Shown: positions 1 through 48,986 of the stretch, in pieces
Numbering within the stretch: position 1 is the first letter of the stretch
Layout of the letters: each line of letters starts with the position of its first letter
Assembly (NCBI GenBank): GCA_025351795.1
Contig: JANXVG010000023.1
Coordinates: forward strand, 1-48,986
Direction: 5' to 3'
From: Salinibacterium sp.
GTDB lineage: Bacteria; Actinomycetota; Actinomycetes; Actinomycetales; Microbacteriaceae
Length of the DNA stretch: 48,986 nucleotides
Translations under genes and position numbers: made by a program
Notes under the pieces: generated by a model
The model's database searches: none
What the model saw: only the letters and a program-made list of their open reading frames with translations
What the model was told of the DNA's origin: nothing

Positions 1-56
1 ACCCACGGAAGAGTCAGGAGAGCCGGTTTTTGTGGGGGCTGGGCCTATTTTCGGGG

Positions 57-80
57 GTAAAACGGTGCTCTGACCAGCAC
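57..80 (-). terminator. Probable terminator of tRNA-Tyr
   Basis: On the minus strand a short hairpin (arms GTGCT and AGCAC, at 65-69 and 76-80) follows the tRNA 3' end and is followed by GTTTTA. This fits a weak intrinsic terminator. The rest of 1-89 shows no gene. Confidence 0.5.
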
Positions 81-89
81 TTTTACGCG

Positions 90-171
90 TGGCAAGTGAG
101 GGATTCGAACCCCCGAAGTCTGAGACGTCTGATTTACAGTCAGATCCCTTTGGCCGCTTGGGTAACTTGCC
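90..171 (-). tRNA. tRNA-Tyr (GTA anticodon)
   Basis: The reverse complement folds as a complete tRNA. The acceptor arms GGCAAGT and ACTTGCC pair, the anticodon loop reads CTGTAAA with anticodon GTA, a long variable arm follows as expected for bacterial tRNA-Tyr, and the T-loop contains GGTTCGAATCC. The discriminator base is A and CCA is not encoded. It is transcribed away from the LacI gene to its right. Confidence 0.95.
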
Positions 172-362
172 AAACGCTTTCGACCACGTGTATTCACCTG
201 TCCGAACGCGCTAGGCAAGAATACAAGGTACGAGCGCCGCTGGGTAACCACATCGGGGCGAACCGCGTCCGCGGCTCAGTGCGCACAGCCGTCGTGGGGT
301 CAGTTCGCGGTTGCGGAAGCTCACGCGCGGGTAAGATCGCTCTGACTCGAGGAGGTGTCGTC

Positions 363-1373
363 ATGGCCGGAATCAACGAGGTCGCTGAACTGGCCGGTGT
401 CTCTACGGCCACGGTATCTCGCGCGCTAAGCGGAAAGGGTCACGTCTCGGAGGCCACGCGCGACCGCGTGCGCGCAGCAGCGTTAGAACTCGAGTACGTC
501 GTGTCATCGAATGCGTCGAGTCTTGCTACCGGGCGCACTAAGAACGTCGGCGTCGTCATCCCCTTTCTCAACCGTTGGTTCTTCAGCTCGGTAGTCGAAG
601 GTGCTGAGAAGGCTCTGCTCTCACACGGTTACGACCTCACCTTGTACAACCTGAGCGGCGGCGGCGGCGAGCGCAGGAGCGTGTTCGAGCACTTCCTGCT
701 GCGCAAACGCGTGGATGCCGTAATCGCGATTTCGCTCGAGCTCACGGCTGACGAGGTGGGTCGACTGCTCGACCTGAACAAGCCGATCGTGGGCGTCGGC
801 GGCCCGCTGGCGGGGGTACCCACCCTGAGCATCGACGAGGTCGAGGTGGCTCGACTTGCCACCGAACACCTGCTCGCCCTTGGGCACCGTCGGATCGCGC
901 ACATCGGCGGCAGCGCGCCCACGGAGATGGACTTCCACGTGCCGACGAATCGCCGCGTCGGCTATGTTGCGGCGCTGGAAGCCGCAGGCATCCCGGTAGA
1001 TCCGACCCTGTTCCAGCCAGCCGACTTTACGCTTCAGGGCGGCTATCGCGCGGCAAACCGGTTGTTCGGCAATCCGCGCAACCGGCCCACAGCAGTGTTC
1101 GCGGCATCCGATGAAATGGCGATAGGCACTATTTTGGCGGCGCGCGACCTGGGACTGCACGTGCCAGACGACGTCTCAGTGATCGGCGTAGACGACCACG
1201 ATCTCAGCGAGTTCTTCGGGTTGTCGACGATCGCGCAGTACCCGGCAGAGCAAGGGCGCAGAGCGGTAGAGATCCTCATGGATGAGTTACATCCAGGAAC
1301 CCGGGAACGCACACTGCACACGCCTCTCGAGTTTCACCTCATCGTGCGATCGAGCACGGCGCCCCCGCGTTAG
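363..1373 (+). CDS. LacI-family transcriptional regulator
   Basis: 336 aa. An N-terminal LacI helix-turn-helix (VAELAGVSTATVSRAL, about residues 5-22) is followed by a periplasmic-binding-protein-like effector domain (from GVVIPFLNRWF to the C-terminus). Proteins of this family repress or activate sugar-use genes in response to a small ligand; the ligand cannot be read here and no sugar operon is adjacent. The start is the ATG at 363 because GGAGGT lies at 351-356 with ideal spacing and a TAAGAT -10-like hexamer lies at 332-337; the frame stays open further upstream but that part crosses the tRNA region. The stop overlaps the convergent transglycosylase gene by 4 bp. Confidence 0.93.
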   Translation: MAGINEVAELAGVSTATVSRALSGKGHVSEATRDRVRAAALELEYVVSSNASSLATGRTKNVGVVIPFLNRWFFSSVVEGAEKALLSHGYDLTLYNLSGGGGERRSVFEHFLLRKRVDAVIAISLELTADEVGRLLDLNKPIVGVGGPLAGVPTLSIDEVEVARLATEHLLALGHRRIAHIGGSAPTEMDFHVPTNRRVGYVAALEAAGIPVDPTLFQPADFTLQGGYRAANRLFGNPRNRPTAVFAASDEMAIGTILAARDLGLHVPDDVSVIGVDDHDLSEFFGLSTIAQYPAEQGRRAVEILMDELHPGTRERTLHTPLEFHLIVRSSTAPPR

Positions 1374-2107
1374 TGGGTCTTCGCGGCTGCTGTCGCGTAG
1401 CCATTCGCAGCGGATGCCACCGCAACCGCATAGCTTGGTGCGGAGTTGTATCCCGCTATCGCCGCCCGCCACCCTTCTGGCGTGGTCATTGCGGAGCTTA
1501 CCCGGCACAGGTAGTTGGCGGTGGCCATGGCCGCGTCATCGATGTTCTGTACATCGGCAATACCGTCGCCGTTGGCATCCGTCGCCCAGTTATTCCACGC
1601 CTCAGGGATGAACTGCATGGGGCCGGCAGCGCGGTCGAACGCGGCCGTGCCGTCCACGGCACCGGCATCGGTGTCTGTGCCAATTCGCACCCCGTAGATA
1701 GGTGGTGTGACCGTGCCGTCGGCGCCGATGCGTGAGCCGCCATGCCGCCCGTGATCGCTCTCGACTTTGCCGATCGCCGCGAGAGTGTTCCAGCCGATGC
1801 CACACTGCGGCATCTGATCGTGCTTGGCAACGGCGGCGCCCGCATACGCGGCAAGCGCTCTCGCCGGAATACCGGTAGCCGCGGCGATTCTCCGAACCCA
1901 AGCATCGTCGGGCCGTCCGGCGGTTCCCGGCAGGAGCGCGGCGGTAGCGAGTACGGGGGGTGCTGCGGGCGCGGCAAAAGGCTTCTGCGCTGGCTCGGGC
2001 GCCACCCGCGGCGCGAGCAGCGCCACGATAGCGACGAATACCGCGATCGCGATGAGCCCGATCGCCATGGTGCCGAGGGTCTGGTTGCGAGAGAGCATCC
2101 CTAACAT
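1370..2107 (-). CDS. Membrane-anchored lytic murein transglycosylase (SLT_2/MltB-like)
   Basis: About 245 aa. An N-terminal membrane segment ([21 protein letters not shown]) is followed by an Ala/Pro-rich linker and a lysozyme-like domain with a probable catalytic Glu in GKVESDHG, then [10 protein letters not shown] and a Ca-binding-like [16 protein letters not shown] stretch, typical of MltB-like actinobacterial cell-wall hydrolases. It is expected to cleave glycan strands outside the membrane. Start choice is uncertain: ATG at 2107 or ATG at 2098, neither with a clear Shine-Dalgarno. Confidence 0.85.
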
Positions 2108-2164
2108 CACACCACGACTTGCAACCTCAAACGATCTCATCGACGGGCGAAGTACCATGGGGTC

Positions 2165-2653
2165 ATGGCAGATTCCACATTCGACATCGTCAGCAAGGTC
2201 GACAAGATGGAGGCGGACAACGCCGTCAACCAGGCCCAGAAAGAAATCCTGACCCGCTACGACTTCAAGAACGTCGGGGCATCGGTGGAGTGGAGCGGCG
2301 AGAAACTGCTGCTCAAGGCGAGCGCCGAGGAGCGTGTGAAGGCTGTGCTCGAGGTCGTCGAGCAGAAGTTCATCAAGCGCGGAATTTCGCTGCGCAGCCT
2401 TGACACCGGTGAGCCGTTCGCGAGCGGCAAGGAGTATCGCATCGAGATCAACCTCAAAAACGGTATCTCGTCTGAAGATGCCAAAAAAGTCGCCAAGATT
2501 ATTCGCGACGATGGTCCCAAGTCGGTCAAATCGCAAATTCAGGGCGACGAACTGCGCGTCTCATCCAAGAGCCGCGACGACCTACAAGCGACCATGGCGA
2601 TGCTCAAAAGCCACGACCTTGAGGTCGACCTGCAGTTCGTGAACTTCCGATAG
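2165..2653 (+). CDS. yajQ: YajQ family nucleotide-binding protein (UPF0234)
   Basis: 162 aa, the usual family length. The sequence begins [20 protein letters not shown] and contains [23 protein letters not shown] and the C-terminal VDLQFVNFR, which together identify the YajQ/DUF520 family. Members are cytoplasmic proteins with two RNP-like folds; some bind cyclic di-GMP and act with transcription factors. The role in actinobacteria is not established. Divergent from the transglycosylase; likely monocistronic. Confidence 0.93.
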
Positions 2654-2691
2654 CACTGCGCGCCGATCGGCTGCCCCGTCAGCAACCGGTC

Positions 2692-2708
2692 GCGCTCGAA
2701 TCGAGCGC
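2692..2708. terminator. Short dyad between yajQ and cls
   Basis: The stem GCGCTC / GAGCGC with loop GAATC lies 38 nt after the yajQ stop. There is no T-run, so termination is only possible, not shown. Confidence 0.3.
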
Positions 2709-2767
2709 AACCACACGCTTCGGCCGCACCAGTAGTGCTGACCAGCCCGATCGATAGGCTTCCCCCG

Positions 2768-4234
2768 ATGGACACGACCTGGTTCAACGCAACAATCGCC
2801 GCGGTGGCGTTTCTCGCTGACTTCGTGATCAAGGTGCTCGCTCTGGTTTTCGTGCCGCGCAACCGGCGGCCGCAGACCGCGACGGCGTGGCTGCTGGCCA
2901 TCTTTCTGCTACCGCCGTTCATCGGAATCTTACTTTTTCTGCTGCTGGGCAGCCGTCGTCTTCCTCGGAAGCGCCGGCAGCGGCAGCGCGAGATCAACAA
3001 ATACATTCTTGAGACCACGGGCGGAATTGACGAAGTACGCCGTGATCACCCGTGGCCGACGTGGCTGGAACCGATCGTCGACCTCAACCGCACACTCGGG
3101 GCCATGCCGCTCGTCGGCGGCAACACCGCACAACTGTACCCGCACTACGAAGCAACCATCGCGGCGATGACCGAGGCAGTCGGTACGGCGAAAAAGTACG
3201 TGCACGCAGAGTTCTACATCCTCGCGTTCGACCCCACCACGCGCGACTTCTTCGCGGCCCTCGAGGCCGCGGTGAAGCGCGGCGTCACGGTGCGAGTGCT
3301 GCTCGACCATGTCGCGTCTTTGCGCTCTCCGGGATATCACCGCACAATCCGCTCGCTTCGCAGAATCGGTGTGGCGTGGCAACTGATGCTACCGATCCAG
3401 CCATTGCGCGGTAAGTTTCAGCGCCCCGACCTGCGCAACCACCGCAAGATCCTGGTGATCGACGGGCTCGTGGCGTTCACCGGGTCGCAGAACATGATCG
3501 ATTCGAGCTACAACAAGCGCAGCAACATCCGCCGCGGGCTGCACTGGAAAGACTTGATCGTACGCTTCGACGGCCCGATCGTGGCTGGCATCAACGCGCT
3601 CTTCGTGACCGATTGGTACAGCGAGACCGGCGAGCTCCTGCTGCGTGAGGCGGATGCTGTGCCGAGGCCGAAGCGCACGAATACGCTGGATGCCCAAGTG
3701 GTTCCGAGCGGGCCGGGCTTTGACGGAGAAAATAACTTACGCCTCTTCAACTCGCTGCTGTACGCGGCGCAAGACAAGATCATCATCGTGAGCCCCTACT
3801 TCGTTCCCGACGAGTCGATGCTCTATGCAATTACGACCGCCGCCCAGAGCGGCATCGACGTGCAGCTATTCGTTTCGGCCATCGGCGACCAGTCCGTGAC
3901 CTTCCACGCCCAGCGCAGCTACTATGAGCAACTGCTCAAGTCGGGCGTGCGCATTTGGCTTCACAAGGCGCCGACGGTGCTGCACTCCAAGTTCTTCACC
4001 ATTGACGACGAGGTGGCGGTGATCGGCTCGAGCAACATGGACATGCGCTCATTCAGTCTCAACCTCGAAATCTCGGTAATGGTGCGCGGTGCAAGTTTCG
4101 TTAACCAGCTGCGAGAAGTAGAAGGCACCTATCGTGAGCTCAGCCGTGAGCTCACCCTTAAAGAGTGGGTCAATCGGCCGGCATGGACGCAACTGCTCGA
4201 CAACATTGCGCGTCTCTCTTCGACGGTGCAGTGA
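2768..4234 (+). CDS. cls: Cardiolipin synthase (phospholipase D superfamily)
   Basis: 488 aa, normal for the family. Two N-terminal membrane segments (PLDc_N domain) are followed by two HKD motifs: NHRKILVID near residue 224 and LHSKFFTID near residue 404, each followed by G(S)xN. The enzyme would condense phospholipids to cardiolipin at the inner membrane. The ATG at 2768 is chosen because the membrane domain follows at once; the frame is open for 11 more codons upstream. A small PLDc_N-only protein is encoded separately at 11577-11909. Confidence 0.93.
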   Translation: MDTTWFNATIAAVAFLADFVIKVLALVFVPRNRRPQTATAWLLAIFLLPPFIGILLFLLLGSRRLPRKRRQRQREINKYILETTGGIDEVRRDHPWPTWLEPIVDLNRTLGAMPLVGGNTAQLYPHYEATIAAMTEAVGTAKKYVHAEFYILAFDPTTRDFFAALEAAVKRGVTVRVLLDHVASLRSPGYHRTIRSLRRIGVAWQLMLPIQPLRGKFQRPDLRNHRKILVIDGLVAFTGSQNMIDSSYNKRSNIRRGLHWKDLIVRFDGPIVAGINALFVTDWYSETGELLLREADAVPRPKRTNTLDAQVVPSGPGFDGENNLRLFNSLLYAAQDKIIIVSPYFVPDESMLYAITTAAQSGIDVQLFVSAIGDQSVTFHAQRSYYEQLLKSGVRIWLHKAPTVLHSKFFTIDDEVAVIGSSNMDMRSFSLNLEISVMVRGASFVNQLREVEGTYRELSRELTLKEWVNRPAWTQLLDNIARLSSTVQ

Positions 4235-4240
4235 CCCTAC

Positions 4241-4280
4241 CGTCGGTCGCGGTGCCGCTGTCGTCGGTCGCGGTGCCGCT
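4241..4280. repeat. 19-bp direct repeat, two copies
   Basis: The unit CGTCGGTCGCGGTGCCGCT occurs at 4241-4259 and again at 4262-4280, just after the cls stop. No function is evident. Confidence 0.8.
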
Positions 4281-4291
4281 TCGTGCACCAC

Positions 4292-4312
4292 GCGGCGCCG
4301 ATTCGGCGCCGC
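4292..4312. terminator. GC-rich dyad between convergent cls and fprA
   Basis: Perfect 10-bp arms GCGGCGCCGA / TCGGCGCCGC are separated by one base. Its place between two convergent genes suggests bidirectional termination, but no T-run follows. The rest of 4313-4462 shows no gene. Confidence 0.45.
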
Positions 4313-4462
4313 CCCTCACTCGCGCCTAGTTGTCCTTAGGGGCAAGCCGGAAGAGCAACAAGGCGCGACCAGGTGCGGGCCGGTGGCCCGCGGGCGTGAG
4401 GGAGGCCGTACCGCGGCAGCAGCACGCGGCCAGCGGCCGGAGGAGCGGCCTCGACCATCCCA

Positions 4463-5815
4463 TCAGGAGCGGCGAGAAACTGCGACCATCTCGTCGCGCG
4501 GCACAACCTTGATTCGAGTGCGACCGGCGGCCTCGCCGAGGGCGAGTTCGTGCTGATCGAGGTTATGCCAGCCGCCCAGATTGGTGTACTCGATGCCTCG
4601 ACTCTCGAGCAAGTCAACGATCGCCTGCTCTTCAGGATGTGTCGGCGACCACCAGTTCGCCTGATCGTTGACCACGTTTTTGATGGTCTCCATCGCGTCA
4701 CTCTTAGTGTGGCCGATGAGCCCGACCGGCCCACGTTTGATCCACCCGGTGGCGTAGACGCCGTTGACTTGCTCGTCGTTGTCGTCGAGCACCTGGCCCT
4801 CGCGGTTGGGCACCACGCCGCGCGTCTCGTCGAACGGGATGCCGTCTAGAGGTGATCCGAAGTATCCAACCGCACGATAGATGGCCTGAATTGGCACTTC
4901 GCGAATCTCGCCGGTTGCCACCACGCCGCCTTCGCCGTCTGGCCGCGTGCGCTCATACCGGAACCCGGTGACAGCGCCGCCCACGCCAAGCACCTCGATC
5001 GGCCTGGCGTAGAAATGCAAGTGCAGACGGCGGGATGCCGCGCTCGTTTCCCTGGCACGCCATTGGGTGAAGACGCGATCGATGACGAGCACTTGCTTAT
5101 TGGTCTCGATCGCCGCCCGAGAAGCCTCGTCGTAGTCGAAATCTTCCTCATGAACGATGACGTCGACGTCGTTCAATTCACCCAGCTCACGAAGTTCAAG
5201 TGGGGTGAACTTCACCTGCATCGGACCGCGGCGGCCGAACATGTGCACATCGGTGACGGGACTCGCGGCGAGGCCCTCGTAGACGTTCGCGGGAATGTCG
5301 GTCGGGAGCAGGTCATCCGCGTGCTTGGCGAGTATTCGCGCCACGTCGAGTGCGACGTTGCCGTTACCGATCACCGCCACCGCGCGCGCCGTGAGCGGCC
5401 ACTCACGCGGTACGTCGGGATGCCCGTCGTACCAACTCACAAAGTCAGCCGCGCCATAGCTGCCCTCGAGGTCGATACCTGGGATGTTGAGCGAGGCATC
5501 CCGGATCGCTCCCGTCGAGAAAATCACCGCGTTGTAGTGCTTCTTGAGATCATTCAGCGTGATATCGCGACCGTAGTGCACGTTGCCAAACAGTCGAATC
5601 TGCCCGGCATCGAGTACGTCTTTCAGGGCGTTGATGATGCCCTTGATGCGCGGGTGGTCGGGAGCGACTCCGTAGCGCACGAGTCCATAAGGCGCCGGCA
5701 ACTGCTCGAACAGGTCGATCGACACGTCGAACTGTCGCTCCGCTTTGTGCAGGATGTCGGCCGCATAGATACCAGCCGGCCCCGCTCCGACGATGGCCAA
5801 GCGCAGCGTTGTCAT
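4463..5815 (-). CDS. fprA: FAD-dependent ferredoxin-NADP reductase (FprA type)
   Basis: 450 aa. The N-terminal FAD-binding motif IVGAGPAGIYAA is followed by LPAPYGLVRYGVAPDH, an NADPH-binding segment VIGNGNVALDVARIL, and the late motif GWIKRGPVGLIGHTKSDA. This is the adrenodoxin-reductase-like FprA family, which passes electrons between NADPH and ferredoxins in the cytoplasm. It is downstream of the polyprenyl diphosphate synthase gene on the same strand, with a 54-bp gap holding a hairpin, so it may have its own promoter. Confidence 0.93.
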   Translation of the reverse strand: MTTLRLAIVGAGPAGIYAADILHKAERQFDVSIDLFEQLPAPYGLVRYGVAPDHPRIKGIINALKDVLDAGQIRLFGNVHYGRDITLNDLKKHYNAVIFSTGAIRDASLNIPGIDLEGSYGAADFVSWYDGHPDVPREWPLTARAVAVIGNGNVALDVARILAKHADDLLPTDIPANVYEGLAASPVTDVHMFGRRGPMQVKFTPLELRELGELNDVDVIVHEEDFDYDEASRAAIETNKQVLVIDRVFTQWRARETSAASRRLHLHFYARPIEVLGVGGAVTGFRYERTRPDGEGGVVATGEIREVPIQAIYRAVGYFGSPLDGIPFDETRGVVPNREGQVLDDNDEQVNGVYATGWIKRGPVGLIGHTKSDAMETIKNVVNDQANWWSPTHPEEQAIVDLLESRGIEYTNLGGWHNLDQHELALGEAAGRTRIKVVPRDEMVAVSRRS

Positions 5816-5840
5816 TGTTGTTCCGATCGAGTTACGGGCA

Positions 5841-5859
5841 GTCTCGACATGCTCGAGAC
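5841..5859. terminator. Hairpin between prenyl synthase and fprA
   Basis: Perfect 7-bp stem GTCTCGA / TCGAGAC with loop CATGC. It lies in the gap between two minus-strand genes; no T-run, so it could also be a processing or attenuation structure. Confidence 0.35.
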
Positions 5860-5869
5860 ACGGGGAGGG

Positions 5870-6952
5870 TCAACTGCTGCGTTCGACAATGGATTCGGCG
5901 AACCGCGTGAGGGCCTTCTTGACCGGCCCCTGGGGAAGTGGTTCGAGGGCAGCGACCGCAAGGTTTGCCCAGCGGTGCGCCTCTGCGAGTGTCTGCGCCG
6001 TTACCGGATGCTCGCAAAGTTCCGCAATAGTCGCCGAGATTTCCAGGTCATCCGCGTCGCCGTAGAAGGCCGTTGCAATGTCGCGCTCGATGCGTCGAAG
6101 CAGGTCGTCGGCGTCGTGGTCGGTCTTGGCGAGTTCACGCAGATAGAGCAAAGGAAGTGTCACGACTCCGGCGCGCAGGTCGGTGCCGGGCGTCTTGCCG
6201 GTCTCATGCTCTTGGCCAGACAGGTCAATCACGTCGTCGATCAGCTGGAAAGCGATGCCAATGCGCTCACCAAACAACTGCACCGGCTCGCGGTACTCCT
6301 GGGGCGCATTCGAGAAGATCACGCCGACCTGAGCCGCAGTGCTGATGAGCGAGCCGGTCTTATCTGCAAGAACTTGAATATAGTGAGCGATCGGGTCTTC
6401 GTCGTCGCGTGGACCGATGGTTTCATGCAGCTGGCCGAGGCACAGCCGCTCGAACGTCGCGGCCTGCAGTGCGAGAATGCGCTCGCCGAGCGCCGCCCCG
6501 AGCTTGCTGGCTCGGGCAAAGAGCAAATCCCCGGTGAGGATCGCAACAGAATTACCCCACACGTTCTGGGCGGTCGGTACTCCGCGCCGCATCTGGGCTT
6601 CGTCCATCACATCGTCGTGGTACAGCGACGCGAGATGGGTAATCTCAATCGCCTCGGCAGCCATAATCACGTCAGCATTGTTTCCCTCGCCCAGTTGAGC
6701 GGTGAGAATGGTGAGCACCGGACGAACGCGCTTGCCGCCGGCCTGCAGCAGGTAGCGACTCGTGACATCTGCAATCTCGTCTGCGAATGACATCTGCTCG
6801 AGTAGCCCGGCTTCGACAGTCGCCAGCCCCTCCTCGATGGCTTCGACGAAACGGCGCTCATCGCTCGACGCGAACAGCTTCTCGCCGAGCCCGAGTGATG
6901 AACTCAGGGTATTGCCGCGGCGAGCAAGGGGGACGCTCGGTTTCACTCTCAT
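5870..6952 (-). CDS. Polyprenyl diphosphate synthase (menaquinone side chain)
   Basis: 360 aa trans-isoprenyl diphosphate synthase. The substrate motif AGGKRVRPVL (about 71-80), the first Asp-rich motif DDVMD (113-117) and the second DDVID (about 242) are all intact. It would extend isoprenyl diphosphate to the C35-C50 tail that MenA attaches to dihydroxynaphthoate. Chain length cannot be read safely. It lies 21 bp downstream of menG on the same strand, supporting a menaquinone role. Confidence 0.92.
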   Translation of the reverse strand: MRVKPSVPLARRGNTLSSSLGLGEKLFASSDERRFVEAIEEGLATVEAGLLEQMSFADEIADVTSRYLLQAGGKRVRPVLTILTAQLGEGNNADVIMAAEAIEITHLASLYHDDVMDEAQMRRGVPTAQNVWGNSVAILTGDLLFARASKLGAALGERILALQAATFERLCLGQLHETIGPRDDEDPIAHYIQVLADKTGSLISTAAQVGVIFSNAPQEYREPVQLFGERIGIAFQLIDDVIDLSGQEHETGKTPGTDLRAGVVTLPLLYLRELAKTDHDADDLLRRIERDIATAFYGDADDLEISATIAELCEHPVTAQTLAEAHRWANLAVAALEPLPQGPVKKALTRFAESIVERSS

Positions 6953-6973
6953 GCCGGTCTCGTTCGCTGCGCG

Positions 6974-7768
6974 CTACGGCTTAGGGCTTTCGGCCGGTGG
7001 CGCGGCCTGCTGCGTTTTGATGGGTCTCGTGGCATTACCCTTGCGCTTCGCAACGGATGCCAAAACGGTCGCGTCGATCGGCTTGCGCCCGCGGTGGAGG
7101 GCGACGACTCCGGCCGTGAGGTTGCGGTACGCCACACGCGTGAAGCCCGCCCCACGGATCCACTGGCTGAGCTGGCCCTGGTCTGGCCACTCGCGAATGG
7201 ACTCGGCCAGGTACTCGTACGCTGACGAGTTCGACCCGGTGACGCTGGCAACCGCTGGCATGACAACCGACAGGTATGCCCAGTAACCGGCGCGCAGAAG
7301 TGCGACGGGAGGCTTGGAAAACTCACAAATCACGAGGCGCCCGCCTGGCTTCAGCACCCGATACATTTCTGCGAGCGCGGCGTGTGGGTTGTGAATGTTG
7401 CGCAGACCGAAGCTGATGGTGACGGCATCGAACTCGTTGTCACCGAACGGCAGCCTCTCGGCATCCGCTTCGATGAACTCGATGTTCGGGTGTCTCTTGC
7501 GGCCCTCGGCAACCATGCCGGGCGAGAAGTCGACGGCCACAACGCGGGCACCGTGCTTGGAAAGTGCCACCGAACTCGTTCCGGTGCCTGCCGCAACATC
7601 GAGGATTCGCTCCCCGCCTAGCGGATCTACCGCGCGCACGGTGGCCGCACGCCAGAGAATCGCGTTGCCCATGGACAGCACGGTGTTGGTGCGGTCGTAG
7701 TGTGGTGCAACGTCATCGAACATGCCTGCAACCTCGTCGGGTTGCTTGTCCATGTCCGCTTTTGCCAC
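6974..7768 (-). CDS. menG: Demethylmenaquinone methyltransferase
   Basis: 264 aa UbiE/MenG methyltransferase. It has the family start FDDVAPHYDRTNTVLSMGN, the SAM motif ILDVAAGTGTSS, and FGLRNIHNPHAALAEMYRVLKPGG. It methylates demethylmenaquinone in the last pathway step. A Lys/Pro-rich C-terminal tail (from about residue 235) is extra to the core. It is divergent from menF; the 105-bp gap should carry both promoters. Confidence 0.94.
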   Translation of the reverse strand: MAKADMDKQPDEVAGMFDDVAPHYDRTNTVLSMGNAILWRAATVRAVDPLGGERILDVAAGTGTSSVALSKHGARVVAVDFSPGMVAEGRKRHPNIEFIEADAERLPFGDNEFDAVTISFGLRNIHNPHAALAEMYRVLKPGGRLVICEFSKPPVALLRAGYWAYLSVVMPAVASVTGSNSSAYEYLAESIREWPDQGQLSQWIRGAGFTRVAYRNLTAGVVALHRGRKPIDATVLASVAKRKGNATRPIKTQQAAPPAESPKP

Positions 7769-7873
7769 GCGCTAAGTCTAGTGAGAAAGCTCTCAAAACA
7801 TCCTGAGTACGATGAGAGGTGCAAGGCATCGCCTTGCGGATCGCGGTAGCGATTCGCACAAGGGAAGTGATCA

Positions 7874-9106
7874 GTGGGCACGCGCGCGAATCGTTCCTCT
7901 CCCGCGCTCGCGGTAGTGACCGAAGCCATCCCCGACCCCGGACCGCTGGTTGCCTTGTTGTCAGCGCGACATCCGCTGCTCTTCATGCGCAACGGTGACG
8001 GAATTGCCGGTTGTGGCGAGGCTCTGCGGCTCGAGTTCCGCGGCCCGTCGCGCATTGCGGATGCGGCAGCGGCATGGCGCGCGGTGATGGCGGCGGCCAC
8101 GATCACTGACCCACTCGCACTGCCCGGCACCGGCCTTGTGGCGATCGGTAGTTTCGCCTTCGCGCCCGACTCTGCCGCGGCGAGCGTGCTCATCGTTCCG
8201 TCCGTGGTCATCGGCCGCCGCAACGGGGTCGCTTGGCTCACTCACATCGGAACCGGAGACCTGCCGCACCCGACCGCGTTCGGTTCGCAGTTTCGCGCGA
8301 CTTTCTCCGCCGGATCGCTGCCAGCAAGCGCGTTTATGGCCGCCGTCACGGACGCGGTGGCACGTATCGACGCTGGCCAGTTGAGCAAGGTGGTGATTGC
8401 ACGTGAGATCGTGGGCCATATTGCGGCGGACGCCGATCTACGCCTACCGATTGCTGCGCTCGCTCGCTCGTACCCTGACACCTTCACCTACGCGGTCGAC
8501 GGTCTCATCGGATCAAGCCCCGAGACCCTCATTCGCGTACAGGGCGGCACCGTGACGGCGCGCGTATTGGCTGGCAGCACGGCTCGGGGAACGGATGCTG
8601 AGGCCGACCGGCAGGCGGCCTCCGACCTCGCCGCCTCCCTCAAGGATCTCGACGAACACGAGTTCGCCCTCGCGAGCGTCCTCACCGGCATTGAGCCCCA
8701 CAGCAGTGGACTCGTCGCCAGCGCAGAGCCATTCGCGCTCAAGCTGCCGAACCTCTGGCACTTGGCGAGTGACGTCACTGGCACTCTCACAGACGGCTCG
8801 AGCGCACTCGACCTCGCAGCGGCGCTGCACCCGACGGCCGCTGTTGCCGGTGCCCCGACCGCGGCTGCGGTCGCCGCGATCGCCGAACTCGAACCATTTG
8901 ATCGCGGGCGCTACGCGGGGCCGGTCGGCTGGGTTGGCGCGCACGGCGGTGGCGAATGGGCGGTGGCGCTGCGCTGCGCCCAGGTGTCAGCAGACGGAAC
9001 CGTCACCGCGTACGCGGGCGCTGGCATTGTCTCGGGGTCGATAGCCGAGCGCGAACTCGCCGAGACGACGCTCAAGCTTCGCCCGATTGTGGAGGCGTTC
9101 GGCTAA
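7874..9106 (+). CDS. menF: Isochorismate synthase
   Basis: 410 aa chorismate-utilising enzyme. The C-terminal half carries the characteristic KVVIAREI, SSPETLIRVQGG, LAGSTARGTD, HEFALASV, LHPTAAVAGAPT and YAGPVGW motifs. It isomerises chorismate to isochorismate, the first menaquinone step, feeding MenD encoded nearby. The start is GTG at 7874, with AAGGGA about 8 nt upstream. It converges on ppk2 with a 9-bp gap. Confidence 0.93.
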   Translation: MGTRANRSSPALAVVTEAIPDPGPLVALLSARHPLLFMRNGDGIAGCGEALRLEFRGPSRIADAAAAWRAVMAAATITDPLALPGTGLVAIGSFAFAPDSAAASVLIVPSVVIGRRNGVAWLTHIGTGDLPHPTAFGSQFRATFSAGSLPASAFMAAVTDAVARIDAGQLSKVVIAREIVGHIAADADLRLPIAALARSYPDTFTYAVDGLIGSSPETLIRVQGGTVTARVLAGSTARGTDAEADRQAASDLAASLKDLDEHEFALASVLTGIEPHSSGLVASAEPFALKLPNLWHLASDVTGTLTDGSSALDLAAALHPTAAVAGAPTAAAVAAIAELEPFDRGRYAGPVGWVGAHGGGEWAVALRCAQVSADGTVTAYAGAGIVSGSIAERELAETTLKLRPIVEAFG

Positions 9107-9115
9107 CGCTCGTCG

Positions 9116-9937
9116 CTAGGTAGCCGCGAGTCTCTTCTTCTCAACCTCAACGTCGTAGTCCACCGTCGGCCAGGCGAGGCCCATGCTGCGCAGGCACTCG
9201 AGCAACAGCTGCTGCACGGCGGCGCGGGCGTACCACTTCTTGTCTGCGGGAACCACATACCACGGGGCATCCGCCGTCGACGTGCGCTCAATCGCGGTCT
9301 GGTAGGCGTCGTGATAGGAGGCCCAGAACGCTCGCTCGTCTACGTCGCCCGGGTTGTATTTCCAGTTCTTGTCTGGGCGATCGAGCCGCTCGGCCAGTCG
9401 GCGACCCTGCTCGGCGTAGCTGACGTGCAGCATCACCTTGATAATGCGGGTGCCGCTGGCAACGATGTCTTTCTCGAACGCTTCAATGAGTCGGTAGCGC
9501 TCCTCAATCACCTCGGGCGCAGCTAATCGGTGCACCTTCTGAATGAGTACGTCTTCGTAGTGCGAGCGATCGAACACCCCAAGCTGGCCAGGCCGCGGTA
9601 GTTCGTTGCGCACGCGCCAGAGAAAGTCGTGCGTCTTCTCCTCGTCGGAGGGCGCCTTGAACGCGTGCAGGTGTACACCCTGAGGGTCAACTGACCCGAC
9701 CACGTGGCGCACGATGCCACCCTTGCCGGCGGTGTCCATGGCCTGAAGTACCAGGAGCACGCTGCGCTTTCCGCCGAACTTGCTCTCGGCGTAGAGACGT
9801 TCCTGCAGGTCGTCGAGTTCTCCCCTGTTGTCTTCGAGCTGCTTCGCGCCAGCCTTCTTATCGCCGGCGAAGCCCGGAGTCGATGCCGGGTCGACGGATG
9901 CGAGGTCGAAACCCGCGCCTGCGCGCTCACTTTCCAT
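9116..9937 (-). CDS. ppk2: Polyphosphate kinase 2 family protein
   Basis: 273 aa single-domain PPK2. The Walker A-like loop QAMDTAGKGG, the lid/Walker B region FDRSHYEDVL, and the later WKYNPGDVDER and PWYVVPADKKWYAR are family hallmarks. PPK2 enzymes transfer phosphate between polyphosphate and nucleoside mono- or diphosphates; sequence alone does not settle the class. It sits between menF and menD with no obvious functional link. Confidence 0.92.
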   Translation of the reverse strand: MESERAGAGFDLASVDPASTPGFAGDKKAGAKQLEDNRGELDDLQERLYAESKFGGKRSVLLVLQAMDTAGKGGIVRHVVGSVDPQGVHLHAFKAPSDEEKTHDFLWRVRNELPRPGQLGVFDRSHYEDVLIQKVHRLAAPEVIEERYRLIEAFEKDIVASGTRIIKVMLHVSYAEQGRRLAERLDRPDKNWKYNPGDVDERAFWASYHDAYQTAIERTSTADAPWYVVPADKKWYARAAVQQLLLECLRSMGLAWPTVDYDVEVEKKRLAAT

Positions 9938-9946
9938 GGCGCAAGA

Positions 9947-11596
9947 TTAGCGCGCCACTGGCACCTCAACGATGGTCGGCTCGACGGATGCCGTGAGCGC
10001 CTGGTCGAGCGCGCCGCGGGTGTCCACGCGCGAATACCGCCAGCCATATGCGGCGGCGAGCTGCTTGATGTCGATCGACTGCGCGGTCAGCAGCACGCGA
10101 TCCAAGGCTGCGGCATCGGCTGACTGAGCGACCTCGAGGCCGTCGAAGATCGTTCCCCCGCCATCGTTGGCGACGATGACCTGGATGCGCGGTCGCAACT
10201 CCCCCACACCGAACAACAGCGCGCCAGCGTCGTGCAGCATCGCGAGGTCACCGAGAAGCACGCGCGTGGTGCCCGTCGCACCGCTCGCCTGGCTCGCGAG
10301 CGCAATGCCGATGCCGGTGGAGATGGTTCCGTCGATGCCGGCGAGCCCGCGGTTGGCGTACACCGCGATCTTCTTGCCGGACACGATGCGATCACTCTCG
10401 CGGATTAGTCGGGACGCCCCCAGCATGAGGCGATCGTGCGGCCAGGTCGCGCGCCACACCGCCTCAACGAGGGCACGCCTCGTGACGACAGCACGCACCG
10501 CACCGAGCTCAGCCCTAGCGTGGTCGGCCGGCGACTCGTGAATGTCAGGGGCACGGTCCGCGGATTGGATGAGCGCGCGCGACGACGCGACCCAGCGACC
10601 GAGCCACGAACGCAGCGCAGATTCTGGCTCTCCGACTACGGTCACGGCATCTGCGAAGGTGCCGACGCGGTGGCCGGGGTTGTAGTCGTCGGCCGCAGCA
10701 CCCCGCACGACGATCGTTGAGACACCGTCGCGCTGGAGCAGCTGCGGCACCTCGCGGCTGAGGGTCGGGTGCCCAAACACGATCACACGCTCCACCCGGT
10801 CGCCGAAATTGGCCGTGGTCAACAATTCACGGTACGCGACCACAAGGTTGGGGCCGAAGTGCGCTCCGCTCGTCACCTCGGCTATCAGTGGAGCGCCGAG
10901 CTGCCTCGCCACCGCCTCGGCGATCTCGCCCGCGCCAGTGCCTGCGATGACGAGGGTGGCGGCGGCTGGGCGCAGTTCGAGCCGGCGCGGATCGGCGCGC
11001 TCGACCACCGGGGGCTGCCAGTCGTCGAGTACCCGCGGAAGGGTGACCGGCGAGGAGAGCGGTTCCGTGAAGGCGATGTTGAGGTGCACGGGTGCGGATG
11101 CCGCAGCGAAGGCCTCACGCGCAAGTGCGGTCGCGGCATCCACCTCGCCATCATCACCGACGGGCGCAGGTACATCCCACGAGCGGCCGACAGCGACTCC
11201 GAAAATGCCGGGCTGCACGGTGGTTTGGTTACCGCCAATACCGCGCAATCGCTGCGGACGGTCTGCGGTGATCACAATGAGCGGTACGCCCGAATGGTGC
11301 GCTTCGAGCACTGCGGGGTGCAGATTGGCGACGGCCGTACCCGACGTCGTGATTACCAGACTCGGCACGCCGGTCTCGACGCTGAGACCGAGCGCGAGAA
11401 ACCCAGCGACGCGCTCATCGATGCGCACCCGAAGGCGAACCAACCCGGCGCGTTCGAATTCTGCCACCGCGAGAGCAAGAGCCTGCGAACGTGAACCCGG
11501 GCTCACCACGATGTCGCGCACACCCAGGCGTACGAACTCATCAATCAGGGCGACAGAAAAGATCGTCGCCGGTGATCTACTCTTTCGGCTGGTCAT
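9947..11596 (-). CDS. menD: MenD (SEPHCHC synthase)
   Basis: 549 aa thiamine-diphosphate enzyme that joins 2-oxoglutarate-derived succinic semialdehyde to isochorismate. It shows [30 protein letters not shown] at the N-terminus (given here in pieces: [13 protein letters not shown], then [14 protein letters not shown]), [17 protein letters not shown], and the C-terminal ThDP/metal region [15 protein letters not shown] followed by [13 protein letters not shown]. The ATG at 11596 matches the usual MenD start and overlaps the upstream PLDc_N gene by 20 bp; an open frame continues to 11653 but lies wholly inside that gene. Confidence 0.93.
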
Positions 11597-11909
11597 CGTC
11601 GAGGTCGGCGAGCTCCTGTTCAAGACGGCGGATGCGCTCATCCTGCTCTTCATCGCGACGGATGTTCTTCAGAAACGACGGATCATCGTCCGGAGCAACA
11701 GTGCGACGCTGATCGGCGCCATCGTGGTGCTCCTTGCCAATCGTGAACCACAAGATCGCCCCGAGGAGCGGCAAAAACAGGATGATGAGCACCCAGCTGA
11801 TCTTGTTCAGAGCGCGCACGCGGCGTTGATCAGCGAGGATCACATCCACGAGCGCGAAGACATCGACGGCCAGGATGAGGAAGGGGAGTATCACGAGCAG
11901 CCGGGCCAT
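11577..11909 (-). CDS. Small PLDc_N-domain membrane protein
   Basis: 110 aa. Two hydrophobic helices ([18 protein letters not shown] and [22 protein letters not shown]) with the [17 protein letters not shown] signature match the PLDc_N domain found at the N-terminus of cardiolipin synthases. The charged C-terminal tail looks coiled-coil-forming ([20 protein letters not shown]). It probably sits in the cytoplasmic membrane; function unknown. Its 3' end overlaps menD, so the two are probably co-transcribed. Confidence 0.85.
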
Positions 11910-11963
11910 CTCGCAAGTCTAGGCTCGCAATCTCCACACATGGTGAGTGCCTACACTTGCAGC

Positions 11964-12218
11964 GTGAAACCTTGGGTACAGTACAGCCTCATCAGGCTTG
12001 GAGTGTTTGCCGTCGTGCTGGCGGGTCTCCTCATTATTAACCTGGTCTGGTATTGGGCGGCGATCGTTGCGGCGATCGTTGGACTGTGCATTTCGTACAT
12101 CTTCTTCGGCACCTTGCGCAACGCCGTGGCGAGCGATGTCGCCGCTCGTCGAGGCACCTCAGTCGGCCCCATCGCCGACCGGGACGCGGCCGCCGAAGAC
12201 CAACAGATCGAACGCTAA
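11964..12218 (+). CDS. DUF4229-like small membrane protein
   Basis: 84 aa from a GTG at 11964. Two membrane segments (LIRLGVFAVVLAGLLIINLVW and AAIVAAIVGLCISYIFF) are followed by LRNAVASDVAARR, resembling the DUF4229 family of actinobacterial two-helix proteins. Function unknown. It is divergent from the PLDc_N gene and ends 4 bp short of the convergent menA. Confidence 0.8.
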   Translation: MKPWVQYSLIRLGVFAVVLAGLLIINLVWYWAAIVAAIVGLCISYIFFGTLRNAVASDVAARRGTSVGPIADRDAAAEDQQIER

Positions 12219-12222
12219 CGCT

Positions 12223-13248
12223 TTAGAACGCGATCGCCCAGGCCAGCCCGAGACCGTAGCCCAACGCGGTCAATGCGGTCAGTCGCAGTGCAATGATGAG
12301 TTCAGGCGGAGTCTTGGCGGTGAGCGCTATTGCGACCGCTGGTAGCGCCGCAAGCACCGCGAAGTACACGAGATACGCGTGGAGATAGAAGATCACGAAA
12401 AACGCCAGAATCGCGAAAGGGATGAGCATGAACACCGCGTATACGATGCGGGATGCCCGGCTACCGATCAGCACCGCGAGCGTGCGCTTGCCTGCCAGTT
12501 TGTCTTGTGCGATGTCGCGGATGTTGTTAACCATGAGGGCGGCGCAGGCGAAGAAACCGGCGGCAGCACCGGCGAGCCAGCTCTCGATGGTGACCGTTGC
12601 GGCCAGCACGAAGGTTGTACCCGACGTCGCCACGATGCCAAAGAACACGAAGACGAACACTTCGCCAAGACCGTAATAGCCATACGGCTTCTTGCCGCCG
12701 GTGTAGAAGTACGCGGCCAGAATGCACGCTGCTCCCACCGCGATGAGCCACCAGTGCTGGGTTCTCACGATGATGACCAAACCAGCTGCCGCCGCGATCG
12801 CGAAGAATACGAGGGCGACAATAAGAACCGTTCGAGGTTTCGCTGCGCCCGTTGCGGTGAGTCTTCGTGGTCCGACGCGGTGCTTGTCCGTTCCGCGAAT
12901 GCCATCGGAGTAGTCGTTCGCGAAGTTCACGCCGACCTGCAGAGCCACGGCCACCACGAGGCACAGCAGCGCACGCAGCCAATGCCAGCCCGGCCCGCCG
13001 CCATCGTGACCCAGCACATACGCGGCACCGGCGCCGAGGGCAACCGGGGTGATCGCGAGCGGAAGAGTGGGCAGGCGTGCTGCGCCGATCCAGTCGACAA
13101 GAGTGGCCTGAGGAATGGGTGCAACACCGGGCGGCCGACCGCCCGGGCGACCGCTCTGGCCCTTCTTCACCGGAGGCTTCACGCTCGTTTTGACCGGTGA
13201 GGACGCGAGAACAGTGGGATCGCTGAGTTGCTGTCGGGAATGTGCCAC
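12223..13248 (-). CDS. menA: 1,4-dihydroxy-2-naphthoate polyprenyltransferase
   Basis: About 341 aa UbiA-superfamily membrane enzyme. The first Asp motif NFANDYSDGIRGTD and the second NNIRDIAQDKLAGKRTLAV are intact, with multiple membrane helices around them. It attaches the polyprenyl tail to dihydroxynaphthoate. A basic, Pro/Gly-rich N-terminal extension (residues 20-45) precedes WIGAARLPTLPLA. The start is GTG at 13248, 10 bp after the menE stop. Confidence 0.93.
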   Translation of the reverse strand: MAHSRQQLSDPTVLASSPVKTSVKPPVKKGQSGRPGGRPPGVAPIPQATLVDWIGAARLPTLPLAITPVALGAGAAYVLGHDGGGPGWHWLRALLCLVVAVALQVGVNFANDYSDGIRGTDKHRVGPRRLTATGAAKPRTVLIVALVFFAIAAAAGLVIIVRTQHWWLIAVGAACILAAYFYTGGKKPYGYYGLGEVFVFVFFGIVATSGTTFVLAATVTIESWLAGAAAGFFACAALMVNNIRDIAQDKLAGKRTLAVLIGSRASRIVYAVFMLIPFAILAFFVIFYLHAYLVYFAVLAALPAVAIALTAKTPPELIIALRLTALTALGYGLGLAWAIAF

Positions 13249-13258
13249 GCGATGGAGT

Positions 13259-14350
13259 CTACTGAAACAGGCGTCCGGAAAGCTCGATGCGATCCGGCTT
13301 GCCCGTTGCGAGCATGGGCAGTTCGTTGAGCACGATAACGCGATGGGGAGCCGCCGCGCGCCCGAGGGCGAGGGTGACGGCCGAGCGCACGTCGTCAAGT
13401 GCAACGGGTGCCGTTGCAAACACCACAGAAGTTTCGCCCCAGTCTGGATGCGGGGCTCGCACCACCACCGCATTCGCGAGGCCCGGCAAGGCGCGAACCG
13501 CGAGCTCCACCTCCGCGAGGGAGACCTTGATGCCTCCCGAGACGATCACATCATCGACGCGGCCGGTGATGCTCAGCACACCGTTCTGCCATGAACCGGT
13601 GTCATCCGTGCGATACCAACGATCCGCCCCCTCGGTGTCGAATGCCGCGTCGGTGCGCTCAGGATCTCCCAAATAGCCCTCAGCGAGCACGGCACCTGCC
13701 AACTGCACGCGCCCGTCGACGATGCGTACTCGCGTGTTGCCGATCGGCACGCCGTCGTAGACGCAGCCGCCACTCGTCTCACTCGAACCGTAGGTTCGCG
13801 TGACGCGCACACCCGACTCCCGCGCACGCTCGAGCAGCGCCGGTGGGCTGGCCTGCCCGCCGACGAGAATACGATCGAAACGGCGCAGCACGTCGTGCGC
13901 ACGCTCGTCGTCGAGCAGTCGTGCAAGCTGTACGGGAACGAGCGACGTGAAGCGTACGACGTCTGTCATGCGTGCGGCGCTGGCCACAAAATCGTCGCCA
14001 GCGACGACCATGCTGGTCTCGGCCACGATGGAGCGCACAAGTACGTTGACCCCTGCGATGTAGGTGAGCGGCAGCGCGAGGAGCCACTGCCCAGGAACGC
14101 CGAGCATCGTTTCGGATGCCGCCGCGCTCGCGAGCAGCGCGTCCGCACTCAACTCGACGCGCTTCGGCCTGCCGGTCGAACCACTCGTCTCGATCACGAC
14201 AGCGACGCGCTTCACGACCTCGGACGGCAGGCCCACCGGCGAATGCAGGTGCGGCAGAATTGCCGGGCCGTCATCGGCCAAGGCGCTGCGCAGAGCGCGA
14301 TCGACCGCGGCCGGATCACTCGCGTCCACGACGACAAGCGGCCGGGTCAC
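13259..14350 (-). CDS. menE: o-Succinylbenzoate-CoA ligase
   Basis: About 363 aa AMP-forming acyl-CoA ligase. It has the P-loop IETSGSTGRPKRVEL, the TYGSSETSGG motif, and the YRTDDTGSW ... GRVDDVIVSGG hinge region, in the short form typical of actinobacterial MenE. It activates o-succinylbenzoate for MenB. The GTG at 14350 (VTRPLVVVDAS) is preferred because it lies 4 bp after the stop of a 34-codon ORF (14355-14459), which suggests translational coupling; a GTG at 14401 is the alternative. Confidence 0.92.
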   Translation of the reverse strand: MTRPLVVVDASDPAAVDRALRSALADDGPAILPHLHSPVGLPSEVVKRVAVVIETSGSTGRPKRVELSADALLASAAASETMLGVPGQWLLALPLTYIAGVNVLVRSIVAETSMVVAGDDFVASAARMTDVVRFTSLVPVQLARLLDDERAHDVLRRFDRILVGGQASPPALLERARESGVRVTRTYGSSETSGGCVYDGVPIGNTRVRIVDGRVQLAGAVLAEGYLGDPERTDAAFDTEGADRWYRTDDTGSWQNGVLSITGRVDDVIVSGGIKVSLAEVELAVRALPGLANAVVVRAPHPDWGETSVVFATAPVALDDVRSAVTLALGRAAAPHRVIVLNELPMLATGKPDRIELSGRLFQ

Positions 14351-14354
14351 GAGC

Positions 14355-14459
14355 TCAGAACTGCCACGGGTACGGCGACCAGCCGAGAGTGCGCTTCTCA
14401 CGGGACATGTCGCGGCCCCCCACCGTGGCGACGAACAACTCCGAGACCATTGTTGTCAT
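14355..14459 (-). CDS. 34-aa ORF resembling the C-terminus of MenB
   Basis: The ORF begins MTTMVSELFVATV and ends GGRDMSREKRTLGWSPYPWQF, read in two pieces. The spacing GRD-x4-KR-x3-WSP(Y/F)PW matches the C-terminal tail usual for actinobacterial naphthoyl-CoA synthase (MenB), the enzyme that uses the MenE product. A usable ribosome site (TAGG, 7-8 nt upstream) and a tight 4-bp gap to menE suggest it can be translated. No catalytic crotonase core is present, and an in-frame TGA lies two codons before the ATG. It may be a relic left when menB was lost from this locus, or a real microprotein. Confidence 0.5.
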   Translation of the reverse strand: MTTMVSELFVATVGGRDMSREKRTLGWSPYPWQF

Positions 14460-14468
14460 GGGTTCAGC

Positions 14469-14858
14469 CTAACGAGGCGACCCACTAAAAAATGTCAGCA
14501 CGTTGAGCACCACTATTGGATTTGCTACCAGGCTCAGCAGCATGGCGGCAATACCCCAGCGGCGCCCGAGCGACAACACGGCGGCGGCCGCGCCCACGAG
14601 AAAACCCAGAATGGATGCCGCAACCGCCCCGTACCCGAGCACCGTGCTCACGAGGTAACGGTTGTCCGTGGCCATGACGATCGCCACTCCCTGCACGATC
14701 GCGGCAAGCACCACGAGACCGACGGCGAGAATTCCGAGCAACGGGGTCTTCACCCGCTCGGTACGTACCGCGTCGCCCATCAGTACCAGGTCAGCGACCG
14801 AGGGGCTGGCTGTCTGGGCGACGTCGTCTCTGGGGCCGTTGATGCCTTCCGTTGTCAC
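14469..14858 (-). CDS. Small three-helix membrane protein, unknown function
   Basis: 129 aa with a hydrophilic N-terminus (about 35 residues) and three hydrophobic stretches (LLGILAVGLVVLAAIVQGVAI, STVLGYGAVAASILGFLVGAA, IAAMLLSLVANPIVVLNVLTF). It resembles generic actinobacterial small integral membrane proteins and is not recognised further. It ends 9 bp before the 34-codon ORF and menE, so it may belong to the same transcript. Divergent from menC. Confidence 0.75.
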   Translation of the reverse strand: MTTEGINGPRDDVAQTASPSVADLVLMGDAVRTERVKTPLLGILAVGLVVLAAIVQGVAIVMATDNRYLVSTVLGYGAVAASILGFLVGAAAAVLSLGRRWGIAAMLLSLVANPIVVLNVLTFFSGSPR

Positions 14859-14899
14859 GAAATCACCCTAGCCGAGCCGAACCTTGCCAGACTGTCACC

Positions 14900-15880
14900 A
14901 TGCTCGCTTCCCTCCCCGACCTGCTCGCTGGCGCGCGGGTCGTCGCCCTACCCCTGCGCACTCGCTTTCGCGGCATCGAGGTGCGCGAAGCCCTCCTCGT
15001 GGAGGGTCCGACCGGGTGGACCGAATTTTCCCCGTTCATTGAGTACAGCGACGCCGACGCGGCAGCATGGCTCGCGGCCGCGATCGACTTCGGCTGGGGC
15101 GCGCCATCGGTAATCGTGCGCGACACGATCCGGGTGAATGCGACCCTGCCTGCCGTCATGCCTGCGGATATCGCCGCGATCCTCGATCGCTACCCCGGCT
15201 GCCGCACGGTGAAGGTCAAAGTGGCCGAATCCGGGCAGTCCATCGCGGACGATGTTGCCCGAGTTGCTGAGACGCGCGCGTATCTGGGACCGGATGGCCG
15301 CATCCGCATCGACGCCAATGGCGGGTGGACGGTAGACGAGGCCGAGCGCGCCATCCACGCGATCGCCGAGTACGATCTCGAATACGCGGAGCAGCCATGT
15401 GCGACGGTCGAGGAATTGTGGCAGATCCGCCAGCGCGTGAAGTACATGGGCATACCGATCGCGGCAGACGAGAGCGTGCGGAAGGCCGCAGACCCGCTAC
15501 GAGTCGCGCGACACGAGGCGGCAGACATCTTGGTGATTAAGGCACAACCGCTCGGTGGCATCTCTCGCGCCATGAACATCGTTCGCGAGGCCGGTCTGCC
15601 CGTAGTCATCTCGAGTGCCCTCGACACGTCGATCGGCATCTCGATGGGCGCATATCTGGCCGCCGCGGTTTCCGAGCTCAACTACGACTGTGGTCTGGGC
15701 ACGGCCGCATTGCTGTCCGCTGATGTCACGGATGCGCCCCTTGTGCCGGTGGACGGGGCGATCGGCGTCGGACGCGTGACCGCTTCGCCTGCGTTGCTGC
15801 AGCGGTACGCGGCACCTGCTGACCGTCGAGCGTGGTGGCTCGACCGTGTGGCCCGGTGCTACGCGCTGCTCGACGTGTGA
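14900..15880 (+). CDS. menC: o-Succinylbenzoate synthase
   Basis: 326 aa enolase-superfamily enzyme that dehydrates SHCHC to o-succinylbenzoate. The catalytic features of the family are visible: the Lys pair in TVKVKVAE, metal ligands in DANGGW, YAEQPC and ADESVR, and the Lys in ILVIKAQPLGG. The ATG at 14900 fits the family start; the frame is open 16 codons further up. A long hairpin directly follows the stop. Confidence 0.93.
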   Translation: MLASLPDLLAGARVVALPLRTRFRGIEVREALLVEGPTGWTEFSPFIEYSDADAAAWLAAAIDFGWGAPSVIVRDTIRVNATLPAVMPADIAAILDRYPGCRTVKVKVAESGQSIADDVARVAETRAYLGPDGRIRIDANGGWTVDEAERAIHAIAEYDLEYAEQPCATVEELWQIRQRVKYMGIPIAADESVRKAADPLRVARHEAADILVIKAQPLGGISRAMNIVREAGLPVVISSALDTSIGISMGAYLAAAVSELNYDCGLGTAALLSADVTDAPLVPVDGAIGVGRVTASPALLQRYAAPADRRAWWLDRVARCYALLDV

Positions 15881-15885
15881 CCACT

Positions 15886-15952
15886 CCCTTTTCAGGCTGT
15901 AGGCACCGGCTGCTGGATTATCCAGCAGCCGGGGCCTACAGCCTGAAAAGGG
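15886..15952. terminator. Long bidirectional hairpin between menC and ccsB
   Basis: A nearly perfect 67-nt inverted repeat. The outer arms CCCTTTTCAGGCTGTAGGC and GCCTACAGCCTGAAAAGGG pair fully, then one small mismatch, then inner arms CCGGCTGCTGGA / TCCAGCAGCCGG around loop TTA. It lies between two convergent genes, so bidirectional termination is likely; the stem is much longer than usual and the T-run is inside the stem. Confidence 0.75.
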
Positions 15953-15969
15953 AACAACGTTTGCCGTGC

Positions 15970-16938
15970 CTACAGGCCGGAGTAGGCGTGCAGCCCCTTG
16001 AAGAACAGGTTCACGATCGTGAAGTTGAACATCACGGCGGTGAAGCCGATGATGGCGAGCACTGCCGAGCGTGAGCCGCGCCAGCCACGAGTCGCGCGTG
16101 CATGAATGTAACCGGCAAAGATGGTCCAGATAATGAAGGTCCAGACTTCCTTGGTATCCCAACCCCAATAACGACCCCAGGCGCGCTCAGCCCAGATGGC
16201 ACCAGCCATGAGCGTGAACGTCCACAACACAAACCCGATCACGATAATGCGGAATGCGAGCACCTCAAGTCGCTCCGCGCTCGGCAGGGTATCGAGGAAC
16301 TTGAGGCGCTTCGCCTGCCCGGCCTCACGACGAGTCTGAAGCAATTGCACGATCGAGATGGCCGCGCCAATCGCGAAAAAGCCGGTTCCGAGGCTGGCCA
16401 CGAACACGTGGATGACGAGCCAGCCCGACTGCAGGGCCGGGGGCAGCGGAATCACGTCGACGTAGAAGTTGGTCGTCGCGATGCCGAGCGCGATGAGCGC
16501 GAACCCCGTGATAAACACACCAAGGAACCGCAGGTCCTGCCAGAACTGAACGGCGAGAAAAACCCCGACGACGATCGCGGTGGCGGTGAGAGTGAACTCA
16601 AACATGTTCGCCCACGGCACGCGGCCAGCAGCTACTCCGCGCAGTACGGCGCCAGCCACATGCAGTAGCCATGCGATGACGGTGAGGGCCATGGCAATGC
16701 GCAGCTGGCGGGGTCCCTTAGGCGTGGCGCCGACCGGGGCATCTGTCGTCAGCCGCTCGAGGAGTGCGGTCGAGCCGCGACCGACCGTAACAGCAGACCC
16801 CACCACAGCGCCGAGAGCGACTGGCGCGCTCGCGGAACGTCGAGCGAGATCGATGGTGAACATGATGAACGCGAGGGTGTAGATCGCCATCGCCGAATAC
16901 ACGGAGAGCAGGGAGTAAGACACTAAGGTCGCGATCAC
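15970..16938 (-). CDS. ccsB: Cytochrome c biogenesis protein CcsB/ResC (CcsA family)
   Basis: 322 aa multi-pass membrane protein. The haem-handling WWD-type motif WGRYWGWDTKEVW is present, with flanking His-containing helices (LVIHVF, WLLHVAGAVL). It forms the System II cytochrome c synthetase with ResB, exporting haem and attaching it to apocytochromes. Last gene of a five-gene operon; its ATG abuts the resB stop. Confidence 0.93.
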   Translation of the reverse strand: MIATLVSYSLLSVYSAMAIYTLAFIMFTIDLARRSASAPVALGAVVGSAVTVGRGSTALLERLTTDAPVGATPKGPRQLRIAMALTVIAWLLHVAGAVLRGVAAGRVPWANMFEFTLTATAIVVGVFLAVQFWQDLRFLGVFITGFALIALGIATTNFYVDVIPLPPALQSGWLVIHVFVASLGTGFFAIGAAISIVQLLQTRREAGQAKRLKFLDTLPSAERLEVLAFRIIVIGFVLWTFTLMAGAIWAERAWGRYWGWDTKEVWTFIIWTIFAGYIHARATRGWRGSRSAVLAIIGFTAVMFNFTIVNLFFKGLHAYSGL

Positions 16939-18551
16939 TACTTCAGCCTAAGCGACAGTTGCTGCGCGTGTTTTTGTACAATGTCGGCGACCGCTGCCTC
17001 AAGACCCGGATCCTCGCCGCGAGCGAGCCCCGCATACTCGAGGCGGATGCCGCCACTCGTCGTCGACACCACCTTCACCCACACCCGACGCCGCGGAATG
17101 AAGAGGCTGGTCAGGAGCCCCGCGAGCACGAGAATCGCGAACACGAGCACCCAGGCCTGCGACGGGTCTCGGTGAACGTCGAGTGACACAAATCGCGGGA
17201 TCGCCGTCAGTTCGATGCTGCCGATCCCGTTCGGCAACTCCACCCGGTCGCCGATCGTGAGCTTGATGGTGGGTGCAGCCGACTTGCGCCCGGCAATCTG
17301 GGTGAGATGGGTGAGGTTGAGAGTGTACGCGTTTCGCGCTATTCCGTCGTTCAGACCCAGGTCGCCGGTGTACATTTCGAGCGTCACGGTCGGCGCCCGG
17401 AGGTCGGGATGGCTTGATGCCAGGGCGCCGGAGGCGAGCTGGTCGGTTGTCGGGTAGAGAAAGCCAATCATGCCCAGCTGCTGCGAGAGACCGTCCGGAA
17501 TCTTGATCACGCCAAGGCTTGTGAGCTTGGCATCTTGCGGCAGGAATGGCGTCGGCTGCGACCACACGATGGCGCCCTTCGGGTCTCGAAAGGTGAGCAC
17601 CGGCGCGTAGCCATTGCCCAGTAGGTATACCTGTGTGCCGCCAATTTCGAGGGGGCTGTTGACCTTCAGCACGCGCTTCTGCGGCTGCTCGCCACGCATC
17701 GTGGTTGTGACGTTTGCGGTGTAGTCGATCGCCTGGCCGTAGGCATTGAAGTTGTTCTCCTCGTAAACCGGGGTGAACTTGTCTACCTGCACTGAGTACG
17801 GAACGAGTGCACTCTCCGAGAAAAAACGGCCAGGATTGAATGAGTCGTAGTTGCCGAGCACGTTCGCGAACGCCTTCCCCTCGACCACGACCTTCTGCCC
17901 GGTGTAGCCGAAGCCACCACCGATACCCACAGTCACGAGCACGCCAATCAGCGCGGTGTGAAATACCAGATTTCCGGTTTCCCGGAGATAGCCGCGCTCG
18001 GCACTTACCGAGTCTGGGGTCATGCCGGTTGAGGCATAGACCTCGGTGCGGTAACCCTGCTTCCGTAGAACGGCGCGCGCGGTCTCGAGGGCGGTTGCGG
18101 CATCCGCTTCGGTACCTTCAGAACTGAAGCCGACGAGCCGTTCAAGCCGGGCGGGAGTCTTCGGGGGCTTCGCGAGCAGGGCCAGCAGATGGTGTTTCGT
18201 GCGCGGGATGACGCACCCGATGAGTGAGATGAACAGCAGCAGGTAGATGGCCGAAAACCACACCGAGGAGTACGTGGTGAAGACCTGAAAGAACTCGAGC
18301 ACCTTCGATAGGCCCGGATTGTTGATCTTGTACTGGATGACACCGTTCGGGTCAGAGCTCACTTGTGGTACGAGTGATCCCGGGATGGCCGCGATCGCGA
18401 GTAACAGCAGCAGGAACAGCGCTGTGCGCATGCTCGTCAGCTGGCGCCAGAAGAAGCGCGCGTATCCCACGAAGCCGAGCTTCGGTTGTGTGATGCCTTT
18501 CGACTCCGGTTGCTCGGAGTCGAAGTGGTCAGAGGGCCGGCTCGAATCCAC
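16938..18551 (-). CDS. resB: Cytochrome c biogenesis protein ResB
   Basis: 537 aa. Membrane segments near residues 30-60, 90-110 and 195-220 and a final one (WVLVFAILVLAGLLTSLFIP) surround a large extracytoplasmic domain, as in ResB. The motifs RFFWRQLTSMRTALFLLLLLA and GNLVFHTALIGVLV are typical. It works with CcsB. The start overlaps ccdA by 23 bp; a start further in is possible but the sequence is ResB-like soon after. Confidence 0.92.
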   Translation of the reverse strand: MDSSRPSDHFDSEQPESKGITQPKLGFVGYARFFWRQLTSMRTALFLLLLLAIAAIPGSLVPQVSSDPNGVIQYKINNPGLSKVLEFFQVFTTYSSVWFSAIYLLLFISLIGCVIPRTKHHLLALLAKPPKTPARLERLVGFSSEGTEADAATALETARAVLRKQGYRTEVYASTGMTPDSVSAERGYLRETGNLVFHTALIGVLVTVGIGGGFGYTGQKVVVEGKAFANVLGNYDSFNPGRFFSESALVPYSVQVDKFTPVYEENNFNAYGQAIDYTANVTTTMRGEQPQKRVLKVNSPLEIGGTQVYLLGNGYAPVLTFRDPKGAIVWSQPTPFLPQDAKLTSLGVIKIPDGLSQQLGMIGFLYPTTDQLASGALASSHPDLRAPTVTLEMYTGDLGLNDGIARNAYTLNLTHLTQIAGRKSAAPTIKLTIGDRVELPNGIGSIELTAIPRFVSLDVHRDPSQAWVLVFAILVLAGLLTSLFIPRRRVWVKVVSTTSGGIRLEYAGLARGEDPGLEAAVADIVQKHAQQLSLRLK

Positions 18552-19272
18552 CGATCACCGCCGCGAGGGTCGAGACGAAGAAGCGCCAGAGACCGGAAAC
18601 CATCAGTGCGCCGACAAGAATGAGCAACGAGCCGCCAACGATATTAACGACGCGAACGTGCCGACGCAGCCATTCGACCGAACCGGTCACCCAGTTGAGC
18701 CCCAGAGCAACCAGCAGGAACGGGATGCCCAAGCCGAGACTGTAAACCGCCCCGATGATCGCAGCTCGGGCCGGATTGCCGTCGTCAAGTGCCATCGTGT
18801 TGACCGCGATGAGGGTCGGACCAAGGCACGGCGCCCACCCGAGCGCAAACACGACGCCGAGAATGGGCGCACCACCGAGACCGGTCGCAACGTGCCAACG
18901 CGGCTTGATCGAGCGCTGCAGCAAGGTGACCTGACCGATGAACACCAGCCCCATCACGACGACCAGAATGCCGGCGATTCGCGTAATGAGATCAAGCCAC
19001 GGCCGCAGCAGCAACCCGACCGTGCCAAACAGGACGGTGAAAAGTACGAACACGATGGTGAAGCCGAGGATGAACAGGGCGACGCCGAGGTACAGCCGCC
19101 CGCGGTCGCGCTTGTCGGGCAGGCTCGTGAAGCCGCCGATGTAACCGAGGTAGCCGGGCACGAGTGGAAGCACACACGGAGAGGCAAACGATACGAGCCC
19201 GGCGAGCAGTGCGATGGGCAGAGCGATCGCCAGATTGCCACTGAGCACGAGTTGGCCGACCGGGTTATTCAC
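18529..19272 (-). CDS. ccdA: Thiol-disulfide electron transporter CcdA
   Basis: 247 aa with six predicted membrane helices. The two redox cysteines lie in ASPCVLPLVPGYLGY and GWAPCLGPTL, the CcdA signature. It moves electrons from cytoplasmic thioredoxin across the membrane to the TlpA/ResA protein encoded next to it, keeping apocytochrome CXXCH cysteines reduced. Overlaps the upstream gene by 4 bp. Confidence 0.95.
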   Translation of the reverse strand: MNNPVGQLVLSGNLAIALPIALLAGLVSFASPCVLPLVPGYLGYIGGFTSLPDKRDRGRLYLGVALFILGFTIVFVLFTVLFGTVGLLLRPWLDLITRIAGILVVVMGLVFIGQVTLLQRSIKPRWHVATGLGGAPILGVVFALGWAPCLGPTLIAVNTMALDDGNPARAAIIGAVYSLGLGIPFLLVALGLNWVTGSVEWLRRHVRVVNIVGGSLLILVGALMVSGLWRFFVSTLAAVIGGFEPAL

Positions 19273-19862
19273 GATTTGGTCTCGGCGAGCACGCGGTCGA
19301 TCATTGCAGACAAGACGAGCGGATCTCGCAACAGCCCGCTGATACGCCCCGCAACTCTGCCCCGACTATCAATCACGAGCGTGGTCGGCACGGCATTGGG
19401 GGCGACGGACCCGGCGAACGCGAGCTGTGCGGATGCCGAGTCTGCGTCCACAATCGACGGGTACTCCACCGAGTGGTCTTTCATGAAGTTCGCGATACCC
19501 ACCGCCGTGTCGAAGATATTGATCCCGAGAAACGGTACTTTGCCCGCGTACGCGGTGCTCATAGTCACGAGATCTTTGGCCTCGAGGCGGCACGGCGGGC
19601 ACCCGGCGTACCAGAAATTCACTACGAGCGGCTTGCCTGTGAAGTCGGCGCTCGACACGGCGTCACCGAGCTGTGTCATCCCGGAGAACACGATCGGGGC
19701 ATCTCGCTTAGCTGCGGGGATTTCGGTATACGCCCCATCACCCGAGATGTAGTTCTGGTTCGTCCCGCTCTGGTACTGCTGGGCGAGCGGGTCGGTGGTG
19801 CATCCGCCAAGGACGACAACCACGACGAGCGCGACACCCACGACAGCACTGCGGTGATTCAC
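19269..19862 (-). CDS. resA: TlpA/ResA-type thioredoxin-fold lipoprotein
   Basis: 197 aa. A lipoprotein signal peptide ends at the lipobox VLGGC (Cys near residue 21). The thioredoxin domain carries WYAGCPPC, a CPPC active site. It should reduce apocytochrome c haem-site thiols outside the membrane, using electrons from CcdA. Overlaps the upstream phosphatase by 4 bp (ATGA-type). Confidence 0.93.
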   Translation of the reverse strand: MNHRSAVVGVALVVVVVLGGCTTDPLAQQYQSGTNQNYISGDGAYTEIPAAKRDAPIVFSGMTQLGDAVSSADFTGKPLVVNFWYAGCPPCRLEAKDLVTMSTAYAGKVPFLGINIFDTAVGIANFMKDHSVEYPSIVDADSASAQLAFAGSVAPNAVPTTLVIDSRGRVAGRISGLLRDPLVLSAMIDRVLAETKS

Positions 19863-20488
19863 ACGGCGCCTAGGTCTGTCGACGCCGCGAGCAGGTCGGC
19901 CGCCGGGTCCTGGTAGTTCACTTCGACGAATCGGTCACCGTGTCGCTCGAAGGTCGTGATGCTCGAAAGGGAGCACCTGCGCTTGCGTGGGTCATGGAAA
20001 AGCGACTCGGTAGCGACGGCGCGGTGCACCATCCAGATCGGCAACTGGTGACTCACGAGCACCGCATCGCCAGCGTCTGTTGCCTGCCAGGCATCATGAA
20101 CCGCTGCAAGCATCCGCGCCGCGATTCCCGTGAACGGCTCACCCCAGCTCGGACGCACGGGGTTGATCATCCACGGCCAGTAGCGCGGGTTCCTGAGCGC
20201 GGTGCGCACGTGCATGCCCTCGAAGAGATTGGTGGGCTCGATGAGGCGATCGTCGGTGTGGATGTTTAGTGCGAACGCGTCAGCCCACGGCTGCGCAGAT
20301 TCTTGGGCGCGTAACAGCGGGCTCGCACCGAGACGCGTGACATCGTGCCCGGCCAGCGATCTCGCCGCAGCGGCCGCCATCGTGTGGCCGAGTTCACTCA
20401 GGTGAAACTCGGGGATGCGTCCATACAGAACACCGGTGGGATTGTGGACTTCCCCGTGGCGCACGAGATGGATCTGATTGGCGGGCAC
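19859..20488 (-). CDS. Histidine phosphatase superfamily protein
   Basis: 209 aa. The catalytic motif LVRHGEVHNP at the N-terminus and the second His in LVSHQLPIWMVHRA define a phosphoglycerate-mutase-like phosphatase. Substrate unknown. First gene of the cytochrome c maturation operon by overlap, an arrangement I believe is common in actinobacteria, though a mechanistic link is not evident. Start is GTG at 20488. Confidence 0.88.
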   Translation of the reverse strand: MPANQIHLVRHGEVHNPTGVLYGRIPEFHLSELGHTMAAAAARSLAGHDVTRLGASPLLRAQESAQPWADAFALNIHTDDRLIEPTNLFEGMHVRTALRNPRYWPWMINPVRPSWGEPFTGIAARMLAAVHDAWQATDAGDAVLVSHQLPIWMVHRAVATESLFHDPRKRRCSLSSITTFERHGDRFVEVNYQDPAADLLAASTDLGAV

Positions 20489-20566
20489 GTCATCCAGTGT
20501 AGTTTCGCCTTGCTGAACGATTGACCTATCAGTCGCCAGCGGCGCCAGCCCGTAAACTCAACTCCC

Positions 20567-21895
20567 GTGACGACACGCACCCTCACCAAAAACCTGGCCG
20601 CCGCGACCGACGGGGCGATCTCCGTTTCGGGGTGGGTCGAAACGGTGCGCGATCAGAAGAAGGTGCAGTTCGTCGTACTGCGCGACGAGTCGGGGGCCGT
20701 GCAGCTCGTGCACCCTCGCATGTTTGCCGACGACGGAACACCGCTCGACGATCCGATAGCCGCCGAGATTTCGGCGCTCAGCCAAGGAACGTTCCTCACG
20801 GCAACCGGCGAGCTCAAGCACGACGAACGGGTTAAACTTGGCGGGGTAGAAATCAAGCTCGATGCACTGGTCGTGGCCGCACGGGCCAACCCGGAGACGC
20901 CGATCGCCGAAGACTCGAGCGGGGATAAGCGCATGGACTGGCGCTTCCTCGACCTGCGACTGCCCAAAAACAACCTAATCTTTCGCATTCAGACGACCCT
21001 TGAGCACGCGTGGCGCAGCTATTGGGTCGAGCACGACTTCATCGAACTGCACACGCCCAAGCTCATGGCGAGTGCAAGCGAGTCGAAGGCCGAGCTGTTC
21101 GAAGTCAGCTATTTCGAGGGCAAGGCCTACCTCGCTCAGAGCCCGCAGTTCTTCAAGCAGATGGCGCAACCAGCCGGATTCGGCAAAATCTTCGAGGTCG
21201 GTCCCGCCTTCCGTGCCGACCCCAGTTTCACCAGCCGCCATGCGACGGAGTTCACCAGCGTTGACAGCGAGATCAGTTGGATCGACTCACACGACGACGT
21301 CATGCGGTTGCACGAAGAACTGCTCGTGGCGGGCTTCACCGCGGTGAAGGCGAAGCATGGCGCCGAGATTGCGGAGTTGTTCGGGGTCGACGTCACGGTG
21401 CCTGCGACGCCGTTCCCGCGCATCCAACTCGCCGAGGCGAAGCGCATCGTCGCCGCGCGCGGCTACGATGTGCCGCGCGCCGACGACGACATGGACCCGG
21501 AAGGTGAGCGCCAGATCGCCGCCTACGTGAAGGAAACTTTTGGGCACGAATTCGTGTTTCTCACCGACTACGCATCCAGCATCCGCCCGTTTTATCACAT
21601 GCGCCATGCGGATGACGCGAGCCTCACGAATTCGTATGACCTGATCTTTAACGGGGTGGAGATCTCTACCGGTGCCCAGCGTGAGCATCGCGTCGAGGTG
21701 CTCGAGTCGCAGGCACGAGACAAAGGTCTCGACCCCGAGGAGCTCGGTTTCTACCTCGACTTCTTCCGGTACGGGGTGCCGCCGCACGGCGGTTTCGGCA
21801 TGGGGCTCAGCCGGGTGCTCATGCTCTTGCTGCAGTTGCCAAACATCCGCGAGGCGACCTATCTGTTCCGTGGACCGACCCGCCTGCTGCCTTAG
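20567..21895 (+). CDS. aspS: Aspartyl-tRNA synthetase, archaeal-type short form
   Basis: 442 aa class II synthetase. An N-terminal OB-fold (GWVETVRDQKKVQFVVLRD) is followed by motif 2 (FRADPSFTSRHATEFTSVD) and motif 3 (GFGMGLSRVLMLLL). It lacks the roughly 150-residue insertion of bacterial AspRS (usually near 590 aa), so it belongs to the archaeal/eukaryal type, whose bacterial members are often non-discriminating (charging tRNA-Asn too). GTG start at 20567, no strong Shine-Dalgarno. Confidence 0.93.
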   Translation: MTTRTLTKNLAAATDGAISVSGWVETVRDQKKVQFVVLRDESGAVQLVHPRMFADDGTPLDDPIAAEISALSQGTFLTATGELKHDERVKLGGVEIKLDALVVAARANPETPIAEDSSGDKRMDWRFLDLRLPKNNLIFRIQTTLEHAWRSYWVEHDFIELHTPKLMASASESKAELFEVSYFEGKAYLAQSPQFFKQMAQPAGFGKIFEVGPAFRADPSFTSRHATEFTSVDSEISWIDSHDDVMRLHEELLVAGFTAVKAKHGAEIAELFGVDVTVPATPFPRIQLAEAKRIVAARGYDVPRADDDMDPEGERQIAAYVKETFGHEFVFLTDYASSIRPFYHMRHADDASLTNSYDLIFNGVEISTGAQREHRVEVLESQARDKGLDPEELGFYLDFFRYGVPPHGGFGMGLSRVLMLLLQLPNIREATYLFRGPTRLLP

Positions 21896-21912
21896 CGTCG
21901 AGCACGCCCGAA

Positions 21913-22743
21913 CTATACGCCAGCCGCGGTAACCACGAAGTCGGTAGTGAACCCGGCAACGAGACCGATGAGAATTCCGACGTAAAGCCGGTAGCCCTTC
22001 TCAAACTTCAGAGCGACTCCGACGAGTTGCACAATGACGAACAGGATCGACCCGGCGGCGAGCGCGAGGAACGCGATCGAGGCGACCTCATTCACGAACA
22101 CCCCGCCGAGGAGGGTTCCGATGAGAGTCGGCAGTCCGCCGATCAGGCCGAGGATTCCGAGCTGGGCCCATGACGGTCGCGTCGCGCCACCCGCAAGCGG
22201 AGCGGTAATGCCAAACCCTTCGGTGGCATTGTGCAAGCCGAAGCCGACCACGAGCACGACCGCGAGCCGCAGCTGCCCACCGGCCGCAGATTGACCGATG
22301 GCCAACCCTTCCGAGAAATTGTGAAGCCCAATTCCCACCGCGATCATGAAAGCGAGTCTGCTCGCAGACTCATCGAGGCGCAGCACTCCACGCGTGCCCG
22401 GGCTTTCGCCCAATGCCCGCGCTGACACCCGCACATGCACCCACCGGTCGTAGGCGACGAGGCCGAGCATGCCGATAGCGAGGGCGCCGAAGAAAACGGC
22501 CGCGAGACCACCAAAGGGTAGCCACGCAGCCGGGTTAGTCGTCACTGTTGTCAGTTGTGCTTCGATCGGCCCGATAGCGTGGCCAAGCACATCCCACAGC
22601 AGAAACAGCAAAATGCCAATGGTGACTGCGTTGAGTATCGAAACGGTGGCAGTGGATCGAGTGGTGAGCCTGCCGATCGGAAGGCCGAGGAAGATCGTGA
22701 AACCGGCGACGAGGCCGAGGAGGACGAGTTCTGGGATGCTCAT
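21913..22743 (-). CDS. ZIP-family metal permease
   Basis: 276 aa with about eight hydrophobic segments. The metal-binding helices IGLHNFSEGLAIG and FGLHNATEGFGI carry the HNxxEG signature of the GufA/ZupT-like ZIP subfamily. It should import a divalent metal (Zn, Fe or Mn). A DtxR/IdeR-like operator lies 33 bp upstream of the ATG, pointing to iron- or manganese-responsive control. Converges on aspS with a 17-bp gap. Confidence 0.9.
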   Translation of the reverse strand: MSIPELVLLGLVAGFTIFLGLPIGRLTTRSTATVSILNAVTIGILLFLLWDVLGHAIGPIEAQLTTVTTNPAAWLPFGGLAAVFFGALAIGMLGLVAYDRWVHVRVSARALGESPGTRGVLRLDESASRLAFMIAVGIGLHNFSEGLAIGQSAAGGQLRLAVVLVVGFGLHNATEGFGITAPLAGGATRPSWAQLGILGLIGGLPTLIGTLLGGVFVNEVASIAFLALAAGSILFVIVQLVGVALKFEKGYRLYVGILIGLVAGFTTDFVVTAAGV

Positions 22744-22775
22744 GGGTGCGTTGTCTCCGAGGGGTGGCTATGTAC

Positions 22776-22794
22776 TTAGGTTAGCCTCACCATC
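22776..22794. promoter_or_regulatory. DtxR/IdeR-like box upstream of ZIP transporter
   Basis: The 19-mer TTAGGTTAGCCTCACCATC matches the DtxR/IdeR consensus TWAGGTTAGSCTAACCTWA at 16 of 19 positions. It lies between the ZIP ATG (22743) and a TAGGAT -10-like element on the minus strand, so a bound repressor would block transcription. Confidence 0.65.
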
Positions 22795-22920
22795 CTAGCC
22801 GAGCGGCCGCGACGGTGTTGCCTTTCGTAACAGGCCCCTGGCGACGGTGAGCGCACTAAAGTGTGCTGGCGGTACAGGCCGGACTAGCCGACGATCACTT
22901 TCATAGGGAAAGATGACCCT

Positions 22921-23223
22921 ATGTCCAAGAAAATCGACTCGGCGCTCAAGACGCTCGTAAAGGCTCTGACGAAGCACGCGGATGCCGTTGGCGGCAGCAC
23001 GGTGTCACTCAAGAAGTCCCAGCGCACTACCGCAAAGGTTCAGGCAGCAGCAACCGCGTACGCCGAAGCCGTTCACACCAAGAGTGGCCTCGGTAGTCCA
23101 TTCAGCGATGTGATCGCCCCCGGCCTCGAAAACTCGACGATCGCGTCCCTGGAGGCGGAGCGCGATGCGATCGCCAATGGTCTCACCGGTCCGATTCCCA
23201 CCCAAAAGACCGAGAGCCTCTAG
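22921..23223 (+). CDS. Hypothetical 100-aa protein
   Basis: A small, helical, Ala/Lys-rich, soluble protein (begins SKKIDSALKTLVKALTKHADAV, given as two runs SKKIDSALKTL and VKALTKHADAV). ATG start with codon use like its neighbours. No domain recognised. It stands alone between divergent ZIP and convergent Dabb genes. Confidence 0.7.
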   Translation: MSKKIDSALKTLVKALTKHADAVGGSTVSLKKSQRTTAKVQAAATAYAEAVHTKSGLGSPFSDVIAPGLENSTIASLEAERDAIANGLTGPIPTQKTESL

Positions 23224-23224
23224 C

Positions 23225-23536
23225 TCAACTACTGGCTGAGAACTCATAGTCGATAGAGGCCCGTTCGGCGGCTAGCGCGCTGACAACGGCCCCCGCCTTC
23301 TTGTGGTCGGCGTTCGCCAGATAGCCTGCGAAGTCTCGCTCATCCCTGAACTCAGACACCAGGCCAATGTCCCAATTGCTGTCGTTGTGCACCACATTTC
23401 GAACAATGTCGAGGGTCACGATCTCGGAAACGAGCGCGTCTAGGCCAGAAAAAGCTGTCTCAACCTCTTCGATGGCCTTGCTGCGCGCGACCGCATCCGT
23501 TGCCAAAAGTCTCCAGAGCACGATGTGCTTGATCAT
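23225..23536 (-). CDS. Dabb-domain (stress-responsive alpha/beta barrel) protein
   Basis: 103 aa. The opening MIKHIVLWRL and the later NWDIGLVSEFRDERDFAGYLANADH pattern match the Dabb dimeric ferredoxin-like family. Function in bacteria is mostly unknown. Its start overlaps the stop of the glutaredoxin-like gene by 4 bp, so the two are co-translated. Confidence 0.85.
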   Translation of the reverse strand: MIKHIVLWRLLATDAVARSKAIEEVETAFSGLDALVSEIVTLDIVRNVVHNDSNWDIGLVSEFRDERDFAGYLANADHKKAGAVVSALAAERASIDYEFSASS

Positions 23537-23787
23537 TCGGTTGCCTTCCTGATAGCTGTGCGCAAGCGAGCCGGGTCGACGCGCCAGATGGTGTGCACTG
23601 CCCCGTCGATGAGCACGACGGGAATCTCTTCCACGTATTTTTCGAACAACTCGGCATCGTCGGCGATCGAGAGTTCGTCAATCGTGACGCCAGGAAAGTC
23701 GCCGGAGACGGATGCCATGACCGCGCGGGCATCATCACACAAGTGACAGCCTGGCTTGCTGATCAGGGTCAGCTTCGGGGTGGGCAC
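23533..23787 (-). CDS. Glutaredoxin-like thioredoxin-fold protein (DUF836 type)
   Basis: 84 aa. A CxxC motif in SKPGCHLCDDAR at the N-terminus and a cis-Pro segment EEIPVVLIDG define a small glutaredoxin-like redox protein. Likely a cytoplasmic dithiol-disulfide exchanger. First gene of the pair with the Dabb protein. Confidence 0.87.
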   Translation of the reverse strand: MPTPKLTLISKPGCHLCDDARAVMASVSGDFPGVTIDELSIADDAELFEKYVEEIPVVLIDGAVHTIWRVDPARLRTAIRKATE

Positions 23788-23820
23788 GCTACAAGCCTAC
23801 GCGCGGTGAGGATATGGCAA

Positions 23821-23850
23821 ACAAAAAGCGCCAGACGCGAAGCCTGGCGC
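23821..23850 (-). terminator. Intrinsic terminator after bS22
   Basis: On the minus strand the hairpin GCGCCAG / CTGGCGC (loop 9 nt) is followed by TTTTTGT. It lies 13 bp beyond the bS22 stop: a clear rho-independent terminator. Confidence 0.85.
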
Positions 23851-23862
23851 TCAATGAAAGGT

Positions 23863-23961
23863 CTACTTCTTGTTGCGACGCTGGTGACGCGTCTTGCGGA
23901 GCAGCTTGCGGTGCTTCTTCTTCGCCATGCGCTTGCGGCGCTTCTTGATGACAGAACCCAT
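23863..23961 (-). CDS. bS22 mini ribosomal protein (AURKAIP1/COX24 domain)
   Basis: 32 aa, extremely basic: [20 protein letters not shown] then [12 protein letters not shown]. The sequence matches the AURKAIP1/COX24-like small proteins of actinobacteria, identified as ribosomal protein bS22 in mycobacterial ribosome structures, a counterpart of mitochondrial mS38. GAGGTG lies 6-7 nt upstream and an intrinsic terminator follows, so it is a single-gene unit. Confidence 0.9.
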
Positions 23962-24082
23962 AAATCACCTCGATGATTGCTGATAGGACCACCGGTCCGA
24001 TCAGAACCGCGGAAACATAACCGCTCTACTTTACCCCACGCCGCTCGAGCCACCGACCCGGGCAGGTGCTCGAGTAGTTGGC

Positions 24083-24277
24083 CTAGCCGACCTCGGAGAT
24101 CGGCGTTTCGATCACGGCGACGACCGCCGACTCGGGAATACGAAAGGAACGCCCGAACCGCACGGCTGGCAACTCGCCCGAGTGCACCAGTCGATAGACG
24201 GTCATGTTCGATACACGCATCATCTCGGCCACCTCGGCGACCGTGAGAAAACGCACATCCGAAAGATCTCGCGCCAT
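24083..24277 (-). CDS. bldC: BldC-like MerR/excisionase-fold DNA-binding protein
   Basis: 64 aa. FLTVAEVAEMMRVSNMTVYRLVHSGELPAVRFGRSFRIPESAV is the compact winged-helix of the BldC/excisionase family (quoted here as LTVAEVAEMMRVS, NMTVYRLVHSGEL and RFGRSFRIPESAV). BldC homologues bind DNA cooperatively and control development or secondary functions in Streptomyces; the role in unicellular actinobacteria is unclear. Confidence 0.87.
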   Translation of the reverse strand: MARDLSDVRFLTVAEVAEMMRVSNMTVYRLVHSGELPAVRFGRSFRIPESAVVAVIETPISEVG

Positions 24278-24388
24278 TCGACTGTGCCTCTCTGTGGAAA
24301 AACCCCGACGATCACTCCCGCAGTGTGATTGGAGTGCTAAACGGTAACACTAGGGGCTGCTGTGACTTGGTGTCTATGCTCACAGAGG

Positions 24389-24874
24389 TCAGGGCTTGCG
24401 GAATGAGTGGCGGTTCGCTATCTTCGGCAGCCGCCTAGTGACGATCTCCGAGGCATCGTGAATGGCGTGGCGAGCCTGATACGAGCCCTCGGCGATCCTA
24501 CGACCGATGGTGTCACCGACGTCTGCACCGGCCCATGCCGAGAAAGCCCCCGTTTCGTCAGAGTCGGCTTCGAGATCGGTGTCATCGAAATCCGCACTGA
24601 GGTAGGGAATCAGCCAGTCTTCGAGCTCCTCCAGTGGGCTCGCATCGAGGCTGTAGTAGCGATGCTGTGCCTCTTCTCGCACGCAAACCAGACCGTGGTC
24701 CCGCAGCACCTTGAGATGCTTGGAGACAGTGGGCTGGCTGAGCCCAAGAGCTGTGACGATCTCACCAACACTGATCTCCCCCCGCGTCGAATCGGCCGCG
24801 AGATAGCGATCGAGTAGAACGTGAAGCACGTCACGTCTGGTCGCGTCAGCAATGACGTCGAAGATGTCGGCCAT
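24389..24874 (-). CDS. ArsR-type winged-helix regulator
   Basis: 161 aa from the ATG at 24874. The N-terminal half is an ArsR-like winged helix (ADATRRDVLHVLLDR, ISVGEIVTALGLSQPTVSKHLKVLRDHGLV). There are no paired cysteines, so metal sensing is not indicated. The acidic middle and the C-terminal segment (GRRIAEGSYQARHAIHDASEIV) are of unknown role. Shares orientation with bldC downstream and a Gly-rich membrane protein gene upstream. Confidence 0.85.
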   Translation of the reverse strand: MADIFDVIADATRRDVLHVLLDRYLAADSTRGEISVGEIVTALGLSQPTVSKHLKVLRDHGLVCVREEAQHRYYSLDASPLEELEDWLIPYLSADFDDTDLEADSDETGAFSAWAGADVGDTIGRRIAEGSYQARHAIHDASEIVTRRLPKIANRHSFRKP

Positions 24875-24922
24875 GGAAACAGGGTAACCAACATGGCCGC
24901 GTGGTACCACGACGATGCACCG

Positions 24923-25330
24923 TTAGTTGGTGGTGCCACCCTGCTGTTGACCGTTCTCGCCCGGGTTCACGGGGCCCGGGCGGCCAAGACCATTGGGGCC
25001 GGTCTGGGAGCCGTTGCTCCCACCGCGCTGACCAGTATCAGGCCTGTTCTGACCATTCCGGTTGTGCGTGCCGAATCCATTCTGGCTGGGGCCAGACGGA
25101 CCGTACGAATAGCCATGGCCGCCGCTCGGCAGGTGAACACCGACCGCGATGCCACCGCCAAAGAGCGCTCCTGCAACGAGAACACTGCCCACCGCGATAC
25201 CGGCGATCGCGAGTGCATTGCTTCGGCGCCTCGGAGCCTCGGGCACCTGAACATCGCTGGGTGCACGTGTTGCTGCGGGTGTTGCCTCTGCCGGGGTGTC
25301 CGGTGTCTTTGTTGCGCGTGGCTCTGCCAT
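24923..25330 (-). CDS. Single-pass membrane protein with Gly/Asn/Pro-rich tail
   Basis: 135 aa from ATG 25330 (AAGGA about 7 nt upstream). A Pro/Thr-rich cytoplasmic segment is followed by a membrane helix (ALAIAGIAVGSVLVAGALFGGGIAVGV, in pieces ALAIAGIAVGSVLVAG and ALFGGGIAVGV) and a low-complexity tail of Gly, Asn, Gln and Pro (NGFGTHNRNGQNRPDTG). Function unknown; probably envelope-exposed. Confidence 0.75.
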   Translation of the reverse strand: MAEPRATKTPDTPAEATPAATRAPSDVQVPEAPRRRSNALAIAGIAVGSVLVAGALFGGGIAVGVHLPSGGHGYSYGPSGPSQNGFGTHNRNGQNRPDTGQRGGSNGSQTGPNGLGRPGPVNPGENGQQQGGTTN

Positions 25331-25432
25331 GGGAATCCTTTCGTCGTGGCGCCGCGAAATCGGGCGCCAGCGTGCAGACCCCAGAATGCCGACCGGGCCT
25401 ATGAAACGGATAAGAACGACCGGCAAAATCGC

Positions 25433-26263
25433 CTAGTGACCTATGGCCAACTCTTTCGCGCGCGCAAGGGCGGATGCCGTGGCGCGGCCGAACAGCCCCG
25501 TTAAATCGGCTTTCTCAAGTTCCGCAATCGCGCGCTCGGTGGTGCCATTCGGGCTTGTTACCCGACGCCGCAATTCGGCGGGTTCTTCGCCGGACGCCGC
25601 GAGTAGTTCTGACGCCCCGAGAAAGGTGTCGCCGACCATGAGTGCGGCCTGTTGAGGCGTAAACCCTAGGCTGATCGCGGTCGCTGTGAGCTGCTCTATG
25701 AGGTAGAACACGTACGCGGGACCCGAGCCAGAAATTGTGGAGAGTGCATCGATCTTTTCTTCCGGAATTTCGAGGACGGAGCCGACCGTCTGGAACAGAG
25801 CCCTCACGGTCGCAGCCGAGTCGGCAGTCGCTCGCGATCCGCCGCTCACCCCCGTGATGCCTCGGCCAACGATTGCCGGGGTATTTGGCATCGCGCGGTA
25901 CACCACCTGAGTGATGATCCCCTCCATCGTTGCCGTCGTGACGCCCGCGGCAACGCTCACCACGATCGCATCGGGCTCAAGAGACCCAGCGAGCTCGGCA
26001 AGTACGCCTGCCACCATTGCCGGCTTGACCGCGACGAGCACCACGCCGGCGCCGGCCACGGCCAGGTGGTTAGCGCGCGGATCGGCCTCGATCGAGAGTG
26101 CGGTTACCCCGTGCTGGGCGATTAGCGACGCCTTTGCTGCGGTGCGGTTGGTGACCCGGATGCCGCCCGCCACCGTAACGCCGGGCTTCAGGAGTCCCGC
26201 AAGGATCGCCCCACCCATGGAGCCCGTGCCGATGATTGCGATGCTGGGAAGAATGGTGTTCAC
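25433..26263 (-). CDS. proC: Pyrroline-5-carboxylate reductase
   Basis: 276 aa. The N-terminal nucleotide motif IIGTGSMGGAILAGLL and the C-terminal signature SGSGPAYVFYLIEQL with the helix ALMVGDTFLGASELL identify ProC, which reduces pyrroline-5-carboxylate to proline. Divergent from the CDF transporter gene with a 23-bp gap between starts. Confidence 0.95.
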   Translation of the reverse strand: MNTILPSIAIIGTGSMGGAILAGLLKPGVTVAGGIRVTNRTAAKASLIAQHGVTALSIEADPRANHLAVAGAGVVLVAVKPAMVAGVLAELAGSLEPDAIVVSVAAGVTTATMEGIITQVVYRAMPNTPAIVGRGITGVSGGSRATADSAATVRALFQTVGSVLEIPEEKIDALSTISGSGPAYVFYLIEQLTATAISLGFTPQQAALMVGDTFLGASELLAASGEEPAELRRRVTSPNGTTERAIAELEKADLTGLFGRATASALARAKELAIGH

Positions 26264-26286
26264 ATGAGCATCCTAGGATTGACGCC

Positions 26287-27249
26287 ATGAGCGCATCGGG
26301 CGGAAACACGGCGATCGTTGCGGCGCTGCTCGCAAACCTCGGCATCGCAGTGACCAAATTCATCGCCTTCGTCTTCTCCGGTTCGAGCTCGATGCTCGCC
26401 GAAAGCGTGCATTCGCTCGCCGACACCGGCAATCAGGGTCTGTTGCTGCTCGGCGGTCGAAAGTCGAAAAAGCAGGCCGACGCCGAGCATCCGTTCGGCT
26501 ATGGTCGCGAGCGTTACGTGTACGCGTTCGTCGTATCGATAATCTTGTTCTCGATAGGTGGTGTGTTCTCCATCTACGAGGGAATCGACAAACTTCAGCA
26601 CCCGCACGAACTGAAGGTGCCGTGGCTGCCGATTCTGGTCTTGTCTATTTCGATCGTGCTCGAGTCGTTTTCACTACGCACGGCCGTGCGCGAGTCGAAC
26701 CGCATCCGCGCCAGCCAGACCTGGATCCAGTTCGTGCGTCACGCGAAAGCCCCCGAGCTACCCGTCGTGCTCCTCGAGGATGTCGCGGCTCTGATCGGCC
26801 TCGTCCTCGCATTCTTGGGCGTGGGGCTCACGATCGTCACCGGCAATGTGTCATGTGACGCGATCGGCACCCTCGCGATCGGAGTGCTGCTCGTACTGGT
26901 TGCCGTTGTGCTCGGCATCGAGACCAAGAGCCTCCTCGTCGGTGAGGGTGCAAGTGCTGACGATGCGATTCGCATCCGCGACGCGATCAACGCGAACTCC
27001 GACGTCGAGGCGCTCATCCACCTCAAGACGCTCTATCTCGGTCCAGACGAGTTGCTCGTCGCCGCAAAGATCGCGTTCGCTCGCACGAAGAAGCTTGCGG
27101 ATGTCGCTACCGCCATCGACAGTGTCGAAGCGGCTATTCGCGCGGCTGTCCCGATTGCGCGCGCGATCTACCTCGAGCCGGACGTTTACCAGCCGCAGAA
27201 CGTGGTGAACCCGCCGACCGACTCGATCGTGGTCAAGGGCAATGACTAA
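26287..27249 (+). CDS. Cation diffusion facilitator transporter
   Basis: 320 aa. An N-terminal membrane domain with the metal-site motif SVHSLADTGNQ (HxxxD) and PFGYGRERYVYAF, a second metal helix LEDVAALIGL, and a C-terminal cytoplasmic domain. It should export Zn, Co, Fe or Mn in exchange for protons. ATG at 26287 chosen; the frame is open 17 codons upstream inside the proC promoter. Confidence 0.92.
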   Translation: MSASGGNTAIVAALLANLGIAVTKFIAFVFSGSSSMLAESVHSLADTGNQGLLLLGGRKSKKQADAEHPFGYGRERYVYAFVVSIILFSIGGVFSIYEGIDKLQHPHELKVPWLPILVLSISIVLESFSLRTAVRESNRIRASQTWIQFVRHAKAPELPVVLLEDVAALIGLVLAFLGVGLTIVTGNVSCDAIGTLAIGVLLVLVAVVLGIETKSLLVGEGASADDAIRIRDAINANSDVEALIHLKTLYLGPDELLVAAKIAFARTKKLADVATAIDSVEAAIRAAVPIARAIYLEPDVYQPQNVVNPPTDSIVVKGND

Positions 27250-27389
27250 CGAGATGGTGTCGATCCCCGCGATCGTCGCGGCTGAGCTCACCACGAACGG
27301 ATGCGGGTCTGGCGTGTCGGCCACACTCGCCAGCGCTCACCCGGAATGATGACGTGACCCCAGTGCCCGCCGTGTGGTCACGAGCGAGC

Positions 27390-27420
27390 TAAGCTCGACA
27401 CCGTTACCGTCCCCAAGGAG
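27390..27420 (+). promoter_or_regulatory. Promoter -10 and ribosome site before an ATC start
   Basis: TAAGCT at 27390-27395 could be a -10 element, putting the transcript start near 27402. AAGGAG at 27415-27420 is the strongest Shine-Dalgarno in the region and is followed after 7 nt by ATC, not by ATG, GTG or TTG. Confidence 0.5.
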
Positions 27421-27427
27421 TTCACCC

Positions 27428-27817
27428 ATCTCAGCACTTGACGCTATCGGCGCAGGACTTCTTGTCCTGCACATCCTCGGCCTGGCCGCCATAATCGGCC
27501 CTTTCCTCTTTCAGGTGAGTCGCAAAAGCGGTTGGAATCTCACTGTAATGACCATCGGTGCCGTTGCTCAGGTGATCACGGGGATCGCGCTGGTCGGCGT
27601 CTTGCAGGCGACCAAAGACCCGGGTACCTTCAGCATGGTCAAGGTCACGGTGAAGCTGGTTGTGGCCATCGTCGTTCTCGCGCTGCTGCTGGTTGCCCGC
27701 GCACGTCAGTCGAAACTCGTTGCTGCCGGCCAGAGCGATCGCCCGATCCTGCCGCTGTTCCACAGCGCTGGTGCTCTGGCCATCGTCAACGTCATCGTGG
27801 CGATCTTTGTGAGCTAA
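27428..27817 (+). CDS. Four-helix membrane protein with apparent ATC start
   Basis: 129 aa if read from ATC at 27428. Four membrane helices are visible (IGAGLLVLHILGLAAIIGPFLF, VMTIGAVAQVITGIALVGVL, VKLVVAIVVLALLLVA, AGALAIVNVIVAIFV). It looks like a small actinobacterial integral membrane protein of unknown function. The only canonical in-frame start, GTG at 27374, lies upstream of both the likely -10 and the Shine-Dalgarno. Initiation at AUC is therefore the best reading unless the base is an error for ATG. Confidence 0.7.
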   Translation: MSALDAIGAGLLVLHILGLAAIIGPFLFQVSRKSGWNLTVMTIGAVAQVITGIALVGVLQATKDPGTFSMVKVTVKLVVAIVVLALLLVARARQSKLVAAGQSDRPILPLFHSAGALAIVNVIVAIFVS

Positions 27818-27836
27818 ACCCGTGCCTCCACGGGGC

Positions 27837-27856
27837 GCGCGCTCGACAGAGCGCGC
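27837..27856. terminator. Bidirectional terminator-like hairpin
   Basis: Perfect 8-bp stem GCGCGCTC / GAGCGCGC with loop GACA, between a plus-strand membrane gene and convergent tadA. A second small dyad, CCCGTG / CACGGG, lies just before it. Confidence 0.55.
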
Positions 27857-27862
27857 CGGCAG

Positions 27863-28315
27863 CTATCGCTTGTCGGCGAAAAAGTCGAGCAGCAGGGCAG
27901 CGCATGCCTCGGCTTGCACTCCGGCAGTAACCTCGACCTGGTGGTTGAGGCGCCGGTCCCGCAAGACGTCATAGACGCTCCCCACTGCTCCGGCCTTCTC
28001 ATCCCACGCACCGAACACCACGCGCGGGATGCGCGCATTGAGAATCGCCCCCGCACACATGACGCAGGGCTCGAGGGTGACGACCAGTGTGACGTCGGTG
28101 AGATGCCAATCACCGCGTGCGGCTGCCGCCTCGCGGATGGCGATGATCTCGGCGTGCGCGGTGGGATCGCGGCGCACCTCGCGCTCATTGCGTGCGGAGC
28201 TGATCCGCGCGCCACTCGCGTCTACGATGACAGCGGCGACCGGAACGTCACCGGTTGCGAGAGCCGCGCGGGCATCGGCGATCGCAAGCGTCATCCACTC
28301 TTCGGCAGTGCTCAT
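27863..28315 (-). CDS. tadA: tRNA-specific adenosine deaminase (TadA)
   Basis: 150 aa from ATG 28315. The zinc site HAEIIAIREA and EPCVMCAGAILNARI is the TadA/CDA signature, and the length and C-terminal LLDFFADKR fit TadA, which makes inosine 34 in tRNA-Arg(ACG). A tRNA-Arg(ACG)-like remnant occurs later in the window. Divergent from upp. Confidence 0.9.
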   Translation of the reverse strand: MSTAEEWMTLAIADARAALATGDVPVAAVIVDASGARISSARNEREVRRDPTAHAEIIAIREAAAARGDWHLTDVTLVVTLEPCVMCAGAILNARIPRVVFGAWDEKAGAVGSVYDVLRDRRLNHQVEVTAGVQAEACAALLLDFFADKR

Positions 28316-28332
28316 CGAAACCCGGCTCACAG

Positions 28333-28338
28333 TAGATT
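28333..28338 (+). promoter_or_regulatory. -10 element giving a probable leaderless upp transcript
   Basis: TAGATT ends 6 nt before the upp ATG, so transcription would start at or next to the ATG. No Shine-Dalgarno precedes upp. The -35 region is poor. Confidence 0.4.
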
Positions 28339-28344
28339 GAGCCT

Positions 28345-28977
28345 ATGCGAGTACACGTTGCCGATCACCCGCTCATCACCCACAAACTCACCGTTCTGCG
28401 CGACAAGAACACGCCGTCGCCGACTTTCCGTTCGCTCGCCGAAGAACTCGTCACTCTGCTCGCCTACGAGGCCACCCGAAATGTGCGCGTCCACGAGGTG
28501 ACGGTCGAGACACCGGTCGCTACGGCCAAGGGCCTCGCAATCAGCGACCCTCGCCCACTCGTGGTGCCGATCTTGCGCGCGGGCCTCGGGATGCTCGAGG
28601 GGATGGTCAAACTCGTGCCGACCGCCGAAGTCGGCTTCCTCGGCATGGTGCGCAACGAAGAGACCCTTCAGCCGGATATCTATGCGGAACGCCTGCCAGA
28701 GGATCTCTCCAATCGTCAGTGCTTCGTGCTCGACCCGTTGCTCGCCACCGGTGGCTCGCTCATCGCGGCCATCGACTACCTGTTCGCCCGCGGTGCAGTA
28801 GATGTCACGGCCATCTGCCTCATCGGAGCTCCGGAAGGTCTCGAAGCCGTACGCACGGCGACCGAGGGCCGCGAAGTGACCATCGTGCTCGGCGCACTCG
28901 ATGAAAAACTCAACGAGGTCGGCTATATCGTGCCGGGACTCGGGGATGCCGGTGACCGGCTGTATGGCACCGTCTAG
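28345..28977 (+). CDS. upp: Uracil phosphoribosyltransferase
   Basis: 210 aa, the usual length. The PRPP-binding loop [18 protein letters not shown] and the uracil-binding C-terminal region [16 protein letters not shown] are intact. It salvages uracil to UMP. Probably leaderless. Confidence 0.96.
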
Positions 28978-28981
28978 CCGC

Positions 28982-29010
28982 TTGACATCCCTGCGCCGAT
29001 GCAAGATAGT
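28982..29010 (+). promoter_or_regulatory. Strong promoter for the cysteine leader peptide and wHTH gene
   Basis: A perfect -35 TTGACA (28982-28987) and -10 GATAGT (29005-29010) are spaced by 17 nt. The predicted transcript start falls at 29017-29018, on the ATG of a 32-codon ORF, so the mRNA should be leaderless. Confidence 0.75.
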
Positions 29011-29017
29011 TGCAGTC

Positions 29018-29116
29018 ATGACTGTGAACACGCGTCCCCTGACCTCCGTTGGAGTTCTCGGTACCGCTGGCATGATGCCGGCGGGCGTTGTCATGTGTTG
29101 TCGAATGTGTGCCTAA
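29018..29116 (+). CDS. Leaderless 32-aa cysteine-rich leader peptide
   Basis: The peptide begins MTVNTRPLTSVGVLGTAG and ends MMPAGVVMCCRMCA. Three Cys codons (two in tandem) sit within the last seven codons, all TGT. A near-ideal promoter places transcription start on the ATG. It ends 158 nt before a winged-helix regulator gene. The design matches the leaderless polycysteine short ORFs described in mycobacteria, where ribosome progress at Cys codons controls the downstream gene. The sequence TCCTCGT, 7 nt after the stop, is complementary to the regulator's Shine-Dalgarno. Confidence 0.75.
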   Translation: MTVNTRPLTSVGVLGTAGMMPAGVVMCCRMCA

Positions 29117-29123
29117 CGGCAAT

Positions 29124-29130
29124 TCCTCGT
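29124..29130 (+). promoter_or_regulatory. Anti-Shine-Dalgarno segment of the leader
   Basis: TCCTCGT is the exact reverse complement of ACGAGGA at 29258-29264, which holds the ribosome site of the winged-helix gene. Base pairing would hide that site. It lies just past the leader-peptide stop, within reach of a ribosome at the Cys codons or stop. Confidence 0.55.
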
Positions 29131-29274
29131 CGAGTCCGGCCCGCACAGCCGGTTAGGGCTCCCGGGTTTCGCTCCTCATAACGAGTGTCACCTGATCGTT
29201 TTACCCGTATTACCCCGAAGGATCACACCCTCATCATTAGAGGCCCTTCATCACAACACGAGGATTTTAGACAC

Positions 29275-29994
29275 ATGTCTCTTGCAATTATTGACCTACC
29301 ACGTACCCGCCCGGCCTACCCAGCGCTTGCCCCGGTCGATGAGTTCGAACCCGCTGCTGCCCCTGTGGCCCCGATCGCTATCCGAGCCGTGCCTGCCGCA
29401 TCCGAAGCCCGCGGATTCGTGCTCTACGTCGGAGTGGATGAGTCGAAAGCAGCTGCCGCTGGCATCGACCTCGGCTCGATCGTGGAGCAACTCAAGCGAC
29501 TCGCCGCGCAGCTTGTTCCCACCTCGGAAACCTACGCGGCTGTCGCTCTCGCGCCTCGTGGGGCTGGCGGTCGTGATGTGGATGTGGTGCGCCTGGCTCT
29601 TCAGGATCCAGCAGCCCTCGCACGGCATCGCACCGTGGTGGAGGACGACGTTCCGGTCAAGGGCGGCGTTATCATCGACCTCTCCCGCAAGCGACTGCTG
29701 CTCGACAGCGAGACTGCAGCAGTCACCTACAAGGAGTTCGAACTTTTGCAGTATCTCGTGCTGCGCGAAGGTCGCACAATCGACCGCGCCGAACTGATCG
29801 CGTCCCTGTGGTCGGCCGACGACGCTGAGAAGCCAAACGAGCGCACGATCGACGTGCACGTTCGCCGCCTGCGCGCCAAGCTCGGCGCATACGAAGACAT
29901 CGTGCGCACCGTGCGCGGCGTCGGCTACCGGTTTGATCGTCATGCGGATGTCTCGGTTCGATTGGCGAGTACTCCGAGCCCCGACTTCTTCTAG
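29275..29994 (+). CDS. OmpR-type winged-helix transcriptional regulator (no receiver domain)
   Basis: 239 aa. The C-terminal third is a Trans_reg_C winged helix (TYKEFELLQYLVLREGRTIDR, in pieces TYKEFELLQYL and VLREGRTIDRAELI, then ERTIDVHVRRLRAKLG and VRGVGYRF). The N-terminal 130 residues are not a receiver domain and are unrecognised. The upstream Cys leader suggests its expression responds to cysteine supply, so it may control sulphur metabolism; this is inference. ACGAGGA precedes the ATG by 10 nt. Confidence 0.87.
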   Translation: MSLAIIDLPRTRPAYPALAPVDEFEPAAAPVAPIAIRAVPAASEARGFVLYVGVDESKAAAAGIDLGSIVEQLKRLAAQLVPTSETYAAVALAPRGAGGRDVDVVRLALQDPAALARHRTVVEDDVPVKGGVIIDLSRKRLLLDSETAAVTYKEFELLQYLVLREGRTIDRAELIASLWSADDAEKPNERTIDVHVRRLRAKLGAYEDIVRTVRGVGYRFDRHADVSVRLASTPSPDFF

Positions 29995-30384
29995 AACGCG
30001 AGCACCCTCACCCGGGTCGAACGAAGCCTTCCTGCTTCGTGTTCGTGGGAGAACGAACGCGACGATCGGGCCATCAGCGCAGGCGAATACGCCGGCGACA
30101 TCACCGTGGTTACGGCCGTCGTGCCACGCACAGGCAAACTCCAAGGAAAATAACAGTTTGATAACTAGACACCGTTACCTTTCCGTTATACATTCATTTC
30201 AGCAGAAGTTGTTTGCTGTGGCAGCTAATGCGGAATGTGATTGCAGGACACTCTTGGTGCAAGGGAGAGGGTCGGTTTCTAGCCTCTGGAACCGACCCTC
30301 AGTCTTGGATAAGCGGCTCGTGTGGCACCGTGGGCCACTGCCCATTAACTAACGTCTATCGGTGCATCTGCATAGAGTTGTCGT
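29995..30384. other. 390-bp intergenic region with hairpins and an AT-rich patch
   Basis: No convincing gene. It holds a small dyad ACGAAG / CTTCGT (30021-30040) soon after the winged-helix stop, an AT-rich stretch (30150-30215) that could hold a promoter, and a strong hairpin at 30267-30300. TAGAGT lies just before the MarR GTG start. Confidence 0.6.
30267..30300. terminator. 11-bp stem hairpin, terminator or RNA element
   Basis: GAGGGTCGGTT pairs perfectly with AACCGACCCTC around a 12-nt loop. No T-run follows in either direction. It could end a short transcript starting in the AT-rich patch 60-110 nt upstream. Confidence 0.45.
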
Positions 30385-30822
30385 GTGAGTACGAAAGAGC
30401 TGGCGGTCGATGCCTGGGAAGCGCTGTTTCGCGCTCAGGTCACCATCTTGCGTGAGTTGGGTCACGAGTTTCCTGCTGATGAGATCTCATTCAACGAGTA
30501 CGACGTGCTGTTCAACCTCGCCAAGTGCCCCGAACGCAAGTCGCGCATCCGCGATCTCAACAAATATCTGCTGCTCACCCAGCCGAGCGTGAGTCGCCTC
30601 GTCGATCGCCTAGTGGCGCGCCAATTGGTGCGTAAAGAGACCGACGCCACCGATCGCCGGGGCACCATTGTGCGACTGACGGATGCTGGCTACGCGCTGT
30701 TTCGCCGAGTGGCCGTCGTGCACGCAGAATCGATCAGCGTTCGCGTCGCTGGCGTACTTACCGACGACGAACTGCGCACACTCATCAGCCTGTGTGACAA
30801 GTTGCGCGTCGAGGGCACGTGA
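30385..30822 (+). CDS. MarR-family transcriptional regulator
   Basis: 145 aa from GTG. The winged helix includes IRDLNKYLLLTQPSVSRLVDRLVARQLV and the wing DATDRRGTIVRLTDAG (given in segments: LLLTQPSVSRLVDRL, DATDRRGTIVRLT). MarR proteins are dimeric sensors of small phenolic or redox signals. The stop overlaps the photolyase GTG start by 4 bp, so the pair is one operon and the regulator may control repair. Confidence 0.9.
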   Translation: MSTKELAVDAWEALFRAQVTILRELGHEFPADEISFNEYDVLFNLAKCPERKSRIRDLNKYLLLTQPSVSRLVDRLVARQLVRKETDATDRRGTIVRLTDAGYALFRRVAVVHAESISVRVAGVLTDDELRTLISLCDKLRVEGT

Positions 30823-32189
30823 CCGGAGAGCGCGCCGCCACTATCGTCTGGCTGCGCGACGACCTGCGACTGGCTGACAACCCAGCGCTCGCGGCAGCCG
30901 TGGATCGCGGCGGCGCACTTCTCGTGGTGTATCTGCTCGACGAGACCAGCCCCGGCATCCGTCCGCTCGGTGGCGCTACCCGCTGGTGGCTCCACCACAG
31001 CCTGGCCGCGCTGGCCGACTCGCTCGAGCAGATCGGCGGGCGCCTCGTGCTCGAGCGAGGGGCTGCCGCGACGGTAATTCCTCGTCTCGTCGCGCAGACG
31101 GGTGCGACCGCGATCTACTGGAACCGCCGCTACTCCCCCGCGTACAAAGTCGACGCCGCGCTCACCTCCCAGTTGCGCGACGCGGGTGTGGAGGTGCAGA
31201 GTTTCGCCGCCAACCTGCTGTTCGAGCCGTGGACAGTTATGACCCGCCAGGGAAGCCCATTCCGGGTTTTCACGCCGTTCTGGCGAGCGTGTCGTGAGAG
31301 CGACGCACCGCGAGCCCCGCTGCACGCCCCCATGGTGATCGAGGCGGCGGATGTCGCGGGCGACACCCTCGAGAGCTGGCACCTGTTGCCCACCCGCCCC
31401 GACTGGGCCGACGGTCTGCGAGAGGCGTGGGCCCCGGGGGAGGCGGCCGCCCACACGGCGCTCGAGCAATTCGCCAGCGACACCCTGGCGAACTATCATC
31501 TGCGTGACGAACCTGCCGGAGAGACGACAAGCCACCTGAGCCCGCGCCTGCGGTTCGGCGAGCTGAGTCCGTTCCAGGTTTGGCATCGGCTGCGCGGCTC
31601 GCTGTCGGTGGATGCCTCGAACAACGCAGCCAAGTTCCTCAGTGAACTGGGCTGGCGAGAGTTTAACTGGCACATCCTGTTCCATTTTCCGGCGCTCGCC
31701 ACGAAAAACTTCCGCTCCGACTTCGACGCATTTCCGTGGCACGAACCGACCGCGAACGAACTCGCAGACTGGCAGCAGGGGCGCACCGGCATCCCCCTTG
31801 TCGATGCCGGTATGCGCGAACTCTGGCGCACCGGGTACATGCACAACCGCGTGCGCATGGTCGCAGCGAGTTTTCTGGTGAAGAACCTGCTCGTCAACTG
31901 GCGCGTGGGCGAAGCCTGGTTCTGGGACTGCCTGGTCGACGCAGACGAGGCGAGCAACCCCGGCAACTGGCAATGGGTCGCGGGGAGCGGAGCGGATGCC
32001 GCACCATACTTCCGCATCTTCAACCCGCAATTGCAGGCCGACAGATTCGATCCCAGGCGCGAGTACCTGGGCCGCTGGATCCCTGAGCTCGACACAGCGC
32101 TTTACCCACAACCGATCGTTGACCTGGCCGAGTCGCGCCGGGGCGCTCTCGCCGCGTATGAGGTCGTGACAGCTCGTCGAAGCAACTAA
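30819..32189 (+). CDS. phrB: Deoxyribodipyrimidine photolyase
   Basis: 456 aa cryptochrome/photolyase-family protein. An N-terminal antenna domain (IVWLRDDLRLADNPALAAAV) is followed by an FAD-binding domain with SPRLRFGELSPFQVWHRL, GWREFNWHIL, GIPLVDAGMRELWRTGYMHNR and the NPGNWQWVAGSGADAAPYFRIFNP region (quoted in parts), as in class I CPD photolyases. It repairs UV-induced pyrimidine dimers in light. Convergent with psuK, overlapping by 4 bp. Confidence 0.94.
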   Translation: MTGERAATIVWLRDDLRLADNPALAAAVDRGGALLVVYLLDETSPGIRPLGGATRWWLHHSLAALADSLEQIGGRLVLERGAAATVIPRLVAQTGATAIYWNRRYSPAYKVDAALTSQLRDAGVEVQSFAANLLFEPWTVMTRQGSPFRVFTPFWRACRESDAPRAPLHAPMVIEAADVAGDTLESWHLLPTRPDWADGLREAWAPGEAAAHTALEQFASDTLANYHLRDEPAGETTSHLSPRLRFGELSPFQVWHRLRGSLSVDASNNAAKFLSELGWREFNWHILFHFPALATKNFRSDFDAFPWHEPTANELADWQQGRTGIPLVDAGMRELWRTGYMHNRVRMVAASFLVKNLLVNWRVGEAWFWDCLVDADEASNPGNWQWVAGSGADAAPYFRIFNPQLQADRFDPRREYLGRWIPELDTALYPQPIVDLAESRRGALAAYEVVTARRSN

Positions 32190-33076
32190 GCCGGGCGGCC
32201 GCCAATAATAGCTATTGCTCGCGCCGCAACGCGTACTCCGTCTTCGGCCGCCCGAAGCGCGTCCCGGTCGGTGACCCAGCTCGCCAGAAACCCCGCCGAA
32301 AACGCGTCGCCGGCTCCGGTTGGGTCGACGACGTGCGCGGCGATCGCAGGCACTCGCCCGCTCGCCGAGCCCGCAACGACGGCGCCGTAAGCGCCGAGCG
32401 TCATCACCACGAGATCGAATGACTCGGCAAGTTTCGCGGCAATCGAGTCTGCGTCGTGCAAACCCGTCAATAGCCGCCCCTCATCGAGACTCGGGAAGAG
32501 AATCGTCGTCCCGCTGACAGCCGACAGGAATGCCTCGACGCCGAAGTCGAGCAGGAACCCCGCCGAACCGGGCGACACCGCGACGGCGACCCCGGCCGCC
32601 CGCGCCCGGGCGATGAGCCTGACAAAGGGTGCGATATCCGCTGCGCCGTAAATGCTGTGGCCGGTGATCAGCAACACCGCCGCGTTCGCCAGCACGTCGT
32701 CGGTGACCGAAGCCGGATCATTGACGGCATTTGCACCGCGCTCGGTGAGCATTGAACGCACTTCGCCCGAAACGAGAATCACGATCGTTCCGGTCGCCAG
32801 GCTGGGATGACCGGTGAGGTGAGGTGTGACCCCGGCCTGTCTGAAGAGCGCGCCATGTCGGCCGAGGTCGTCGCGGCCCACGATCCCGACAAAATCGACG
32901 GATGCCCCGAGCGAGCCGAGCCAGACCGCCGTGTTCGCAGCAGAGCCGCCAGCACGTCGCGTGATTGATGACGGGGTGTCGGTGTCTGGCCGAATCGCTT
33001 CGCGCGGCACGACGACGATGTCATCGATCACATCGCCGAACACGACAATGCGAGTGCGACGCGCGGAATCAGGCAT
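32186..33076 (-). CDS. psuK: PfkB-family kinase, probable pseudouridine kinase
   Basis: 296 aa. RIVVFGDVIDDIVVVP at the N-terminus, RRAGGSAANTAVWLGSLGA, and the catalytic DPTGAGDAFSAGFLASW are ribokinase/PfkB motifs. Substrate is inferred from context: its ATG (33076) lies inside the last codons of psuG, an 8-bp overlap. It would phosphorylate pseudouridine for PsuG. Confidence 0.88.
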   Translation of the reverse strand: MPDSARRTRIVVFGDVIDDIVVVPREAIRPDTDTPSSITRRAGGSAANTAVWLGSLGASVDFVGIVGRDDLGRHGALFRQAGVTPHLTGHPSLATGTIVILVSGEVRSMLTERGANAVNDPASVTDDVLANAAVLLITGHSIYGAADIAPFVRLIARARAAGVAVAVSPGSAGFLLDFGVEAFLSAVSGTTILFPSLDEGRLLTGLHDADSIAAKLAESFDLVVMTLGAYGAVVAGSASGRVPAIAAHVVDPTGAGDAFSAGFLASWVTDRDALRAAEDGVRVAARAIAIIGGRPA

Positions 33077-33983
33077 GCAAAGCCGACCATTCGATGGCGA
33101 TCTGCGCAGCAACTCGAACGTTGTTGCGAGCGAGGTCGAGGTTAACCTCGAGGCTGCGACCATCAGACAGCTCGACGATCTTGAGCAGCAGGAATGGCGT
33201 GACCGCCTTGCCTGTTACGCCGGCGCCGCGGGCGAGGGCGAGGGCTTCATTGAGCACGCGGTCATGTTCCGCCGGGTCCCACTGCTGATCAAGCGGAATG
33301 GGATTGGCGACGACGATCCCCTGACCGTGGCCGAGTGCATCCTGGGCTTTCATGATCGCAGCGACCTGCGCAGCAGAGTCGACCGACCAGTCGAGGGTGA
33401 ACGCCGACGCACGCAGCCAGAAGCTCGGGAAGATCGTGGTTCCGTAGCCGATCACCGGCACGCTCAGCGTCTCGAGACGCTCAAGAGTTGCGGCAATGTC
33501 GAGCACCGACTTCACCCCAGCACTGACGACTGTGATCGGGGTGACGGCCAGAGTTGACAGGTCGGCGGACTCGTCAAAGCTGTCGCTCGCACCGCGGTGC
33601 ACTCCGCCAAGTCCGCCGGTTGCGAAGACGCGTACGCCTGCGAGAGATGCGAGGTGAGATGTCGCGGCAACCGTTGTCGCCGCACTTGAGCCGGCCGCCG
33701 CGATGATCGGCAGGTCACGCACGCTCGCCTTGACGAGGTCATCCTCGGCGATACGGCGCACGCCCTCCGCGTCGAGACCGATCTGGGGCACACCATCGAG
33801 TACCGCGACCGTGGCCGGCGTGACGCCGGCATCCCGCAGTATCTGTTCGAACTCGAGGGCAGCTTCATAGTTGCGTGGCCGGGGTAGTCCGTGGGAGATG
33901 ATCGTAGACTCGAGGGCCACGATGGGGCGGCCTTCGGCAAGGGCGGCGGCGACTTCGGCTGAGACGTGAAATGAGTTAGGCAT
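33069..33983 (-). CDS. psuG: Pseudouridine-5'-phosphate glycosidase
   Basis: 304 aa, normal length. PIVALESTIISHGLPRPRN, GVPQIGL, the DLPIIAAAGSSAATTVAATSHLA and RVFATGGLGGVHRGA segments (quoted in parts) are the PsuG/indigoidine-A-like signature. It splits pseudouridine 5'-phosphate to uracil and ribose 5-phosphate; Upp, encoded 4 kb away, could salvage the uracil. Confidence 0.94.
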   Translation of the reverse strand: MPNSFHVSAEVAAALAEGRPIVALESTIISHGLPRPRNYEAALEFEQILRDAGVTPATVAVLDGVPQIGLDAEGVRRIAEDDLVKASVRDLPIIAAAGSSAATTVAATSHLASLAGVRVFATGGLGGVHRGASDSFDESADLSTLAVTPITVVSAGVKSVLDIAATLERLETLSVPVIGYGTTIFPSFWLRASAFTLDWSVDSAAQVAAIMKAQDALGHGQGIVVANPIPLDQQWDPAEHDRVLNEALALARGAGVTGKAVTPFLLLKIVELSDGRSLEVNLDLARNNVRVAAQIAIEWSALHA

Positions 33984-34092
33984 CGGGTCTAATTTAGCGG
34001 TGCGTCGTGTCGACCTGGTCTCGCACTTCGCGTCCGTGCGTCGAGTTCGCGGAGGAATCCTCGATCCCGCACACTCGATAGAGCGAGACTTC

Positions 34093-34108
34093 TTTGATAT
34101 ATATCAAA
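34093..34108. promoter_or_regulatory. ArsR operator (perfect 16-bp palindrome)
   Basis: TTTGATATATATCAAA lies 19 nt before the arsR ATG. The TTGATA-N2-TATCAA pattern is like known ArsR/SmtB-family operators. Autoregulation of arsR-arsD-arsA is likely. It differs from the operator of the minus-strand ars operon. Confidence 0.75.
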
Positions 34109-34127
34109 TACTTGCAACAATGGAATT

Positions 34128-34517
34128 ATGCCCAAAGCACTCCCGGTTCTGGACGACGTCTCCCCGATCTGCTGTGTGCCGCTGGCGTCTACTCCGGTCT
34201 TTCCCGCAGACGACGCGGTGCGCCTCGCGATTCGCTTGAAAGCGTTGGCCGATCCGGCCCGTCTTCGATTGATCGCCTACATGCTCAATCAACCCAACCA
34301 GGAAGCCTGCACCTGCGATCTTGCACCCGTCGTTGGGCTGTCGGAGCCCACCGTCAGCCACCACCTCAAAACACTCGAGAAGGCTGGTCTGGTCTCGAAG
34401 GAGCGCCGGGGCATGAACGTGTACTACGCCGTCGAGACCACAGCCATCCGTGCCCTCGGCGTCGCCATCCATGTGGATGAGCCCACAGTCGATAACTACC
34501 AGTCCTGTTCGGCCTAA
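34128..34517 (+). CDS. arsR: ArsR arsenite-responsive repressor
   Basis: 129 aa winged helix with LADPARLRLIAYML and VGLSEPTVSHHLKTLEKAGLV. Cys61 and Cys63 in EACTCDL match the metal-binding CxC of the classic ArsR recognition helix region, and extra cysteines are at 15-16 and near the C-terminus. It should leave DNA on binding As(III). First gene of the plus-strand ars operon, 15 bp before arsD. Confidence 0.93.
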   Translation: MPKALPVLDDVSPICCVPLASTPVFPADDAVRLAIRLKALADPARLRLIAYMLNQPNQEACTCDLAPVVGLSEPTVSHHLKTLEKAGLVSKERRGMNVYYAVETTAIRALGVAIHVDEPTVDNYQSCSA

Positions 34518-34532
34518 CCAGAACGAGACACC

Positions 34533-34925
34533 GTGCCCACGATCCGAATCTACGAACCCGCCCTCTGCTGAGACACCGGTATCTGCGGCGCCGACCTCGA
34601 CCAGTCACTCGTCACGGTGACCGCCGACGTTCGCAGCCTGCACGAACTCGGTGCAGACATTGCGCGCCACGATCTCGCGAGCGACCCCACCGCCTTCACC
34701 GACGACGAAACGGTGCGTGCGTTCATGCACACGGTCGGCTCGTCAGGCCTTCCGCTGACCGTTGTCGATGGCGTCACCGTCGCCACGGGCGCCTACCCGA
34801 CTCGAGAAACACTGCTCGAACTTGCCGGTCTCGGCCCACAGCGAGAAGCATCCGTGCAGCGCGTCGAGCTCGGCCTCACGGAGAAGGCGAACGATAGCTG
34901 CTGCGGCGGCACTGGATGTTGCTGA
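34533..34925 (+). pseudogene. arsD: ArsD arsenic metallochaperone with UGA at the Cys13 codon
   Basis: Read through, the product is about 130 aa: IRIYEPALC, stop, DTGICGADLDQSL, and the C-terminus DSCCGGTGCC. This aligns residue by residue with ArsD of enteric plasmids, where Cys12-Cys13 and Cys18 bind As(III) for delivery to ArsA. Codon 12 is TGC and codon 18 is TGC, but codon 13 is TGA (34569-34571), a one-base change from TGC or TGT. Translation could restart at GTG 34617, giving 102 aa without the binding site. Options are a nonsense mutation, a sequence error, or selenocysteine; no convincing SECIS hairpin follows. Confidence 0.85.
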
Positions 34926-34932
34926 CACCATC

Positions 34933-36694
34933 ATGAGGTTTCTTACAGACCCGCCCCAGTTCCTCTTCTTCACCGGTAAGGGCGGCGTCGGCAAGACGTC
35001 GGTGGCCTGCGCCAGTGCACTGGAGTTGGCGGCCCGAGGCAAGCACGTGCTATCGGTGAGCACCGATCCGGCGTCTAACATCGGGCAGGTATTCACCCTC
35101 ATGATCGGCAATACCGTCACGGCGATTCCCACCGTTCCCGGGCTATCAGCGCTCGAAATCGATCCAGTGCAGGCTGCAGACGCATACCGGGAGCGAATCA
35201 TCGCCCCGGTGCGAGGGCTACTGCCCGAAACCGAAATCGCGAGTATCACCGAAAGTCTGTCGGGATCATGCACAACCGAGATCGCGTCATTCGACGAGTT
35301 CACCAACCTTCTCACTGACGACGGAGCGTATGGTCAGTACGACCACATCGTCTTCGACACCGCACCAACCGGTGCATACCATCCGGTTGCTCCAGTTGCC
35401 GGGATCATGGACCGAATTCCTTGCCAGCGGACAAGGCGACGCGTCATGTCTCGGCCCGCTGTCTGGGCTCGAAAAGCACAAGACGGTCTATGCCCGCGCC
35501 GTTGAGGCGCTCACCGACCCGACCCGCACGCGGCTCGTGTTGGTCACCCGCGCGCAGGCATCGTCGCTCATCGAAATCGATCGCACGTTCGCGGAACTCA
35601 CGGAGATTGGCATCTCTAGCGGATACGTCGTTGTCAACGGCGTGCTGCCGGCTGCGGCCGGCGATGAACCGACCGCAGCGGGCATCCGCAATCGCGAAAG
35701 CGCTGCAACGGCGGCGATGCCCACCACCATCGCGGCCCTCCCTCGCGACGTGCTCGAGCTGAAGACCGGCAACATGGTCGGCGTCGAGGCGCTGCGCGGC
35801 CTCTTCTCGCCGGTCATTCCGCCAGCCTATTCAGACGACGCTGGTGTGAGCGAGATCGTCGACGCGCCCCTGTCGACGCTGATCGATGATCTCGAACGCA
35901 ACGACCACGGTCTCGTGCTGTGCATGGGCAAAGGCGGTGTCGGAAAGACGACTATCGCCGCCGCTATCGCTGTAGCCCTCGCCCAACGAGGCCACGATGT
36001 GCATCTCACCACGACCGACCCCGCGGCTCACCTCACCGAAACCCTGCACGGCAGCGTTTCGGGTCTCACTGTCTCGCGCATCGACCCGGTAGCGGCGGTT
36101 CAGCAATATCGTGCCCACGTCATGGCGACGAAGGGCGAAGATCTCGATGCCGACGGCAAGGCCGCCCTCGCAGAAGATCTGATGTCGCCCTGCACCGAGG
36201 AAGTCGCGGTGTTCCACCAGTTCTCCCACGCTGTGCACGAGTCACGGCGCCAGTTCGTCGTGATCGACACTGCCCCGACCGGACACACACTTCTTCTTCT
36301 GGATGCCACCGGCTCTTACCATCGCGAGATCGCTCGCCAGATCGGCGATAACGTCTCGTTCACCACCCCGCTGATGCGATTGCAGGACCCTGACCAGACG
36401 AAAGTGATTCTCGTCACACTCGCCGAAACCACGCCGGTTCTCGAGGCCGAAGGCTTGCAGCACGATCTGGAACGCGCCGGCATCCACCCGTGGGCCTGGG
36501 TCGTGAACAACTCGATAGCGGCCACGCACCCTCAGTCGTCGTTTCTGGGCACACGTGCCGCTCACGAAGCCGAACAGATCGACCGAGTGCGCGCGCTCAG
36601 CGACCGAGTCGCCATCGTGCCGTTGCTCGCCGAGGAACCGATCGGCGAGTCCAAGATTGCCGCCCTGGCCGCTGGCGCTCACCAGCTGGCTTAG
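34933..36694 (+). pseudogene. arsA: ArsA arsenite ATPase, split by a one-base frameshift
   Basis: Joined, the two reading frames give about 586 aa, the normal ArsA length. Both P-loops are intact (TGKGGVGKTS near residue 15; MGKGGVGKTT in the second half), as is the second DTAPTGHT signature, and the three metal-site cysteines are present (SGSCTTEIA, ASCLGP, SPCTEEVA). The break is at 35371-35374: DTAPTG is followed in the next frame by HTIRLLQLPG, so one extra G after GGT shifts the frame at about residue 147. No ArsB or Acr3 channel gene is in the window. Confidence 0.9.
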
Positions 36695-36735
36695 GCCGGC
36701 TGCGGTTCTGGTCTCGCCGGGTCACTCCGAGTTGC

Positions 36736-37446
36736 CTACAGCGTCGCGGACTTCTCGGTGGGGAAAAGAACGACAACAACCAGCCATCCGATCGCGCCGC
36801 CGACAAGTTGTGCTGCAATGTAGCCGCCCACCGAGCCGGGTGCGATGCTAGCGAAGGACTCGGTGACCATCCGGCCAATCGTGATCGCCGGATTGGCAAA
36901 GCTCGTCGATGACGTAAAGAAGTAGGCGGCTCCGATGTATGCACCGACCGCGGGAGCTGACAGCGCCGATCTGCCGGTACGCGCGAGGGAGAAGATCACG
37001 AGCACCAGGCCGGCGGTTGCGACGGCCTCCGCTAGCAGATGCGGAACGGTGAGTCGGTCGGTTGTGCTCCAGCCAATGGCGGGTTCGCCGAACATCAGAT
37101 TGGCGAGCATTGCTCCCGCAATGCATCCAACAATTTGCGCGGGAACATACCGGGAAACCTCACTCCAGGTGCGATAGCGGAGCAGGGCGTCGACCGCGGA
37201 GACAATCGGGTTGAAGTGCGCGCCAGATAGTGGTGCGAATACCAGAATCAGCGCGGTAAGCCCGAGGCCCGTGGCGATCGCGTTCTCGAGCAATTGCAGA
37301 CCAGGGTCGGACGGCGAGAGTCGTTGGGCCGTGATTCCCGACCCGACAACAACGGCGGTGAGAAGAGCACTGCCAAGCAGTTCGCCGACGATTCGGCGAA
37401 CTGCCGGCACGGGCGAGATTCGGGTACCGGCGATGGTGGGTGCCAT
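36736..37446 (-). CDS. aqpS: Aquaporin-family channel (AqpS-like)
   Basis: 236 aa with six membrane helices and two half-helix motifs: GAHFNPIVSAV (NPI) and SFANPAITIGR (NPA). Aquaglyceroporins in ars operons (AqpS) let As(OH)3 made by ArsC flow out. The ATG shares a base with the trxB stop (TAATG). It is the last gene of the minus-strand operon and converges on arsA with a 41-bp gap. Confidence 0.9.
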   Translation of the reverse strand: MAPTIAGTRISPVPAVRRIVGELLGSALLTAVVVGSGITAQRLSPSDPGLQLLENAIATGLGLTALILVFAPLSGAHFNPIVSAVDALLRYRTWSEVSRYVPAQIVGCIAGAMLANLMFGEPAIGWSTTDRLTVPHLLAEAVATAGLVLVIFSLARTGRSALSAPAVGAYIGAAYFFTSSTSFANPAITIGRMVTESFASIAPGSVGGYIAAQLVGGAIGWLVVVVLFPTEKSATL

Positions 37447-38275
37447 TACTCGACGAGTGCGGATTCGTGCTGGGCGTAGGTGGGTCGGCCTGAGGCCGCG
37501 AGGAAATGTTCCACATCCCCGGCTGCGGCGCATCCGGCTCCGGCCGCGGTGATCGCCTGACGGTCGCGATGGTCTACGAGGTCGCCGCAACCGAAGACAC
37601 CGCGAAGGTTCGTCTCGGTTGTCGGGTGCTTGACGAGCAGGTATCCTTCGTCGTCCACCGCCATCTGGCCAATGACAAGTTCACTGCGCGGGTCGTGCCC
37701 GATGGCGATAAACAACCCGGTCGCAGCCATCGTCGACTCGTCGCCGGTGACGGTGTCACGAAGCGTCAGTCCGGTCATCTTTTCGTCGCCTGTTGCTTCG
37801 AGAATCTCGCTGTTCCAGCGCGGCACGATCTTTGGGTTTGACAACGAAAGAGCCCGTCACAGGTCGCACACCACGAAACCTCCCGACCCGTAAAGCGCTG
37901 CTCACCTACGATGCCAAGTTTTCGGTAGGCGGACCCCCTTGCGAGAACGACGGCCTGCGCCCGGTACACCGTGCCGGAACCGGTGGCGATCGTCGTTACG
38001 TTGCCAGCAAGGTCCAGTGCCGTGGCGTCGTCGTAGACCAGACGTGCGCCGAATCGCTCTGCCTGTTTACGCATGTTCTCCATGAGGTGCGGTCCCATGA
38101 TGCCCTCAGGAAATCCGGGGAAGTTCTCCACCTCGGTGGTGTTCACCAAAGCGCCGCCCGCCTCGACCGAACTCGTCAGCACTATCGGAGAGAGACCCGC
38201 CCCTGCAAGGTAGATCGCGGCCGTGTACCCGGCCGGGCCCGAACCGACAATGATGACGTTTTCTACAGTGGTCAT
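37446..38275 (-). pseudogene. trxB: Thioredoxin reductase TrxB with internal deletion
   Basis: The first part is normal: VIIVGSGPAGYTAAIYLAGAGL and the redox site SWCATCDG. Directly after GLF the sequence jumps, in another frame, to NPKIVPRWNSEIL and continues to a normal C-terminus (FIAIGHDPRSEL, GVFGCGDLVDHRDRQAITAAGAGC). About 48 residues that should hold the NADPH motif GGGDSA are missing, so roughly 140 nt were deleted at 37840-37843. It can no longer work as TrxB. In intact operons it would supply electrons to ArsC through thioredoxin. Confidence 0.9.
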
Positions 38276-38942
38276 GACGAGAGTTCCTGTGCTTCAACAC
38301 CAAGCCGAGTGAGCATGTCAACGACGTTGGCCCTGATCTGATCCCGAACACGACGGACCTCATTGAGGGGCAGATCAGCAGGATCATCGAGCGCCCAATC
38401 GTGGTATCGCGTTCCTAGATAGACCGGACACGCGTCGCCGCACCCCATCGTGATGACGACGTCTGCGGCCTGCACTACATCGTCGGTCAGGCGTTTCGGG
38501 AATGCCTCGCTCAGATCAAGCCCCAGCTCTTCGATCGCCGTAACGACCGCCGGGTTCAGCTCGTGGGTGGGAGCGGAACCCGCGGAGCGAACATGCACGG
38601 CTCCCCCCGAGAGGGCGTTCATCAGCACCGCGGCCATCTGGGATCGGCCCGCGTTCTGCTCACACACGAACAGCACTTCCGGCACGGGGCGTTCGATGGC
38701 ACCCTTCGCCTGAGCGAGAGCCGTGAGTCATCGGTAGCGAATCGGATGGTATTGCTGGCCAAGTGGGCTTTCACGGTCGATGTGCGTAGCAGTGCGGTGT
38801 ATGACTCAAGCACGTAGCGCTCGACCGTTTCCGCACCGAAGATGCCCGCGAACTTCGACCACAGATCACTCGCCAAGCGCTTCAGGTACTGCTCGGGATA
38901 GGTAAGACCAGGCAACCCCTTGCGAGTGCTGATGTCGGTCAC
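38272..38942 (-). pseudogene. arsC: ArsC with N-terminal helical domain, frameshifted
   Basis: From GTG 38942, a helical N-terminal domain (LASDLWSKFAGIFGAETVERYVLESY, cited as LWSKFAGIFGAETVERYV) resembles the middle domain of the ArsR-ArsC fusion upstream. Near 38725-38730 the frame shifts; the other frame continues LTALAQAKGAIERPVPEVLFV into a full LMW-phosphatase-type ArsC (CEQNAGRSQ, TMGCGDACPVY). GTG at 38685 could start the 137-aa ArsC part alone, so arsenate reductase activity may survive. Stop overlaps the trxB ATG. Confidence 0.85.
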
Positions 38943-38944
38943 GA

Positions 38945-39355
38945 TCAGACGACGGCCGGCAGAAGCTCAGCGAGAAGATTCTCGACGCGCACCTTAATGT
39001 CATCACGAATCGGGCGGACCTCATCGATGGGCTTGCCCCGTGGATCGACGAGTTCCCAGTCTTCGTAACGCTTGCCTGGGAAGATCGGGCACACGTCGCC
39101 GCACCCCATGGTGATCACGACGTCGGAGTCTTTGACCTGCTCCGCCGTCATCAGTTGCGGCACCCCCTGCGAAATATCGATGCCTTCTTCGGCCATCGCC
39201 TGTATCGCAATCGGGTTGATCTGGTCGCCCGGCTCTGAGCCACCGGAGCGCACCTCGACGGCACCGCCCGACAGCACCCGCAGATAGCCGGCGGCCATTT
39301 GAGAGCGCCCAGCATTGTGAATACAGACGAAGAGAACACTGGGCTTATCAAACAT
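38945..39355 (-). CDS. arsC: Arsenate reductase ArsC (LMW phosphatase fold)
   Basis: 136 aa, intact. The P-loop VCIHNAGRSQMAA has the catalytic Cys and Arg (CX5R), and ITMGCGDVCPIFPG holds two more cysteines, as in thioredoxin- or mycothiol-linked ArsC. It reduces arsenate to arsenite in the cytoplasm. A CATAGA-N6-TCTATG operator lies 32 bp upstream, so it may have its own ArsR-controlled promoter. Confidence 0.94.
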   Translation of the reverse strand: MFDKPSVLFVCIHNAGRSQMAAGYLRVLSGGAVEVRSGGSEPGDQINPIAIQAMAEEGIDISQGVPQLMTAEQVKDSDVVITMGCGDVCPIFPGKRYEDWELVDPRGKPIDEVRPIRDDIKVRVENLLAELLPAVV

Positions 39356-39386
39356 CCGGGTCCTTCACTCGTGACGATAGCTAAAG

Positions 39387-39404
39387 CATAGATGATCATC
39401 TATG
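39387..39404. promoter_or_regulatory. Second ArsR-fusion operator, before arsC
   Basis: CATAGATGATCATCTATG is a perfect 18-bp palindrome. It shares CATAGA-N6-TCTATG exactly with the site at the start of the arsR-arsC fusion. It lies in the 74-bp gap between the fusion and arsC. Confidence 0.7.
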
Positions 39405-39429
39405 GATACGTTCGGTCTGACGTCAAGGT

Positions 39430-40332
39430 TCATAGCGCGTTCACGTTCAGCGAGCGCAACAAGGCACGCACTCGGGTTTCAATGTCGTCACGGATGGCCC
39501 GTACCTGGCTGAGCGGCAGGCCAACCGGATCCTCGATCTTCCAGTCCAAATATCGTCGGCCCGGATAGACCGGGCACGCGTCACCGCACCCCATCGTGAT
39601 CACTACATCAGCCGCACGCACAACTTCGTCGGTAAGCGGCTTCGGGTATTCGCCACCGATGGGCACGCCGATCTCGTCCAGAGCCGTCACAATCACCGAT
39701 CGAACGGCACTCGCCGGCGCCGACCCCGCTGTGCGAACTCGCACGGCATCACCGGCAAGATGACGGAGAATTCCGGCGGCCAGCTGTGACCGCCCTGCGT
39801 TCTGCACACACACGAACAAGACTTCGGGTGTGTGATCGAAGCTTGCGGACTGGTTCTTCGCGAGAGCCGAGAGCCTGTCGGCGGTGAACCTGGCGGTGAG
39901 GGAAGGAAGGAAGCGGGTGATCCGAGCCTGCTCCGCGAGCAACGCGTAGCTCTCCCGCACGTAGCGATCCACCGTTTCAGGCGCAAAGACGCCGACGAAT
40001 CGGGATGCAAGATCGACCGCGATGCGATCAAGCACGCCCTCCGCCATCGCTGTTGCGCGGGAACCTTTCAGCACTTCAGCTACCCGATCGGCCTGCTCTG
40101 CCGAGATCGAGTACCAGACGACGCGACCCTCAGGAGATCGCTTCAGAAGCCCTTCATCCAACAACGCCTTCAGGTGATGGCTCACTGTCGGTTGGCGCAG
40201 TTGAAGCGCGGCGGTGAGATCTCCCACCATCAACTTGCCGCCGGGGCTGTCCATAATGAGGCCCATGATGCGCGCCCTGGTCGGGTCGGCGAGAAGCTTC
40301 AGTTCATTCGTGACTCCGGCTTCAGTTCCCAT
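39430..40332 (-). CDS. ArsR-ArsC fusion protein
   Basis: 300 aa. Residues about 5-90 are an ArsR winged helix (KLLADPTRARIMGLI, LQLRQPTVSHHLKALLDEGLL); 95-150 form a helical linker domain (FVGVFAPETVDRYVRESY); 169-300 are ArsC (EVLFVCVQNAGRSQ with Cys175, TMGCGDACPVYPG). There is no cysteine before residue 175, so the DNA-binding part cannot bind arsenite by Cys. It may sense through the ArsC active site. The start codon lies inside the operator, consistent with leaderless, autorepressed transcription. Confidence 0.9.
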   Translation of the reverse strand: MGTEAGVTNELKLLADPTRARIMGLIMDSPGGKLMVGDLTAALQLRQPTVSHHLKALLDEGLLKRSPEGRVVWYSISAEQADRVAEVLKGSRATAMAEGVLDRIAVDLASRFVGVFAPETVDRYVRESYALLAEQARITRFLPSLTARFTADRLSALAKNQSASFDHTPEVLFVCVQNAGRSQLAAGILRHLAGDAVRVRTAGSAPASAVRSVIVTALDEIGVPIGGEYPKPLTDEVVRAADVVITMGCGDACPVYPGRRYLDWKIEDPVGLPLSQVRAIRDDIETRVRALLRSLNVNAL

Positions 40333-40349
40333 AGATCGCAGTCTATGGG
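40328..40349. promoter_or_regulatory. Operator overlapping the start codon of the ArsR-ArsC fusion
   Basis: CCCATAGA-TCGCAG-TCTATGGG, an 8-bp perfect inverted repeat with 6-bp spacer; the fusion ATG (40330-40332) is inside the left arm. On the minus strand TAGACT ends 7 nt before the ATG, so a leaderless start is likely and a bound repressor would cover the -10 and start site. Confidence 0.7.
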
Positions 40350-40825
40350 TTAGGCGTGTGGCAACCGGCGGAGGAGCAGGATTTATGCAGTGTGACCACG
40401 TACCCAGAACTCATCCTCTCGGACGGGATGGTCGGTCGGGTGCGGGCCAAATATGGGCCGGTACCTCATCGCGAAGCGCGATCCGATCGCCCGTCGTTTG
40501 GCCGCGTCGCTAGGCTAACTGCTGTAATTGCGCCTTTACTTCTCGGCGAAGTCCCAGCCAAGGTCACTATTTTGACGCGCCCGGAAGGGTGTGAACCCCC
40601 GGCCTATCGATCCGTTGTCGACGGTCGTTTCCGCGGAATATCGGGCATGCATCAAGCAGGTCCGCTTAATAGTCAGTCTTGCAGGGCGATAAATGCCAAA
40701 CTCATCCCGCTCAGGGGCGTGCAGCATTCAGTCGGATATGGACGATGTGTCGCGCACCGACGCGTCATTTCACTGTCTCGCCGATGACAAGCCATGCCAG
40801 CTCGCGCCCGTCGGCCAGAGACAAC
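40333..40825. other. Intergenic region with a tRNA-Arg-like remnant
   Basis: No convincing gene. It contains the promoter/operator of the ArsR-ArsC fusion at its left end and a degenerate tRNA-Arg 3' half at 40577-40622. The rest shows nothing I can name. It marks the change from the ars operon to the accessory block. Confidence 0.6.
40577..40622 (-). repeat. Degenerate tRNA-Arg(ACG) 3' half, putative att remnant A
   Basis: The reverse complement ends with an acceptor-like CCGGGCGC, has a T-arm-like GGGTTCACACCC and an anticodon-loop-like segment ACAACGGATCGA close to the CTACGGA loop of tRNA-Arg(ACG). No 5' half follows. It shares CGGCCTATCGATCCGT and flanking bases with the copy at 47824. 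Confidence 0.55.
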
Positions 40826-41380
40826 TCAACCGCTGAACGTCACATCTTTCGTCTGCTCGACGCCTGCGGTGCGGCCCGGCGCACGCTGGAATTGCCAATA
40901 CAGGTTAAGATGAGCGATGGTCACGTCAGGTGGCGGAGCACCCCACGCGGTCAAATCATTGGTCGAGTGCGCATCACCGACGACTGTCACGTCGTAACCA
41001 CGCGTGAACGCTCCGTGGATCGTGGACCGGATGCACGCATCCGTCTCCGCGCCGGCCACGATCAGACGCCCGACGCCCGCGTTGGCCAGCACTGCCTCCA
41101 GATCGGTGCCCTCGAAAGCGTCGCCGTACCGTTTGTCGACCACGGGTTCCGCATCCCGACGCGAAAGCTCATCGACGTACTTCCACTCCTCGCTTCCCTT
41201 CACCAAATCTTCGTCGGAATGCTGAACCCACACGATCGGCGCGCCCTCGGCGCGTGCCTTTTCGACGAGTACGCCGATGTTGGAGATGACCACCCGATGC
41301 TCATACGCCTCCGCCATGACCCCCTTCTGAACATCGATCACTATCAAGGCAGTGTGGGGTCGATCAGGCAGCGTAGTCAT
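40826..41380 (-). CDS. Isochorismatase-like cysteine hydrolase
   Basis: 184 aa. The catalytic triad of the family is visible: Asp in ALIVIDVQ, Lys in VVDKRYGDAF, and Cys in AGAETDACIRST. Such enzymes hydrolyse amides or related small molecules; substrate unknown. ATG 41380 is preferred because GGAG sits 6 nt upstream; ATG 41386 overlaps that site. Confidence 0.9.
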   Translation of the reverse strand: MTTLPDRPHTALIVIDVQKGVMAEAYEHRVVISNIGVLVEKARAEGAPIVWVQHSDEDLVKGSEEWKYVDELSRRDAEPVVDKRYGDAFEGTDLEAVLANAGVGRLIVAGAETDACIRSTIHGAFTRGYDVTVVGDAHSTNDLTAWGAPPPDVTIAHLNLYWQFQRAPGRTAGVEQTKDVTFSG

Positions 41381-41520
41381 GAACATCTCCAATTGAGGTC
41401 GGATAAACCCGAACCATGTCAAATTACCTAGGCCGCTGCACCGTCAACAGCAAACACGCCGACCCTCCACGGCACACGCTTCAGCAATTTCCCGCCATCA
41501 GCCACGAGGAGACGACCGCC

Positions 41521-41577
41521 ATCAGCACTCTGTGGTCTGACAACGAGCTCAGTAAGATCACCCGCGGGCGGGCGTGA
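41521..41577 (+). pseudogene. DUF2255-like N-terminal fragment, with ATC at the start position
   Basis: After AGGAG and 9-10 nt comes ATC, then STLWSDNELSKITRGRA and a stop. The WSDxELxKI pattern is like the first residues of DUF2255 proteins. Only 18 codons remain. ATC where ATG is expected would also disable it. Confidence 0.3.
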
Positions 41578-41580
41578 CCT

Positions 41581-41778
41581 TCACCGGTCACTCAACAGCC
41601 GGTAGGTGTGCTGCCGATCGTCGGGGTCATGGATCACATGCGTCGCTGCGGCGTTTTGCCGTTCCGTCACAAATCGCACGGCCTGGCCGCTCGACCGGCA
41701 CGCGCGTAGGGTTTCGACAAGACCGGTCATGTCATCGACGCCCGAACCGTCGTGCACATCGTTGCCAACGGTATGCAA
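41581..41778 (-). CDS. Short ORF, possible gene remnant
   Basis: 65 aa from TTG, or 49 aa from an internal ATG (MTGLVETLRACRSSGQAVRF, then VTERQNAAATHVIHDPDDRQ). The third codon positions are strongly G/C, as in real genes here, but no family is recognised. Low confidence. Confidence 0.3.
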   Translation of the reverse strand: MHTVGNDVHDGSGVDDMTGLVETLRACRSSGQAVRFVTERQNAAATHVIHDPDDRQHTYRLLSDR

Positions 41779-41907
41779 CTCAGTCCGAGACCTCGACGCA
41801 CTCGCCGCCGACTAGGGCCTAGCGGAGGTCAGAAGGAACCCTCTGCGGGACACCGGAAAGACTTGTCTTCCTCCGCCCTGGCGACGACACTGGGATTTTT
41901 GAACTAT

Positions 41908-42189
41908 TTGACGCTTGGTTTGCATTACCCGAAGCCCAATCATCTCAATGATGTCCTTGAGAAAGCGGCGGAGGTCAGTGCGGTTGCGATGCAACAGAAC
42001 GGCGTGGTTGATGCCGGGGCGTGGCTCGATGAAGCCAACCAACGAGTGGTCATGATGTCGCTATGGGTTTCGGAGGCGGCAGCATTCGCCGCTCGGCCTG
42101 CACTGCGTCCGCTTGTCATGGATGCACCCTGGTCGGAATGGGAGACACGATCCGCAGACAACTTACTTCAACTCGTTCGCCGGGTCTGA
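41908..42189 (+). CDS. Antibiotic-biosynthesis-monooxygenase-like small protein
   Basis: About 93 aa if it starts at TTG 41908: TLGLHYPKPNHLNDVLEKAA, a Trp/acidic middle (VVDAGAWLDEANQRVVMMSLW), and AAAFAARPALRPLV. The pattern fits the ABM/quinol-monooxygenase dimeric barrel. No good ribosome site; the frame is open back to 41752, but that part does not look like protein. It may be truncated. Confidence 0.5.
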   Translation: MTLGLHYPKPNHLNDVLEKAAEVSAVAMQQNGVVDAGAWLDEANQRVVMMSLWVSEAAAFAARPALRPLVMDAPWSEWETRSADNLLQLVRRV

Positions 42190-42263
42190 GAGTCTGCGTG
42201 GGCGCCCGAGTTGACACCCTGCGGACCAGAACTGTGGCTCGACTGTTGTTGCTGCGATCCGGT

Positions 42264-42851
42264 TCAGCGGCCGGGTGGTACGACGTCGAGCAGTACCTCG
42301 TTGCGTCGCAGAAACCACGGCAGAAATGGCGGATCGAATCGTGCGAATCGCGGTGGTCCGATCGCCGTGAGCCCGGCGGCGGCGAGGGCCAACCTCAGCT
42401 GCTCAAGGTGCTGTTGGTAGCTTGTTTCGCTCCAGCGTCCGCTGAACCGGATCGCAGCAACGGCGCTTTCGGGTACCGTTCGCAGTTGCACGGTGGGGTT
42501 GGACGGTTGCGGCGCAGTCTCGGCCGTGAGGCCGTGCGGTAGTACGAAGGCAACCCGAAACTTTTCACTATCAGGACTACCGGCCTGGTCCTCGAATACC
42601 TGCTGCACGACCGGCGCAGTCATCGGGATCGTCTTTCCAGCATCCGCCTGCACCACGGGGGCTGTCATGGCGACTTTCTGGCGTGAGTGGTTCTCTCCGC
42701 TGATATAAGAAAACAGGAACCGGAAGGCGCGATTACCAGCATCCTCGAAGGGTCCATTCATGGTCACCTCGGCCAGCAGGTGCTCGGGGTATTGGCGAAG
42801 CTCGAAGTCATCGTAGTTTCGCACGACTTCGTACGGCTGTTGCTCGGTCAC
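42264..42851 (-). CDS. SOUL-family haem-binding protein
   Basis: 195 aa. PYEVVRNYDDFELRQYPEHL near the N-terminus, NRAFRFLFSYISGEN, two copies of MTAPVVQ, and RFARFDPPFLPWFLRRNEVLL at the C-terminus (in parts) identify the SOUL family. Bacterial roles are poorly known; binding of haem or another hydrophobic ligand is likely. GTG start. Confidence 0.92.
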   Translation of the reverse strand: MTEQQPYEVVRNYDDFELRQYPEHLLAEVTMNGPFEDAGNRAFRFLFSYISGENHSRQKVAMTAPVVQADAGKTIPMTAPVVQQVFEDQAGSPDSEKFRVAFVLPHGLTAETAPQPSNPTVQLRTVPESAVAAIRFSGRWSETSYQQHLEQLRLALAAAGLTAIGPPRFARFDPPFLPWFLRRNEVLLDVVPPGR

Positions 42852-43040
42852 GTTCCGACGCTACTCCAAGCCACTGTGTGCCCGCCGCCAGACTTGGCCA
42901 GTAATTCGTGCTGGTCCTCCGGCTCTGACATCCTCGCGCAAAATATACAGTCAGATAGTGAAACCTTGAGTGAACCGCGACATCCCCCAACGGATTATCC
43001 TGTCGGAAGCCGAAACTTCACCCGAACTGCTGCGGTCTTG

Positions 43041-43754
43041 TCAGGTACGTCGTCGCGCTCGCACGACTACGTCGTGAGTGTGGTGTGATCCGGCTCCGGT
43101 GGTTACATGGCGTGGCCGGGTCTCGTTGATCTCGATCCTCCAACCGTCATCCAGCATGGCGGCAACATTGGCGGGGCTCACGTATTCGTCGGGATTGAAG
43201 CCGTGGATGTTGGCCTGCTCTTTGTTCGGCGCGGCGTGGTGCACGACGAGCAGCAGACCGCCAGGCGCAACCGCGTTGATCAGCGCGCGCTCGGCAATGT
43301 TGTCGTCAGTGCGCAGTAGGGCGGGGTATTGCGCGGACACCAGGTCGAATGTTGCTGGTGGTATCGTCGCTTCGACGAGACCGGCGTGCAGCCAGTGCAC
43401 GTGAAGACCGAGCCGCTCGGCCTGACCAGCAGCTCGATCAAGAGCCACCCGAGAGACGTCCAATGCAGTGACGTCCCAGCCGTGTTCTGCCAGCCACAGG
43501 GCATCGGCACCCTCGCCGCACCCGACGTCTAGGACCCGTCCGGGACGAAGGCCCCGCGTCTCGCTGACTAACGAGATATTGGGCTGCCCGCTCCACAAAT
43601 GCTCGATGCCAGAGTAACGCTGGTCCCAAAAGTCTTCGATCCCGCCGCGATCCCGTGGACTATGGGTGGCAGAACCTGACTCGGTGGCCGTCACGTCATT
43701 CTCTATACCTGCTGCTGCGGGGAGAGCTGACGGATTGTCATTGGTCTGGTCCAT
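43041..43754 (-). CDS. Class I SAM-dependent methyltransferase
   Basis: 237 aa from ATG 43754. FWDQRYSGIEHLWSGQPN and the SAM motif VLDVGCGEGADALWLAEHGW are typical of TehB/thiopurine-like methyltransferases found widely in actinobacteria. Substrate unknown. A hydrophilic N-terminal 40 residues is poorly structured. Confidence 0.88.
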   Translation of the reverse strand: MDQTNDNPSALPAAAGIENDVTATESGSATHSPRDRGGIEDFWDQRYSGIEHLWSGQPNISLVSETRGLRPGRVLDVGCGEGADALWLAEHGWDVTALDVSRVALDRAAGQAERLGLHVHWLHAGLVEATIPPATFDLVSAQYPALLRTDDNIAERALINAVAPGGLLLVVHHAAPNKEQANIHGFNPDEYVSPANVAAMLDDGWRIEINETRPRHVTTGAGSHHTHDVVVRARRRT

Positions 43755-44079
43755 AGACCTAGCATGCATCCTCCGAGGGTCGTTGACGAATCACATGGCT
43801 GAACTGGCAAAGGAAGTCGAACAGCCCGAGGCTCATGCGGCCGTGTGCATCAAGGGTGACCACACAGCGGGTCGAAGCCCCACCAATTGGTGGGCGCGCA
43901 TTCACCGACCTCAACTGCGAATTTCGCCGGGTAACCTCGATGCAGTGTGGGCAGCGAAACAAGCGGGGACCACATCCCAGACGATGGGATGTGAAATCCC
44001 GGTTCGCTATCGCGCCGCTTAACGATATATCGTTAAGTATCGTCGAGCCGTGGGTGGCTATGGCGCTGAGGAGGACATC
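43755..44079. other. 325-bp divergent promoter region
   Basis: Lies between the methyltransferase and padR genes. It contains a 16-bp palindrome CCCACCAATTGGTGGG at 43879-43894 of unknown role and the likely PadR operator at 44018-44037. No gene seen. Confidence 0.6.
44018..44037. promoter_or_regulatory. PadR operator (perfect 20-bp palindrome)
   Basis: CTTAACGATATATCGTTAAG is a perfect palindrome 42 nt before the padR ATG. AT-rich dyads with ATAT/TATCGTTA cores are typical PadR targets, so autoregulation is likely. Confidence 0.75.
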
Positions 44080-44649
44080 ATGAGCAGTTCATTTATGGGC
44101 GAGGGGTTTGGCGGCCGGCGCGGCGGCGTTGGTGAGGGCTGGCCAGGCGCCGCGGTTTGGGAAGCGATGGAGCAGTTGCGCGCGCAGTTTGACCGGAAGG
44201 TCGGCACGAGGATGGGGCGCGGTGACGTGCGTGCGGCGGTGCTTGCCCTCCTGGCGGAGAAGCCGATGCACGGCTATCAGATCATCCATGAGATCGAGGA
44301 ACGCAGCGGTGGCGCGTGGAAGCCGAGCCCCGGCTCGGTGTATCCGACGCTCCAACTGCTTGCTGACGAGGGCTTCATCAGCGCCGAGGAGTCCAATGGT
44401 CGCAAGACCTACTCGCTTACCGACGAGGGGCGACAAGTAGCAGAAGCCGCGGCGGGAAACTCCGCGCCCTGGGAGGCGCAGGGCACCCGGGACAGCGCAC
44501 GGGCGACTGCGCTACCCAAGGCCGGTATCGACTTGGCCCAGGCAGCCGCGCAGGTCGGCCGCTCCGGCAACCCTGAGCACGTGAAACAGGCTGTCGCGGT
44601 GTTGGATGAGGCGCGTCGTAAGCTATATTCAATCCTTGCCCAGGACTGA
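44080..44649 (+). CDS. PadR-family transcriptional regulator
   Basis: 189 aa. A Gly-rich N-terminus precedes the PadR winged helix (AVLALLAEKPMHGYQIIHEIEER, cited as LLAEKPMHGYQIIHEI; then KPSPGSVYPTLQLLADEGFI, and GRKTYSLTDEG). The C-terminal dimer helix ends LDEARRKLYSIL. It lies 51 bp before the ABC1 kinase gene, which it may control. Confidence 0.92.
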   Translation: MSSSFMGEGFGGRRGGVGEGWPGAAVWEAMEQLRAQFDRKVGTRMGRGDVRAAVLALLAEKPMHGYQIIHEIEERSGGAWKPSPGSVYPTLQLLADEGFISAEESNGRKTYSLTDEGRQVAEAAAGNSAPWEAQGTRDSARATALPKAGIDLAQAAAQVGRSGNPEHVKQAVAVLDEARRKLYSILAQD

Positions 44650-44700
44650 CCGAATGCCTACAGCGCGTCGGCGTAGCTGAGATTAGATGACCGAGACTAG

Positions 44701-46410
44701 ATGACCGACGCCAGGAATATGCGCGCCCGCTCCCACAGGATCCTGTGGTTCGCCGCCCGCTATCTGGTGCAGACGTGGTGGTACGAACTCGTTCTGCCGC
44801 GGGTCGGGCTCGCGCGGGTCGCAGCACGGAGCAGGTCGGCGCGCCTGAAGCGTATTGCGCAGCACTTCCACGTGCTCGCGGTCGACCTGGGCGGCCTGAT
44901 GATCAAGGTCGGCCAGTTCATGTCGTCACGGCTCGACGTGCTGCCCCCAGAGATCACCAGAGAGCTCGAGGGTCTGCAAGACGAAGTTCCGCCGGTGCCG
45001 TTTCCGGCGATCCGAGCCCTCGCCGAAGCCGAGTTCGGTGTGACACTCGAGCGTGCGTTCTCGTTCATCGACCCAACGCCGGTGGCGGCGGCATCCCTCG
45101 GTCAGGTCCACCGTGCTCGGCTATCAGAGACCGATGCAGCCCAGACGGGCCTGCTCGACGTCGTCATCAAGATTCAGCGGCCGGGCATCAGCACGATTGT
45201 CGAAGTCGACCTCAGCGCTCTCCGCCGTGTCGCCGGCTGGCTCAGCCACGTGCGCCTTGTCTCGGATCGTGTCGATATGCCCGCCCTCGTCGAGGAGTTC
45301 GCGTTCACGAGCCTCGAGGAAATCGACTACCTGCACGAGGCTGCGAGCGCCGAGCGGTTCGCTCATGACTTCCTAGACGACTCCCGAGTCAGCGTTCCCG
45401 AGTTGGTGTGGGAGCGCACAACGCGGCGGGTGCTCACCCTGCAAGATGTGACCGCCATCAAGATCAACGATGTCGACGGGCTGAGGGCAGCCGGTATCGA
45501 TCCGTCCGAAGTTGCCACTGAGTTCGCGACCGTCATGTTCGACCAGCTTTTCCTCCATGGCTACTTCCACGCCGACCCGCACCCCGGCAACATCTTCGTT
45601 ACTCCGCTCGGCGACGCCGGTGCCCTCGGAGCGCACGGCGGTCGGGCCTGGAAGTTCACCTTCATCGACTTCGGGATGATGGGCGAAGTGCCCGAAGTCT
45701 TGCGTCGGGGGCTTCGCAAGCTACTCATCGCCGCCGCGTCCCGCGACGGCAAGGGGATGGTTGACGGCATCCGTGAGGTGGGTGTTCTCCTGCCGTCCGC
45801 TGACACCGCAGAACTCGAGCGAGCGATGACGAAGCTGTTCGCCCGGTTCGGCGGGATGGGTTTCGCCGAGTTGCAGGATGTCGACCCGCGCGAATTCCGT
45901 GCCTTCGCCGTCGAGTTCGGTGATGTGGTGCGCTCGCTACCGTTTCAGCTTCCCGAGAACTTTCTTCTTATCATCCGCGCGATGTCGCTGACCTCGGGAA
46001 TGTGCAGTTCGCTCGACCCCGCCTTCAATATCTGGAATGCGGTTGAGCCGTATTCTGCCCAGCTGGTCCGAGCCGAAGGTGGGAACGTGGTGAAGGCGAT
46101 CGCGCAGCAGGCGATGTCGGTTGCTGGCATCATCGCGCGACTGCCCCAGCGGCTCGACAACCTCACGACGCGCTTCGAGGCGGGCACAGTCTCGGTGCAA
46201 ACCCCTCGACTCGAGCGGCGTCTGGGCAGCATCGAGCGAACCGGACGGCAGATCATCTCGGCGATCATGTTCGCCGCCCTGCTGATCGGCGGCGTCTTGC
46301 TTCGTGCCGAGGATGTCGTGTTCGGCACGGTCCTCATGGCCGTTTCTGGGCTCCCGCTGCTGCACGCCCTTCTCGCCGGGGTCGTTGCGCGGCGCGGCCC
46401 TCTGCCCTAA
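44701..46410 (+). CDS. ABC1/UbiB-family atypical kinase
   Basis: 569 aa. The family hallmark KVGQFMSSRLDVLPPEI, the Ala-rich AAASLGQVHRA loop, the catalytic HGYFHADPHPGNIFV and the metal site FIDFGMMGEV are intact. Two C-terminal membrane helices follow (IMFAALLIGGVLL, VLMAVSGLPLLHALLAGVVA). Relatives support quinone synthesis or lipid handling. The DNA before it has a small repeat (TAGATGACCGA twice), so an ATG at 44687 is also seen but hits a stop after five codons. Confidence 0.92.
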   Translation: MTDARNMRARSHRILWFAARYLVQTWWYELVLPRVGLARVAARSRSARLKRIAQHFHVLAVDLGGLMIKVGQFMSSRLDVLPPEITRELEGLQDEVPPVPFPAIRALAEAEFGVTLERAFSFIDPTPVAAASLGQVHRARLSETDAAQTGLLDVVIKIQRPGISTIVEVDLSALRRVAGWLSHVRLVSDRVDMPALVEEFAFTSLEEIDYLHEAASAERFAHDFLDDSRVSVPELVWERTTRRVLTLQDVTAIKINDVDGLRAAGIDPSEVATEFATVMFDQLFLHGYFHADPHPGNIFVTPLGDAGALGAHGGRAWKFTFIDFGMMGEVPEVLRRGLRKLLIAAASRDGKGMVDGIREVGVLLPSADTAELERAMTKLFARFGGMGFAELQDVDPREFRAFAVEFGDVVRSLPFQLPENFLLIIRAMSLTSGMCSSLDPAFNIWNAVEPYSAQLVRAEGGNVVKAIAQQAMSVAGIIARLPQRLDNLTTRFEAGTVSVQTPRLERRLGSIERTGRQIISAIMFAALLIGGVLLRAEDVVFGTVLMAVSGLPLLHALLAGVVARRGPLP

Positions 46411-46461
46411 GAGGTCGAGGGCAACCAACCACCGGCGCTCTGGCTGGTTACCGTGATCTGC

Positions 46462-47257
46462 ATGACACTCCCCGCGGCATGGAATCTTACCGGCCACACG
46501 GCTTTGGTTACCGGGGCGGGAAGCCCGACCGGAATCGGCTTTGCTTCCGCCCGATCCCTCGGTCACCTTGGAGCCGCTGTTGCGATCACCGGCACGACAG
46601 CCCGGATCCATGACCGAGTTGACGAACTGCGCGAGCTCGGCATCAACGCTCGCGGGTTTGTTGCGCGACTCGAGACGGCGGCGCTCGCCGGCGAGTTGGG
46701 TGCTGCGCTGGCGGTGGCGTCGGTGGTGCCGAACATCCTGGTGAATAACGCCGGTATGGTCGCGGTAGACGACGCCGAAATGCTCTCGGGTTGACGCCCT
46801 GATGGATCCGGACGACTGGGATCGCAGCATCGCCATGACCCTGTCGAGCGCGTTCTACCTGACCCGTCTCGTCCTTCCCCAGATGCGCGCCGCGCGCTGG
46901 GGACGAATCGTCACGGTGGCGAGCGTAACCGGACCGATAATGGCGTCACGCGGCGACATCTCCTATGCTGCGGCGAAAGCCGGGCTCGTCGGCCTCACAC
47001 GAGCCCTCGCCGTCGACGAAGCAGGTGCCACGATCACGGCGAACGCGGTCGCACCCGGCTGGATTGCGACCGGGTCCCAGCTGCCGTCCGAAGCGCTCGA
47101 AGGTGGGCATGTTCCGGCCGGTAGAAGCGGAACGGCCGACGAGGTGGCGTCGGCGATCGTCTGGCTGGCGACCCCAGGCGCGTCCTACGTGACCGGACAG
47201 GTAATCGTCGTCGACGGCGGGAATAGTGTCGCCGAAGAACGATTGGCGCCGTCGTAA
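46462..47257 (+). pseudogene. SDR-family oxidoreductase with a one-base frameshift
   Basis: Joined, about 264 aa. Part one has the cofactor motif ALVTGAGSPTGIGFASARSL and LVNNAGMVAVDD; part two has the catalytic SYAAAKAG (YxxxK), ANAVAPGWIATG and VTGQVIVVDGGNS. The first frame stops at 46792-46794; dropping one G from GGG (46788-46790) restores the frame into VDALMDPDDWDRSI. So one extra base breaks it. Sequence error is possible. Confidence 0.85.
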
Positions 47258-47502
47258 GGCGGTGCCTTGCCTCTCGCCTCTTCCGGACAAAACTCACCAG
47301 AAGTCAACAGGTCAATCGCGCCTACGGGCCAGTATCCACAAAAGCCTTGTGCCACACGCCCTCGAAGAGCGCTACTGGCCTAATCTTCGAAGAGCGTCGA
47401 CACCTCATAAGAAGCAAGGTGGTCAAGTTTCTGCGCCGCCATGAACGACCGCCGCGCGGGACCACCCGACCTCGGGCCGGGACTGCTGTTCTTCATGAAA
47501 CT

Positions 47503-47520
47503 ATCGTCGTGCACGACGAT
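47503..47520. repeat. Isolated 18-bp palindrome
   Basis: ATCGTCGTGCACGACGAT is perfectly self-complementary. No gene start is near. It could be an operator left from a lost regulator or a recombination site. Confidence 0.4.
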
Positions 47521-47783
47521 CAACGATGGACTGGACATGGTGGGACTTCCTGATCTCGCCCTACGTCACACAGCGGAGTTGCTCTGAGCTACTGGCCTCA
47601 CCCAACCCTGACACGTAGGGGGAGAGCAAGCAGGGCAGACTGGTCTAGAGCCATCGTGTGTTTGTGTCTTTCTGGGAGAAACTTTGAACGGTTCTCACTG
47701 ACCATCCCACGGTGGCTCACTACGTCGACAATCCGACGCTCAACGCCGGGAAATTACACCACTCACGGGGACGCAACCGGAAA

Positions 47784-47819
47784 AAACGGGAAAGACCCCA
47801 GCTATTCACTGGGGTCTTT
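47784..47819 (-). terminator. Intrinsic terminator downstream of tRNA remnant B
   Basis: Perfect 11-bp stem AAAGACCCCAG / CTGGGGTCTTT with loop of 7 nt; on the minus strand CCCG and then six T follow. It stands directly after the tRNA-Arg-like 3' end on that strand, as a tRNA gene's own terminator would. Confidence 0.8.
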
Positions 47820-47823
47820 GGGT

Positions 47824-47867
47824 GCGCCCGGAGGGATTTGAACCCCGGCCTATCGATCCGTAGTCGA
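47824..47867 (-). repeat. tRNA-Arg(ACG) 3' half, putative att remnant B
   Basis: The reverse complement reads as the 3' half of a tRNA: anticodon-arm TCGA-CTACGGA-TCGA (ACG), then GGCCGGGGTTCAAATCCC and the acceptor CCGGGCGC with A and CC. One G is missing from the T-stem. The DNA on the other side does not form a D-arm, so this is a fragment. Such 3' fragments are what integrating islands leave at tRNA genes. Confidence 0.65.
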
Positions 47868-48012
47868 AAGTCGTCTCCCCGGGGTTATGCGGAAGTGGCT
47901 GAAAACCCGCCAAATCGCTGGTGATTGGGAGCGACCTCGATGCCGCGAGTTGACCAAGATGCTCTCCGTGTGTGGGTGAAATGTGGGCACGGATTTAACG
48001 AGAGACGCTCGA

Positions 48013-48900
48013 TTATTGTTGCCAGTGGGCTCTCGTCGGGTGCCAACTCCGGGCGAGCAAGGCTGTGCCAAGTACAGGATCGATGAGGGCAGCGATCCGG
48101 CTAAGGGCATCTGAGAAGTGTTCTGGGATCGAGTCCTTATGAGCTTGGTTAAGGCGCCAGAGTCCCCACTTCGCTTGCGCGATCGGCGGCATGGTTTTCA
48201 ACGCTGGGATGAGCGGCTCGAGGGTAGCTCGCCGATGAGTAGCAACGGTCGTGAGAGCTGATCGCAATTCGGTCTCCTCCATCGAGTGTCGCGCAGCGAT
48301 AGCGACGACGTCAGCGAAGTCACGCCATCTCGTGTTGGCTTCTCCGCGTTGGAGCATCGTGACCACCTTCTCGGCCACGACCATCACGAGGGGGTAGCCA
48401 AGGATTGAGATCGGTGCCGACTGGTCCCTATCGAGAAGGCGCGGCACGTCGATCATTTGGGGAGCCGGCCAGACCGGGTCACCGAAGCTGATGTCGAGGC
48501 CGATGACGCTTTCGGATCGCCCAATCAAGCCGACCAGCTTCACCCGAATGCCCTGATAGTCGTCTCCCTCGCGGATTGTCTCGGCGCGTATCGAGTCGAG
48601 GTCGAACTCGAGACCGTCGTTCAAAGCGATTGCTGCGATCTCGCGCACACGGCGAGCGACGTCCTGAGTGTCGTTGGCGATTCGTGTTGCTTTCAGATCG
48701 ATGTCCTTGGTCGGTCGACGAAGAGCGAACGCGGCGAGAAGCACGCCACCCTTGAGCACGAAATCTTCTGCGTGGTCGGATGCGGCAATTCTTGCCAGCA
48801 TCCCCTCCAGAACGTAGAGGCGCGCCAGTTCGCTGACGTTCTGCCCGTTGGCGCGCGCCTGGTTCTGGATGTGGGCGAAACGCGACGCTCCGCTGATCAC
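48013..48900 (-). CDS. AbiEii-type nucleotidyltransferase toxin
   Basis: 295 aa. FVLKGGVLLAAFALRRPTKDIDLKA (cited as FVLKGGVLLAAF and RRPTKDIDL) is the GG...TxDxD nucleotidyltransferase motif of the AbiEii/AbiGii toxin family; GYPLVMVVAEKVVTMLQRGEANTRWRDFADV (in parts EKVVTMLQRG, RWRDFADV) is also typical. AbiE toxins modify tRNA or block growth in phage defence. The GTG start (48898-48900) overlaps the antitoxin stop by 4 bp. Confidence 0.9.
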   Translation of the reverse strand: MISGASRFAHIQNQARANGQNVSELARLYVLEGMLARIAASDHAEDFVLKGGVLLAAFALRRPTKDIDLKATRIANDTQDVARRVREIAAIALNDGLEFDLDSIRAETIREGDDYQGIRVKLVGLIGRSESVIGLDISFGDPVWPAPQMIDVPRLLDRDQSAPISILGYPLVMVVAEKVVTMLQRGEANTRWRDFADVVAIAARHSMEETELRSALTTVATHRRATLEPLIPALKTMPPIAQAKWGLWRLNQAHKDSIPEHFSDALSRIAALIDPVLGTALLARSWHPTRAHWQQ

Positions 48901-48986
48901 AACAACACCTCGAGGGACTTGCGCAGCTGAGGCAATGCCTTCGGAAAGTGCGCCGCCATTTTCAGCAAATCGGCCGGGTGGGATCC
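48897..48986 (-). CDS. AbiEi-type antitoxin, C-terminal end (partial)
   Basis: Only the last 29 residues are in the window: PADLLKMAAHFPKALPQLRK then SLEVLL and stop. The position directly before an AbiEii toxin and the GTGA overlap match the antitoxin gene of bicistronic AbiE systems. The gene continues beyond the right end. Confidence 0.75.
   Translation of the reverse strand, partial: GSHPADLLKMAAHFPKALPQLRKSLEVLL

Follow-up and report, generated by a model that had tools for sequence, protein, structure and literature searches.

A leader ORF that ends in a cluster of cysteine codons, placed in front of a gene for a transcription factor, raises two questions: what would it sense, and how would it act on the gene behind it? 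We studied such a pair in a 48,986-nucleotide stretch of a Salinibacterium sp. contig (JANXVG010000023.1; family Microbacteriaceae), here called the window, in which a 32-codon ORF (29018..29116) precedes the gene of a winged-helix regulator (29275..29994). Coordinates are on the forward strand unless stated otherwise. We found no report of this leader-regulator pair in open-licence PMC papers.

The leader ORF and its promoter

A sigma-70-type promoter (28982..29010), consisting of TTGACA at 28982-28987, a 17-nt spacer and GATAGT at 29005-29010, matches the consensus at 10 of 12 positions, and one such site was found versus 0.2 per shuffle. The leader ATG (29018-29020) begins 7 nt past the -10 box, the position expected for +1. 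The box is conserved in relatives: 117 of 161 loci have TTGACA, allowing one mismatch, at a distance of 36-37 nt upstream of the leader ATG, whereas other offsets averaged 0.24 loci; the count of 117 is slightly favoured, because the box partly guided the by-eye assignment of 22 leaders. The near-ideal promoter predicted to start transcription on the ATG is therefore present in the sequence, and the fixed box distance in relatives suggests that transcription indeed starts there. The promoter follows upp (28345-28977) and, further upstream, tadA (27863-28330, reverse strand; above its NCBIfam cut-off). Among 135 loci of relatives, upp is present in 93 and tadA in 89. The segment 29000-29014 (TGCAAGATAGTTGCA) is a perfect inverted repeat over the -10 box that recurs in part of the genus and could be an operator. 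We also searched the promoter spacer for operator candidates, none of which was convincing.

The ORF translates to MTVNTRPLTSVGVLGTAGMMPAGVVMCCRMCA and, as predicted, ends in VMCCRMCA with TGT as three of its last seven codons, followed by TAA at 29114-29116. Its tail (29093..29113) reads ATG TGT TGT CGA ATG TGT GCC, and a Met run, ATGATG, lies at 29072..29077. Of 171 related genomes, 161 have a counterpart ahead of the winged-helix gene; 139 of these leaders were assigned by the tail pattern and 22 by eye from leaderless-type ORFs, two or three of the latter being weak (e.g., L096, L163 and L178). Among the 10 loci without a leader, L057 has just 147 nt of upstream sequence. The consensus is MTxNAxxLTSxEAxGxAGMMMPxxxVMCCRMC[A/R], and the common form has 33 codons (MTDNARALTSFEALGTAGMMMPGRAVMCCRMCA). 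Counted from the end, Arg-Met stands at -4/-3 in 150 of the 161 leaders, Cys at -2, -5 and -6 in 146, 142 and 124, and Met at -13/-14 in 102 and 107.

In an independent set of 80 named loci, the tail pattern was present in 51 of the 59 that are Microbacteriaceae-like and in 9 of the 21 from Micrococcaceae, and in an order sample of 297 genomes the exact MCCRMC site occurred exactly once in 20 of 23 family genomes and not at all in the other three. The tail TGTTGTCGAATG was also found upstream of Micrococcaceae orthologues. The predicted tie between a leader ORF with terminal Cys codons and the winged-helix gene thus appears to extend throughout the Microbacteriaceae and to part of the Micrococcaceae. 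The window's leader had no match in Pfam or NCBIfam; of seven other leaders compared with these curated families, six had none and one an irrelevant match at E 0.28. Rfam gave no match within 28900-29400 up to E 1. The single extra pattern match in the window's genome was another frame of a coding sequence and not a second leader copy, and matches at L205 and L207 were judged to be due to chance.

Some clades have lost tail Cys codons (RRRMCR, RRMCA; one leader has no Cys at all), and in several Cys is swapped for Arg, His or Ser, yet CGA ATG is kept, so that Cys may not be the sole thing sensed. All 157 leaders with an Arg ahead of the tail Met encode it as CGA, against a background of 86 among 2,125 Arg codons (4%) in the regulator genes, and the same holds for 60 of 60 named loci; Arg at -1 is written CGC in 48 of 50. 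No general pairing partner explains why every Arg-Met leader carries CGA in its tail (29105-29110 and homologues) though the codon is rare genomically, and its invariance makes codon choice in leaders a concrete problem to explain. The TadA enzyme makes the inosine tRNA that reads CGA, and tadA is a close neighbour of the CGA-bearing leader, which may be plain gene order.

The tail would also suit a whiB7-like sensor of ribosome stress or antibiotics, or else a peptide that arrests the ribosome through its conserved tail [C]CRM[C]; CGA and Arg-Met would then be the active part. These elements match the Cys codons in conservation, CGA ATG TGT persists in Cys-poor variants, and whiB7 is an actinobacterial precedent for a leader ORF that drives a transcription factor (PMC13236596, in the part available). 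According to the same partial text, the whiB7/wblC uORF resembles the present leader in that a stalled ribosome on it switches on a transcription factor, and differs in sensing ribosome stress, in the family of its regulator and in having no Cys logic. We regard this explanation as unlikely: it accounts neither for a Met- and Cys-rich leader coupled to a sulphur-free regulator nor for MCCRMC leaders in front of cysK, both described below.

Codon choice and access to the ribosome site

We then asked whether the leader is constrained beyond its peptide. The body codons for Thr-Ser-x-Glu are strongly biased, with ACC for 82 of 84 Thr, TCC for 70 of 81 Ser and GAG for 97 of 97 Glu (background 0.65, 0.31 and 0.72). 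When codons were redrawn with the peptides kept, the pattern CCTC-N1-6-GAGG was expected in 31.0 of 160 leaders and found in 83; the anti-Shine-Dalgarno (anti-SD) words CCTCC and TCCTT were found in 79 and 40 versus 35.1 and 13.5. Synonymous choice in the leader body is therefore such that it favours a CCUC/GAGG hairpin and anti-SD words. The window has its own form of the family's ACCTCC..GAGG motif, a small CTCC-GTT-GGAG hairpin (29044..29054), a variant that does not fit the exact CCTC-N1-6-GAGG pattern. Moreover, conservation in the body is even across all three codon positions (0.67, 0.67 and 0.65), indicating that part of it concerns RNA and not peptide; together with the codon constraint, this argues that the leader acts at the RNA level in addition to being translated. 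These data bear on the idea that the leader peptide is itself a trans-acting product, such as a small metal- or redox-binding protein using its Met run and the CC and C of its tail. The leader is indeed rich in Met and Cys, and residues outside the tail are conserved too, but such a protein would not be expected to have equally conserved codon positions or fixed synonymous codons (CGA; ACC TCC x GAG), nor to exchange Cys for Arg, His or Ser in several clades, and we consider this idea very unlikely.

The original prediction had placed the control element just behind the leader, where TCCTCGT (29124..29130) starts 7 nt after the stop as a putative anti-SD of the regulator's ribosome site ACGAGGA (29258..29264). 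In the window the two are exact complements, with 127 nt between the arms. As a conserved switch the pairing did not hold up: a complement of at least 6 nt occurs in 11 of 137 loci versus 8.0 expected with swapped partners, the pairing lengths are 3.96 nt for own, 3.89 for swapped and 3.76 for shuffled partners, and in the genus alignment the TCCTCGT segment changes without matching changes in the SD. Comparison of the orthologues' upstream regions thus sustained the Cys codons, which are mostly conserved in the 161 leaders, and not the TCCTCGT/ACGAGGA pairing. The window's 7-nt match is one of the three longest among the 137 loci. Its SD is predicted to be paired at 0.95 with a top partner at +12, and among the loci listed a top partner near +12 to +14 was seen only in L001, L038, L051 and L058. 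The predicted cost of opening the window's SD falls from 11.73 to 7.55 kcal/mol once the leader tail and the 12 nt that follow it are blocked; TCCTCGT probably contributes to hiding the SD in the window itself. Over 134 loci the same blocking lowered the mean cost by 0.16 kcal/mol (7.31 to 7.15), and in 16 Micrococcaceae loci it went the wrong way (5.50 to 5.85). The exact stalling model, in which a ribosome at the Cys codons covers TCCTCGT just after the stop and frees ACGAGGA, can draw on the 7-nt match, the predicted SD partner and the drop of 4.2 kcal/mol in the window; since the pairing does not clearly exceed that of swapped partners and the segment varies in the genus without SD changes, we think this model quite unlikely.

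The leader body gave a different result. Blocking the upstream leader lowered the mean opening cost from 7.31 to 6.11 kcal/mol. Across 39 loci, shuffling it reduced the cost from 7.13 (native) to 6.52 (p 0.035) whilst shuffling the tail gave 7.06 (p 0.85); all p-values in this analysis treat related genomes as independent. The longest complement between the leader body and its own ribosome site averaged 5.67 nt over 136 loci, compared with 5.07 for codon-shuffled and 5.31 for swapped partners, and the duplex energies were -14.1, -13.4 and -13.3 kcal/mol, respectively. The leader body is thus modestly complementary to its own ribosome site. On the strength of the complementarity and of the blocking and shuffling results, we favour, with modest confidence, a model in which leader codons attenuate translation through pairings that vary in detail from clade to clade.

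Several other pairings were considered. Tail codons pair with the ribosome site no better than shuffles (-8.05 vs -7.97 kcal/mol), and tail pairing anywhere in the spacer reached p<0.05 in 7% of 135 loci, compared with 4% for a control segment. Exact complements of the tail core are in excess (7 nt in 29 of 135 loci vs 6.5; 8 nt in 16 vs 1.8); a 6-nt permuted control was also raised (26 vs 16.8), many of the complements lie in one recurrent SD spacer, and we treat the excess as only a lead. CATCAT is enriched near the SD (81 of 138 loci vs 4.4 by shuffling). In the window it lies at 29232-29237 and is complementary to the leader's ATGATG, and we rejected this pairing because CATCAT does not track ATGATG. 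In the Micrococcaceae (31 loci examined), GCATTC(G) occurs 41-54 nt before the start in 16 of 19 loci with the GTCGAATG tail; folding indicated no effect on the ribosome site, and we rejected it as a switch. GCATTC(G) is complementary to the leader tail, and some loci carry extra GCATTC copies (L217, L219-L222, L355, L356, L358-L376).

The spacer between leader and regulator gene is 158 nt in the window and about 50-290 nt among relatives, with pyrimidine-rich stretches. It has more structure than shuffled sequence (mean z -1.78 over 135 loci; coding control -0.08), its hairpins being clade-specific. In the window, folding of the whole leader does not surpass that of shuffled versions (z -1.02). 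Hairpin H2 (29170..29187; CGCTCCTCATAACGAGTG, with a conserved CCTCATAACGG-like loop) was identified by alignment in the window's genus only. Hairpin H3 (29217..29249; GAAGG..CCTC..GAGG.CCTTC) is present in 46 of 137 loci, and its covariation is weak, one pair being changed on both sides among 26 aligned sequences. The H3 5' arm, GAAGGATC, resembles the regulator's own SD and could be a decoy or an alternative partner for CCCTTC.

No hairpin with a U run was found between leader and gene, nor a U run after H1-H3 in the alignment. A long spacer with pyrimidine-rich stretches would fit Rho-dependent termination in its C-rich, unstructured parts, relieved or promoted by leader translation, and the available part of PMC1262725 proposes a Rho mechanism for Mycobacterium cys operons, which have Cys leaders and no terminators. 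However, the sole terminator-like site in the region lies within the leader (29072-29091), and the synonymous constraint towards anti-SD words points to translation and not transcription. We rate Rho-dependent control as unlikely and retain translational attenuation as the preferred reading.

A regulator nearly free of methionine and cysteine

The regulator has 239 amino acids, with no Cys and no internal Met, and an OmpR/PhoB-type C-terminal DNA-binding domain (Pfam Trans_reg_C at residues 148-220); the N-terminal ~120 residues match no Pfam family. Its closest solved relatives by sequence and fold are DNA-binding domains of GlnR (8hml, 8hig, 8hih), itself of the OmpR/PhoB type. The DNA-binding domain alone aligns and no full-length GlnR match was obtained, so the likeness is confined to the C-terminal domain. 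An AlphaFold2 model had a mean pLDDT of 82.6 and a pTM of 0.50. Orthologues (E<=1e-30) are present in 27 of 27 genus and 147 of 150 family genomes, the window's genome having one, and a second family, whose named members are Micrococcaceae such as Arthrobacter, has orthologues of ~50% identity.

The leaders contain 1,315 Met and Cys among 5,242 residues (25%, start Met counted). The 54 full-length regulator orthologues, by comparison, have no Cys and two internal Met in 13,209 residues, and with partial proteins included (138 loci, 24,686 residues) there are no Cys and four internal Met. Thirty MtrA proteins from Microbacteriaceae, used as controls, have 67 Cys and 135 Met in 7,758 residues; Met and Cys average 2.2% over the genes of the window and make up 3.5% of upp and 3.8% of tadA in relatives' loci. 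Some results run counter to a special depletion. The 59 named Microbacteriaceae-like regulators (13,884 residues) have six Cys and six internal Met. The 21 Micrococcaceae regulators (5,598 residues) have one Cys and 38 Met, and presence of the leader in these loci does not predict a lower sulphur content (p 0.52). Six paralogous DNA-binding stretches from the window's genome (503 residues) have no Cys and 10 Met, two of the six lacking Met, suggesting that low contents of both residues are common in DNA-binding domains of this fold. Regardless of these counter-results, the sulphur depletion of the Microbacteriaceae regulator stands out.

The simplest explanation that we can offer for placing a leader rich in sulphur in front of a sulphur-free regulator is sulphur starvation; the regulator's composition could also reflect avoidance of oxidation. 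Mazel and Marliere (1989) reportedly described an 'adaptive eradication' of Met and Cys in proteins synthesized during sulphur starvation, with cyanobacterial phycocyanin as the example. The regulator is like phycocyanin in that a protein needed under sulphur shortage would lose Met and Cys, and unlike it in being a regulator and not an abundant protein. Saving sulphur in bulk therefore cannot explain the loss; the gain would lie in the protein remaining translatable at all. The pair looks like a built-in alarm for sulphur shortage, and its composition is a signature that could be searched for in other nutrient regulators.

Taken together, we consider it rather probable, from these sequence comparisons, that the region is an attenuator that reports a shortage of sulphur amino acids and switches on a transcription factor. 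Ribosomes would translate a leader of which about one quarter is Met and Cys, meeting two or three Cys codons and CGA just before the stop, and when charged Cys-tRNA, perhaps also Met-tRNA, is scarce, a ribosome would stall or queue on the leader. Free leader RNA would pair with the regulator's ribosome site and occupied leader RNA would not, so that stalling would raise translation of the regulator; the pairing signal is statistically modest and its details differ between clades. A regulator almost without Cys and Met could still be made when both are short, and would then presumably activate or repress genes for saving or acquiring sulphur. Met may be sensed along with Cys, given that the leader has kept its Met run.

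Known cysteine leaders and sulphur genes

In mycobacteria, leaderless polycysteine short ORFs act as attenuators (Canestrari et al. 2020, cited in PMC13236596 and PMC9031893; earlier PMC4633059; all available in part). As far as these texts go, the present leader is like them in being a leaderless short ORF, with the promoter box in place in 117 of 161 loci, in having consecutive Cys codons near the stop, and in lying upstream in the transcript of the gene that it would control. It differs in its conserved Met run, its invariant CGA codon and its synonymously constrained hairpin, and in a target that is almost free of Cys and Met. The downstream gene encodes a transcription factor, the winged-helix regulator, and not a sulphur or cysteine operon, and we therefore set the leader apart as a variant that would work like the mycobacterial attenuators. 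Leaders with Cys codons have also been described in acnes and for cbs of B. longum (PMC1262725). According to the available part of that paper they share Cys codons at the end of the leader ORF and the lack of an intrinsic terminator with the window's leader, and differ in taxa and target genes; its genome list includes Leifsonia xyli, for which that part names no leader.

Of 23 genomes sampled from another Micrococcales family (f10), four have an MCCRMC ORF in front of a cysK-type gene. These Cys-rich ORFs, which end in MCCRMCVECCCL or MCCRMCCEGCCL, lie directly upstream of the cysK-type genes (L181, L182, L183, L184); one of the four genes was profile-checked (cysteine synthase A, E 3.4e-58, a 150-residue piece) and the other three were identified by eye. 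They use CGC and not CGA, and have an SD-like GGAGG before the ATG and therefore do not look leaderless. One genome of family f20 (L206) has an MCCRMCGQQA leader with a CGA codon upstream of an ABC-transporter ATPase gene. The MCCRMC leaders before cysK, together with the sulphur-free regulator, lend support to the cysteine logic of the original prediction, and cysteine sensing by the leader is likely in our view. That the regulator is a master regulator of sulphur supply is possible.

In the Microbacteriaceae, no Cys-rich ORF was found upstream of cysK-type genes in 29 usable loci by the criterion used. APS reductase was matched in 1 of 40 genomes of the family and in none above the cut-off, whilst a control search was positive in 8 of 14 known genomes. 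Mostly lacking APS reductase, these bacteria would have to scavenge reduced sulphur. We offer, tentatively and as a doubtful possibility, an extended reading in which a two-part sulphur alarm is ancestral to the Microbacteriaceae and Micrococcaceae. The codons of a Met- and Cys-rich leader would hide the ribosome site, the hiding strand being CCUCC in the body and UGUCGAAU in the tail with its invariant CGA; the master regulator would have lost its Cys and Met, so as to remain translatable precisely when both are absent; and one attenuator atop the regulon would have replaced the single-operon cysteine attenuators of other actinobacteria. If true, a single conserved regulator would govern the sulphur economy of an actinobacterial family of soil, plants and cold water, and the logic of its induction could be read from its leader.

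The window's genome has a cysK match only below the cut-off, in a 458-residue frame that we take to be, probably, cystathionine beta-synthase. A search for a shared motif upstream of cysK in the family gave none that was convincing. Several loci among L266-L291 carry GTAAC-containing sites upstream of cysK, which to us are reminiscent of GlnR boxes.
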